From Microbacteriaceae bacterium (GTDB lineage: Bacteria > Actinomycetota > Actinomycetes > Actinomycetales > Microbacteriaceae): DNA of 42,161 nt. Each line of letters starts with the position of its first letter. The first letter of the stretch is position 1. The stretch is from positions 1 to 42,161 of the forward strand of contig CANGGK010000005.1 in assembly GCA_947453475.1 (NCBI GenBank). The letters are read 5' to 3'. The notes under the pieces were generated by a model. The model had not been told where the DNA came from, made no database searches, and saw nothing but the letters and a program-made list of their open reading frames with translations. Below are positions 1 through 42,161 of this stretch, piece after piece. A program made the position numbers and the translations under genes.

Positions 1-99
1 AAAACCGCTGCTGATTTCTGCAGCCTGACCCGCCTGGTAACCGGCAGCGACAAGGCCAAGAGAAACAATGCCTAAGAACGACTTAGTACCTTTTCTCAC
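1..99 (-). CDS. FMN-binding-domain-type secreted protein, N-terminal fragment
   Basis: Only the first 33 codons are inside the window; the gene runs off the left edge. It starts at a GTG that overlaps the stop of the ferric-reductase-like gene by 4 nt (GTGA), so the two are probably translationally coupled. The visible peptide has a basic start (VRKGTKSF) followed by a hydrophobic stretch (LGIVSLGLVAAGYQAG), which reads as a signal peptide or membrane anchor. In Actinobacteria the gene after this kind of membrane flavoreductase is often a small exported FMN-binding-domain protein, and the AGYQAG segment is typical of those leaders. The family assignment rests on this context, because the domain itself is not visible. 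Confidence 0.55.
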   Translation of the reverse strand, partial: MRKGTKSFLGIVSLGLVAAGYQAGQAAEISSGF

Positions 100-1505
100 C
101 AGGCAAACTCCTCTGCGTGAACTTGGCTAGCCGGGGTTCCCGCACGAAGCACGCTCTTTTCAACGTTGTGCGTCCAGCCGGTAGGGCCACAAATGAAGAT
201 GTCCGATTCGACCAACTTCGGCGCAATCTGAGCCAGGCGAACCTGGTCTGAGCGATCGGTGCCGTCGGCGTTCATCCAGGATGAGTGATTTGCGCGAGGG
301 CCAGCCATAATTTCAAGCTTGAAACCTCGGTGACGGCAAAGTACCTGAATCTCCTCGAGCAAGGCAGCATCTGCCGCGTTGCGAACTCGGTAAATAACGG
401 TGACATCGCCAGGTCGAGCTGCGATCGATTCGGCGAGTGCCCTAATCGGCGGAATACCGATGCCCGAGGCAACCAAAACGACCTTTTCTTTGGTGCGACG
501 TTCTTCGGTGAATACACCGTACGGCCCCTCAAGCAGCACCGGTGTGCCAGGTTTGATGTGCTGAAGTGCGCCGGTGTCATCGCCGCGCTTGCCAATGGTG
601 AAGCGCACGTAGCGCGAGTTAGGCGCAGCCGAGATTGAGAATGGGTGAGGGCGCCACCATTGCGTTGGGGTTAGCACTCGAAGCATGTAGAACTGGCCGG
701 CCTTGCCGCCCAACTTGGCAACGTTCTTGCCGGTCAAGTAGATCGATGAGCTGTCGCTAGATGCGGCCACAACCGACTGAACCTTTAGGCCAACCACAAA
801 GTGACGCAGCAGCGGCGAAAGCACACGGTACCAAGCCAAGTTGAAGACCACGAATAGGTAGAGGGTCACCCAGAAAACGGTCTGCACCGGCTTGCCGTGG
901 ATGTCGCTGCCGGTTGAAAACTGGTGAGGCACGGCTGCAAGCACCGATACATAAGACATGATGTGCACGATGTACCAAGCTTCGTAGCTCATCTTTTTGC
1001 GAGCAAACGTTAGCGAAGTAACCACTACTGCGATCATCAGGAATAGACCAATGGTCGCTGTCCACATGTCTGGCACGTTTAGAAACAGGTTGATCATTTC
1101 ATCAATCAGGTTCTTGCCATCGGTTATTGCAAAGCTGATTAGCGAAGCCAAGAAGTGGGCAACGACAAAGTAAAGAACCGGCTTGCCCAGCTTTTTGTGG
1201 GCCAGGGTGGCACGGTCGTGACCGTAAAACTTGTCGATCCATGGCACACGAGCGATGAGCAACATGTGAATGAGCAGCAGGTCGGTGCCCACCAAAGCGG
1301 TGAGACGGCTGAAGGCGTTCAGAGCACTCGGAACATCGTGCACACCCTTGAGGCCACCATCGACCAGGAACATTACGGTTACCGCAAGCACGGTTCCCCA
1401 GGCAATCGCCTCGATTACATCCTGGGCACGCTTCAGGCGCAGGAATTTCTTGTAGCCCAAACGAACCTTGCCCGTTGGCTTCACGAAGGTTACCTGTGTT
1501 GTCAT
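96..1505 (-). CDS. Ferric-reductase-like transmembrane flavocytochrome (FAD/NAD(P)H oxidoreductase)
   Basis: A 469-aa membrane oxidoreductase. The N-terminal half has about six hydrophobic segments (roughly residues 30-235) with histidines placed as in ferric reductase/NOX-type haem-binding helices (LLLIHMLL, VAHFLASL, WYIVHIMSY). The C-terminal half is a ferredoxin-NADP reductase-like module, with the FAD-binding motif HPFSISAAP near residue 285, the NAD(P)-binding stretch ASGIGIPPIRAL near 350, and ICGPTGW near the end. The family moves electrons from NAD(P)H through FAD and haem across the membrane to iron or an extracytoplasmic flavoprotein. The coupled downstream FMN-binding-type protein would be the natural acceptor (inference). 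The ATG start is supported by a leaderless-type -10 (CAGACT) 6 nt upstream. The true electron acceptor cannot be read from the sequence. Confidence 0.85.
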   Translation of the reverse strand: MTTQVTFVKPTGKVRLGYKKFLRLKRAQDVIEAIAWGTVLAVTVMFLVDGGLKGVHDVPSALNAFSRLTALVGTDLLLIHMLLIARVPWIDKFYGHDRATLAHKKLGKPVLYFVVAHFLASLISFAITDGKNLIDEMINLFLNVPDMWTATIGLFLMIAVVVTSLTFARKKMSYEAWYIVHIMSYVSVLAAVPHQFSTGSDIHGKPVQTVFWVTLYLFVVFNLAWYRVLSPLLRHFVVGLKVQSVVAASSDSSSIYLTGKNVAKLGGKAGQFYMLRVLTPTQWWRPHPFSISAAPNSRYVRFTIGKRGDDTGALQHIKPGTPVLLEGPYGVFTEERRTKEKVVLVASGIGIPPIRALAESIAARPGDVTVIYRVRNAADAALLEEIQVLCRHRGFKLEIMAGPRANHSSWMNADGTDRSDQVRLAQIAPKLVESDIFICGPTGWTHNVEKSVLRAGTPASQVHAEEFAW

Positions 1506-1511
1506 GTTTTT

Positions 1512-1517
1512 AGTCTG
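1512..1517 (-). promoter_or_regulatory. Candidate -10 (CAGACT) for leaderless ferric-reductase mRNA
   Basis: Read on the minus strand, CAGACT lies exactly 6 nt (AAAAAC) before the ATG at 1505. It matches the TANNNT-N6-ATG layout of other genes in this window except for the first base. No Shine-Dalgarno sequence is visible. Confidence 0.4.
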
Positions 1518-1526
1518 GCGGGGCTA

Positions 1527-1548
1527 TCTGGGAGAAGTCTGGGAGAAC
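1527..1548 (-). repeat. Two tandem 11-bp direct repeats upstream of the ferric-reductase promoter
   Basis: On the minus strand the sequence reads TTCTCCCAGAC then TTCTCCCAGAT. The two copies are identical over 10 of 11 bases and spaced one DNA helical turn apart. They overlap where the -35 region of the candidate promoter would lie, so they could be a binding site for a regulator that contacts the same DNA face. No known regulator motif was recognised. Confidence 0.4.
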
Positions 1549-1569
1549 CCAGCGAGTCAACTGTAAGTG

Positions 1570-2118
1570 CTACCAGTTCGAAGGAGCTGGTTCCTTGCCC
1601 TTTGGCAGCGCCGAATCGGCCGCCCAATTCTTAACCCACTCAGGTAACACCGGAATCGGTCCGTGCCAATCGCCGCCCTGTTCAATTACCTCGGCCGGGC
1701 TCAAAATGCCGCGAGTTCGCTTCAAAAAACGAACCCGCACGATGCCCTGGGTATAAATCTCACCGTTCACTACCATTCGCTGGTCAAAGTAGAACGCCAG
1801 GTCATCCCAGCCGATCACCTTCGATTCCATGTCGAACTTCTGCCACGGCATCAAAGACTTTCGAAAGGTGATGGTTTCTGCGACCACCACCGGATACCAA
1901 CCGAGCTTCTTCCAGTGCTGCCAAGCGCCTGAACGCAGTGCGAGGTCAAGCCGGCTGATGTCAAACAGAGCTAGAAACTTGCCGTTGTTCATGTGCCTAA
2001 AGATGTCTAGATCACTCGGCCAAACCCTATAGCTTCGCTTTCCCACTTGCGACCAGTCGAGTTTCGAACGAAACCGCCAGGTAATCAGTGCAAAGGCAAC
2101 GCGAAACCAAAGGTTCAT
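1570..2118 (-). CDS. Hotdog-fold acyl-CoA thioesterase-like protein
   Basis: The ORF track extends this to 199 aa, but I prefer the ATG at 2118 (MNLWFRVAF, 182 aa). It leaves a 4-nt gap after the peptidase stop instead of overlapping it, and it matches the usual hydrophobic start of THEM6-like/4-hydroxybenzoyl-CoA thioesterase-like proteins. The segment RVWPSDLDIFRHMNNGKF carries the family signature of an acidic residue followed by a HMNN loop. A basic segment and a beta-rich region consistent with the hotdog fold follow. The family hydrolyses acyl-CoA thioesters, but the substrate here is unknown. It is probably cotranscribed with the upstream M13 peptidase because the gap is tiny; no functional link between them is evident. 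Confidence 0.75.
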   Translation of the reverse strand: MNLWFRVAFALITWRFRSKLDWSQVGKRSYRVWPSDLDIFRHMNNGKFLALFDISRLDLALRSGAWQHWKKLGWYPVVVAETITFRKSLMPWQKFDMESKVIGWDDLAFYFDQRMVVNGEIYTQGIVRVRFLKRTRGILSPAEVIEQGGDWHGPIPVLPEWVKNWAADSALPKGKEPAPSNW

Positions 2119-2122
2119 CGAC

Positions 2123-4087
2123 TTACCAAATCTTGACGCGAAGGTCTGGGGCGAGCCAAAGCTTGTCACCAGGCTTTACATCGAAGGCCTCATAGAAGGC
2201 ATCGACGTTGCGAACAATCTGGTTGCAGCGGAACTCGGGTGGTGAGTGTGGGTCGGTAGCCAAACGCTGAATGACCATCTCATCGCGGCCCTTGGTGCGC
2301 CAAGCCTGTGCCCAGCTCATGAATAGACGCTGGCGGCCGGTTAGGCCGTCGATAACGACATCTTCTTTGTCGCCCAACATCATCTCGTAGGCCTTGAACG
2401 CGATGCCCAAACCGCCTAGGTCACCGATGTTCTCGCCGATGGTGAGTTCGCCGTTGACCTTGTGCTCGTCTGACAACTGCGATGGCGAAAGCTCGTTGTA
2501 CTGGCCGATTAGTGCACCGGTTAGGTTCTCGAAGGCCTCGCGGTCTGCATCAGACCACCATGACTCGAGTTTTCCGTCGCCGTCATACTTGCTGCCCTGG
2601 TCGTCGAAACCGTGGCCGATTTCGTGACCGATGACACCACCGATTGCCCCGAAGTTCACGGCATCATCGGTTGAAAGCGAGAAGAACGGAGGCTGCAAAA
2701 TCGCTGCCGGGAAAACGATTTCGTTGAAGCCAGGGTTGTAATAGGCGTTCACGGTCTGCGGGGTCATGAACCACTCGTCGCGGTCAATCTTGCTGCCGAT
2801 CTTGGCCAGTTCCTTGGCCGCACCCCAAGCCGCAACGCGGCGGACGTTGCCAACCAAGTCATCTCGACGAATCTCGATTGAGCTGTAGTCCTTCCACTTA
2901 ACCGGATAACCGATCTTCGGGGTGAACTTGTCGAGCTTGGTAAGCGCCTTCACCTTGGTCTCTTCGGTCATCCAAGCGAGGTTGTTAATGCTGTCGCGGT
3001 AGGCCTCGATGAGGTAGCTGACCAGTTCATCCATGCGGGTCTTTGCATCAGCCGGAAAGTATTTGTCGACGTAGATCTTGCCGATTGCCTCACCGAGTGA
3101 ACCTTCAACCAATGAAACCGCGCGCTTCCAGCGGGCACGGTTCATCGGCGCGCCGGTTAGCTTGGTGCCATAGAAGTCAAAGCGCTCGTTGACGAAGTCA
3201 TCGCTCAAAAGGCTTGAGGTCGAGCGGATTACCTGCCAGGCCAACCAAAGCTTGATTGCCTCGAGGTGGTCGTTATTCCATAGCTTGGCGAGCCCCTCGA
3301 AGAAGCTCGGCATTGCCACGTTTAGTTCATCCAAGACCTTTGCATCGAACTTGGCTGCGGTGAGCCAGATGTTCCAGTCGAAGGTTGGGGTTAGCGCGTC
3401 CAGGTGGGCGCGAGCGGTGAGGTTATAAGTCTTCTCGGCATCGCGGGTGGCAACGTTATCCCAGTGAATGTTGGCCAGCTCGGTTTCGAAGTGGAAGATC
3501 TTGTTTGCTCCGGCGAGCGCCGCGTCGGCATCCCAGCCAGCAAAGGTGAGCATCTGGGTGATGTGAGGAACATATGCGTCGCGAATTTCGGCGTGCTTTT
3601 CTTCGCGATAGTAAGCCTCGTCGGGTAGGCCCAAACCGCCCTGAGCCAGGTTGACGATGTAGCGGTCTGGGTTGCCCTCGTCGTTGTCTACCCAGATGCC
3701 GAAAAGACCAGATAGGCCTAGGTGCTCATAGGTGCCAAGCAGGTGAGTTGCGTCGTCGATTTGGCAAACCTGCTCAATTAGCTTTAGGTCGGCGGCGATT
3801 GGTGCTGCACCGAGTTCGTTGGCCCGCTCTTCATCCAAGAATGATGCATAGAGGTCGCCAATTTGCTGGCTAACGCCTGGCTCCGGGTTGGCGGCTGCTT
3901 CTTCAAGCACCTCACGCACGGCAGCTTCAGAGTCGTCTGCCAACATCGCGAAGGCGCCATAAATGGCCTTATCTTCAGGGATGTCTACCTCGGCGAACCA
4001 CTTGCCGTTCACGTGCTGGAACAGGTCGTCCTGAGGGCGGATGTTTGGGTTGAGGTCGTTGGCGTCGATGCCTGGCTTCATGCTCAT
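2123..4087 (-). CDS. pepO: M13-family zinc metallopeptidase (neprilysin/PepO type)
   Basis: A 654-aa protein of the usual length for bacterial M13 oligopeptidases. The N-terminus (IRPQDDLFQHVNGKWF) is the conserved M13 opening. The zinc site is VIGHEIGHGFDD at about residue 490 (HExxH), the third ligand Glu lies in GENIGDLGG downstream, and NAYYNP/IVFPAAILQPP substrate-cleft motifs precede it. The C-terminus ends in a Trp, as is common in the family. No signal peptide is visible, so it is likely a cytoplasmic or unconventionally localised peptidase that cleaves short peptides. The start at 4087 is supported by a TAGGAT -10-like hexamer exactly 6 nt upstream; an alternative ATG lies two codons downstream. 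It is divergent from trhO. Confidence 0.93.
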   Translation of the reverse strand: MSMKPGIDANDLNPNIRPQDDLFQHVNGKWFAEVDIPEDKAIYGAFAMLADDSEAAVREVLEEAAANPEPGVSQQIGDLYASFLDEERANELGAAPIAADLKLIEQVCQIDDATHLLGTYEHLGLSGLFGIWVDNDEGNPDRYIVNLAQGGLGLPDEAYYREEKHAEIRDAYVPHITQMLTFAGWDADAALAGANKIFHFETELANIHWDNVATRDAEKTYNLTARAHLDALTPTFDWNIWLTAAKFDAKVLDELNVAMPSFFEGLAKLWNNDHLEAIKLWLAWQVIRSTSSLLSDDFVNERFDFYGTKLTGAPMNRARWKRAVSLVEGSLGEAIGKIYVDKYFPADAKTRMDELVSYLIEAYRDSINNLAWMTEETKVKALTKLDKFTPKIGYPVKWKDYSSIEIRRDDLVGNVRRVAAWGAAKELAKIGSKIDRDEWFMTPQTVNAYYNPGFNEIVFPAAILQPPFFSLSTDDAVNFGAIGGVIGHEIGHGFDDQGSKYDGDGKLESWWSDADREAFENLTGALIGQYNELSPSQLSDEHKVNGELTIGENIGDLGGLGIAFKAYEMMLGDKEDVVIDGLTGRQRLFMSWAQAWRTKGRDEMVIQRLATDPHSPPEFRCNQIVRNVDAFYEAFDVKPGDKLWLAPDLRVKIW

Positions 4088-4093
4088 TCCTAC

Positions 4094-4099
4094 ATCCTA
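4094..4099 (-). promoter_or_regulatory. -10 element (TAGGAT) of leaderless pepO transcript
   Basis: On the minus strand TAGGAT is followed by GTAGGA and then ATG at 4087. The 6-nt spacer places transcription initiation at or within a base or two of the start codon. It shares the short intergenic region with the divergent trhO promoter. Confidence 0.55.
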
Positions 4100-4152
4100 G
4101 ATCTCTCTTTGGCCATAATCTGCACCCCTGTCGCTAGAAATAGTCGCGGGTT

Positions 4153-4158
4153 TAGAAT
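4153..4158 (+). promoter_or_regulatory. -10 element (TAGAAT) of leaderless trhO transcript
   Basis: TAGAAT, then the 6-nt spacer GGGACT, then the GTG start codon of trhO. There is no room for a normal leader. No good -35 hexamer is evident. Confidence 0.55.
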
Positions 4159-4164
4159 GGGACT

Positions 4165-5076
4165 GTGGACCTACAAAAAATCATCCTGTATTACGGCTTC
4201 GCTCCTGTTGCCGACCCAGTCGCTCTAAAGCTTTGGCAGAAGACTCTGTGCGAGTCGCTCGGGCTAAAGGGTCGCATCATCATTTCTGAGCACGGCATTA
4301 ATGGCACCCTCGGTGGCGACATGATGGCCTTGAAGAAGTACGTTCGTCAGACCCGCGAATACCCGGGTTTCGGCAAGATCGATTTCAAGTGGTCTGATGG
4401 CACCGGCAATGATTTTCCTCGCCTTTCGGTGAAGAACCGCGATGAGCTAGTTGCTTTCAAGGCCCCGGATGAAGTGAAAGTCGACAAGTCTGGAGTCACC
4501 AACGGTGGCAAGCACCTAAAGCCAGCCCAGGTCAACAAGCTGGTTGAAGAACGTGGCGATGAGGTCGTCTTCTTCGATGGCCGCAACGCATTCGAAGCCA
4601 AGATTGGCAAGTTCAAGAACGCTATCGTTCCCGATGTTGAAACTTCACACGACTTTATTGCCGAGCTTGAATCTGGCAAGTATGACCACATCAAAGACAA
4701 GCCAATCGTCACCTACTGCACCGGTGGCATCCGTTGCGAGATTCTTTCTGCTGTCATGATCAAGCGCGGTTTCAAAGAGGTTTACCAAATTGATGGCGGC
4801 ATCGTTCGATATGGCGAGACCTTTAAAGACAAGGGCCTCTGGGAGGGTTCGCTTTACATCTTTGATGACCGCATGGTTCAAGACTTCAGCGATGAAGCCA
4901 AGGTAATCGGCGAATGCGAGAGCTGCGGTGGCCCAACCAACTCGTTCCGCAACTGCGCGAGCGTGGGCTGCAAAGACCTAGTTCTGCTTTGCGACACCTG
5001 CTATGCCGACCCAGCCCACTCTGAGCACAAGCCGACCCACACCCGCGGTAAGCGCCACGCTCAACAAGTCGGATAA
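4165..5076 (+). CDS. trhO: tRNA uridine(34) hydroxylase, rhodanese-family TrhO (UPF0176)
   Basis: A 303-aa protein matching the TrhO/YceA family in length and architecture. The N-terminal alpha/beta domain starts [13 protein letters not shown] and contains [11 protein letters not shown]. The central rhodanese domain has the active-site loop YCTGGIRCE, with the catalytic Cys in CTGGIR. The Cys-rich C-terminus ([23 protein letters not shown]) is typical of the family. TrhO hydroxylates U34 of certain tRNAs to ho5U in an oxygen-dependent reaction. The GTG start is chosen because the TAGAAT -10 lies 6 nt upstream and the N-terminus aligns with the family. It stands alone between a divergent peptidase gene and the exported-protein block. 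Confidence 0.92.
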
Positions 5077-5146
5077 CCGCATAAACTCAGGGTTATCCCC
5101 TATTTTTGTTCGTTTTTGATGCCCCAACCGTGTATTTTTTGGGGTT

Positions 5147-6617
5147 ATGACTAGTTCACTAAACCTCAAAAAAAATCATCTCAGTTGGCGCCGCCGCGTT
5201 GCTCGCCATCGGCACAAGCGTCGCTTCGTCCGAGCCTGCCATGGTTCTCAACCCGACTCCACTTGCTCTGTCACGCATCGACAACTGGGGGCCTAGCATC
5301 CAGCAGGTTGGCCAAACTGCGTCAAACGCGATGGTGATTGTGCAGCCAACGTTCAACTTCTTCTCAATCGCTTCTGGAACGCCGACCTTTGAAGTTCACT
5401 GGTTTGCTTGTACGAGTGCCCAGGCCAACATCTCATCTGACGTGACCGATGGTGTCTTTGCAAACACCTTGCCAGCGGGTTGCACTGAAGTTGCCGGTAC
5501 ACAAACCAACGACTCATACACTGCGACTTCCTCTGAGCAAGGTAAGTACCTTGGCGTATGGACCAAAGCGACCGTTGCCGGAGACTGGCGTGCAGTGTGG
5601 TCAAAAACCACCTCTGCTGCTCTCATTGGTGCCCCAGTAGCCCCTGTCGTTAGCACTGGAAGCCCGGCCTCTGCAAACCTTTCAGACACCGGAGTAACAA
5701 TCAACTACAGCGTTTCGACTGTAGGTAACCTCGGGTGGTCAGTGCGTGCGGCAGCGTCAGCCGCGCCAACCGTCTCGAACCTCTCGACCTCAAGCTGGCA
5801 GTCAGCTGACCTAGTACACGGGCGAGCAACCCTTATGTCTTCGGGAGCCGGTAACTTCTCAGTGACTGGGCTAACAGCAGGCACTGACTACGTTGCTTAC
5901 ATTGGCGTAATCGGCGGTGGCGGAAACTCAAACCTTTACAGCTTCGCCTTCACAACCACCGGAGGGTCAAGCTCAAACCCGGTAAGCGCTCAGCCTCCAG
6001 TTCTAACGCCTGAGCAGGCCAAGAACCAGATCAAGCCTCTTCCGGTGATCGTGCAGCCACTTGTTGCCGCGCTTCCAGCCCTAAGCAAGCCGCTGGTTGA
6101 TGCCGGAGGCAAGGTTGACCTAACCGCAGGTGACTTCACCGGTTTGGTTTCGGCGTCAATCTCGGGCAAGCCACTTGACCTAACCGTTGCTTCGACCGGT
6201 GGATTAACCATCACCGTTCCAAACGGTAAGGCCGGCACTACCGCTGACTTGCTACTTAACTTCAAGTCAGGAACCGTAATCCTCCAGGATGCAATCAAGT
6301 ACATTGCACCAGTTGTGGTTTCAGCTGTTCCTGAGCGTTCGGTTTCAATTTCAGCCGGTTCGGCCAAGCTAAGCGACGCAAGCGCGAACCAGATTCGCCA
6401 GGCGGCCTTCGCCAACATGGCCAACACCAACATTGTTTGCGTTGCTTATGCGGCAAATGGATCAGCGGCTGCGAAGGCTGCCGCACTGGCAACTGCCGAG
6501 CAGGCTTGTGCATTGGCTACCAAGGCGAACCCAAACCTAGTTGCAGCACCGGTAACCGTCATCGTCAACAAGGCGAAGGCAAAGACCTCGGCTGTTGGCA
6601 TCAAGGTTTACCACTAA
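5147..6617 (+). CDS. Secreted Fn3/Ig-like protein with its signal peptide out of frame across an A8 tract
   Basis: The open frame given is 5199-6617, but it lacks a proper start; only a TTG is available and it falls inside a signal-peptide-like sequence. An ATG at 5147 opens another frame (MTSSLNLKK). If one A is removed from the eight-A run at 5168-5175, this joins the long frame to give MTSSLNLKKIISVGAAALLA, a classic signal peptide with a cleavage-like SVA|SS site. As written, the ATG frame ends after 49 codons (stop 5294-5296). The mature part has a Cys-containing beta-rich domain, an Fn3-like segment (GLTAGTDYVAYIGVIG), and an Ala-rich C-terminus (ATAEQACALATKANPN) faintly reminiscent of an OmpA-like tail. 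The function is unknown; the context suggests a surface or secreted partner of the giant protein. The shift may be slippage-regulated, a true mutation or a sequence error. Confidence 0.7.
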
Positions 6618-6631
6618 CAGTTCGTTAGCTA

Positions 6632-6673
6632 AAAGAAATCCCCTCCTGGCAGGCGCCGGGAGGGGATTTCTTT
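6632..6673. terminator. Bidirectional intrinsic terminator between convergent genes
   Basis: A perfect 15-bp inverted repeat (AAAGAAATCCCCTCC / GGAGGGGATTTCTTT) with a GC-rich inner hairpin (GGC/GCC). It has A-rich and T-rich flanks, so it can act on both strands. It lies exactly between the stop of the 472-aa ORF and the stop of the giant gene. Confidence 0.9.
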
Positions 6674-6682
6674 ATGTCTGAG

Positions 6683-9600
6683 CTACTTGTTCACTTGAAC
6701 CATGTAGGTAACCGCAACGTCTACTCGTCGTGGCGTAGGGTTGCCTGGCAAACTACGACCGGCGCCGAACACCTTGAAACTGGCTTTCAAACCTAGCTTC
6801 TTGAACTGAGCAACTATCGCCGCTGCACGAGCCTGAGATAGCGCGACCTCGGCGTTAGAAACCTTGGCACTGGCGCTGTAGATGTAACCAATCGAACCGA
6901 CCTTGATGTTGGTGGCACCCTTAGGAATCTTCTTCAAGAAGGCCTTAATGGCGGTCAACGTTTTGGCAGTGATTGCCGACGAGTCAGGGTTGAAGCTGTA
7001 AGTTGCACCCAGTGACTTGGTGGTGGTTACTTGGAAAATAACCGGAAGGTTGGCACTTCTAACCTGGCCCTCTGGAGTGTATCCGTTCACCTGGATGGTG
7101 TGCAGGCCGACCAAACCATAGTCGCGAATTGGCAGCGATGCATCGAAGGCGCCGTTGGCATCCGTGGCGATGTTTCCAACCATGATTGGCTCAGAGAATA
7201 GGTTAACCAGCACCATGGAGTTCGGCTTGAATCCTGAACCGGTTAGGCGAATGAAGGTCGCCTTGTCGATCACAACTTGGTTCTTATTGATCAAAATCTT
7301 TAGAGTTCCGTCAACTCCAATGGCGCGAAGCTTGAGGTCCCACGCCTTAAGAGTAAGAACCTCTGCACCAAGCGCCTGTTCGAAGGTAAGGGCATATGTT
7401 GCATAGCTGCCACCATTGGTAGCCGCCTGGCCGTAACCCACTGGCGGTGCCGGGTTTACCGCAATCGGAACCAGTGGAGGCAGTGACGGTGCGCCTCCGT
7501 TTGATGATGGTGGTGAAACAACCGAAGCGCGCTCTGTTGAAAGATTCTCGGCACGTGCCTGAACATTCGCACTCGGAGTCGCACTGTTCCAAGCAACGAT
7601 GGTGAAGTAATAGGTGGTGCCTGCGGTTAGACCGGTGATGGTCTCAGAGACCTGCTGGTCAAGCGTCGAAGCGAGTACGACTGCGGTCGTGGTCTGGGTG
7701 CAACCAACGAGACTCGCGTCTGTCGAGTAGCAGAAGTAGTAGCTGGTAACTCCATTGCCCGGGTTTACAACACCGTTCAAGGTGGCGCCAGTCTGTGAAA
7801 TTGCGGTTGCTCCGGTTACTGAAGCGGTAGGCGCGGCAACCACTTCAAGGGTGAAGCTTTGCGATGTTGCGTTGCCGTCATCATCCATGACAGTGACGAT
7901 GAATGAGTAGGTTCCCGGAAGCGAGATGCTGCCGGTGAGAAGACCGCCATTAGAAAGGCTCAGGCCGCTTGGCAACGTGGTTGACGACCAGGTGTATGGC
8001 GACACGCCACCGGTGTTGGTGAACTGGAAGTTCGCTGAAGCCAGCGCCGTCAGGCTTGAGGTTGCTGCAGAGTAAATCGTCAGCGCCGCAGGTGCAGCAG
8101 CAGTGTCGAAGTTCAGAACTGTTCCAAGCGTGGTGCCCTCAGAGTTCGTGGCAACGATTCTGAAGTAATAGCGAGTTGCAGCGTCAAGGCGCACTAAATC
8201 AGCAGCAACGGCAACCGCTACGTCTGGTGTCGCAGCAATACTCGAAGGAGTCGAGCTGACCGAGACGCAGGTTCCATCGCAGGTTGCAAGGTCGGCCTGG
8301 GTTACCGAGTACCAAATTCGAACCGTCGTGGTCGCATACCCACTCTTTACCGAACCAGAGAGTGTAGCGCTCTTGTGAGTTACCGCTGAAGCTGCGTTTT
8401 CGGTTACCACTGGGGTACCGAAGACCTCTATGGTGAATGACTGCGTAACTGTGGCAGCACCGTTGGTTACCGAGACAGTAAAGGTATATGAACCATACGC
8501 CGTGGCACTTCCAGAAATCACACCGGTTGAACCAGCAAGAGCCAAGCCGGTAGGTAGAGCCCCGGCGGTGATCGACCAGGTTAGTGATCCACCTGCTCCA
8601 CCGTCGGCAGTGAGTGTCTGGTTATAAGCTGGGCCACCGACGCTGGTTGAAGGCAAGCTCGAACTCGTGATGGTTAGGTTTGCCGGTGGCGCATCGGTGG
8701 TGAAACTGATCTCAGCAGGTGCTGTGGCGCTTCCGGCAGCATTTGAAGCCGAGAAGTTCACGTAGTAAGTCGTCGAGGCAGACAAGCCAGATAGAGACTT
8801 GGTAACGGTAACGTTGGCGCCACCAGCCTGCCCAGCTGAATAGGTGAGGTTAGGGGTGCAACTCTGGCTTGTGCTGACGCAATAAAGCACGGTAGTCGCG
8901 CTGGTACCCGGGTTGAAGGTGAGGCTAAGCGTAGCTGCGGCAGAGGTGATGCCTCCGGTTGCATTTACCGCAAGAGTCGGTGCCGCAATGACAAGAAGGT
9001 TTAGCGACACTGAATCGTCAGAGGTTCCGAGTGAGTCTGAAACGGTGAAGACGAGGTCAACGTTGGCGGTTGCCGTCGGTGTGCCCGAGATCAAACCGGT
9101 TGCTGCATCCAGAGAAAGTCCGGCAGGCAGCTGACCTGTCTTAACCACCCAGTTGGTGTAGCTGCCTGAGCCGCCCGAGGCCACGAGTTGCTTGCTGTAG
9201 CTGGTTCCAACAACACCAGCGGTAAGCGACGAGGTTGATAGGTCTAGTGCAGCCAAGGTTGTCAATGAACGGGTTGCCATCGTCGTGGTTCCGTAGTTGG
9301 TTGCCTTGATTGCGTAGTAGTAGGTAGTTCCAACCGAGAGGTTGATCAAGTTGATGGTCAGGTCGGTAGCGCCGGCTGCCGCACTCACGGTTGCAACGTT
9401 GGTGAAGGTGCAGCTAGCGAGGTCTGCCTGAACCGCTCTTACACAATATGAAACCGTGGCACTTGCGTTATTTGGGTTGACGTTGAAGTTTAGAGTCGCC
9501 GAGGTAGAAGTCTTGCCGGTTACCGAGCCAAAGGTGATGGTTGGCAGGTCTGAAACCGCAATGGTCAAGTTTGCCGAGTCTGCAGTCGTGCCAGCGGCAT

Positions 9601-12600
9601 CCGTGACGGTAACTACAAAAGTGCTGTTTCCGACGGTGGTCGGGGTGCCCGATAGCGCACCGGTCGAAGAGTTGAGGGTTATGCCGTCAGGGAGCGCACC
9701 AGAGGTGACGGCCCAACTTGCGTATGGTGTGACACCACCCGTGGCAGCAAGCGAGCCCGAATAGCTCGAACCGACATGGCCAGCCCCTTGGGCGCCTGAA
9801 CTGGTGACTGCAAGGTTGGCTACCGTGGTGAAACTTGCCGCAGCGGTGACAACACTGGTGTTGGCAGCGTTAGAAGCCTTGACTACGTACCAATAGGTAG
9901 TGCCGGCATTTAGACCGGTGATTGTTGCTGCCGGGTGGCTCGTAGAACCCGCCGAAAGCGTTGTGATCGATGTGAACGAAGAGCAGGCATTGGCCAGGGC
10001 TTCGGTGGTTGCAACACAGTAACTTACCGCCGTTGAAAGGTTGCCGGTGGTGACCGACCAGTTCAGGGTCGCCTGGGATGTGGTCTGGCCAGAAATTGAC
10101 TTGCTCACGATAACCGGAGCCGCACCGACGGTAACGGTGTAGACCAACGTAGCGGTTCCAGAAACCGAATCGGTTACGTCTACGGTGAACTGGTAGGTGC
10201 CAGCTGTGGTCGGTGTACCCGACAAAACACCGTTACCCGAAACGGTGGTCATGCTTAGACCCGGTGGTCTAGTTCCGGTTGTTGACCAGGAATACGGTGA
10301 GGTTCCACCGGTAGCAGTGAAGGTCTGGCTATATGAAGTGCCGACTGTCGCCGTGGAGTTGCTGGTCGGAGTAATGGCTAGGTTTACCGGAGCAGCATCC
10401 GTGGTGAAGCTGCTGCTGATGGTAGAGGTTCCACCTAGGTTGGTTACCACTACTCGGTAGTAATAGGTGGTAGCTGCCGAAAGAGCCGAAAGGTCGATGC
10501 CGACCGCGGTTAGACCAGAGGTCGCTGCAATCTTGTTAGAAAGGTAAGTCAAAGTACAGGTAGCTACCGCGCCCTGAGATGTTGAGTAGCAGTACGAAAC
10601 CGTGGTCTCGTAGTACTGAGGGTCAACGGTTACGTTTAGTGTTCCGGTGGCATAGGTGATGTTGGATTCAGCTCGACCGTTGATCAGTGGCTTCGCACCG
10701 ATTCTTAGGCTAAATGCCTTAGTTACCGGGGTCGATCCGCCGTTATCGTCCAACTGGATGGTGAAGCTGAAGTCACCAATTACAGACGATGTGCCGGTAA
10801 TGGTTCCGTTCATCGCGTCTAGTGTCAAACCGCTTGGAAGCGCACCCGAGATTAGCGACCAGGTGTAGGTTGGCGCGTTTCCATCAGCGTCCGAACCGCC
10901 GGTTCCAGCCAGAGTGGCACTGTAGGCGGTTCCGCGATATCCACTGCTCAGTCCGCTTGAAGTAGTGATTCCCAGCGCCGATGGAGTCGTGAAGGTAGCC
11001 GCCGGAGTTGTTGCACCGCGGATGCTCGAGCCAGTAGAAGACGTGCCACTCGAGGTAGACAGAGTTGACGACAGCGAAGCAGACCTAAACGTTGCAGTTT
11101 TCAACGATGCCGTGGTTACACCGCTCGGGCTAGCTGCGTTGATGACTCTGAAGCGGTAGTAATACTGAACGCCTGGAGTCAAACCGGTTACGCGTTGAAC
11201 GAGAGTGTAGTTTCCGTCAGCCTTAAGGCCACCGGCTGGCAGATCGCCAGTGAAATCTGTCCACAAGGTACAAGTCGAAACTGCGGTTGCATCTGAGCCG
11301 AAGCAGTACGAGACCGTCGAGAGCAGGTTCTTAGGGTTTACATCAAGAACGATTTCTGCAGACTTAGTAGTTACCTTCTGCACGCGCGTTGAAGCGATTG
11401 CAGGCGGAGCACCGACGACGATCGTGAAGATCACCGAGTCGGCGGTCACCAAGCTGCGGTCTGTTACACGCACCTGGAAGCTGTAGTCACCGGTGACAGT
11501 CGGAGTTCCACTGATGACACCGAGGCTCGAAATGGTCAAACCGGTAGGCAGTGAACCGCTGCCCGAAATCAAAGCAAAGGTATATGGCGTCGTTCCACCG
11601 CTGGCGCTAACCGCTTGGCTATAAGAAGTGTTAAGAGTTGCGCGCGGCAGAGTCTGAGTCGAAATACCAACGGCATTCACAGTTACGAACGAGCTCGCAC
11701 CCTTTGCGCTAACCGTGCCCTGCGAGTTAATCGCACGAATGAAGTAGTAGTAGGTGGTGTTCGGCGTTAGACCCGTGATCAAAACTGGTGTCGTGATCTG
11801 CGATGCTGCCGAGTCAACCAAGAAGTCGACCCAGGTTGCACAGTTCGCTGTGGTGGTAGCCACGTTTGTCGAGACGCAGTATGCGTAAGTGGTCGAGAGG
11901 TTACCCGAGTTGCCATAGAACGAAACCAGTGCAGTCGTTGGGTACACGGTGGCTACCGAATATGTTGCAGTTAGGTCGATTACCGGAGCACCAACCACGT
12001 TCATGGTGATTGTTTGAGTGACGACCGTCGAGTTCGCGTCAGTTACCTGAACATCAAAAGTGTATGAACCCGAGGCGCCATCCGTGCTCGAAGTAGTTGC
12101 GGTCGGAGTTCCCGTCAGAACACCCGCAGAACTTAGCGATAGGCCAATCGGCAAAACGCTGCCCGAAGCTAGTGCCCAGGTGTATGAAGGGCGCCCACCG
12201 GCAGCCACCAAGGATGCGCTGTAAGCCGAACCTTCAATACCCTGAGAAACGCTGGTGGTGGTGATTGAAAGCGGTTGAGGTGCGATGGTCAATGTGAAAG
12301 TCGCGTTCACGGTGGTGCTTGCCGAGTCGGTCACGCGAACGGTAAAGGTGTAGTCACCGGCATCAGTCGAGTTTGGAGTGCCTGAAAGCACACCTGAGGT
12401 CGAGAGGCTCAGGCGACCAGGAAGGTTGCTGCTGACCATTGCCCATGAATAACCGCCGGTTCCATTGCGGGCAACCAATTGGAAGGAATATGAGCTCATC
12501 GCGGTAGCGGCGGTGAAGCTTGAAGAAGTGGTGACGATGGCCAACGGCAAGACCACGGCCGCAATAACGATTGAAAGTGACTTAGTCGCAACCGAAGCCG

Positions 12601-15600
12601 CAGAGTCAGTCGCAACCAGTGAGAAGTTGAACGTTCCCGCGAGAGTTGGAGTTCCGCTGATAACACCGGTTGCAAAGTCAATGCTCAGACCATTTGGAAG
12701 GCTGCCCGAAACGCTCCATAGAACCGGATTCAAACCGCCGCTGTACTGAGCGGTCTGGGAATATGACTGACCTACAGTGCCGCCGGTGAAGCTTGTCGTG
12801 TCGATGCTTAGCGGAGTGGCCGAGCCAGCACTTGTGAAGTTTCCGGTCGAGTAGACGGTGCCAAGGGTGTTAATTGCCTTGAATGAGTAGTAATACTTCG
12901 TTCCAGGCACAAGTCCGGTCAAACCGAAGCTTGGGCTAGCCGAGGTTGGGCTTGCTGAGTAGCTGCCAACCAGCTGATAGGTGCAAGTAGATAGGTCGCT
13001 CGATACCGAGTAGCAAATGTAAACCGAGGTAGAAAGGTTTCCGGTGTTCAACGAAACGTGAGTCGTTGCAGAAGCGGTGATGTTCGGCGAACTTCCCGCG
13101 GTGGTGCTGCCAGAAATCGCGGCCGGGGTCAAGGTCGGTGCAGCCGTAGCGGCACCCGTTGTAAACGAAACAGCAGATCCGCCGGCAGAAACCGTTCCGA
13201 TGCTGGTGGTTGCACTTAGCCAGACGTAATAGGTTGTGGCCGCAGAAAGGCCGGTGGCTACCGCCGTTACAGTGACTGCTGAAACGCTAGCCGGCAGGTT
13301 TGCCAACAAGATTGGAGTGCAGCTAGCAAAGGTCGTGGTGGTGCCGATGCAATACTGCAAATTGGTTGTTTCTAGACCGCCAGGGTTTACTGTGCCGACC
13401 AGCTGATAACTGGTTGCCGACTGGCTCACCGGAGTTCCGACGGTAACAAGCGGGGCACCGGTGGTCATGAACGTGTACTGGTCACCGTAGCCAACTCCGG
13501 CAGCATTCTTAGCAATGATTCGGTAGTAGTACAAGGTTCGAGTCGTAAGGCCAGTGATGGTTGCAGACACATCTTGATCGGTCGAGTCAGCCGTGAGTGT
13601 GATCACGCCGGTGACCGCCGAAGGTGGGCTAACCGGATATGCACAGTCAGTGGTGTTCGCTGCAATCGCGTGAGTCGAGTAGCAGACGGTATAGGTAGTG
13701 GCAATACCGCCTGGGTTAACCATTCCCGAAACGGTGCCGATTGTGCTGGTCACATCGAGGACGACATCGCTAACTACGCGTGGAGCAACTGACGCTGTGA
13801 ACTTCGTTGCGGCGTTCGAACTAATCGGAGTGGTCGAGTAACCGGTTCCGATTCCATTCACTGCGATTAGCTGGAAGTAATAGACACTGCCATTGGTCAA
13901 ACCAGTTAGTAAAGCAGAAACATCGACCGGCCCTGAGGTAGCAACCGTGTTATTTACGTTTACACGACTTGTGCCCAGCGAACAAGTCGAAAGCATGCCA
14001 CCCGAGGTGGTGGCTACCGTCGAGTAACAAACGTAAATGCTTGTGGTGCCCGACAAGAAGTTGTCTACGGTTCCGGTGACACTGGCAGAGGTGGCGTCAA
14101 TAAGGGTTGGCGCGTTTACCGTCACCACTGGCGCAAGCGATGTCACGAAGTTGACAATCGAACCGACCACTAGGCCGTTTCCGTTGTTCACTCGAATTTG
14201 GTAGTAGTAAGTCTTGCCAGAAAGCAGCCCAGATGGGGAGTTGCTATAGGTAGTTGAAGTTGTGGCGGTCAGAGAGGCCGCTGTGGTGCAGGTGGTGTTT
14301 GCCTGCAGTGTTGGGTCTTGATATGAGTAGCAGAACTGAACAGCGTTTGTGATTGGTGATCCAGAAGACGCGGCCAAACCACCCGAGGTTGAAGTTCCGC
14401 GCAATGACCAGCTAGTTCCAGAACCAGTAGCGGCGCTTGTAGCGACTACCGACTTACCGGCAGCGATTGAGTTCGTTGCAAGTGTCAGCGTGAGCGTGCC
14501 ATTTGAAACGCCAGAAACCGATGATGCGCCTGTGATCGTACAAGTGGCCGCGGTCATAAGTGCGGTCGGCGTTCCGCTGAGTAGGCCGGTTGCGGTGTTA
14601 AAGGTCAAACCAGCATTTGAAAGCGCGGTGGTGCAGGTCGAGTTGCTTATTGAATAACTCAGAGCTGCGGTTCCGCTGTTGTAGATCGTGTAGGCACTCG
14701 CAACTGGCGTGCCAACGGTTAGCCCCGAAAGCGTGTAACTGGTTACCGAAGACGAGTTGCTGTAACTCATGGCCATAGCTGCTGCCGAAGAAGTTACGGT
14801 AAGGGTGAATGTGCGAGAAACATTGCCTGCTGCCGAAAGTGCAGTCAAGGTGTAAGTGGTTAGAGACAGAACAGTGGTTGTCGTTCCGCTCAATTGGCCG
14901 GTGGCTGTGTTGAAAGTCAAGCCCGCAACCGTGCTCACTGCGTTACCTGAAGAATCGGTCAGGGTGTAGCTGGTGATTGGGTTACCCGAAGTGGTAATGG
15001 TGAATGGGTTTGAAACCACAACACCCTGAGAGTAAGAAAGCGAAGATGGCGAAAGCGACATGGTTGGCGCTTGAGAAACGGCCACGGTAAAGGTCGCAGT
15101 GGCTGCCGAATAGGTTGCGTTACCAGCTTGTGTAGCTGTGATCACACAAGTTCCATAGGCAAGAGCTGTAAGAACTAGAGTGCTCGGGTTTAGTGAACAA
15201 ACCGTGTTGTTTCCGGTGGTCACAGTGAGGCTGGTCAAAGCCAACTGGCTCGTCGGGTCGAGCGTGACTCGAAGAGTTTGAGTCGCCGAGCTCGTTCCAA
15301 CCGTCGCAGTTGCCGAGCCAGCTACAGCAATAACCTGAGGGGTTCCAGCAACGGTCAGCCAGAATGTTGCCGAGGTGAAACTGGTCGCGTTCGACGCAGT
15401 AATTGTGTACTGGGTTCGAGCGCTGGTTACCTGAGCAACGCTATTACTTATGACTCCATATACCGGGTCGAAAACTAGGCCGGTAGGAAGCGCAGGTGAA
15501 ATCGTATAGGTTGCTGTTCCACCGGTGTTGATTGTGTCGAACGGTAGTGAGAAAGGCTTGCCTACGGTCAAGACCACTTCAGTGTTGGTTAGCGAAATAC

Positions 15601-18600
15601 TCGGTGCTGCAACGGCAGTTGTCACGCTAAACGATTTGCTCACCGATGGTGCAGCATTGAACGCCTTGTTGTCTCCGGCCTGAGTTGCCGTAATGGTGCA
15701 AGTTGCTGGCGATGAGCCACCCACTGAAAGTGCGGTCACGGTGCCGTTGGCATTGATGCGGCAGATGGTCGGAGTGCTCGTTGTGTAGGTAACCAACATT
15801 CCACTAGATGCAGTTGCACCTAGGCCTTGGTCGGCCTGGTTAAGCACCATCGCCTGAGGCTGATCAAACGTGATTGTCTGGTCAAGAGCATTGATGGTAA
15901 GCGTGAAGTAAAGGCGGTTAGAAGCCGTGCCGTTTACGTTGTAACCAATGATGTAGTAAGTGGTCTTTAGCTGTTTCGCCTCTGGTGCTCCCGAAAGAAC
16001 ACCCGTGGTCGAATCGAACGCGAGGCCATCCGGTGTAGTTAGCACTTCACCGGCAGCATCGAACAGGCGGTAGGTTGCCGCTGTGCCGGCGGTGTCAGAG
16101 AATGAAATTGCCGACGGGTATGAGGTTTGAACCGTCATAACCTTGTCGGCTGAAGTGTTGGCGGTGAGAGCCAAAACAGGCGTTGCCGCACCGAGCACGA
16201 AGGTAGTGGTTACTGTTCCCTGAGCCCAAACCGTTGAGTTACCTGCCTGCGTAGCTGTAATCGAACAGGTTCCTGAACCGGTCGAGATTACCGGAGTAAC
16301 CACACCGGTGGAAGAGTTGACAGTACAAACGCCGGTGCTGTTGCTGACGAAGGTAATCGGCGTCAAGTTTGACGAAGCCGAGGCAACCAAGGTGATTGGG
16401 TTGGCCAAGCTGGCAACGTTTGCCTGAGGCATCGTAATCGTCTGAGCGCGACCGGTTACGGTGATTGACACTGCCTGAGTCGTGGTTCCCTCACTGTTAA
16501 TGAGGTTCAGCGTGTAACTAGTGGTTGCAGTAATCGCTGTCGGAGTTCCGGTGAGCACACAGTCGAGGGAGTCTAGTGTCACTCCCGCTGGAAGAGTGTT
16601 ACCGGTAATGGTGCAATAGGTTGCCGCGTAGCTTGTGCTGGTGCTTGTGTAGTTGATGGTTGGCGAAGTTACCGGGGTTCCAACCGGCACTGAAATCGTG
16701 CTGTTGGTAATGGTTGCGCTCGGCACACCGAGCGTCGCTCCAGAAGTTTTAGTGAAGTAGGCGCTACGCGCCGAAGTCACTGACGACGCCGAGAAACCGT
16801 TGGCCGAATCAGCCGCCTGCATTGCAAAAACAAAGCAAGTCTTTGCGCTGCTGCTCGTGCTTGTGCGGAAGTAGCGCAAGTACACGGTTCCACCCAGGTT
16901 GAACAGCTGGCAGCTATTAGATGTGGTAGGCACCACATACGAGGCATTTGGTGTAGCCCCAGATTGCTGGTAGCTAGTCGAAGTGAAAGTTGCTGCCGTA
17001 ACTGTTGGCGCAGTCGAACCAGAGCTGTAGGCCGCATAGAACATGATCGGCTTGTTTGGGTTCGTCGAAGTTGCGCGCAGTGGAATCACATAACCACTCG
17101 GCACGCCAGCGGTAAGAGTTGGTGCGGCCGGCGAAGAGCTGGCGATGGTGTGCAGAGAGACACCGAGATAGTTTTGACCGGTCACCGTTGGGTACGGGGA
17201 AGGGAAGGTAATTACCGGTGTCTGGGCGGCGGCAGCGGTGATGTTGAAAGTGACCTGGATGGTTGCCGTTTCAGAGGTCGCTGCGTTAGTTGCAGTAAAG
17301 GTGACAACGGTGGTTCCCTGCGCAGTTGGCGTTCCGGTGAAACCTCCAGTGCTAGATGCAATGGTCAACCCTGCCGGCAAAGTGGTGCTTGTGTAGGTAG
17401 CAGTTCCACCGGTGTTGGTGATGACATACGGTGCATTGGCTGAGGTGTAAGCAGTGCCAACATTCAGGGTCACCGAAGCATTGTTGACGCTAAGCACCGG
17501 AACAGTTACTGCGCTAGCGGGTGACGAAGCAGAACCTGAACTATTTGTTGCTGTCACAACTACTTGGTAAATCAGAGCCGCGTTGGTGCCAGGGATCTTG
17601 AATGTGTAACGGCCACCGGAAGTAGCAGGGCAGTTTGTGGTCACGGTTCCAACGGTGCAAGTAGCGGTTACCGAAGCACCACCATTAGTTGGAGTCGCGG
17701 TAAGAGTGTAGGTTGCAGGCGAACCACCGGTTGCGGCCGGCGTGAAGGCAACATTCAGTGTGGTGTTAGTGGTTGGGTCACGCAAGACAGTCGGTTGGCT
17801 AGGTGCTCCTGGCGGCAAAACCATTGAAGAGCCAAGCTGAATGTCGATATTGTTTGTCGCACTCTGTGCGAATACCGCATCATCGGTGACAGTGGTTTGA
17901 ATCGTAAATGCTGTATCGGCCGTGCCTAACGGCGGTGATAGAACGAGGGTTGCCGAGCGAGGGCTGACACCCTTTGTCCAAGTGAAGGTAGCCCAACTTG
18001 GCAACGTGTTTGTTGTCCAAACCAAGTTCTGAGCCGCATCGGCATCCGTGGCCGAGTAAGAAATGGTGGTGGTCGAACCTGCTGTAATCGTTATTCCCGC
18101 GCCGGTAGGTGACGAGCGAGTGATTACTGGAGCGTGGTTAGTTGGGTCAGACGCAAACTGTAGAAGCACATCTCGAGTTACGTACTGATTCGCACTGTCT
18201 TTGGCCAAGGTCTTAAGCACGTAAAAGATCGGTGCGGTTGGAGTGCCACCCGAGAATGCGGTCACATAGTTTTCGGTTCCGACACAAAGGCTCGAGCTGA
18301 TCTTGAATTCACCGGTTGAAGTGTTCAGGTAAGAACAAGGTATTTTGCTTGCACCGTAGCCACCGAGACTTGCCGTCTGGTCGGTAACCAAGCTGTAAGT
18401 TACCGAGCTACCGGTCTGCGAGAGCGCATTGAGGTTAGTTGTGAATACGGCAGAGGAGCTTACGTCGTAAGGAACGTTGGTTAGATAGCCGGTGTTGTAT
18501 GACGGCGTGGTATTTGAACCTAAGAAGCTCACGCGACCGGCAAACTGAATTACCTGGTTAGTGGTGTTCTTAATGCCGGCAATTCGGTTGCTGCCGGTTT

Positions 18601-19057
18601 GGCTGAATACGTAGTCAAAAGCTGTGGTGAAGGTTGGGCAAGAAACATCAACGACGTATGTGGTGGTGAAGATGTTAAAGAGCGGGTCTGATGTGCCATC
18701 AAAGTTTCTGTAAGTAGGTGCGGTATTTTGACCGGAACACATTTTGATGGTCGACACAGTCGCACCCGATGTGCGGTCAACCTGGGTGATTGTAGGGAAC
18801 GGGAAGAACGTACACATGCTGTTAGTAGCAGAGTAAGTAGTACAAGCATCCTTGCGCTCGACCATGGTCGAGTTGACGGTGACAGTCTTAGCCTTGGCGT
18901 CGTAGCTGACGGTACCAACGGCACCGCGAAGGTGGGTTGCCTGAGCCGGGGCAATTCCAGACAAGGCCATCAATAGAGCAAGCATCAAACCCAGCACAAG
19001 TTTGATTGCCGAGGTTGAACGGTCAGCACCAAAAAGGGTGCGTCTGACTGAGAACAC
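6683..19057 (-). CDS. Giant modular surface protein (~4,124 aa) with Ig/Fn3-like repeats and an OmpA-like C-terminus
   Basis: The ORF track starts at a TTG (19090). I prefer the GTG at 19057, because AAAGGGG lies 5 nt upstream and it gives a compact signal peptide (IKLVLGLMLALLMALSGIAP, then AQA|THLRGA). Architecture, in ORF-track numbering: an N-terminal THLRGA-type domain with an Ig-like domain (to about 430); Ig-like and ITATQAG-type repeats (about 450-1550); then alternating putative-Ig modules (LPxGLSL..GxLSGTPT..YxFTVxVTD, 16 counted overall) and Fn3-like modules (CYS...C...GLTxGTTYYY, 13 counted) to about 3,860; a Pro-rich linker; a beta-sandwich domain; and an OmpA-like domain (LSQARAAAIVAQFKKLGL...PRRVDV). 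The likely role is a very long cell-surface adhesin or stalk. No LPXTG motif is present, so the OmpA-like end may hold it to peptidoglycan (inference). It is the largest gene here, with Thr/Ser-rich composition. Confidence 0.88.
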   Translation of the reverse strand: MFSVRRTLFGADRSTSAIKLVLGLMLALLMALSGIAPAQATHLRGAVGTVSYDAKAKTVTVNSTMVERKDACTTYSATNSMCTFFPFPTITQVDRTSGATVSTIKMCSGQNTAPTYRNFDGTSDPLFNIFTTTYVVDVSCPTFTTAFDYVFSQTGSNRIAGIKNTTNQVIQFAGRVSFLGSNTTPSYNTGYLTNVPYDVSSSAVFTTNLNALSQTGSSVTYSLVTDQTASLGGYGASKIPCSYLNTSTGEFKISSSLCVGTENYVTAFSGGTPTAPIFYVLKTLAKDSANQYVTRDVLLQFASDPTNHAPVITRSSPTGAGITITAGSTTTISYSATDADAAQNLVWTTNTLPSWATFTWTKGVSPRSATLVLSPPLGTADTAFTIQTTVTDDAVFAQSATNNIDIQLGSSMVLPPGAPSQPTVLRDPTTNTTLNVAFTPAATGGSPATYTLTATPTNGGASVTATCTVGTVTTNCPATSGGRYTFKIPGTNAALIYQVVVTATNSSGSASSPASAVTVPVLSVNNASVTLNVGTAYTSANAPYVITNTGGTATYTSTTLPAGLTIASSTGGFTGTPTAQGTTVVTFTATNAATSETATIQVTFNITAAAAQTPVITFPSPYPTVTGQNYLGVSLHTIASSSPAAPTLTAGVPSGYVIPLRATSTNPNKPIMFYAAYSSGSTAPTVTAATFTSTSYQQSGATPNASYVVPTTSNSCQLFNLGGTVYLRYFRTSTSSSAKTCFVFAMQAADSANGFSASSVTSARSAYFTKTSGATLGVPSATITNSTISVPVGTPVTSPTINYTSTSTSYAATYCTITGNTLPAGVTLDSLDCVLTGTPTAITATTSYTLNLINSEGTTTQAVSITVTGRAQTITMPQANVASLANPITLVASASSNLTPITFVSNSTGVCTVNSSTGVVTPVISTGSGTCSITATQAGNSTVWAQGTVTTTFVLGAATPVLALTANTSADKVMTVQTSYPSAISFSDTAGTAATYRLFDAAGEVLTTPDGLAFDSTTGVLSGAPEAKQLKTTYYIIGYNVNGTASNRLYFTLTINALDQTITFDQPQAMVLNQADQGLGATASSGMLVTYTTSTPTICRINANGTVTALSVGGSSPATCTITATQAGDNKAFNAAPSVSKSFSVTTAVAAPSISLTNTEVVLTVGKPFSLPFDTINTGGTATYTISPALPTGLVFDPVYGVISNSVAQVTSARTQYTITASNATSFTSATFWLTVAGTPQVIAVAGSATATVGTSSATQTLRVTLDPTSQLALTSLTVTTGNNTVCSLNPSTLVLTALAYGTCVITATQAGNATYSAATATFTVAVSQAPTMSLSPSSLSYSQGVVVSNPFTITTSGNPITSYTLTDSSGNAVSTVAGLTFNTATGQLSGTTTTVLSLTTYTLTALSAAGNVSRTFTLTVTSSAAAMAMSYSNSSSVTSYTLSGLTVGTPVASAYTIYNSGTAALSYSISNSTCTTALSNAGLTFNTATGLLSGTPTALMTAATCTITGASSVSGVSNGTLTLTLATNSIAAGKSVVATSAATGSGTSWSLRGTSTSGGLAASSGSPITNAVQFCYSYQDPTLQANTTCTTAASLTATTSTTYSNSPSGLLSGKTYYYQIRVNNGNGLVVGSIVNFVTSLAPVVTVNAPTLIDATSASVTGTVDNFLSGTTSIYVCYSTVATTSGGMLSTCSLGTSRVNVNNTVATSGPVDVSALLTGLTNGSVYYFQLIAVNGIGTGYSTTPISSNAATKFTASVAPRVVSDVVLDVTSTIGTVSGMVNPGGIATTYTVCYSTHAIAANTTDCAYPVSPPSAVTGVITLTADSTDQDVSATITGLTTRTLYYYRIIAKNAAGVGYGDQYTFMTTGAPLVTVGTPVSQSATSYQLVGTVNPGGLETTNLQYCIGTTTTFASCTPILLANLPASVSAVTVTAVATGLSAATTYYVWLSATTSIGTVSAGGSAVSFTTGAATAAPTLTPAAISGSTTAGSSPNITASATTHVSLNTGNLSTSVYICYSVSSDLSTCTYQLVGSYSASPTSASPSFGLTGLVPGTKYYYSFKAINTLGTVYSTGNFTSAGSATPLSIDTTSFTGGTVGQSYSQTAQYSGGLNPVLWSVSGSLPNGLSIDFATGVISGTPTLAGTFNFSLVATDSAASVATKSLSIVIAAVVLPLAIVTTSSSFTAATAMSSYSFQLVARNGTGGYSWAMVSSNLPGRLSLSTSGVLSGTPNSTDAGDYTFTVRVTDSASTTVNATFTLTIAPQPLSITTTSVSQGIEGSAYSASLVAAGGRPSYTWALASGSVLPIGLSLSSAGVLTGTPTATTSSTDGASGSYTFDVQVTDANSTVVTQTITMNVVGAPVIDLTATYSVATVYPTTALVSFYGNSGNLSTTYAYCVSTNVATTTANCATWVDFLVDSAASQITTPVLITGLTPNTTYYYFIRAINSQGTVSAKGASSFVTVNAVGISTQTLPRATLNTSYSQAVSASGGTTPYTFALISGSGSLPTGLTISSLGVISGTPTVTGDYSFQVRVTDRSLVTADSVIFTIVVGAPPAIASTRVQKVTTKSAEIVLDVNPKNLLSTVSYCFGSDATAVSTCTLWTDFTGDLPAGGLKADGNYTLVQRVTGLTPGVQYYYRFRVINAASPSGVTTASLKTATFRSASLSSTLSTSSGTSSTGSSIRGATTPAATFTTPSALGITTSSGLSSGYRGTAYSATLAGTGGSDADGNAPTYTWSLISGALPSGLTLDAMNGTITGTSSVIGDFSFTIQLDDNGGSTPVTKAFSLRIGAKPLINGRAESNITYATGTLNVTVDPQYYETTVSYCYSTSQGAVATCTLTYLSNKIAATSGLTAVGIDLSALSAATTYYYRVVVTNLGGTSTISSSFTTDAAPVNLAITPTSNSTATVGTSYSQTFTATGGTSPYSWSTTGTRPPGLSMTTVSGNGVLSGTPTTAGTYQFTVDVTDSVSGTATLVYTVTVGAAPVIVSKSISGQTTSQATLNWSVTTGNLSTAVSYCVATTEALANACSSFTSITTLSAGSTSHPAATITGLNAGTTYWYVVKASNAANTSVVTAAASFTTVANLAVTSSGAQGAGHVGSSYSGSLAATGGVTPYASWAVTSGALPDGITLNSSTGALSGTPTTVGNSTFVVTVTDAAGTTADSANLTIAVSDLPTITFGSVTGKTSTSATLNFNVNPNNASATVSYCVRAVQADLASCTFTNVATVSAAAGATDLTINLINLSVGTTYYYAIKATNYGTTTMATRSLTTLAALDLSTSSLTAGVVGTSYSKQLVASGGSGSYTNWVVKTGQLPAGLSLDAATGLISGTPTATANVDLVFTVSDSLGTSDDSVSLNLLVIAAPTLAVNATGGITSAAATLSLTFNPGTSATTVLYCVSTSQSCTPNLTYSAGQAGGANVTVTKSLSGLSASTTYYVNFSASNAAGSATAPAEISFTTDAPPANLTITSSSLPSTSVGGPAYNQTLTADGGAGGSLTWSITAGALPTGLALAGSTGVISGSATAYGSYTFTVSVTNGAATVTQSFTIEVFGTPVVTENAASAVTHKSATLSGSVKSGYATTTVRIWYSVTQADLATCDGTCVSVSSTPSSIAATPDVAVAVAADLVRLDAATRYYFRIVATNSEGTTLGTVLNFDTAAAPAALTIYSAATSSLTALASANFQFTNTGGVSPYTWSSTTLPSGLSLSNGGLLTGSISLPGTYSFIVTVMDDDGNATSQSFTLEVVAAPTASVTGATAISQTGATLNGVVNPGNGVTSYYFCYSTDASLVGCTQTTTAVVLASTLDQQVSETITGLTAGTTYYFTIVAWNSATPSANVQARAENLSTERASVVSPPSSNGGAPSLPPLVPIAVNPAPPVGYGQAATNGGSYATYALTFEQALGAEVLTLKAWDLKLRAIGVDGTLKILINKNQVVIDKATFIRLTGSGFKPNSMVLVNLFSEPIMVGNIATDANGAFDASLPIRDYGLVGLHTIQVNGYTPEGQVRSANLPVIFQVTTTKSLGATYSFNPDSSAITAKTLTAIKAFLKKIPKGATNIKVGSIGYIYSASAKVSNAEVALSQARAAAIVAQFKKLGLKASFKVFGAGRSLPGNPTPRRVDVAVTYMVQVNK

Positions 19058-19119
19058 AGTCACCCCTTTCATGGGCCGTTCCGCCATCAAATCAGCAACC
19101 CCCAGTTGCCTTACTTAAA

Positions 19120-19125
19120 ACTGTA
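19120..19125 (-). promoter_or_regulatory. Candidate -10 (TACAGT) of the giant gene
   Basis: On the minus strand TACAGT lies about 60 nt upstream of the preferred GTG start, giving a leader that contains a small hairpin (GCAAC/GTTGC) and the AAAGGGG Shine-Dalgarno. No convincing -35 is visible. A DnaA-box-like sequence lies 6 bp further upstream. Confidence 0.3.
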
Positions 19126-19131
19126 GGCGGT

Positions 19132-19140
19132 TTATCCACA
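19132..19140 (+). promoter_or_regulatory. Perfect DnaA-box consensus (TTATCCACA)
   Basis: A single exact match to the 9-mer TTATCCACA. It lies in the spacer region of the candidate giant-gene promoter, so a bound protein would overlap RNA polymerase. One isolated box does not make an origin, and no cluster was seen nearby. Confidence 0.4.
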
Positions 19141-19184
19141 GATTGCTAGAACCTGGTCATTTGAGGACATACATGTGGTAGCGA

Positions 19185-19224
19185 AAAAATCCCTCCCAGT
19201 GACTCATTTCCGGGAGGGATTTTT
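19185..19224 (-). terminator. Strong intrinsic terminator after the Gly/Pro-rich secreted protein gene
   Basis: A perfect 13-bp inverted repeat (AAAAATCCCTCCC / GGGAGGGATTTTT) around a 14-nt loop, with a U-run on either strand. It lies just downstream of the 254-aa gene and upstream of the giant gene, so it separates the two same-strand genes into different transcripts. Confidence 0.88.
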
Positions 19225-19280
19225 CGTTTACTTCGCGTCTAACCAAAGTGAGAGAAAGTTAGCCGCGATTGGCAGTCAAA

Positions 19281-20045
19281 TCAGTTGTTAGTGATCGGTG
19301 CCGGAGTTGCCGTGGTTGACGGAACCCAACCTGAACCACCCTTATCGCCACCGCGTTCGCCGTGTGGGCCGTGTGGGCCACGGCCAGCTTCAGGGCCCTT
19401 GCCCGCATTTGGCCCGCGGTCACCCTTTGGTGCCTTGCCATCTTTAGGTCCGTGGCCTAAACCAGGAGCCTTGACATTTGCGTCGTATGTTGCGGTCAGG
19501 GCAGTCGCCGAGGTTGCGGTTGCCTTACCGGCAGAGTCAACGACGATGGTCACTAGATCTGCAGTGGCGTCACTGCTAGATGTGTAAACGGCGACGTTGT
19601 AGGTTCCGGCGGTTTTCGGCGACAAAAATCCTAGGGTTCCGGCGACGGTTCCATTAGTTAGTGATGCTGCCTCGAAGCGGGCCGGGTGACCCCCGGTGGT
19701 TGGCTGAGTGGTCGGAGCTGTTCCGGTGTATTCATATGCAAAGAACATCGCGCTGTGCTCTGCGACTTCTAGATCAGTTACGGTGCTTGGCACACCGGTA
19801 ATGGTCGCTGCGACGGTTGACTCAACCCGATCGGCAGGAATGCCGCCCTTGAACTTACCGTCGGTAGCGTCACCAGACTTGCCACCGAAAACTGGCGCGG
19901 TTTCGGTAGCGCCCGCCGACGAAGACGATGCCGCCTTGAACGAGTGGTGCTTTGCAGATGCAAAAGATGGGGCTGCAAAAGCTGCCCCGGCTAGAACTAC
20001 TGCTCCGGCTGCAACTGCAGTGAGCTTTAGTGTCTTCTTTTTCAT
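19281..20045 (-). CDS. Small secreted protein with a Gly/Pro/Lys-rich C-terminal tail
   Basis: A 254-aa protein of unknown function. It has a clear signal peptide (MKKKTLKLTAVAAGAVVLAG, cleaving near ASA|KHH). A Ser/Thr/Ala-rich stretch and a beta-rich middle domain with Ig-like character (GTLGFLSPKTAGTYNVAVYT) follow. The tail of about 45 residues is low-complexity and basic, rich in Gly, Pro, Lys and His (GPNAGKGPEAGRGPHGPHGE), and loosely collagen-like without strict Gly-X-Y register. It ends in a Thr/Pro/Ala-rich stretch. The start is supported by AAAGGA 6-7 nt upstream of the ATG. It has its own terminator and lies between the giant gene and the divergent fhaA operon, so it is a plausible member of the surface-protein block. 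No family was recognised. Confidence 0.75.
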   Translation of the reverse strand: MKKKTLKLTAVAAGAVVLAGAAFAAPSFASAKHHSFKAASSSSAGATETAPVFGGKSGDATDGKFKGGIPADRVESTVAATITGVPSTVTDLEVAEHSAMFFAYEYTGTAPTTQPTTGGHPARFEAASLTNGTVAGTLGFLSPKTAGTYNVAVYTSSSDATADLVTIVVDSAGKATATSATALTATYDANVKAPGLGHGPKDGKAPKGDRGPNAGKGPEAGRGPHGPHGERGGDKGGSGWVPSTTATPAPITNN

Positions 20046-20081
20046 TGTTGTTCCTTTCGTTGGATTGCGGATCCAAAAACG

Positions 20082-20087
20082 AATCTA
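20082..20087 (-). promoter_or_regulatory. Candidate -10 (TAGATT) of the small secreted protein gene
   Basis: On the minus strand TAGATT lies about 36 nt upstream of the ATG, leaving room for the visible AAAGGA ribosome-binding site. The -35 is not convincing. Confidence 0.3.
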
Positions 20088-20202
20088 GAAAACTTCGAAC
20101 GCTGAGTGAGCGAATTTCAGGATGCTGTAAGTGTCTTGCCAGCCGATTCCCAGCGAAGCCAGAGCGCGGCCCAACCTACCTCGAGTTGTCTGATTGCGCA
20201 GA

Positions 20203-20208
20203 TAAACT
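20203..20208 (+). promoter_or_regulatory. Candidate -10 (TAAACT) of the fha-pst-pkn operon
   Basis: TAAACT lies 27 nt upstream of the fhaA TTG start and is followed by the purine-rich AGGAAAAGG Shine-Dalgarno region, as expected for a short-leader promoter. No -35 at normal spacing is seen. The 20046-20235 gap holds nothing else recognisable; in particular there is no tRNA-Leu, which lies next to fhaA in some actinobacteria. Confidence 0.35.
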
Positions 20209-20235
20209 AAGCCAGAGCAATAGGAAAAGGACAAA

Positions 20236-20910
20236 TTGGGCTTTTTAGAGAACTTTGAGAAAGGTCTGGAGCGCGTTGTAAATGGCGCCTTCAGCAAGAC
20301 TTTCAAGTCTGAGATTCAGCCTGTCGAAATTGCTGCCGCCATCCGTGCCGAAATGGACTCGAAGGCAAGCATTCTCAGCCGAGACCGCATCCTTGCACCA
20401 AACACCTTTAGCGTTAGTTTGGCCACCCCCGACTTCAAGCGCATGGCAACCCTCGGCGAATCACTGATTAGCGAGCTCACCGAGCTGACCACCCGTCACG
20501 CGATGAAGCAGGGCTTCCAGTTTGGCGCCGCCCTGGCAATCAAACTCATTGAAGACCAGAGCCTAAACATGGGTCAGGTCACAGTTCGTTCGACCAGCCA
20601 GAACACCAAGGTTGAGTGGATGCCGACCCTTGACGTTGCCGGCAAACGCTTCTTGCTAAACAAGGCGCACACCTCTGTGGGCCGCGATGCCAGCGCCGAC
20701 ATTCAAATCGATGACAACGGCCTGAGCCGCAAGCACTTCGAAATCGTCTGGGATGGCAAGAATGCTGCCGTTCACGACCTGCGCAGCACCAACGGAACTA
20801 TGGTCGCCGGCCGAAAGATTGACGAAGTTGCCATTGCCGACAACACCTTGATTCAGGCCGGTCGCAGCGACTTCACCTTCAGAGTGATTGCGAGAACCAT
20901 CAATGAGTGA
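20236..20910 (+). CDS. fhaA: FhaA: DUF3662 and FHA domain protein
   Basis: A 224-aa protein starting at TTG, with AAAAGG 5 nt upstream (a good Shine-Dalgarno that decides the start). Residues 1-120 are the FhaA N-terminal domain (GFLENFEKGLERVVNGAF...SEIQPVEIAAAIRAEMD). Residues about 138-220 form an FHA phosphothreonine-binding domain with the signature VGRDASADIQIDDNGLSRKH and DLRSTNGT. In mycobacteria FhaA binds phosphorylated partners of the PknA/PknB system and controls peptidoglycan precursor flow. This copy lacks the long low-complexity linker that makes the mycobacterial protein over 500 aa. It is the first gene of the operon and overlaps fhaB by 8 nt. Confidence 0.93.
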   Translation: MGFLENFEKGLERVVNGAFSKTFKSEIQPVEIAAAIRAEMDSKASILSRDRILAPNTFSVSLATPDFKRMATLGESLISELTELTTRHAMKQGFQFGAALAIKLIEDQSLNMGQVTVRSTSQNTKVEWMPTLDVAGKRFLLNKAHTSVGRDASADIQIDDNGLSRKHFEIVWDGKNAAVHDLRSTNGTMVAGRKIDEVAIADNTLIQAGRSDFTFRVIARTINE

Positions 20911-21412
20911 GTTAGCGCTATTTATCGTTCGCCTCGGTTTCGTGGCAGTTCTGTGGATTTTTGTATTCAGCATCATCTCGGTTATCCGTGCCGATCTATT
21001 TGGCCAGAAGGTGGTTAGCCGCGTTGCAGCCGCAAACGCACCAGAGGTAATCTCTGCGCCGGTTGGCAACTCGGCACCGATTGCCGGAGCGCCGACCTTG
21101 GTGAGCGAGCCAACCGGTAGCACGGCTACCAAACTCGTGATCATTGAGGGTGAGCGCACCGGCCAGATGGTTCGCCTCGAACGTCGCGAAATTACCATCG
21201 GTCGCAGCCCAGATTCAGACCTGATTGTCGACGACGAATATGCTTCTACACACCATGCCAAGCTGATTTTGATTAATAACGACTGGCTGATTCAAGATCT
21301 GAACTCAACTAACGGCACCTACCTCGACGGCAGCCGCGTTGGCACGCCGGCAGTGGTAAAACTCAATACCCCGGTTCGAGTTGGCAAGACCGTCTTCGAG
21401 CTTCGAAGCTAG
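20903..21412 (+). CDS. fhaB: FhaB (FipA): membrane-anchored FHA domain protein
   Basis: 169 aa from the ATG at 20903; the ORF-track start five codons earlier would only lengthen the overlap with fhaA. One N-terminal hydrophobic segment (LALFIVRLGFVAVLWIFVFS), a flexible Ala/Pro-rich linker, then an FHA domain at about residues 82-165 with IGRSPDSDLIVDDEYAS and DLNSTNGTYLDG. The family localises at the septum, is a PknA/PknB substrate and docks phosphorylated divisome proteins. It lies 7 nt before pstP. Confidence 0.93.
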   Translation: MSELALFIVRLGFVAVLWIFVFSIISVIRADLFGQKVVSRVAAANAPEVISAPVGNSAPIAGAPTLVSEPTGSTATKLVIIEGERTGQMVRLERREITIGRSPDSDLIVDDEYASTHHAKLILINNDWLIQDLNSTNGTYLDGSRVGTPAVVKLNTPVRVGKTVFELRS

Positions 21413-21419
21413 CCAAGAC

Positions 21420-22679
21420 ATGGCAATCAAGACCATCAGCTATGCGGCCTCCGATATCGGTCGCGTACGTTCGAGCAACCAAGATTCCGGCTACGCCGGA
21501 TACAACTTGTTCTTCGTTGCCGACGGCATGGGTGGTCACGCGGGCGGCGACATCGCCTCGGCTCTAGTGGCCCAGCGCGTTGCTCAGGCGGATGCCATTT
21601 ATGACAGCGCTGAGCAAGCTGGCGCAGTTCTAAAAGAGACCATCTGGCAAGCAAACTCGATTCTGCGCGAATCTTGCCAAGAGCACCCTGAGCTTTCGGG
21701 CATGGGTACCACATTCTCGGGAATGGCCATCGTTGGCGATAAGGCCACCATCGCCCACATCGGCGACTCAAGAATTTATCGAGCCCGCGGTGGCGAAGTA
21801 AAGCAGATCACGGCCGACCACACCTTCGTGCAGCGCCTCGTTGAAACCGGCCGCATTACTGCCGAAGAGGCGCTGGTTCACCCTCGTCGAAGCGTGCTCA
21901 TGCGCGTGCTCGGCGACATGGAGGAGTTTCCAGAAATCGACATCGAAACCTACGATGTCTTGCCCGGCGACCGCTGGATGCTCTGCTCGGATGGCCTTTC
22001 TGGCGTTGTGCCAGAGAGCGTCATGGATCGCCTGATGCTTTCAAAGATCGACTCGGATGAAGCAACCGAACTCTTGGTTGGCGAAGCTCTGGAGTTTGGG
22101 GCACCCGACAACGTCACGGTTGTGGTTGTCGATATCGTCAACGCCAAGACTCAGAATGACTTCAACCCTTCTGCTCGCTTCGTTGGTTCTGGTGCAAACG
22201 ATGTGGTTATCGATGACCGCAAGGGTCGTCGCATTCTCAAGATTCTTAACCCGCTCAACCTGCCAGACATCATTCTTCGCCGCACCGAAGACCCGACCAA
22301 CTACGTGCCTGAATCTGACGAATACCTCGAGAAGATCTTGCGTGAAACCCGCACAACCATTCGTTGGCGCTACGTTCGTCAGTTGGCAACCGTGATTCTC
22401 ATTGCCTCAGGTATTGCCGCTGGCGTCATTGGCGTTTACAACTGGAGTCAAGATCGCTACTACGTTGCCGACAACGGTGGTTACGTCACGATTTATAAGG
22501 GCATCAAGGAATCGCTCGGGCCTTTGAAGTTCTCTTCGGTATTTGAAAAAACAAATATTTTGCTTTCTGACTTGCCTGATTACCAGCGCTACTTGGTTGA
22601 GCGATCAATCACCGCAACCGATCGCAAGGATGCCGACCGAATCTTGCACGAACTCACCAAAACGGTGGTGACCAAGTGA
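21420..22679 (+). CDS. pstP: PstP: PP2C-type Ser/Thr protein phosphatase
   Basis: 419 aa from the ATG at 21420 (MAIKTISYAASDIGRVRSSNQD), 7 nt after the fhaB stop; the ORF-track N-terminus is an upstream extension into fhaB. PP2C metal-binding motifs are in order: RSSNQDSGYAG, DGMGGHAGGD, GDSRIYR, CSDGLSG and DNVTVVVVD. One transmembrane helix at about residues 317-340 (LATVILIASGIAAGVIGVY) is followed by a short extracellular tail of about 80 residues. PstP dephosphorylates the PknA/PknB kinases and their substrates. The stop overlaps the next gene by 4 nt (GTGA). Confidence 0.94.
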   Translation: MAIKTISYAASDIGRVRSSNQDSGYAGYNLFFVADGMGGHAGGDIASALVAQRVAQADAIYDSAEQAGAVLKETIWQANSILRESCQEHPELSGMGTTFSGMAIVGDKATIAHIGDSRIYRARGGEVKQITADHTFVQRLVETGRITAEEALVHPRRSVLMRVLGDMEEFPEIDIETYDVLPGDRWMLCSDGLSGVVPESVMDRLMLSKIDSDEATELLVGEALEFGAPDNVTVVVVDIVNAKTQNDFNPSARFVGSGANDVVIDDRKGRRILKILNPLNLPDIILRRTEDPTNYVPESDEYLEKILRETRTTIRWRYVRQLATVILIASGIAAGVIGVYNWSQDRYYVADNGGYVTIYKGIKESLGPLKFSSVFEKTNILLSDLPDYQRYLVERSITATDRKDADRILHELTKTVVTK

Positions 22680-24061
22680 GTTTCACGAATCTGACCGAAT
22701 CTATTCGCATTCCAAAGATCATTAGAGTGATTCCGCGCAATCGAAACATCGAAGCCTGGCTACTGGTCTTGGCCGTCGGCCTCTTCGCGTTTGAACTGGC
22801 TCAAATTCAACTTTCGGTGCTTCAGGTTTTGCGAAGCGACTTCTGGCTCTATTTCTTGCCTTTCTCGGCGGCAGTTATTGCCATTCACTTCGTGCTACGC
22901 ATCCGTGCCAGCGAAGCAGATTCGCTGATTCTGCCGATTGGGGTGGTGCTCAATGGTCTGGGCATAGCCGAGATTTATCGACTCGACCTCCACACCGAGT
23001 TGATCAAGGGCACCGAACTTTTTGCCGGCAAGCAAATTGCCTGGACCTGCCTGGCAATCGCAGTAGCCGCGGTTGTGGTCATTTTTGTGCCGAGCCACCT
23101 CTTCTTGCGTCGCTATGTTTATGTATCCATGTTTCTCGGTGTTGGCTTATTGCTCTCACCGATGCTGCCGTTTATTGGCAAAAGCATCAACGGTGCCCGG
23201 CTTTGGATTGGCATCGGTCCGCTGACCTTCCAACCGGGTGAGCTCGCCAAAATTGCTCTGACGGTTTTCTTCGCGGGCTATCTCGTGACTCGTCGCGATT
23301 CACTCGCAATCGTTGGTCGCAAGGTATTCGGCGTGCGCATTCCACGTGCCCGCGAACTTGGCCCAATCATCTCGATCTGGGTAGCCAGTCTTCTGGTTCT
23401 GGTTCTGCAACACGACCTCGGAACCTCACTGCTTTACTTCGGTCTTTTCATCGTCATGATTTATGTGGCAACCGGCCGCTCAATTTATGTGGTTGTGGGT
23501 TTGACCATGGCAATTTCGGGCGCCTTGGTTGCCAGCCGCGTTGCCGACTACGTGACCAGCCGATTCGACGCCTGGCTAAACCCTTTTGACCAGAGTCACT
23601 ACGACGCAATCGGCGGCAGCTACCAACTGGTTCAGGGCATCTTCGGATTGGCGCACGGAAACCTACTCGGTGCCGGTCTCGGCGGCGGGCTACCCCACCT
23701 GGTTCCACTGGCCGAGAGCGACTTCATCATCGCCTCGCTGGGTGAAGAACTCGGTTTGGTCGGCATGTTCGCCATCCTTGCCCTTTATTTGCTTCTCGTT
23801 TCGCGCGGTGTTCGCATCGCTTTCAACCACAACGATGACTTCTCGAAGCTGCTTGCCGTAGGTCTTTCGTTCGTTATTGCCCTTCAGCTGTTCATCGTCA
23901 TCGGCGGAGTCACCCGCGTGGTTCCACTAACCGGTTTGACCACCCCACTTTTGGCGGCCGGTGGTTCGTCGCTGATTGCCAACTGGATCATCATCGGTGT
24001 TCTATTGCGCATTTCAGATTCAATGGGCAGCGGTCAACGCGTTATCGGGGCGGTGAACTAA
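22676..24061 (+). CDS. rodA: FtsW/RodA/SpoVE-family peptidoglycan glycosyltransferase
   Basis: A 461-aa polytopic membrane protein (SEDS family) with about ten to twelve hydrophobic helices. Conserved blocks include NGARLWIGIGPLTFQPGELAK, the LQHDLGTSLLYFG segment containing the catalytic-type Asp, and GLTTPLLAAGGSSLIANW near the C-terminus. SEDS proteins polymerise lipid II into glycan strands together with a cognate class B PBP, here the next gene. The position between pstP and pbpA is the standard actinobacterial rodA locus. The GTG start overlaps the pstP stop by 4 nt. The TAA stop overlaps the pbpA ATG by 1 nt. Confidence 0.94.
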   Translation: MSFTNLTESIRIPKIIRVIPRNRNIEAWLLVLAVGLFAFELAQIQLSVLQVLRSDFWLYFLPFSAAVIAIHFVLRIRASEADSLILPIGVVLNGLGIAEIYRLDLHTELIKGTELFAGKQIAWTCLAIAVAAVVVIFVPSHLFLRRYVYVSMFLGVGLLLSPMLPFIGKSINGARLWIGIGPLTFQPGELAKIALTVFFAGYLVTRRDSLAIVGRKVFGVRIPRARELGPIISIWVASLLVLVLQHDLGTSLLYFGLFIVMIYVATGRSIYVVVGLTMAISGALVASRVADYVTSRFDAWLNPFDQSHYDAIGGSYQLVQGIFGLAHGNLLGAGLGGGLPHLVPLAESDFIIASLGEELGLVGMFAILALYLLLVSRGVRIAFNHNDDFSKLLAVGLSFVIALQLFIVIGGVTRVVPLTGLTTPLLAAGGSSLIANWIIIGVLLRISDSMGSGQRVIGAVN

Positions 24062-25509
24062 TGAATAGAGAACTTCGCCGTGTGAGCATCGTCATTTTCA
24101 TGATGTTCCTGACGCTGTTTGTGGCTACCACTTCAATTCAGGTGCTTTCGGCAGAGACGCTTTCTCAAGATCAGCGCAACGTTCGATCGGTTTACGACAG
24201 CTACAAGAAGCAGCGCGGCTCGATCTTGATTGACGGTCAGCCGATTGCATACTCGAAGCAGGCCGACGACGTCTATCACTACCTGCGCACCTACACCGAC
24301 CCGATGTATTCGGGCCTAACCGGGTTCTTCTCGAACTACCAGGGCGCAACCGGCCTAGAGTCGGCAATGAACTCGTACCTAACCGGCCAGAACTCAGCCC
24401 AGTTCTTCGAGCAGATCAGCGCCCTGTTCTCGGGTAACCCGGTTACCGGAGCCTCGGTTGAACTAACCATCGACCCGGTGGTTCAGAAGGCTGCCTGGGA
24501 TGCCCTTGGTGACAAGACCGGCGCCGTGGTTGCGATTGAGCCTAAGACTGGCAACATCCTTGCCCTAGTTTCAAAGCCGGGTTTCGACGCGAACCTGCTA
24601 TCGGTTCACAACGGAGTCGACTCGACCAAGAACTACAACGACCTGTTGAACTCGAAGCTCGACCCGCTTAAGAACCGTGCCACCACCGAGCTTTATGCGC
24701 CGGGTTCGGTGTTCAAGATTTTGGTAGCCACCGCGGCAATCGAGAGCGGCAAGTACACCCCCGAGAGCACCCTGCCAAACCCGGTCAAGTTCAAGCTGCC
24801 TGGCACCAACGTTTATGTGCAGAACTCGGGCGAAGGCAAGTGCGGTGGCAAGGCAACGGTTTCGATTGCCGATGCCCTTCGATTCTCTTGCAACGTACCG
24901 ATGGCTCAACTTGGCATTCTGCTTGGCCAGGATGTGATTCGCGCCCAGGCCGAAAAGTTCGGCTTCGGCAAATCGATCAAGGTGCCGTTGACCATCACCC
25001 CGAGCGTTTATCCGACCGGCATGGATGATGCCCAGACCGGCCTCTCTGCATTCGGACAATTCGATGACCGCGTCACCGTGATGCAGGTTGCCATGATGTC
25101 TGCCGCGGTTGCCAACGGCGGTTTGATGATGAAGCCGAATCTGGTCGAGACCGTGCTTTCTTCTAACCTTGCCGCGCTAAGCACCCCATCACCTCAGCAG
25201 CTAGGTTCGCCAATGAGCGCAACCACAGCAGCCAAGGTTCGCGACATGATGATTGGTGCCGTTGCCCGAGGTGTTAGCTCGAACGCCCAAATCAAGGGTG
25301 TCTCTGTTGCCGGCAAGACCGGCACCGCGCAGAACGGCCAGGGCGAGCCCTACACGCTTTGGTTCACCGGCTTTGCGCCTGCCGACAACCCTCAGGTTGC
25401 CGTTGCAGTTGTAGTTGCCAATGGTGGAGGAATGGGCCAGGGCGGTCGAGGCAACTCACTGGCGGCCCCGATTGCCAAGAAGGTCATGGAGGCGGTGTTG
25501 CGCAAGTGA
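24061..25509 (+). CDS. pbpA: PbpA: class B penicillin-binding protein (transpeptidase)
   Basis: A 482-aa single-pass protein with an N-terminal anchor ([20 protein letters not shown]), a short N-terminal domain, then the transpeptidase domain. The active-site motifs are complete: SVFK (SxxK, in [17 protein letters not shown]), SCN (SxN, in [10 protein letters not shown]) and KTG (in [12 protein letters not shown]). It cross-links peptidoglycan as the partner of the adjacent SEDS protein. Its length matches mycobacterial PbpA. The stop overlaps the pknA GTG by 4 nt (GTGA), so the two are likely translationally coupled. Confidence 0.95.
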
Positions 25510-26846
25510 AACCAGAAGTAGATCAGCTTTTCGGAGGGCGCTATAAGCTCATCAGCCGCATCGCCGTCGGCGGCATGGGCGAGGTTTGGCTTGCCGAAGA
25601 CGAAGTCATTCTTCGCCAGGTGGCCATCAAAATTTTGAAGCAAGAGTACATGGGTGACCCGAGCTTCATCGAACGCTTCCGCATCGAGGCCAAGCACGCC
25701 GCGATGGTTAACCACGAGGGCATCGCCAACGTGTTCGACTATGGCGAAGACTCTGGTTGGGCATTCTTGGTCATGGAGTATGTGCCTGGCGATTCACTGG
25801 CGCGCATCCTTGAACGCGACAAGGTCTTGCCTGAAACCAAGGTCATGGACATCGTGGCGCAGACCGCCCGCGCGCTTTACGCAGCCCACGAGGCCGGTCT
25901 TGTGCACCGCGATGTGAAGCCGGGCAACCTGCTGATTACCCCAGAGGGTCAAGTAAAAATCACCGACTTCGGCATCGCCCGAGTGGCCGATCAAGTTGGT
26001 CTAACCGCCACCGGCCAGGTGATGGGCACCGTGCAGTACTTGTCTCCAGAGCAAGCCACCGGTAAGCCGGCGACACCTTCTACCGACATCTACTCGCTGG
26101 GCATCGTGGCCTACGAATGTCTCGCCGGAAAGCGCCCATTCGGCGGTGACTCGCAAATGATTATCGCGATGGCACAGATCAACGACATGCCTCCGGCTCT
26201 ACCGGCAGAAATCGATGAGCGCGTTCGCAAGCTTGTCATGTCTTGCTTGGCCAAGAAGGCCAGCGGGCGCCCTGAGAACGCGTTGATTCTTGCCCAGCGT
26301 GCCGAGGCGTTGCTGCCAACTGCCCCGCGTTCGCAGGCCGCCACCGAACTGATTCAACAGATCAAGCAGGTGACCGACCGCACTACCGAAATCGCTACGC
26401 TCACCGACACCGCACCCCAGCCTACCCAGCCGATTGTTTGGCCTTGGGTTGCCATCATTGTGGTGCTTGGTCTGACCGCAATCTCGGTGGTTGTCGCCAT
26501 TGTGATTGGTTCGATGCAGCCGGTTCCGGTTCCAACTGTGACGGTGACGCCGTCGAGCCAGCCATCCGTGTCTTCATCTGGCGACCCGACCGCACCGACC
26601 CCGGTCACGGTGCTACTTGCCGACATCCAAGGCAAGCAAATCTCGGATGTACTGACTACACTCACCGCCAAAGGTCTAGTAGCCGAGGCGGTTGGCGGAA
26701 CACTGGTGCCGGTAGACGACCCGAAGTCGATGACGGTCTACGACGCTACCCCGCTTGGAAACATGCCGGCAGGTTCGAGCATCAAGCTGTTTTACTATGT
26801 GCCCGACACCGGTGAAACATCGCCAACGCCAACTCCAACTCAATAA
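25506..26846 (+). CDS. pknA: PknA-type Ser/Thr protein kinase with a PASTA-like extracellular domain
   Basis: 446 aa from the GTG at 25506 ([20 protein letters not shown]). The upstream part of the ORF-track call is a frame extension inside pbpA. The kinase domain is complete: Gly-rich loop GGMGEVW, Lys in [16 protein letters not shown] near residue 134, the DFGIA metal-binding motif, and an activation loop ending [11 protein letters not shown]. One transmembrane helix at about 310-332 ([19 protein letters not shown]) is followed by a Pro/Thr/Ser-rich linker. A single PASTA-like domain follows at about 367-435 ([20 protein letters not shown]). Mycobacterial PknA lacks PASTA repeats, so this copy may have its own extracellular sensor. 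The C-terminal tail is Thr/Pro-rich. Confidence 0.93.
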
Positions 26847-26876
26847 ATTCACCAGCAAAATCTCAGCAGCAATAAG

Positions 26877-26882
26877 TAGACT
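26877..26882 (+). promoter_or_regulatory. Candidate internal -10 (TAGACT) before pknB
   Basis: TAGACT lies about 47 nt upstream of the pknB GTG in the 83-nt pknA-pknB gap, the longest gap in the operon. It could give pknB extra transcription. No clear -35 was found. Confidence 0.3.
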
Positions 26883-26929
26883 GATAAGCCGGTCGCAAGA
26901 CCGAAACACAAGGGAAAGTAGAGCACTCG

Positions 26930-28927
26930 GTGTCATCAAACCAGCGCGTAATTGCAGGCCGCTATGAGGTAGGAAACCTCATCGGTCGTGGTGGCATGGC
27001 CGATGTTTACGAGGGTGTCGACACCCGCCTTGGCCGCACGGTTGCAATCAAACTGCTTAAGGCCGACCTTGCGAATGACCCAAACTTTGAGGCCCGCTTT
27101 CGCCAGGAGGCTCAGGCTTCGGCTCGCATGGCTCACCCAACCATCGTTCGCGTTTATGACGCTGGCGAGGATGTGACCGTTGACTCAAACGGCAACACCA
27201 ACCGCCACCCTTTCATTGTCATGGAATACGTGAATGGCAAGTTGCTGCGCGACCTTCTGCACGAGCGTCGTCTAACGCTGCAAGAGGCCATCGACTTTGA
27301 GACCGGCGTGCTGACCGCGCTCGAGTTCTCGCACCGCGCCGGCATTGTGCACCGCGACATCAAATCGGCAAACGTGATGATCACCGAGGCCGGTCAGGTC
27401 AAGGTCATGGATTTCGGCATTGCACGAGCTGTTTCTGAAAACTCGGCTACCGTCGCTCACACCAGCGGCATCGTTGGCACCGCACAATACTTCTCGCCAG
27501 AGCAGGCCAAGGGCGAGTCGGTTGACGCTCGCACCGACCTCTACTCGGCCGGAGTTCTGCTTTATGAAATGCTCGCCGGTCGCCCGCCGTTCAAGGGTGA
27601 GTCTGCCGTTTCGGTTGCCTACCAGCACGTAAGCGAAGCCGTGGTTCCACCATCAGAGTTCGATTCAAACGTTTCGCCTGAGATGGACGCCGTGGTTCTG
27701 CGTGCACTTGCCAAAGACCGCAACGAGCGCTTCCAGAGCGCCGAAGAGTTCCGCGAGCACCTGCTTGCCGCCTACGCGGTTGTTCTCGAAAACACCACGG
27801 ATGAACTGCCAGCCCACGCCCTAGCCTTCGAGCCAGAGCCAGAGGTTGAGACTCCGTCGATTGACCTTCCGGTTGAAGAGGCGTCGGCTGACGCCGAGGT
27901 CGAGCCCGAATCGGTAAACCCTGCCTTTGCACCAACCGAGGTCTTTACCACCGGTTTCGACGAATTCGATGCCCTATTGGCTTCAGCCGGTGCTGAACTG
28001 GTCGAAACCCCGGCAGCCGAAGCACCGGAGGCCCAAAGTTCACCAGTCGAATCTGCACCGGCTCAGGTCTCAGCAGACCTAAACAAGACCGAAGTTTTCA
28101 ACACCGAGGGTCCATCAACGAACCCATTCGCCGAACTTGGCGTAGAACTGCCAACCGCTGCTCAGCCAACCATCAAATACATTCCTAGTGGCAAGCCGAA
28201 GTCGAGCCTGCTCTGGGGCATCGGTTCTGGTGTTGGTGTGGTTCTAATCGGTCTCATGGTTTGGCTATTCACTCTGAACGGCTTCAACCTAAACATCACC
28301 CCTGGTTCAACCGGAATCTCGGTGGCCGATGTGACCAACAAGACTTACGACGAGGGCTACAACACCTTGACTGCCCAGCACTTACTGGTAACCAAGGTCT
28401 ATGAAGCAAGCGAGACCATTCCGCTTGACACCATCATTCACACTGACCCGACTGCCGGAACCAAGGTTCCAGACAACACCACAATCACCGTTTATGTGTC
28501 ATCGGGTAAGACCACCGTAAAGGTGCCTGGAACTCTGATTGGCATGTCTGAAAGCGAAGCCACCGCGGCACTGATGGCGGCGCAGCTCACGCTCGGCACC
28601 ATCACCCAGGCAAACAGCGCGACCGTTGCGGCTGGCAAGGTTATCGAAACCGACCCAATTGCTAACGCCGATGTTGCCCAGGGCAGCGTTGTGAACTTGG
28701 TTATTTCGAACGGACAGGTGAACGTACCTGACGTGCGCAACCTCTCGACATCAGACGCTCAGAGCAAGATGTCATCACCAGAAGTTGGCTTAACCGTAAG
28801 CATCGCAGTTCAAGGTGGCTCTTGCCCAGCGGGTAAGACTCAGGGCACGATCATTGTCGAGCAGTCAATCTTGCCGGGCCTAGCCCCGCAGGGTTCTGCC
28901 ATCATCTTGTACGTGGGTTGTAACTAG
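26930..28927 (+). CDS. pknB: PknB: PASTA-domain Ser/Thr protein kinase
   Basis: A 665-aa kinase starting at GTG (VSSNQRVIAGRYEVGNLIGR). Kinase motifs: GRGGMADVYEG, VAIKLL, HRDIKSANVM, DFGIARA, and the activation loop ending GTAQYFSPEQA. An acidic, Glu/Pro/Ala-rich juxtamembrane region of over 100 residues follows, then a transmembrane helix at about 425-450 and three PASTA domains (about 463-525, 526-594 and 595-665) that bind muropeptides or lipid II in the family. Mycobacterial PknB has four PASTA repeats, so one fewer here. Two cysteines in the last PASTA (GGSCPAG, VGCN at the C-terminus) could form a disulphide. It controls growth and septation with PknA and is reversed by PstP. Confidence 0.95.
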   Translation: MSSNQRVIAGRYEVGNLIGRGGMADVYEGVDTRLGRTVAIKLLKADLANDPNFEARFRQEAQASARMAHPTIVRVYDAGEDVTVDSNGNTNRHPFIVMEYVNGKLLRDLLHERRLTLQEAIDFETGVLTALEFSHRAGIVHRDIKSANVMITEAGQVKVMDFGIARAVSENSATVAHTSGIVGTAQYFSPEQAKGESVDARTDLYSAGVLLYEMLAGRPPFKGESAVSVAYQHVSEAVVPPSEFDSNVSPEMDAVVLRALAKDRNERFQSAEEFREHLLAAYAVVLENTTDELPAHALAFEPEPEVETPSIDLPVEEASADAEVEPESVNPAFAPTEVFTTGFDEFDALLASAGAELVETPAAEAPEAQSSPVESAPAQVSADLNKTEVFNTEGPSTNPFAELGVELPTAAQPTIKYIPSGKPKSSLLWGIGSGVGVVLIGLMVWLFTLNGFNLNITPGSTGISVADVTNKTYDEGYNTLTAQHLLVTKVYEASETIPLDTIIHTDPTAGTKVPDNTTITVYVSSGKTTVKVPGTLIGMSESEATAALMAAQLTLGTITQANSATVAAGKVIETDPIANADVAQGSVVNLVISNGQVNVPDVRNLSTSDAQSKMSSPEVGLTVSIAVQGGSCPAGKTQGTIIVEQSILPGLAPQGSAIILYVGCN

Positions 28928-28964
28928 GTAGCTGCGCTGCTTCGCCTGCGCGCATAAACCTTGT

Positions 28965-29618
28965 TTAGAGTTTCACCAACGGTGAAAGCGACTTTGCGCG
29001 CTCGGCTGCACCTTTGAGACCGATTGATTCGAGCCAGTTTCCAAGCATCTGATAACCACCCTCGGTCAAAACCGACTCCGGGTGATACTGCACACCATAA
29101 ATCGGCAGGGTCTTGTGTTGAAGCGCCATGATCACGCCACCCTTTGAATTCTCACCAGGGATGGTTCGTGCCGTAACGATCAAGTCGTTTGGCACAGTCG
29201 AGTCGACCACGGCAAGTGAGTGATAACGGGTTGCGGTGAAAGGCTGTGGAACATCCTTGAAAACCAGCGAGTTGTCGTGCTTTACCTCGGATGTCTTGCC
29301 GTGCATAAGCTCATCGGCGCTGGTGACGGTTGCGCCCATGGCCTCGGCGATGGCCTGGTGGCCAAGGCAGACTCCGAAAATTGATTTGCCCGTCTGCAGG
29401 GCCAGCTTTACGGTTGGAATGCTCAGGCCGGCAGCGGCCGGGGTTCCCGGGCCGGGGCTCAAAAGCACCGCGTCATATTTTTCTAGCAGTGCTGGCAACT
29501 CGGCTTCGGTAACGATATCGTTGCGCAAAACCTCGGTCTCTGCACCAAGTTGCTGCAGATAGCCGTTCAGCGTGTAAACGAAGCTGTCGTAGTTGTCGAG
29601 AACCAAAATCTTTGTCAT
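28965..29618 (-). CDS. trpG: Glutamine amidotransferase, aminodeoxychorismate/anthranilate synthase component II
   Basis: A 217-aa class I glutamine amidotransferase. The signature is complete: the oxyanion loop LLSPGPGTPAAAG, nucleophile Cys in GVCLGHQAI, and the His/Glu of the triad in GVQYHPES. It opens ILVLDNYDSFVYTLNGYLQQ as in TrpG/PabA. It supplies ammonia from glutamine to a chorismate-using component I encoded elsewhere. Whether that partner is TrpE or PabB cannot be told from sequence alone; many actinobacteria use one subunit for both. It converges on pknB with a 37-nt gap, matching the conserved actinobacterial neighbourhood. A TAGGCT hexamer lies 9 nt upstream of the ATG on the minus strand (29628-29633), suggesting a very short leader. 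Confidence 0.9.
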   Translation of the reverse strand: MTKILVLDNYDSFVYTLNGYLQQLGAETEVLRNDIVTEAELPALLEKYDAVLLSPGPGTPAAAGLSIPTVKLALQTGKSIFGVCLGHQAIAEAMGATVTSADELMHGKTSEVKHDNSLVFKDVPQPFTATRYHSLAVVDSTVPNDLIVTARTIPGENSKGGVIMALQHKTLPIYGVQYHPESVLTEGGYQMLGNWLESIGLKGAAERAKSLSPLVKL

Positions 29619-29652
29619 GTTGATTTAAGCCTACCGCTACCGTCAATGGCAT

Positions 29653-29658
29653 TAGAAT
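29653..29658 (+). promoter_or_regulatory. -10 element (TAGAAT) of leaderless crgA transcript
   Basis: TAGAAT, a 6-nt spacer (TACCGC), then the crgA ATG. The hexamer and spacing are identical to the trhO promoter. Confidence 0.55.
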
Positions 29659-29664
29659 TACCGC

Positions 29665-29946
29665 ATGCCTGAATCATCATCACGTAAGAAGCCTGCCAAG
29701 GTTTCAAAGCCTCGCGCGCCAAAGTTGCCGACCGAGAACACCGAAGAACTGCCTAACCCGGTCTGGTTCAAGCCAGTCATGTTTGGCTTCATGATTCTCG
29801 GTCTCGTATGGATCATCACCTACTATGTGTCGAGCGCACAGTTCCCTCTAGGCGCGGGTACCCCGTGGAACCTTGAGAACTGGAACATCCTGATCGGCTT
29901 CGGCATTGCCATGGTCGGCTTCATGATGTCTACCCGCTGGAAGTAA
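29665..29946 (+). CDS. crgA: CrgA: cell division protein
   Basis: A 93-aa protein with a basic N-terminal cytoplasmic tail (SSRKKPAKVSKPRAPK) and two transmembrane helices (VMFGFMILGLVWIITYYVSS and ILIGFGIAMVGFMMS) joined by a short extracytoplasmic loop (FPLGAGTPWNLENWN). The protein ends TRWK, as is typical for CrgA. CrgA interacts with FtsZ, FtsQ, FtsI/PbpA and CwsA and helps place and stabilise the divisome in actinobacteria. Its location beside trpG and the pkn operon is conserved. The start is fixed by the leaderless promoter. Confidence 0.95.
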   Translation: MPESSSRKKPAKVSKPRAPKLPTENTEELPNPVWFKPVMFGFMILGLVWIITYYVSSAQFPLGAGTPWNLENWNILIGFGIAMVGFMMSTRWK

Positions 29947-29960
29947 TCTTCTAAGAATTC

Positions 29961-30004
29961 AAAAACCGCCGGTTCGATGCCTCTGCATCGAGTCGGCGGT
30001 TTTT
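29961..30004 (+). terminator. Intrinsic terminator downstream of crgA
   Basis: A 20-bp stem (AAAAACCGCCGGTTCGATGC / GCATCGAGTCGGCGGTTTTT) with two G-U wobbles and a CTCT loop, followed by a T-run, 15 nt after the crgA stop. The A/T flanks would also let it work on the other strand. Confidence 0.9.
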
Positions 30005-30050
30005 CTTTTGTTTCGTCGCACTTCTTGAACTCGCACACCGAGAATGCGGG

Positions 30051-30118
30051 ACCCACATCCTGGCCTCACACCTTGATACCCACATCCTGGCCTCACACCT
30101 TGATACCCACATCCGGCC
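30051..30118. repeat. 27-bp tandem repeat (two full copies and one partial)
   Basis: The 27-bp unit, beginning ACCCACATCCTGGCC and ending CACACCTTGAT, occurs at 30051-30077 and 30078-30104, with a shortened third copy from 30105. It falls in the 386-bp crgA-rhomboid gap (29947-30332), which contains no convincing gene. The gap holds the crgA terminator, this repeat, an 83-bp inverted repeat, a small hairpin (about 30246-30276) and a 15-bp tandem repeat. Confidence 0.85.
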
Positions 30119-30144
30119 CCGCCCACCTGGGGCATTGCTGCGGC

Positions 30145-30227
30145 AATTGAGTTATTTAGTAATTCGACGGCTGCAAAGCCCTTGTTTTGCGCACCTTTTT
30201 GAAGCGCAATTACTAAATGACTCAATT
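30145..30227. repeat. 83-bp element with 20-bp terminal inverted repeats (MITE- or ncRNA-like)
   Basis: The left arm AATTGAGTTATTTAGTAATT (30145-30164) and the right arm AATTACTAAATGACTCAATT (30208-30227) are inverted repeats matching at 19 of 20 positions. They flank a 43-bp core. The arms are notably AT-rich compared with the surroundings. It could be a miniature mobile element, a structured RNA or a repetitive palindrome. No transposase or target-site duplication was seen. Confidence 0.7.
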
Positions 30228-30290
30228 CCCAAAGTTTCGAGTTTTGTCGCCATGAAGGGTTCAACTTCGTGATGACGATTGTTGCCGCGA

Positions 30291-30335
30291 AGGGCTGCTG
30301 AGCTAAGGGCTGCTGAGCTAAGGGCTGCTGAGCTA
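30291..30335. repeat. 15-bp tandem repeat, three perfect copies, overlapping the rhomboid stop
   Basis: AGGGCTGCTGAGCTA occurs three times back to back. The last copy contains the stop codon of the minus-strand rhomboid gene (30333-30335). Copy-number change would alter only the 3' untranslated region, since each copy retains the in-frame stop context. Confidence 0.9.
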
Positions 30336-31142
30336 AAGCCCAAGCAGGTTTGCGCGGAACACGGTTAGCAATACCAAAAGGATCGCTACCGACACTAGGC
30401 CTAGGCGCTGAGCAGCCTGCTGCGAAAGCTGTCGAGTGTTTGCCAAAATCAGGGCAACGATGCCGCCGGTGACCAAGCCACCGACGTGACCCTGCCAGCT
30501 CACTCCAGATGAGAAGAAGCCGAAGACGAGGTTGATGGCAATCAACCCAAGCATTTGGCTCGAGTTCTGACCAAGGGTTCGCAGAATCACAAAGTATGCG
30601 GCCATCAGACCGAAGATGGCACCCGAAGCGCCAACAACCCAGCTATCCGGGTTAGCCAACCAAAGCACACCGACAGAACCACCGAAAAGTGAGATTAGGT
30701 ATAGCGCTGCAAAGCGTGCGCGGCCAAGCATCGGTTCGAGCACCTGGCCGAAGATGTAAAGCGAATACATGTTCAAAAGAACGTGCAAGACGTTTGAGGG
30801 GTCGTGAACGAAACCAGCCGTGATCATTCGCCAAGGCTGAACCGCGGTAATCTGCGGCACGTAAGCGAAGAGGTCGGTAACCAGAGACCCCGGCATAATC
30901 TGCAGCAACCAGATGGCCACATTGATGCCGATGAGTGTGAGGGTCACCGCCGGGCGAGGCCCAGATTGGCGAACCCTTGCGGCGCGGGTGCGCCGACGGT
31001 TCAGTTGGGTAACCGTTCCGCCGGCGTCATCCGGGCACAAGAAACCGACACTAGCTTCGATCTGACACTCTGGGCAGATGAAACGTTCACATCGCTGGCA
31101 ACGAACGTATGCCTCGCGATCTGGGTGTCGGTAACAGGTCAT
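30333..31142 (-). CDS. Rhomboid-family intramembrane serine protease with N-terminal zinc-finger-like domain
   Basis: A 269-aa protein. Residues 1-45 contain a B-box-like Cys/His motif (CYRHPDREAYVRCQRCERFI, then CPEC and CPDD), probably zinc-binding. Six or seven hydrophobic segments follow. The catalytic Ser is in the GASGAIFGL motif, and the His lies in WQGHVGGLVTGG in a later helix. Rhomboids cleave membrane proteins within or near the bilayer; the substrate is unknown. The start overlaps the ppiA stop by 1 nt (TAATG), so the two are cotranscribed. The gene ends within the 15-bp tandem repeat. This ppiA-rhomboid-crgA arrangement is common in actinobacteria. Confidence 0.92.
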   Translation of the reverse strand: MTCYRHPDREAYVRCQRCERFICPECQIEASVGFLCPDDAGGTVTQLNRRRTRAARVRQSGPRPAVTLTLIGINVAIWLLQIMPGSLVTDLFAYVPQITAVQPWRMITAGFVHDPSNVLHVLLNMYSLYIFGQVLEPMLGRARFAALYLISLFGGSVGVLWLANPDSWVVGASGAIFGLMAAYFVILRTLGQNSSQMLGLIAINLVFGFFSSGVSWQGHVGGLVTGGIVALILANTRQLSQQAAQRLGLVSVAILLVLLTVFRANLLGL

Positions 31143-31672
31143 TAGGCCTTTTCGATGTGAATTGACTCGATGATTACGTCTTCAAGCGGCTTGTCTCCAG
31201 GGGCGGTCTTGACGCCCTCGATTGCAAGAACAACCTTCTTTGAGTCTTCGTCAGCGACTTCACCGAATACGGTGTGCTTGCCGAACAACCAGGTGGTTGG
31301 TGCGGTGGTGATGAAGAACTGTGAACCGTTGGTGCCAGGGCCGGCGTTTGCCATGGCTAGCTTGAAAGGCTCGTTGAAGTTCAACTCGGCGTTGATTTCG
31401 TCGCCGAACTGGTAGCCAGGCCCACCCATACCGGTGCCGGTTGGGTCGCCACCCTGCAGCATGAACTGCTGGATGATGCGGTGGAAGATTACGCCGTTGT
31501 ATAGCGGCTTGCCGGTCTGAACCTCACCGGTGCGAGGGTCGCGCCACTCAATTGAGCCGGTCGCTAGGCCTTCGAAGTTCTCGACGGTCTTTGGAGCGTG
31601 GTTGCCGAATAGGTTGATGTTGATTGCGCCATAGTTTGTGTTGATGGTCGCTACTGAAGTGTGTGCAGTCAT
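31142..31672 (-). CDS. ppiA: Cyclophilin-type peptidyl-prolyl cis-trans isomerase
   Basis: A 176-aa cytoplasmic cyclophilin without a signal peptide. Conserved blocks are NGVIFHRIIQQFMLQGGDPTG, GSQFFITTAPTTWL and HTVFGEV, covering the active-site Arg, Phe and Gln and the Trp that makes cyclophilins sensitive to cyclosporin. It catalyses proline isomerisation in protein folding. Its start is only 15 bp from the divergent small membrane protein gene, so the two promoters must overlap. In mycobacteria ppiA sits in the same neighbourhood near oriC. Confidence 0.95.
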   Translation of the reverse strand: MTAHTSVATINTNYGAININLFGNHAPKTVENFEGLATGSIEWRDPRTGEVQTGKPLYNGVIFHRIIQQFMLQGGDPTGTGMGGPGYQFGDEINAELNFNEPFKLAMANAGPGTNGSQFFITTAPTTWLFGKHTVFGEVADEDSKKVVLAIEGVKTAPGDKPLEDVIIESIHIEKA

Positions 31673-31675
31673 GCC

Positions 31676-31681
31676 TACTAT
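31676..31681 (+). promoter_or_regulatory. -10 element (TACTAT) of leaderless small-membrane-protein transcript
   Basis: TACTAT, a 6-nt spacer (TGTTCC), then ATG at 31688. The hexamer lies inside the 15-bp gap to ppiA, so the divergent transcripts compete for the same DNA. Confidence 0.55.
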
Positions 31682-31687
31682 TGTTCC

Positions 31688-31966
31688 ATGGCTAAGAAAC
31701 TCGACCTACACGAATTGCTAGAACTGTTGCCCGCTATTAGCGAAATCTGGGATGACGCTACCGCCGGCGCAAAGAAGGTTTCTGCCGCGACCGCAGCGAA
31801 CGCCAAGAAGGTCGCCAGTCGAGTTACTAAGCAGCCAAAGAACCCGGCGTACGGCTGGGCCGCGGTTGGAATTGCCATCGCGGTAACAGCCGTAGTCGCC
31901 TATTCGATCTTGAAGCCAGAAGAAGAACTCTGGAAAGACGTTCGCGAAGAGTCAACCGAGGGCTAG
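31688..31966 (+). CDS. Small single-pass membrane protein of unknown function
   Basis: 92 aa from the ATG at 31688 (MAKKLDLHELLELLPAISEI); the ORF-track start nine codons upstream lies in the promoter. An N-terminal acidic and leucine-rich helix and an Ala/Lys-rich helix (GAKKVSAATAANAKKVASRV) are followed by one transmembrane segment (YGWAAVGIAIAVTAVVAYSI) and a short acidic tail. No family was recognised. The layout of an amphipathic Ala/Lys helix before one membrane anchor resembles small structural envelope proteins, but this is only a resemblance. It lies 7 nt before the lipoprotein gene, probably in an operon. Confidence 0.7.
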   Translation: MAKKLDLHELLELLPAISEIWDDATAGAKKVSAATAANAKKVASRVTKQPKNPAYGWAAVGIAIAVTAVVAYSILKPEEELWKDVREESTEG

Positions 31967-31973
31967 TGGAATT

Positions 31974-32567
31974 ATGAAGCGCATCGTCAGCCTATTTTCG
32001 GCTCTCGCGCTTCTTTGCGGACTAACCGGTTGCACCGTGCCAACCGATCCCTATGTCGCTACAGTGACAAGCGCCGTCGCTAAAACTGTTTTCACCCCAA
32101 CCGGCGACATGGCCAGCGGTTGCATCGGTATGTACCTACTGTGTTCACAGCCGCTTTATGAGCCCTCCTTCAAGGCGCCATCTTCAACCGATACAGCTGC
32201 AGTCTGCCGAGACTTCGTTGCCCTCGGCCAAGAGCTGGGCTCCGTCGCCTATTCGACCTACGGTTATTCCGCCTACATGCTTCCGCAGAACACCGCAGAA
32301 GTGACCGATCTTTGCGCCCAAGCCCTGGGCGTCAAACTCACCGCATCCGATGGTTCGAGCTTCTACCAAGGCGTAGTTCTCTATGACGATGGCAAGGCCA
32401 ATGGCTGGGGCAAGGTTTATGCATTGAGCCGCGGAAACTCGGTGAACCCGGATGATTTTCAGCTCGTGATTTCGTTCTCTAAAGACTTGAATCGAGTCGG
32501 CTGGATCGATTACGGTTCCGAGAAGCCTGCGGTTCTAACCCAGGAACAACTCGACGCTCAAGGTTAA
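31974..32567 (+). CDS. Putative lipoprotein of unknown function
   Basis: A 197-aa protein with a lipoprotein signal peptide: basic start (MKR), hydrophobic core (SLFSALALLCG) and lipobox LTGC, with Cys at about residue 20. The mature part contains further cysteines (SGCIGMYLLCSQ, AVCRDF, TDLCAQ) that may form disulphides, and shows no recognisable catalytic motif. GTGGA lies 4 nt before the ATG. It is probably cotranscribed with the upstream small membrane protein. Its TAA stop overlaps the stop of the convergent IclR gene in the palindrome TTAA. Confidence 0.75.
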   Translation: MKRIVSLFSALALLCGLTGCTVPTDPYVATVTSAVAKTVFTPTGDMASGCIGMYLLCSQPLYEPSFKAPSSTDTAAVCRDFVALGQELGSVAYSTYGYSAYMLPQNTAEVTDLCAQALGVKLTASDGSSFYQGVVLYDDGKANGWGKVYALSRGNSVNPDDFQLVISFSKDLNRVGWIDYGSEKPAVLTQEQLDAQG

Positions 32568-33334
32568 TGCCCGCCCAGGCGCTTGCTGAGTTCGATTCCG
32601 GCGGCTTTCAAGGCTAACGCGAGTTCGGCTCTCAACCCCGAATCCGCGTCTTCCGACCTGAAGGTCAGCGCGATTGCCGCAACCGATAGCCCCAAGTGAT
32701 TCTTTGCGGCGACCGCGATCGAAGAATACCCCTGGGTAATAAACCCATCCTCGGAACTAAAACCGGCGGCAGCCTCATCTCGCAGAAAGGCGGTCAGTTC
32801 GCGAAGGTTCTTCGGCCCGAGCCCGGTTCGATCTATAAAACTTTTGTTATTCGCGAAGGTTGCGCGCACCTGCGCAGCATCCAAGCCGGCCAGGATGGCA
32901 CGACCAGACGCCGTCAGGTGGGCCGGAAGGCGAACACCAACCTCGGTGACCAGGGTAACCGGGCGGTGCGGCACCTCACGGGCCAGATATAGAAGTTCGG
33001 ATCCCTGCAAAATTCCGAGTTGGGCAACCGCCGGCAACTTGGTTTCAGTCTCGCGAACCAGCTTCGTGAGCAATGGGCGAGCCTGGCGTTCGAGCGGGTC
33101 GTGGCGCAGGTATGCCGAACCGAGTTCGAATGCGCCGACGCCGAGGCCCCAGCGCTCATCCTCGGGGAAGTGCATGACGAAACCGCTCTCTTGCATAGCG
33201 GTCAGCAGGTGATAGGTCGACGATCGCGGAATGCCGACTCGGGCAGCAATCGCCGCCGCTGGCATCGGGGCACCGGCCTTGGCCAGGGTGCGCAGAATCA
33301 GCAGCGCTCGGCTGGCGGCTGGTACGTTTGACAT
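32564..33334 (-). CDS. IclR-family transcriptional regulator, likely of the hut operon
   Basis: A 256-aa protein with the IclR layout. The N-terminal winged helix-turn-helix spans about residues 5-65 (ALLILRTLAKAGAPMPAAAI then IPRSSTYHLLTAMQESGFV). The C-terminal effector domain contains the family motif LPAHLTASGRAILAGL. Divergent transcription from hutU across an 82-bp gap strongly suggests it controls histidine degradation; urocanate is the usual hut effector, but ligand specificity cannot be read here. It starts at ATG with AGGA 7 nt upstream. Hut operons in many bacteria use HutC (GntR type) instead. Confidence 0.9.
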   Translation of the reverse strand: MSNVPAASRALLILRTLAKAGAPMPAAAIAARVGIPRSSTYHLLTAMQESGFVMHFPEDERWGLGVGAFELGSAYLRHDPLERQARPLLTKLVRETETKLPAVAQLGILQGSELLYLAREVPHRPVTLVTEVGVRLPAHLTASGRAILAGLDAAQVRATFANNKSFIDRTGLGPKNLRELTAFLRDEAAAGFSSEDGFITQGYSSIAVAAKNHLGLSVAAIALTFRSEDADSGLRAELALALKAAGIELSKRLGGH

Positions 33335-33350
33335 GGCGGTTTCCTAATCT

Positions 33351-33378
33351 CGTATTTCAGACAGTAGCATCAAAAACG
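33351..33378. promoter_or_regulatory. Candidate operator between iclR-type gene and hutU
   Basis: CGTATTT and AAAAACG form an imperfect inverted repeat (6 of 7 positions) separated by 14 bp, in the middle of the divergent intergenic region. The position suits a regulator acting on both genes, but short AT-rich arms like these can arise by chance. Confidence 0.25.
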
Positions 33379-33381
33379 GCG

Positions 33382-33410
33382 TTGGCGCGCGGGTGAAAAG
33401 CCGGTTTTAT
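33382..33410 (+). promoter_or_regulatory. Candidate hutU promoter (-35 TTGGCG, 17 bp, -10 TTTTAT)
   Basis: TTGGCG at 33382-33387 and TTTTAT at 33405-33410 are separated by 17 bp. The -10 ends 6 nt before the hutU ATG, the same leaderless spacing as in other genes here. The -10 itself is a poor match to TANNNT, fitting a regulated promoter. Confidence 0.4.
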
Positions 33411-33416
33411 TGACCC

Positions 33417-35081
33417 ATGACCACTTCAACTCGCGGCCCACTGCACGCCGCCACCGGATCAAACCTCACCGCCAAGGGCTGGGCTCAAGAGGCCGCCCTG
33501 CGAATGCTGCACAACAACCTCGACCCAGCGGTCGCCGAACACCCTGAAAACCTCGTGGTTTACGGTGGCACCGGTAAGGCCGCCCGCAACTGGGCGAGCT
33601 TCGACGCCATGGTCAAGACCCTGACCAACCTCGCCGACGACGAGACCATGCTGGTACAGTCTGGCAAGCCGGTCGGAGTCTTCCGCACCCACGAGTGGGC
33701 ACCGCGAGTGCTTCTCGCCAACTCGAACTTGGTCGGCGACTGGGCAAACTGGCCTGAGTTCCGCCGCCTCGAGAACCTCGGTCTGACCATGTATGGCCAG
33801 ATGACCGCCGGCTCATGGATCTACATCGGCACCCAGGGCATCCTTCAGGGCACCTATGAGACCTTCGCAGCGGTTGCCGAAAAGCGCTTCGGTGGCACCC
33901 TGGCCGGAACCCTAACCGTCACCGGTGGTTGCGGTGGCATGGGTGGAGCACAGCCGCTTGCCGTCACCATGAACGAGGGCACCTGTTTGATCGTCGACGT
34001 CGACGAGTCACGCCTGCGCCGCCGCCTTGCCGACCGCTACCTCGACGAGATTTATGACAACTTGGATGTCGCGATCGATCGCGCGGTTCAGGCCAAGAAC
34101 CAGAAGCTTGCCATCTCGATTGGTCTAGTCGGCAACTCGGCTTCGGTCTTGCCAGAGCTGCTTCGCCGCGAGGTTCCAATCGACATCGTGACCGACCAGA
34201 CCTCGGCTCACGACCCGCTGTTCTACATCCCAGCCGACATGAAGCTCGAAGATGCCGCTCAGGCTCGCATCGACGACCCGGCAGAATTCACCAAGCGCTC
34301 ACAAGAGTCGATGGCCCGCCACGTTGAAGCGATGGTTGGCTTCATGGATAAGGGTGCCGAGGTCTTCGACTATGGCAACTCGATTCGCGACGAGGCTCGC
34401 AAGGGTGGCTACGACCGCGCCTTCGCCTTCCCTGGTTTCGTGCCGGCATACATTCGCCCACTTTTCTGCGAGGGTAAAGGCCCATTCCGTTGGGTCGCTC
34501 TTTCGGGTGACCCGAAGGACATCTACCGCACCGACCAGGCGATTCTTGAACTTTTCCCAGAGAACAAGCACCTGCACCGCTGGATCAAGATGGCTCAGGA
34601 GCGCGTCGAGTTCCAGGGTCTTCCTGCCCGCATCTGCTGGCTTGGTTATGGCGAGCGTGAAAAGGCCGGCGCGGTATTCAACGATCTAGTCGCCCGCGGC
34701 GAGGTTTCAGCCCCGATCGTTATCGGCCGCGACCACCTCGACTGTGGTTCAGTTGCCTCGCCTTATCGCGAGACCGAAGCGATGCTTGATGGCTCGGATG
34801 CGATTGCCGACTGGCCAATCTTGAACGCGATGCTGAACGTTGCATCTGGCGCTTCATGGGTTTCACTGCACCACGGTGGTGGCGTTGGCATGGGTCGTTC
34901 GATTCACGCCGGCCAGGTAATCGTTGCCGACGGAACAGCACTTGCTGCCGAAAAGATCAACCGCGTGCTCACCAATGACCCTGGCATGGGCGTGATTCGT
35001 CACGTAGATGCCGGTTATGACATCGCTAAGGAAGTGGCTCGTACCAAGCACGTGCACGTGCCGATGCTCGATATCGCATAG
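33417..35081 (+). CDS. hutU: Urocanate hydratase
   Basis: A 554-aa protein of normal urocanase length. Family blocks include [17 protein letters not shown] near the start, [20 protein letters not shown] (NAD-binding glycine-rich loop), the conserved active-site Cys in [12 protein letters not shown], and [20 protein letters not shown] near the end. It uses tightly bound NAD+ to hydrate urocanate to imidazolonepropionate, the second step of histidine degradation. It is the first gene of the hut operon and is followed 9 nt later by hutI. Confidence 0.97.
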
Positions 35082-35090
35082 GTTCGTTTT

Positions 35091-36323
35091 GTGAGCAGCG
35101 TCGCATTTGCAAACATCGGGTCACTCGTCACTAATGACGAGACGCTCGGTGCAGGCAAAATCGGCGAACTAGGTGGCTCTGGGCTGCAACGCGCGGGCAT
35201 GGTCATCGACAACGGTCGCGTGGCCTGGGTGGGCAATAGTGCCGATCTGCCGGACGCCGATTCTCGCGTGGATGTTGGCGGGCGAGCGGTCATCCCGGGT
35301 TTCGTCGACTCACACGCGCACCTGATGTTTGCCGGTGACCGCGGGGATGAATTCAGTGCACGGATGGGGGGCCGCCCCTATTCGGCCGGTGGCATCAAGA
35401 CCACCGTGGCCGCTACCCGCCAAGCGAGCGACGAAGAGCTAACCGAAAACCTGCGGAAACTCGTGGCCGAAATGCACACGTCTGGAATCACCACATTCGA
35501 AACCAAGAGCGGCTACGGCCTAACCGTCGAAGACGAATCTCGTGCGCTGCGCATTGCATCGGCCCACACAACCGAGACCACTTTCTTAGGGGCTCACGTG
35601 GTGCCGGCAGAATTCGCCGAACGTGGCCAAACAGGCGCTGACGAATACGTCGCTCTGGTGGTCGGTGCGATGTTGGCCGGAGCCGTCGAGCACGCGAAGT
35701 GGATCGACGTCTTCTGCGACCGAGGCGCATTCGATGTAGACCAGGCTCGCGAGATCTTGACCGCTGGAATTTCCGCAGGGCTCGCTCCGCGCATTCACGC
35801 TAACCAACTCAGCAACATCGGTGCAATCGAACTGGCTGTTGAACTCGACTGTGCGTCGGCCGACCACTGCACCCACCTATCCGAAAGCGACGTAGAGCTG
35901 CTGGCCGGCTCAAACACCGTCGCAACTCTGCTACCCGGAGCCGAATTCTCTACCCGTTCGCCTTACCCAGATGCACGCAGGCTAATCGAGGCCGGGGCAA
36001 CCGTGGCACTGGCCACCGACTGCAACCCTGGCTCTAGCTACACGACATCCATGCCCTTTTGCATAGCCGTCGCGGTTCGCGACATGGGCATGAGCCCGGC
36101 CGAAGCGCTCTGGTCGGCAACCGCCGGCGGTGCCGCTGCTCTTCGTCGCACCGACGTTGGCCACCTAGGCCTCGGTGCCGCAGCAGATTTTGTTATTCTC
36201 AACGCACCATCGCACCAACACCTCGCCTACCGCCCGGGCGTGAACCTAATCGGTCAAACCTGGCGCAATGGCAAACCACTCAACCCAACCGGGCAAGCAA
36301 AGCAAGGGCACTCACATGACTAA
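35091..36323 (+). CDS. hutI: Imidazolonepropionase
   Basis: A 410-aa amidohydrolase-superfamily enzyme. The metal-binding HAH motif is in [17 protein letters not shown], a substrate-binding TKSGYGL motif follows, further ligand histidines occur in RIHANQLS and [10 protein letters not shown], and the catalytic Asp lies in [13 protein letters not shown]. It hydrolyses 4-imidazolone-5-propionate to N-formimidoyl-L-glutamate, the third step of the pathway. It starts at GTG, 9 nt after hutU. Its last 8 nt overlap hutH. Confidence 0.96.
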
Positions 36324-37815
36324 CCAGACCGTCACCATTAATTCAGCCGGGATGACCGCAGCCGATGTGATTGCCGTTGCCCGTCACGACGCCAAGGTTG
36401 TCATTTCGGCCGAGGCGCTGGCTGGAATGGCCAAAACTCGCGCTCACATCGAGGCCCTGGCCAGCGGTGAAACCCCTGTCTATGGAATCTCTACCGGTTT
36501 TGGTGCTCTGGCTAACCGTCACATCGCAATCGAAGACCGCGTGCAGCTACAGAAGTCGCTGGTTCGCTCGCACGCGGCCGGCATGGGTGCCCCGGTTGAG
36601 CGTGAAGTGGTTCGTGCGTTGATGTTGCTTCGCCTAAAGACTCTGGCCAGCGGCCGCACCGGAGCCCGCCCGGTTGTTGCAGAAACCATGGCGGCCATCT
36701 TGAACGCCGGCATCACGCCTTACGTTCACGAGTTCGGTTCACTGGGTTGCTCTGGCGACCTTGCCCCACTTGCTCACTGTGCCCTGGTAATCATGGGTGA
36801 GGGTCGCGCGTTCGATGCACACGGAGTCGAGCGCCCGGTTGCCGACTTGCTTGCCGAGGCTGGCATCGCGCCGGTTGAGCTTCGCGAAAAAGAAGGTCTG
36901 GCGCTGATTAATGGCACGGATGGAATGCTCGGCATGGCCATCCTGGCAATCGCAGATCTTGAACGCCTTGCCGACTATGCCGATGTAATCGCCGCGATGA
37001 GCGTAGAGGGTTTGATGGGAACCGATCAGGTCTTCCGCGCCGAACTTCACAACGACCTGCGACCACACCCAGGTCAGGCAACCAGTGCGGCAAACATGTT
37101 CAACGCGATGGCTGGTTCAGAGATTGTTGCCTCACACCGATTTGGCGACGACAAGGTTCAAGACGCCTACTCGCTTCGCTGCGCACCTCAGGTCACCGGT
37201 GGGCTTCGAGACACCGTCGGCTATGCGTCGATGGTTGCCGGCCGAGAGCTCGCTGCCGCGATTGATAACCCGGTAGTGCTCGAGTCTGGCGAGGTCACCT
37301 CTAACGGAAACTTCCACGGTGCTCCGGTTGCCTACATCCTTGATTTCTTGGCGATTCCGGCAACCGACCTGGGTTCTATGTCAGAGCGTCGCACCGACAG
37401 AATGCTAGACAAGAACCGCTCTTCGGGCCTTACCCCGTTTTTGGCACACGATGCCGGAGTCGATAGCGGTCTGATGATTGCTCAGTACACCCAAGCCGGT
37501 TTGGTGTCTGAGAACAAACGTCTGGCAAGCCCTGCCTCGGTAGACAGCATTCCTTCTTCGGCGATGCAAGAAGACCACGTGTCAATGGGCTGGCACGCCG
37601 GTCGCAAACTCCGCAAAATTGTTGATAACTTGCGCATGATTCTGGCTGTGGAACTGACCGCTGCCTCGCGAGCTGTTGAGTCACGTGCACCTCACGCACC
37701 GGCTCCGGTCACCGGCGCACTCATTGCGCGCCTGCGCGAGGTAGTGCCGGGCAATGGCCCAGACCGCTTCTTGGCCCCTGAGCTAGAAGCCGCCGCCGAA
37801 TTGTTGAAGCACTAG
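36316..37815 (+). CDS. hutH: Histidine ammonia-lyase
   Basis: 499 aa from the ATG at 36316 ([20 protein letters not shown]), which overlaps hutI by 8 nt; the ORF-track start lies further inside hutI. The MIO-forming segment is [14 protein letters not shown], with Ser at about residue 146. The usual Ala-Ser-Gly triad is Cys-Ser-Gly here, as I recall for other actinobacterial histidine ammonia-lyases. Other family blocks are [20 protein letters not shown], and [12 protein letters not shown]. It deaminates histidine to urocanate, the first pathway step, although it is encoded third. The overlap suggests coupled translation. Confidence 0.96.
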
Positions 37816-37830
37816 GGAATCGAGCAACCG

Positions 37831-38763
37831 ATGTCGGCACCAAAAGAAGACGCCCTCTGGCCTCGCGCTTCGGCCTGGTTTCAGGCAGTCGATGTTGCCG
37901 CTGACATCGACTCAGCAAACCCGGCAAAGTTTGACCTGGGATTGATGGGCATCCCGGCTCACCTCACCTCGATTTCACCGACCAATGCACACACCACTCC
38001 GGCCGCCATCCGTGCCGCGCTTCAGCGATATTCGACTTATAACTGGTCTACCGACTCAGACGTCTCGAATTTGTCATTCACCGATTTTGGTGATGTGACC
38101 GAACCTGACTCAGAGGCTGGCGAGGCACGAACCAGTCAGCTGGCCGCCGAGGTGGCAGCTCGCTCGGGTCTCGCCATCGGTCTTGGTGGCGATAACTCGA
38201 TTACCTTTGCGATGGCCCGAGGTGTGTTTGGCAGCAAAGTCGAGACTGCCGGCCTAATCACCCTGGATGCACACCACGATCTTCGCGATGGAGTCAGTAA
38301 CGGTTCACCGGTGCGCCGACTCGTTGATGAACTTGGGCTTGATGGCCGACGAATCGTGCAGATTGGCATCGCCGACTTCTCAAACTCGCCTGCCTATGCC
38401 GCACGCGCCAAAGAACTGGGTATTTTTGTCATTCCGCGCTCGGCACTTCGCGACCGATCAATGGCCGATGTTATGGCCGAAGCTGTTTCGATTGCCGGTT
38501 CTGCAGGTGGCCCGGTTCACGTCGACTTCGATGTTGATGTTTGCGACCGAAGCGTGGTGCCGGCCTGCCCGGCTGCTGCACCCGGAGGCATTAGCGCCGA
38601 CGAGTTTCGTCAACTGGCTTTCGAAGCCGGTCGCTACTCGCAGGTTCGTTCGGTTGATTTCACCGAGATTGATGCCAGCATCGACTCGGACGATGGTCGC
38701 ACTGTGCGGCTAGCTGCGCTCGGCATTCTCGAGCTAGCCGCTGGTCGACTCTCGTCGATTTAG
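37831..38763 (+). CDS. hutG: Formimidoylglutamase (arginase/agmatinase family)
   Basis: A 310-aa ureohydrolase-family enzyme. The binuclear manganese motifs are LGGDNSITFA, DAHHDLRDG and HVDFDVDVCDR. The first is normally GGDHS, so the His that binds one Mn is Asn here, while the others are intact. The family hydrolyses N-formimidoyl-L-glutamate to glutamate and formamide, which completes histidine degradation in one step without a HutF-type deiminase. The operon position supports this role over arginase or agmatinase. The start ATG is 15 nt after hutH with only a weak Shine-Dalgarno. It ends convergently, overlapping the next minus-strand gene's stop. Confidence 0.88.
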   Translation: MSAPKEDALWPRASAWFQAVDVAADIDSANPAKFDLGLMGIPAHLTSISPTNAHTTPAAIRAALQRYSTYNWSTDSDVSNLSFTDFGDVTEPDSEAGEARTSQLAAEVAARSGLAIGLGGDNSITFAMARGVFGSKVETAGLITLDAHHDLRDGVSNGSPVRRLVDELGLDGRRIVQIGIADFSNSPAYAARAKELGIFVIPRSALRDRSMADVMAEAVSIAGSAGGPVHVDFDVDVCDRSVVPACPAAAPGGISADEFRQLAFEAGRYSQVRSVDFTEIDASIDSDDGRTVRLAALGILELAAGRLSSI

Positions 38764-39422
38764 CTCGCGCGTTCTTCCAGAATCTGGTTGAAGGCTCCGA
38801 CAAAGACATCCGAGTTCTGAGCACCCGAGACGCCATACTTTCCATCGATCACGAAGAATGGCACCCCAGTAATGCCGTAGGCCTTGGCCTGCTCGACGTC
38901 GGCATTGAAGGCCGGCAAGAATTCGCCTGACTGAAGAACTCGCGTCACCTCGGCTCGGTCGAGACCAACATCGGCGGCCAATTGGGCCAACACATCGATG
39001 CGCCCAACGTGCAAAGCTTCGACGAAGTGTGCCGACATGATGCGCTCTTTCATCTGCACCTGCTTGCCCTGCGTCTTCGCATACTGCAGCAGTTGGTGAG
39101 CCAAAACCGTGTTGGTCATGTGCATGTGTTCCATGTCATAGTTCAGGCCAACCGAAGCCGCGATGCCCTTGAGCCGCTCGGTCATCATGACCACCTGGTC
39201 GGCCGGCATGCCCTTGTTCTCAACCAGGTAATCGGTCTGGCTACCCTCGTAATCAACCGGCATATCCGGGTTCAAAAGGTAGCTGTGATACTCAACCTCA
39301 ATCGGCGTCTGAGTTCGCTGAGCCGAAAATTCTTGGATGGCGTTCTCGAGCTTTCGCTTGCCGATGTAGCACCACGGGCAGGCAACGTCAGACCAGATGT
39401 CGATTTTGATTGGTTCGTTCAT
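38760..39422 (-). CDS. DsbA/FrnE-family thioredoxin-fold oxidoreductase
   Basis: 220 aa from the ATG at 39422 (MNEPIKIDIWSDVACPWCYI); the ORF-track start is an extension into the upstream glucosidase gene. The CPWC active site is near residue 15, with a helical insert and the cis-Pro region GVPFFVIDGKYGVSGAQ near residue 180, as in FrnE/2-hydroxychromene isomerase-like DsbA proteins. No signal peptide is present, so it acts in the cytoplasm. The family functions in thiol redox and oxidative stress, sometimes in polyketide synthesis; the substrate is unknown. It is 14 nt downstream of the GH31 gene and probably cotranscribed with it. Confidence 0.9.
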   Translation of the reverse strand: MNEPIKIDIWSDVACPWCYIGKRKLENAIQEFSAQRTQTPIEVEYHSYLLNPDMPVDYEGSQTDYLVENKGMPADQVVMMTERLKGIAASVGLNYDMEHMHMTNTVLAHQLLQYAKTQGKQVQMKERIMSAHFVEALHVGRIDVLAQLAADVGLDRAEVTRVLQSGEFLPAFNADVEQAKAYGITGVPFFVIDGKYGVSGAQNSDVFVGAFNQILEERAS

Positions 39423-39436
39423 GTCAGCAATCAACC

Positions 39437-41851
39437 TCAGAGCGAGACTGAAAAGTCCTCTCCCGAGTTTGCGATTGCCTGGCGAGTGCCGTTTCGGTTG
39501 CCGACCACACCATCGGCACTTGTGTGCCAAACCACCACGAATTCCTTGCGGGCAAAACCCTTGAATCCCTCGCCGGTCGACTTGCCCGAGACGGTAACCG
39601 AGTCACCGTTTCGAGTAACCAAGATGCTGGTTCTCACGCGGTTGTCTTCAAGCGCCGCATAGGTGAGGCCGTCGTCTTCTTGTAGTTCCGATGCCCATTC
39701 GCCGTCGGTCTCTGGCACGAAAACGTGTAGTTCGATCGACTCTGGGGCGAGGCCATCCGTGCTCTGTGGCGCTTGGGCAAGCATCGGCAAAACCGCACCG
39801 GCACGAACATAAACCGGGATGAAATCTAGGGGCGCATCGGCAGCAATGGTCTGGCCGCCGGAAAGGTGCTCGCCGCTATTGAAGTCAAACCACTCACCAG
39901 CCGGCAGGTAAACCTCGCGCTGGCGTTGGCCATCTTCGACAATCGGTGCAACCAAAATATCCGAGCCGAAAAGGTATTGGTCGTCGAGGTTGCGAACCTG
40001 CTCATCTTCCTGGAAGTCAAAGATCAACGGGCGCTGAATTGGGGCACCGGTCTCAGAAGCGCGCACGAAGGCGGTGTAAATGTAAGGCAACAGGCGATAG
40101 CGAAGCTCGAGGGCGGCACGAACACCGGCCTCGACATCAGGCCCAAAACTCCATGGATACTGGTCGACCGTGCCAATCACCGAGTGATTGCGGGCAAACG
40201 GTGTGAGCGCTCCATACTGGGTCCAGCGCAACATCAACTCGGCGGTGGTGTTTTCACCGAAACCTGCGATGTCGGCACCCACAAATGACTGACCCGAAAT
40301 GCTTAGGCCAGAGCCCATCGGAATGCTCATCCAGAGGTGATCGAAGCGCGACATGTTGTCGCCCATCCAGTTGGCGGCGTAACGCTGAATTCCGGCCGAA
40401 CCCGCGCGAGACAGGATGAAGGTGCGAAGTTCGTGCATTGCCTGAAGCAGCCCCTCTTGCGTACCCATCGCCATTAGCAGCGCATACGAATTGTGATATC
40501 GGTCGTGCGAATATTCGCCGGCTCCGAATCGCATCGAATAGGGCGAGACATCGCCGGTGGCCGGCTCATTCATGTCATTCCAAATGCCGGCTAGGCCACT
40601 CTTGACGTGCTCGGCGTTCAGCGCACCCCACCACTTGCGAGTGCTTTCTTGCACGAAGTCCGGAAAGGCGGTGTTGCCCGGCCAAACCTGACCGATATAA
40701 GTCGAACCCGATTCGGTGGTCGCAAAGACGCCCTTTTCGACACCGTCGTCATAGACCGAATAGCCCGGGTCGTGCTTCACGCCAGGGTCGATGATGGTAA
40801 TCGCACGGATGCCCTGCTCTTTCAAGCGAGCCAACATGCCTTCGGCATCTGGATAGCGCTCGGTGTTCCAGGTGAAGACGCGGTATTCATCCATGTAATC
40901 AATGTCGAGCCACAGGGTGTCTACCGGGATGTTCTTCTCGCGGAACTTCGCGCCGAGCGCCTCGATATCGGCCTGAACGTAGTCTTTCCAGCGGCACTGG
41001 TGAAAGCCGAGTGACCAAAGCGGCGGAAGGTTGGTGCGGCCGGTTAGCCAGGTGTAGTCCTCAAGAATGCTCGCCATTGCCGGCCCAGCGAATACATATT
41101 CGTTGTATTGACCACCCGAGAAAGAGATCTGGTAGCTATCGGCACCGGTGAAATCGTAGAACCCGCGATAACCGTTGTCGATGAACGAGCCGCCGATTGC
41201 CGCGGTCGCGGCATCTTGGTGATAGAAAAACGGAATCGACATGTAATAAGGGTCGAACTCGGTGCTGGTGTTGTCGGCCCGAGGGTCGCTGGCCGGTTGC
41301 TCTTTCGTGAACTCACCCGAGGCTGTCGGGTTCAAAACGTCTACGTTCCAAAGCGTGAAGTCACGCCCGCGTCGGTTGAAAGAGCCGGTCTTTTCGCCGA
41401 GACCGTAAATTGGGTCGAGCTTGCCAATCTTGCGGCGCAGCACGAAGGTGTCGTTCAAAACCGAATAGGCGCCAGGCTGGCCATCGCGAGTGTGAGCGGT
41501 TTCAAAAATCGCCGAGCCGTCAGCGCGGTAGGCGTTCAAGGTGAACGGTGCCTTGACAATCTCGAGTGTCATTGCACCCGTCGAAACCAAAATCTTGTCA
41601 TTCGATTCTTCGACCTTGATGCCAAGGCGCCCTGCCTTGATTGACTCTCGGGCTGTCGCTATCGGGTCGATGGCCAAGGCAAAAGTTGGGCTCTCATCGA
41701 ACTTGCCACCACGGCTGATAGCGATGCGCATCAGGTCATCCTTGATCACATCCACTCGAAGAAGTTCGTCGTCAACGCGGGCCAAGATGCCGGTATCGGT
41801 GCGCTCAAACGAGCTGACGTTAGTGAAGTGAAGAAGGCCTGAATTCTGCAT
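39437..41851 (-). CDS. GH31-family alpha-glucosidase (or related alpha-glycosidase)
   Basis: An 804-aa glycoside hydrolase with no signal peptide, hence cytoplasmic. The N-terminal beta-sandwich (residues about 1-250) includes YGLGEKTGSFNRRGRDFTLW. The (beta/alpha)8 barrel carries the nucleophile Asp in GIWNDMNEPA (near 424) and the acid/base Asp in ANWMGDNMSRF (near 495), with SFVGADIAGFG downstream. C-terminal beta domains follow. The enzyme releases glucose from alpha-glucosides; exact linkage specificity is not evident. The ATG is preceded by a TAGGGT -10 at 6 nt. The divergent MFS transporter gene may import its substrate (inference). Confidence 0.93.
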   Translation of the reverse strand: MQNSGLLHFTNVSSFERTDTGILARVDDELLRVDVIKDDLMRIAISRGGKFDESPTFALAIDPIATARESIKAGRLGIKVEESNDKILVSTGAMTLEIVKAPFTLNAYRADGSAIFETAHTRDGQPGAYSVLNDTFVLRRKIGKLDPIYGLGEKTGSFNRRGRDFTLWNVDVLNPTASGEFTKEQPASDPRADNTSTEFDPYYMSIPFFYHQDAATAAIGGSFIDNGYRGFYDFTGADSYQISFSGGQYNEYVFAGPAMASILEDYTWLTGRTNLPPLWSLGFHQCRWKDYVQADIEALGAKFREKNIPVDTLWLDIDYMDEYRVFTWNTERYPDAEGMLARLKEQGIRAITIIDPGVKHDPGYSVYDDGVEKGVFATTESGSTYIGQVWPGNTAFPDFVQESTRKWWGALNAEHVKSGLAGIWNDMNEPATGDVSPYSMRFGAGEYSHDRYHNSYALLMAMGTQEGLLQAMHELRTFILSRAGSAGIQRYAANWMGDNMSRFDHLWMSIPMGSGLSISGQSFVGADIAGFGENTTAELMLRWTQYGALTPFARNHSVIGTVDQYPWSFGPDVEAGVRAALELRYRLLPYIYTAFVRASETGAPIQRPLIFDFQEDEQVRNLDDQYLFGSDILVAPIVEDGQRQREVYLPAGEWFDFNSGEHLSGGQTIAADAPLDFIPVYVRAGAVLPMLAQAPQSTDGLAPESIELHVFVPETDGEWASELQEDDGLTYAALEDNRVRTSILVTRNGDSVTVSGKSTGEGFKGFARKEFVVVWHTSADGVVGNRNGTRQAIANSGEDFSVSL

Positions 41852-41857
41852 AACTAA

Positions 41858-41863
41858 ACCCTA
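41858..41863 (-). promoter_or_regulatory. -10 element (TAGGGT) of leaderless GH31 transcript
   Basis: On the minus strand TAGGGT is followed by TTAGTT and then the ATG at 41851, with the same 6-nt spacing. It faces the divergent MFS promoter across a 53-bp gap. Confidence 0.55.
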
Positions 41864-41892
41864 CGGTGAACGGTTGTCATAGGCCGCAAGCC

Positions 41893-41898
41893 TAGACT
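41893..41898 (+). promoter_or_regulatory. -10 element (TAGACT) of leaderless MFS transporter transcript
   Basis: TAGACT, a 6-nt spacer (CAAAGC), then ATG at 41905. A TTGTCA hexamer is only 13 bp upstream, too close for a standard -35. Confidence 0.55.
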
Positions 41899-41904
41899 CA
41901 AAGC

Positions 41905-42161
41905 ATGGCAAAAACTCGACGACCGGTCTGGCTAACCCGCAATTTATTGGCGATTTCGTGGGTCTCACTTTTGCAAGACGCGGCAAGCGAAATGCTCTAC
42001 CCGATCATGCCAATCTTTCTAAACACCGTGCTCGGTGCACCGGCCGCTGTGGTTGGCGCAATCGAGGGTTTTGCCGAAGGCGCGATGTCGGTCACCAAAC
42101 TTTCAAGCGCCTGGATGAACCGCTGGATTCCCCGCAAGGTCATGGTTTTCCTTGGCTACGG
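41905..42161 (+). CDS. Major facilitator superfamily transporter, N-terminal fragment
   Basis: The first 85 codons are present; the gene continues past the right edge, so it is absent from the ORF track. The peptide opens MAKTRRPVWLTRNLLAISWV, then SLLQDAASEMLYPIMPIFL as the first membrane helix, then VVGAIEGFAEGAMSVTKL and a basic loop leading into the next helix (WIPRKVMVFLGYG). This pattern is typical of 12-helix MFS proteins of the DAASEM(L/I)YP type, whose substrates are mostly unknown. Divergence from the GH31 gene hints at, but does not prove, a sugar substrate. The start is fixed by the -10 at 6 nt. Confidence 0.85.
   Translation, partial: MAKTRRPVWLTRNLLAISWVSLLQDAASEMLYPIMPIFLNTVLGAPAAVVGAIEGFAEGAMSVTKLSSAWMNRWIPRKVMVFLGY

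Follow-up and report, generated by a model that had tools for sequence, protein, structure and literature searches.

We report a giant secreted surface protein of 4,135 amino acids, encoded in a genome that we infer to be that of a species of the freshwater genus Rhodoluna (Microbacteriaceae), whose C-terminus is predicted to fold as an OmpA-like domain. In the reading that we favor, with some reserve, the protein is a giant adhesin or stalk and this basic tail is the module that anchors it non-covalently in the wall, working independently of diaminopimelate (DAP) and probably by electrostatic attraction. The gene lies in a stretch of 42,161 nucleotides (the window; contig CANGGK010000005.1), and the features discussed below are as follows.

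5147 to 6617, plus strand: convergent neighbor, a secreted protein gene with a basic end and a very weak match to the tail family
6683 to 19090, minus strand: giant secreted surface protein gene, 4,135 amino acids, single open frame
18938 to 19090, minus strand: signal peptide, cleaved after ...IAPAQA (residue 51; read from the translation)
18101 to 18937, minus strand: N-terminal THLRGA domain, residues 52 to 330
7544 to 17488, minus strand: module array at residues 535 to 3849, with 16 modules of putative-Ig (He_PIG) and 13 of Fn3 type (Pfam, self-profile)
7391 to 7513, minus strand: Pro-rich linker (read from the translation)
7031 to 7390, minus strand: beta-sandwich adjoining the candidate anchor domain (AlphaFold strands, 2 to 119)
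6686 to 7030, minus strand: OmpA-like C-terminal domain (profiles, AlphaFold, Foldseek)
6878 to 6880, minus strand: codon of Tyr4071, aligned with the DAP-contacting Asp271 (G-H-T-D; profile alignments)
6827 to 6829, minus strand: codon of Arg4088, aligned with the DAP-contacting Arg286 (LSxxRA), a position that is Arg in all aligned domains

The whole protein is encoded without interruption by one minus-strand frame, with a likely start at the ATG at 19087 or 19072 rather than the TTG at 19090. A frame of 4,000 codons is far too improbable to be of chance origin, and the uninterrupted frame with a signal peptide given in the preliminary description is confirmed. The junction between signal peptide and mature protein, read directly from the translation, is LVLGLMLALLMALSGIAPAQA followed by THLRGA. 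The THLRGA domain had no match in the PDB or NCBIfam and was not found in any other of the 149 genomes searched in the order. Across the array, Pfam matched He_PIG (E value, 9e-97) in 15 stretches, together with fn3 and related Fn3-like models. An iterated self-profile gave 13 Fn3 and 17 Ig calls, one of the latter overlapping an Fn3, which leaves exactly the 16 and 13 modules counted previously; the two types alternate from residue 2274 to residue 3849. The DNA of the modules has diverged between copies, so a collapsed-repeat artifact is unlikely. The signal peptide and the long tandem beta-sandwich array are those of a giant Ig/Fn3 stalk. Reading of the translation also confirmed the absence of LPXTG noted previously, and there is no C-terminal transmembrane segment; the protein does not have the C-terminal LPXTG-like motif, membrane helix, and basic tail by which sortase-anchored proteins are recognized. 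No sortase was found in the assembly of the window genome (82.8% complete).

Upstream of the giant gene (19281 to 20045) lies a small secreted-looking protein with a Gly/Pro/Lys-rich C-terminus and no clear family. On its other side, the convergent neighbor carries a net charge of +6 over its last ~95 residues (versus −4 for the rest), and this end matches the tail family in register but very weakly; its single-sequence fold model is poor (mean pLDDT, 47). At the start of this gene (5147 to 5199), the ATG at 5147 is out of frame with the signal-peptide frame across a run of eight A's. This could be an error of assembly or sequencing, or else the homopolymer could switch the gene by slippage. 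The two convergent surface-protein genes are separated by a long inverted repeat (6635 to 6670; AAATCCCCTCC...GGAGGGGATTT), typical of what would be a shared two-way terminator. A simple terminator scan between the genes returned none, probably missing the repeat because of its loop length.

AlphaFold modeled the last 235 amino acids with a mean pLDDT of 82.5, as a beta-sandwich followed by the beta-alpha-beta-alpha-beta-beta order of the OmpA superfamily. The best Foldseek matches of the C-terminus were OmpA-like domains (target-normalized TM-scores), namely, Pal (4g4w, 0.71), Acinetobacter baumannii OmpA with DAP or a DAP peptide (3td4/3td5, 0.67), and OprF (5u1h, 0.64). A sequence profile of the tail found ArfA/Rv0899, PA0833, YiaD, Pal, and OmpA (E value, 1e-12 against PDB chains), and the Pfam OmpA model (PF00691) scored 23.0 bits with the single protein and 28.2 bits in a genome search, against a cutoff of 27.2. 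The OmpA-like layout previously seen in the letters, for which structure prediction had been proposed as the check, is thus borne out by AlphaFold and Foldseek. OmpA-like domains elsewhere also work in motors, lipoproteins, and secretion systems; the case for the tail as an anchor is made from its position, its reuse on diverse secreted proteins, and its charge.

As to position, the beta-sandwich that precedes the tail (weak NCBIfam match, GxPGS [PGS family Ig-like] domain) has homologues within the order that are followed by something else. Three of these (L012, L014, and L025) end in LSSTG, LSHTG, or LAHTG plus a transmembrane segment and an Arg tail, and their genomes encode 3 to 5 sortases each; two more (L008, of the same genus, and L016) end in a plain transmembrane segment. 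The OmpA-like domain in Rhodoluna occupies the place of these LPXTG-like or membrane anchors, and this placement supports the earlier proposal of a secreted giant stalk or adhesin held by an OmpA-like C-terminus. Two single-contig, 99%-complete genomes of the genus (G017 and G149) have tail proteins and no sortase. Of the genus genomes tested, however, roughly half do have a sortase, which weakens the idea that the tail is a mere replacement for a lost sortase.

As to reuse, three further secreted proteins of the same genome (1,556, ~1,829, and 611 amino acids; contig C2) have unrelated bodies and end in the tail, and a fourth (1,780 amino acids) matches the tail family marginally. The window tail as a lone query gave no match against the genome contigs. 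A 23-sequence profile, searched in genus genomes at least 85% complete plus the window genome, matched 26 of 37, with up to 6 matches per genome; R. lacicola had 5, one of them within a 2,584-amino-acid frame. Members are 14 to 38% identical to the window tail, with fold and charge mostly kept, and in almost all genus cases the OmpA-like domain ends no more than 10 residues before the stop. One genus protein (L011, 410 amino acids, minus frame) has the domain inside the protein, with ~270 further residues after it; by eye this stretch resembles a GH16-type glycosidase, and the gene lies next to that of another tail protein. Two named relatives of the tail come from Microbacteriaceae metagenome-assembled genomes. 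In the window genome, large secreted proteins form another cluster (L080 and L081; G000, contig C2, 12000 to 51999), with HupY/LrrG-like leucine-rich and glycine-rich bodies and basic ends akin to the OmpA-like tail. One relative (L027) has two adjoining long genes (4380 to 7586 and 7667 to 10675) that both end in the beta-sandwich and OmpA-like tail, which suggests tandem duplication.

As to charge, the last 110 residues of the window tail hold 16 Lys/Arg and 3 Asp/Glu. Genus medians were +11.8 per 100 amino acids in the tail versus −1.9 in the upstream region (up to 500 residues preceding the tail), with a basic tail and the same direction in all 34 proteins (Wilcoxon test, P = 1e-10), a P value overstated because the sequences are related and not independent. 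Asp-bearing C-terminal OmpA domains elsewhere did not differ from their upstream regions (−1.4 versus −1.1 per 100 amino acids). Basic charge is by itself a weak argument for specificity.

Under the favored reading, the giant protein would be exported by Sec as a stalk-like surface protein, after which its tail would remain non-covalently in the monoderm wall. Charge, not DAP recognition, would hold it there, on an anionic wall polymer or on acidic groups of the B-type peptidoglycan. The N-terminal head would then lie outermost, where it may help the cell to adhere to particles, to polymers, or to other cells. A wider reading, which we regard as possible rather than probable, makes the tail a general sortase-independent wall-sorting module of Rhodoluna and some other Actinobacteria; the OmpA fold would hold secreted proteins in a DAP-free wall via an anionic polymer, as a plug-in used in place of LPXTG and membrane anchors.

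The giant protein has no covalent or membrane anchor, and the domain is internal in L011, both of which would fit release of the protein into the water, with the basic tail serving export, folding, or oligomerization. We consider release unlikely, given that the tail takes the exact place of the relatives' anchors behind the same beta-sandwich and that Sec-exported proteins require no C-terminal sorting tail merely to be released. Docking of the tail on another surface protein (e.g., an S-layer or membrane protein) instead of a wall polymer seems less likely again: the largely retained fold and charge of such dissimilar members and the Arg conserved throughout could be read in its favor, yet the same divergence speaks against a single specific protein partner, and an unsystematic look beside the tail genes noticed no conserved partner gene.

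A classical OmpA-type anchor would grip the DAP stem of peptidoglycan, as A. baumannii OmpA or mycobacterial ArfA does. The DAP contacts in A. baumannii OmpA are Asp271 and Arg286 (PMC7573547). The Arg286 column was Arg in 117 of 117 aligned domains. At the Asp271 column, the last position of GHTD, the window protein has Tyr; all but one of the genus homologues likewise have a residue other than Asp there, mostly Lys, Met, Tyr, Phe, His, Gln, Glu, or Thr. The DAP grip implied by the preliminary description therefore keeps its Arg and lacks its Asp, and it was a replaced Asp that had been named beforehand as speaking against it. DNPR is the mark of DAP-adding MurE enzymes, and the MurE of the window genome and that of R. 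lacicola have DHHPRFEDP (DHHPR) in its place. The peptidoglycan of R. lacicola, the Rhodoluna type species, is of the B2-beta type and contains 2,4-diaminobutyric acid, not DAP (PMC4156110). With the Asp lost and the wall DAP-free, a classical grip by the window tail is unlikely, judging from these residues and the wall type of its relative, and we give this explanation the least credence despite a fold close to DAP-bound 3td4/3td5 and the retained Arg and LSxxRA motif. Through its retained Arg, the tail may nevertheless bind a stem-peptide carboxylate.

Two simple accounts of the Asp loss were set aside. That a DAP-free wall is its sole cause was rejected because the pattern does not simply track wall type: short OmpA proteins of other Microbacteriaceae with non-DNPR MurE (DFHPR or DLNPR) keep the Asp, and families f51, f54, and f55 have lost it although their MurE is DNPR. 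A tie to protein length was dropped because nearly all of the 19 long-frame matches from other families keep the Asp; at least 480 amino acids lay upstream of 43 of 58 Asp-less and 1 of 59 Asp-bearing domains, counts biased by how the loci were drawn.

The overall interpretation in the preliminary description is partly supported. The claim that such surface display would be uncommon in Actinobacteria did not hold, with PF00691 matching 152 of 297 genomes of the order and long proteins with an OmpA-like end also occurring in other actinobacterial families; for these two reasons the architecture is not unique. Three such families (f34, f44, and f47) share the long body, the OmpA-like end, and a mildly basic character but, unlike the window tail, keep the Asp (GHTD, GSTD, and GYTD) and have DNPR-type MurE. 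With the PF00691 domains of A. baumannii OmpA, Pal, OprF, and ArfA/Rv0899, the window tail shares the predicted fold, LSxxRA with its Arg, and the terminal RRV strand; it differs in having no Asp at the DAP position, a shortened loop before the last strand, a strongly positive charge, and a location at the very C-terminal end of secreted proteins of great length. The giant sortase-anchored (LPXTG) adhesins of Gram-positive bacteria likewise have a signal peptide, a long Ig/Fn3 stalk, and a C-terminal anchor, and in L012, L014, and L025 a homologous beta-sandwich stands before the LPXTG-like signal, whereas the giant protein has no LPXTG, C-terminal membrane helix, or sortase and its anchor would be non-covalent. 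GW, LysM, and similar modules are basic and bind walls non-covalently. Like them, the tail is basic, terminal, and reused on many secreted proteins, but its fold is unrelated and its wall binding is putative. A literature search of open-license papers found no description of the tail architecture or of how small-genome freshwater Actinobacteria retain giant surface proteins. What is new is the tail family itself, basic and Asp-less and common to many secreted proteins. The genus concerned is streamlined, its type species has a wall without DAP, and some of its members have no sortase.

R. lacicola is cultured and gene-editable (PMC11577799), and since it also has tail proteins and a measured wall type, the idea is open to direct testing. 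A single surface protein takes up more than 12 kb in free-living freshwater Actinobacteria whose genomes are tiny. If an anchor independent of DAP and sortase is confirmed, it would add a reusable anchoring module, show an OmpA fold still working after losing its signature ligand residue, and provide a tag from which to predict the proteins that abundant lake bacteria carry on their surface.

Follow-up and report, generated by a model that had tools for sequence, protein, structure and literature searches.

The window analysed here is a stretch of 42,161 nucleotides from contig C5 of a Microbacteriaceae bacterium assembly (genome G000). Within it, the gene for the cell-division protein CrgA (crgA, 29665..29946, plus strand; PF06781, E=1.7e-29) and a gene for a rhomboid-family protease (30333..31142, minus strand; PF01694, E=9.2e-30) are convergently arranged, and several features occupy the region where they meet. 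The first is a terminator hairpin after crgA (29961..30004), which is found in close relatives too. It is followed by a minisatellite with 2.6 copies of a 27-bp unit (30051..30118; 97% match), an inverted repeat spanning 83 bp (30145-30227), and a second minisatellite with 3.1 copies of a 15-bp unit (30290..30336; 100% match). The inverted repeat does lie downstream of the crgA terminator, as the initial annotation had it, but it is not immediately adjacent, the two being separated by a gap of 140 bp that holds the first of the tandem arrays. On the minus strand, an unbroken frame of 228 codons (29962-30642) crosses both minisatellites and both arms of the inverted repeat and enters the 3' portion of the rhomboid gene; this frame is unlikely to represent a gene. 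The crgA-rhomboid spacer of genome G005 (locus L024) holds an apparent DUF1778/GNAT toxin-antitoxin pair, judged by eye, from which it seems that small islets have been gained and lost at this position.

The inverted repeat consists of a left arm (site C5L, 30145..30164, plus strand) with the word AATTGAGTTATTTAGTAATT, a core of 43 bp (30165..30207) and a right arm (site C5R, 30208..30227, minus strand) in which this word recurs inverted with one mismatch, reading AATTGAGTCATTTAGTAATT on the minus strand. The sequence and coordinates originally given for this element, with 20-bp arms complementary at 19/20 positions around the 43-bp core, proved to be exact, and the repeat (I1) stretches to 23 nt at 91%. 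The arms are AT-rich and nearly identical. This inverted repeat ranks first among the 12 found in the window. Based on 19 pairs with up to 2 mismatches in 40 simulated windows, we estimate about 0.02 chance occurrences in 42 kb for an 18-bp arm pair with at most 1 mismatch.

A search of the whole assembly (1,367,749 bases, or 1.37 Mb; 82.8% complete) with AATTGAGTTATTTAGTAATT, allowing up to 3 mismatches, recovered exactly six matches and no seventh arm, against an expectation of 0.04 from base composition; the reversed control pattern had no match in the assembly. The six sites form three pairs, all inverted and alike in polarity, with no single sites anywhere in the assembly: the pair of the window (hereafter the C5 pair), one on contig C14 (C14:29297-29520; 224 bp overall, with a core of 184 bp) and one on contig C22 (C22:23879-24076; 198 bp overall, with a core of 158 bp). 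Were the sites placed at random, three such pairs within 500 bp would arise with a probability of about 6e-9. The 20-mers at C22:23879-23898 (+), C22:24057-24076 (-) and C14:29297-29316 (+) are identical to C5L, and the six copies differ at only three positions altogether. In alignments of the cores and flanks of the three pairs, no similarity above that of shuffled sequences was seen. As regards further copies of the element, which the initial annotation had raised, the arms thus recur as two more inverted pairs, but in the genome and the congeneric genomes that were searched, the 83-bp unit is nowhere else present at full length. Across 451 kb sampled from the genome, other inverted repeats of similar size occurred at background rate, and among them there were no arms common to different loci. 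The word itself is only 10/20 self-complementary.

The C22 pair falls on a gene encoding an XRE-type helix-turn-helix (HTH) protein of 158 residues, which forms an islet between menB and menC. This protein is matched by the Pfam models HTH_3 (37.3 bits against a cut-off of 23; E=2.9e-9) and HTH_31 (29.4 bits against a cut-off of 27); its domain is nearest to MqsA/HipB/Xre-like models, and only these two generic families exceed their cut-offs. The left arm of the pair ends 7 bp 5' of the ATG of the HTH gene, and the right arm is inside the HTH ORF and is read in frame as ELLNNSIA. No restriction endonuclease or methyltransferase genes were found beside the HTH gene, which is adjoined by menB and menC in G000, G007, G059 and G017, and it is therefore not a restriction-modification (R-M) controller. 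Searches of viral contigs and plasmids revealed no relatives of the HTH protein, and the arm word was likewise missing from viral contigs. Matches to the arm word in public genomes came from five unrelated taxa, such as Flavobacterium, and were judged to be due to chance; those at 3 mismatches in six other congeneric genomes were unpaired and lay in ordinary gene sequence. We also considered the C5 and C14 pairs as decayed copies of the HTH islet, and rejected this because their cores do not align.

Two members of the same genus, G059 and G017, have a homologue of the HTH gene at the same place between menB and menC, with 41% and 44% identity, respectively, to the G000 protein over the domain. 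In both, a palindrome is situated 7 bp before the HTH ATG (AGTTACCCAATTCGGTAATT in G059 and AATTACCTAATTAGGTAATT in G017), and a second palindrome lies at the 3' end of the gene, over its stop codon. The dyad symmetry of the upstream site is 20/20 in G017 and 16/20 in G059, against 10/20 in G000. The G000 word agrees with the G017 palindrome in 14/20 positions, a score attained in 0.1% of shuffles. Part of the N-terminal region of the HTH protein has been lost from G017 by deletion, with the HTH frame left open, which makes it uncertain what start codon is used there. At the HTH/menC junction of two loci (L054/L055) we noted by eye that the right palindrome spans the stop codons of two convergent genes, with the HTH protein (...RNYLIR*) and the opposite-strand menC product (...DYLIR*) ending on the same bases. 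Among the closest relatives of G000, G007 has an HTH gene reduced by deletion to its last 30 residues between menB and menC (L056), and it has no site of the G000 type. In the other genomes examined, menB is followed by menC (or a menC-like gene), with neither the islet nor the sites. The stretch carrying the C14 pair (about 370 bp) is missing in G005 and G007, and that carrying the C5 pair (about 330 bp) is missing in G007 and G063, with short spacers instead in each case.

A scan across the genus with ATTACCNNNTNNGGTAAT, at no more than 1 mismatch, yielded six clear sites in G059 that form three pairs, on the HTH gene (375 bp), on a gene for an MFS transporter (279 bp) and on a gene for an MBG/Ig-like protein (486 bp). 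In G017 it yielded four clear sites that form two pairs, on the HTH gene (286 bp) and on the MFS gene (279 bp). A few strays were also returned beyond the paired sites. Exact matches to ATTACCNNNTNNGGTAAT number three each in G059 and G017, with a single one among the remaining 65 genomes of the genus. Both sites of the MFS pair (L116 in G059, L117 in G017) have the centre CTCATCAG in G059, and both have CTCTTCAG in G017; the two centres have apparently changed in concert within each species. The corresponding positions in other species are ordinary coding sequence in a gap-free alignment. It should be noted that the words at the MFS and MBG genes can also be read as plausible peptide motifs (ITSSG and ITVSGN), and hence these pairs constitute weaker evidence.

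One of the pairs in G000 has an arm on either side of the start of a regulator gene, a place where two relatives have a different word of their own. For this reason we consider it most likely, with a probability somewhat better than even, that the C5 arms are a pair of binding sites for the XRE-type HTH regulator encoded in the menB-menC islet. Among the three possibilities offered in the initial annotation, the chromosomal protein-binding palindrome is thus the best supported, by virtue of the recurring pairs, the location of one of them on an HTH gene and the mirroring of this layout in relatives. Also in its favor, the intact regulator and the site pairs occur together, the arms are kept almost exactly amid unrelated cores and flanks, and the 7-bp spacing is conserved in two relatives despite their differing site sequences. 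In such a system, the HTH protein would bind the site just upstream of the ATG of its gene and probably repress that gene, and the bound site would pair with a second one 60-490 bp away, with the intervening DNA looped. The C5 and C14 pairs would then be extra site pairs between convergent genes, where a bridged pair would, instead of being a promoter operator, most likely form a local roadblock or anchor a loop. Several observations count against the operator reading. The G000 20-mer is a poor palindrome, unlike the G017 site, and a symmetric dimer contact is accordingly not obvious. Six copies with three base changes are tighter than is usual for operators, and no promoter or target gene is evident at the two pairs between convergent genes. 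No common helical phase is seen among the pair spacings (63, 178 and 204 bp in G000; 375, 279 and 486 bp in G059; 286 bp in G017), and the G059 and G017 pairs in coding regions could partly reflect coding motifs.

An unlikely alternative is that the arms are the terminal inverted repeats of tiny non-autonomous elements resembling MITEs, on which a transposase or recombinase would act in trans, the three pairs being insertions with different cargo. This corresponds to the non-autonomous mobile element of the initial annotation, and the nearly identical, AT-rich arms, their recurrence as further pairs with the same inverted polarity in all three, and the absence of the C5 and C14 stretches from close relatives with short spacers are all consistent with it. 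However, the flanks of all three pairs were free of target-site duplications; the cores of 43, 158 and 184 bp have no similarity to one another above shuffles, and the C22 right arm is in-frame HTH coding sequence. These three features disfavor such elements. Furthermore, the inserted stretches run past the arms and take in the minisatellites, the corresponding sites in relatives are full palindromes, and the gap-free alignment at the MFS gene leaves no inserted material between or around the sites of that pair.

We attach an equally low probability to a transcribed hairpin between crgA and the rhomboid gene, such as a bidirectional terminator, an RNA-processing site or a small RNA. The C5 and C14 pairs both lie between convergent genes, and the RNA fold of the C5 element (93 nt) has an energy of -37.1 kcal/mol with z = -7.3; as single-stranded DNA the element would also fold into a long hairpin (z -5.3). 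The structured small RNA proposed in the initial annotation corresponds to this reading. The Rfam covariance models gave only chance matches far below the gathering score, and the other two pairs would need loops of 158 and 184 bases with unrelated sequence; such unrelated and much larger loops disfavor an RNA. In addition, crgA already has its own terminator, and the sites of the relatives are self-contained palindromes.

Very improbable, in our view, is that the paired arms are sites at which a site-specific recombinase inverts or deletes the segment between them, for instance as an on/off switch for the HTH gene. An inverted pair does surround the HTH start, and MFS centres that are alike within a species and differ between species would be expected if partner sites recombine. 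Yet no recombinase is seen adjoining any of the loci, and the reading frame around the MFS pair is intact in both species; inverted isomers cannot show in single assemblies. The least credible reading is an incidental palindrome with no function, which would suit the uniqueness of the full 83-bp unit but is contradicted by the genome-wide count, with arms that are not single-copy and recur as three pairs, far above chance, and by the mirroring of the HTH-gene arrangement in relatives.

Returning to the binding-site pairs, the C5 and C14 loci have a common layout in the form of a minisatellite, an arm, a core, an arm and a 15-bp minisatellite. At the C14 pair (L006), the minisatellites lie at 3233-3285 (a 21-bp unit in 2.5 copies, 100% match) and at 3555-3614 (a 15-bp unit in 4 copies). 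The unit lengths, 27 and 15 bp at C5 and 21 and 15 bp at C14, are all multiples of three. In the 451-kb sample, the remaining strong tandem arrays lie only in long reading frames, such as those of repeat proteins, suggesting an association, in this genome, of site pairs with fresh minisatellites between genes. Pairs that are bridged or form hairpins may stall replication and so make repeats grow. More speculatively, and with only a slim probability, the HTH protein and its site pairs could be a one-gene system that evolves and spreads together, including into convergent spacers and genes; its partner sites would stay alike, its word would change with the protein in each species, and bridged pairs would stall polymerases or forks, growing the flanking minisatellites.

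Among known systems, an operator over the start of the own gene is typical of antitoxin-type XRE autoregulators (MqsA/HipB/Xre-like). The HTH domain of the protein described here is nearest to their models, though below the cut-offs of those families, and no toxin gene adjoins it. REP and BIME arrays resemble the present sites as short inverted units in the spacers after genes; in contrast to these, only three pairs exist here, no RAYT-type gene is seen at the loci, and the arms do not individually form hairpins. MITEs and related palindromic repeats (RUP, Correia, ERIC and the Rickettsia RPE; PMC2229807) are likewise short and AT-rich with long inverted repeats, and an RPE-like site in a reading frame has a counterpart here. 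Most bacterial MITEs typically have TA ends and target duplications (reviewed in PMC2229807), whereas the three pairs described here have neither and share only the 20-bp arms. The controller (C) proteins of R-M systems, such as C.Csp231I (PMC4321490), are comparable in being small XRE-type HTH proteins with two sites of roughly 15-20 bp near their own start codon; theirs are dyad sites, a symmetry that is complete in the G017 upstream site and 10/20 in the G000 word. They differ from the present case in that the neighbours here are menB and menC, with no restriction or methylation genes, in that 60-490 bp, as against 18 bp in C-boxes, separate the sites, which are found within the gene or to either side of it, and in that extra site pairs are present elsewhere in the genome. 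Dimers of C.Csp231I on its two operators have been proposed to meet by DNA bending or looping (PMC4321490). If our interpretation is true, an orphan regulator with paired sites only, some of them between convergent genes where there is no promoter to control, would provide, in a small streamlined genome, a compact natural case in which a small HTH protein bridges distant sites. It would also be an example of rapid co-evolution of a regulator and its sites, for which three species with different site versions, together with relatives that have no such gene, would form a comparative set for following how site and protein change together.
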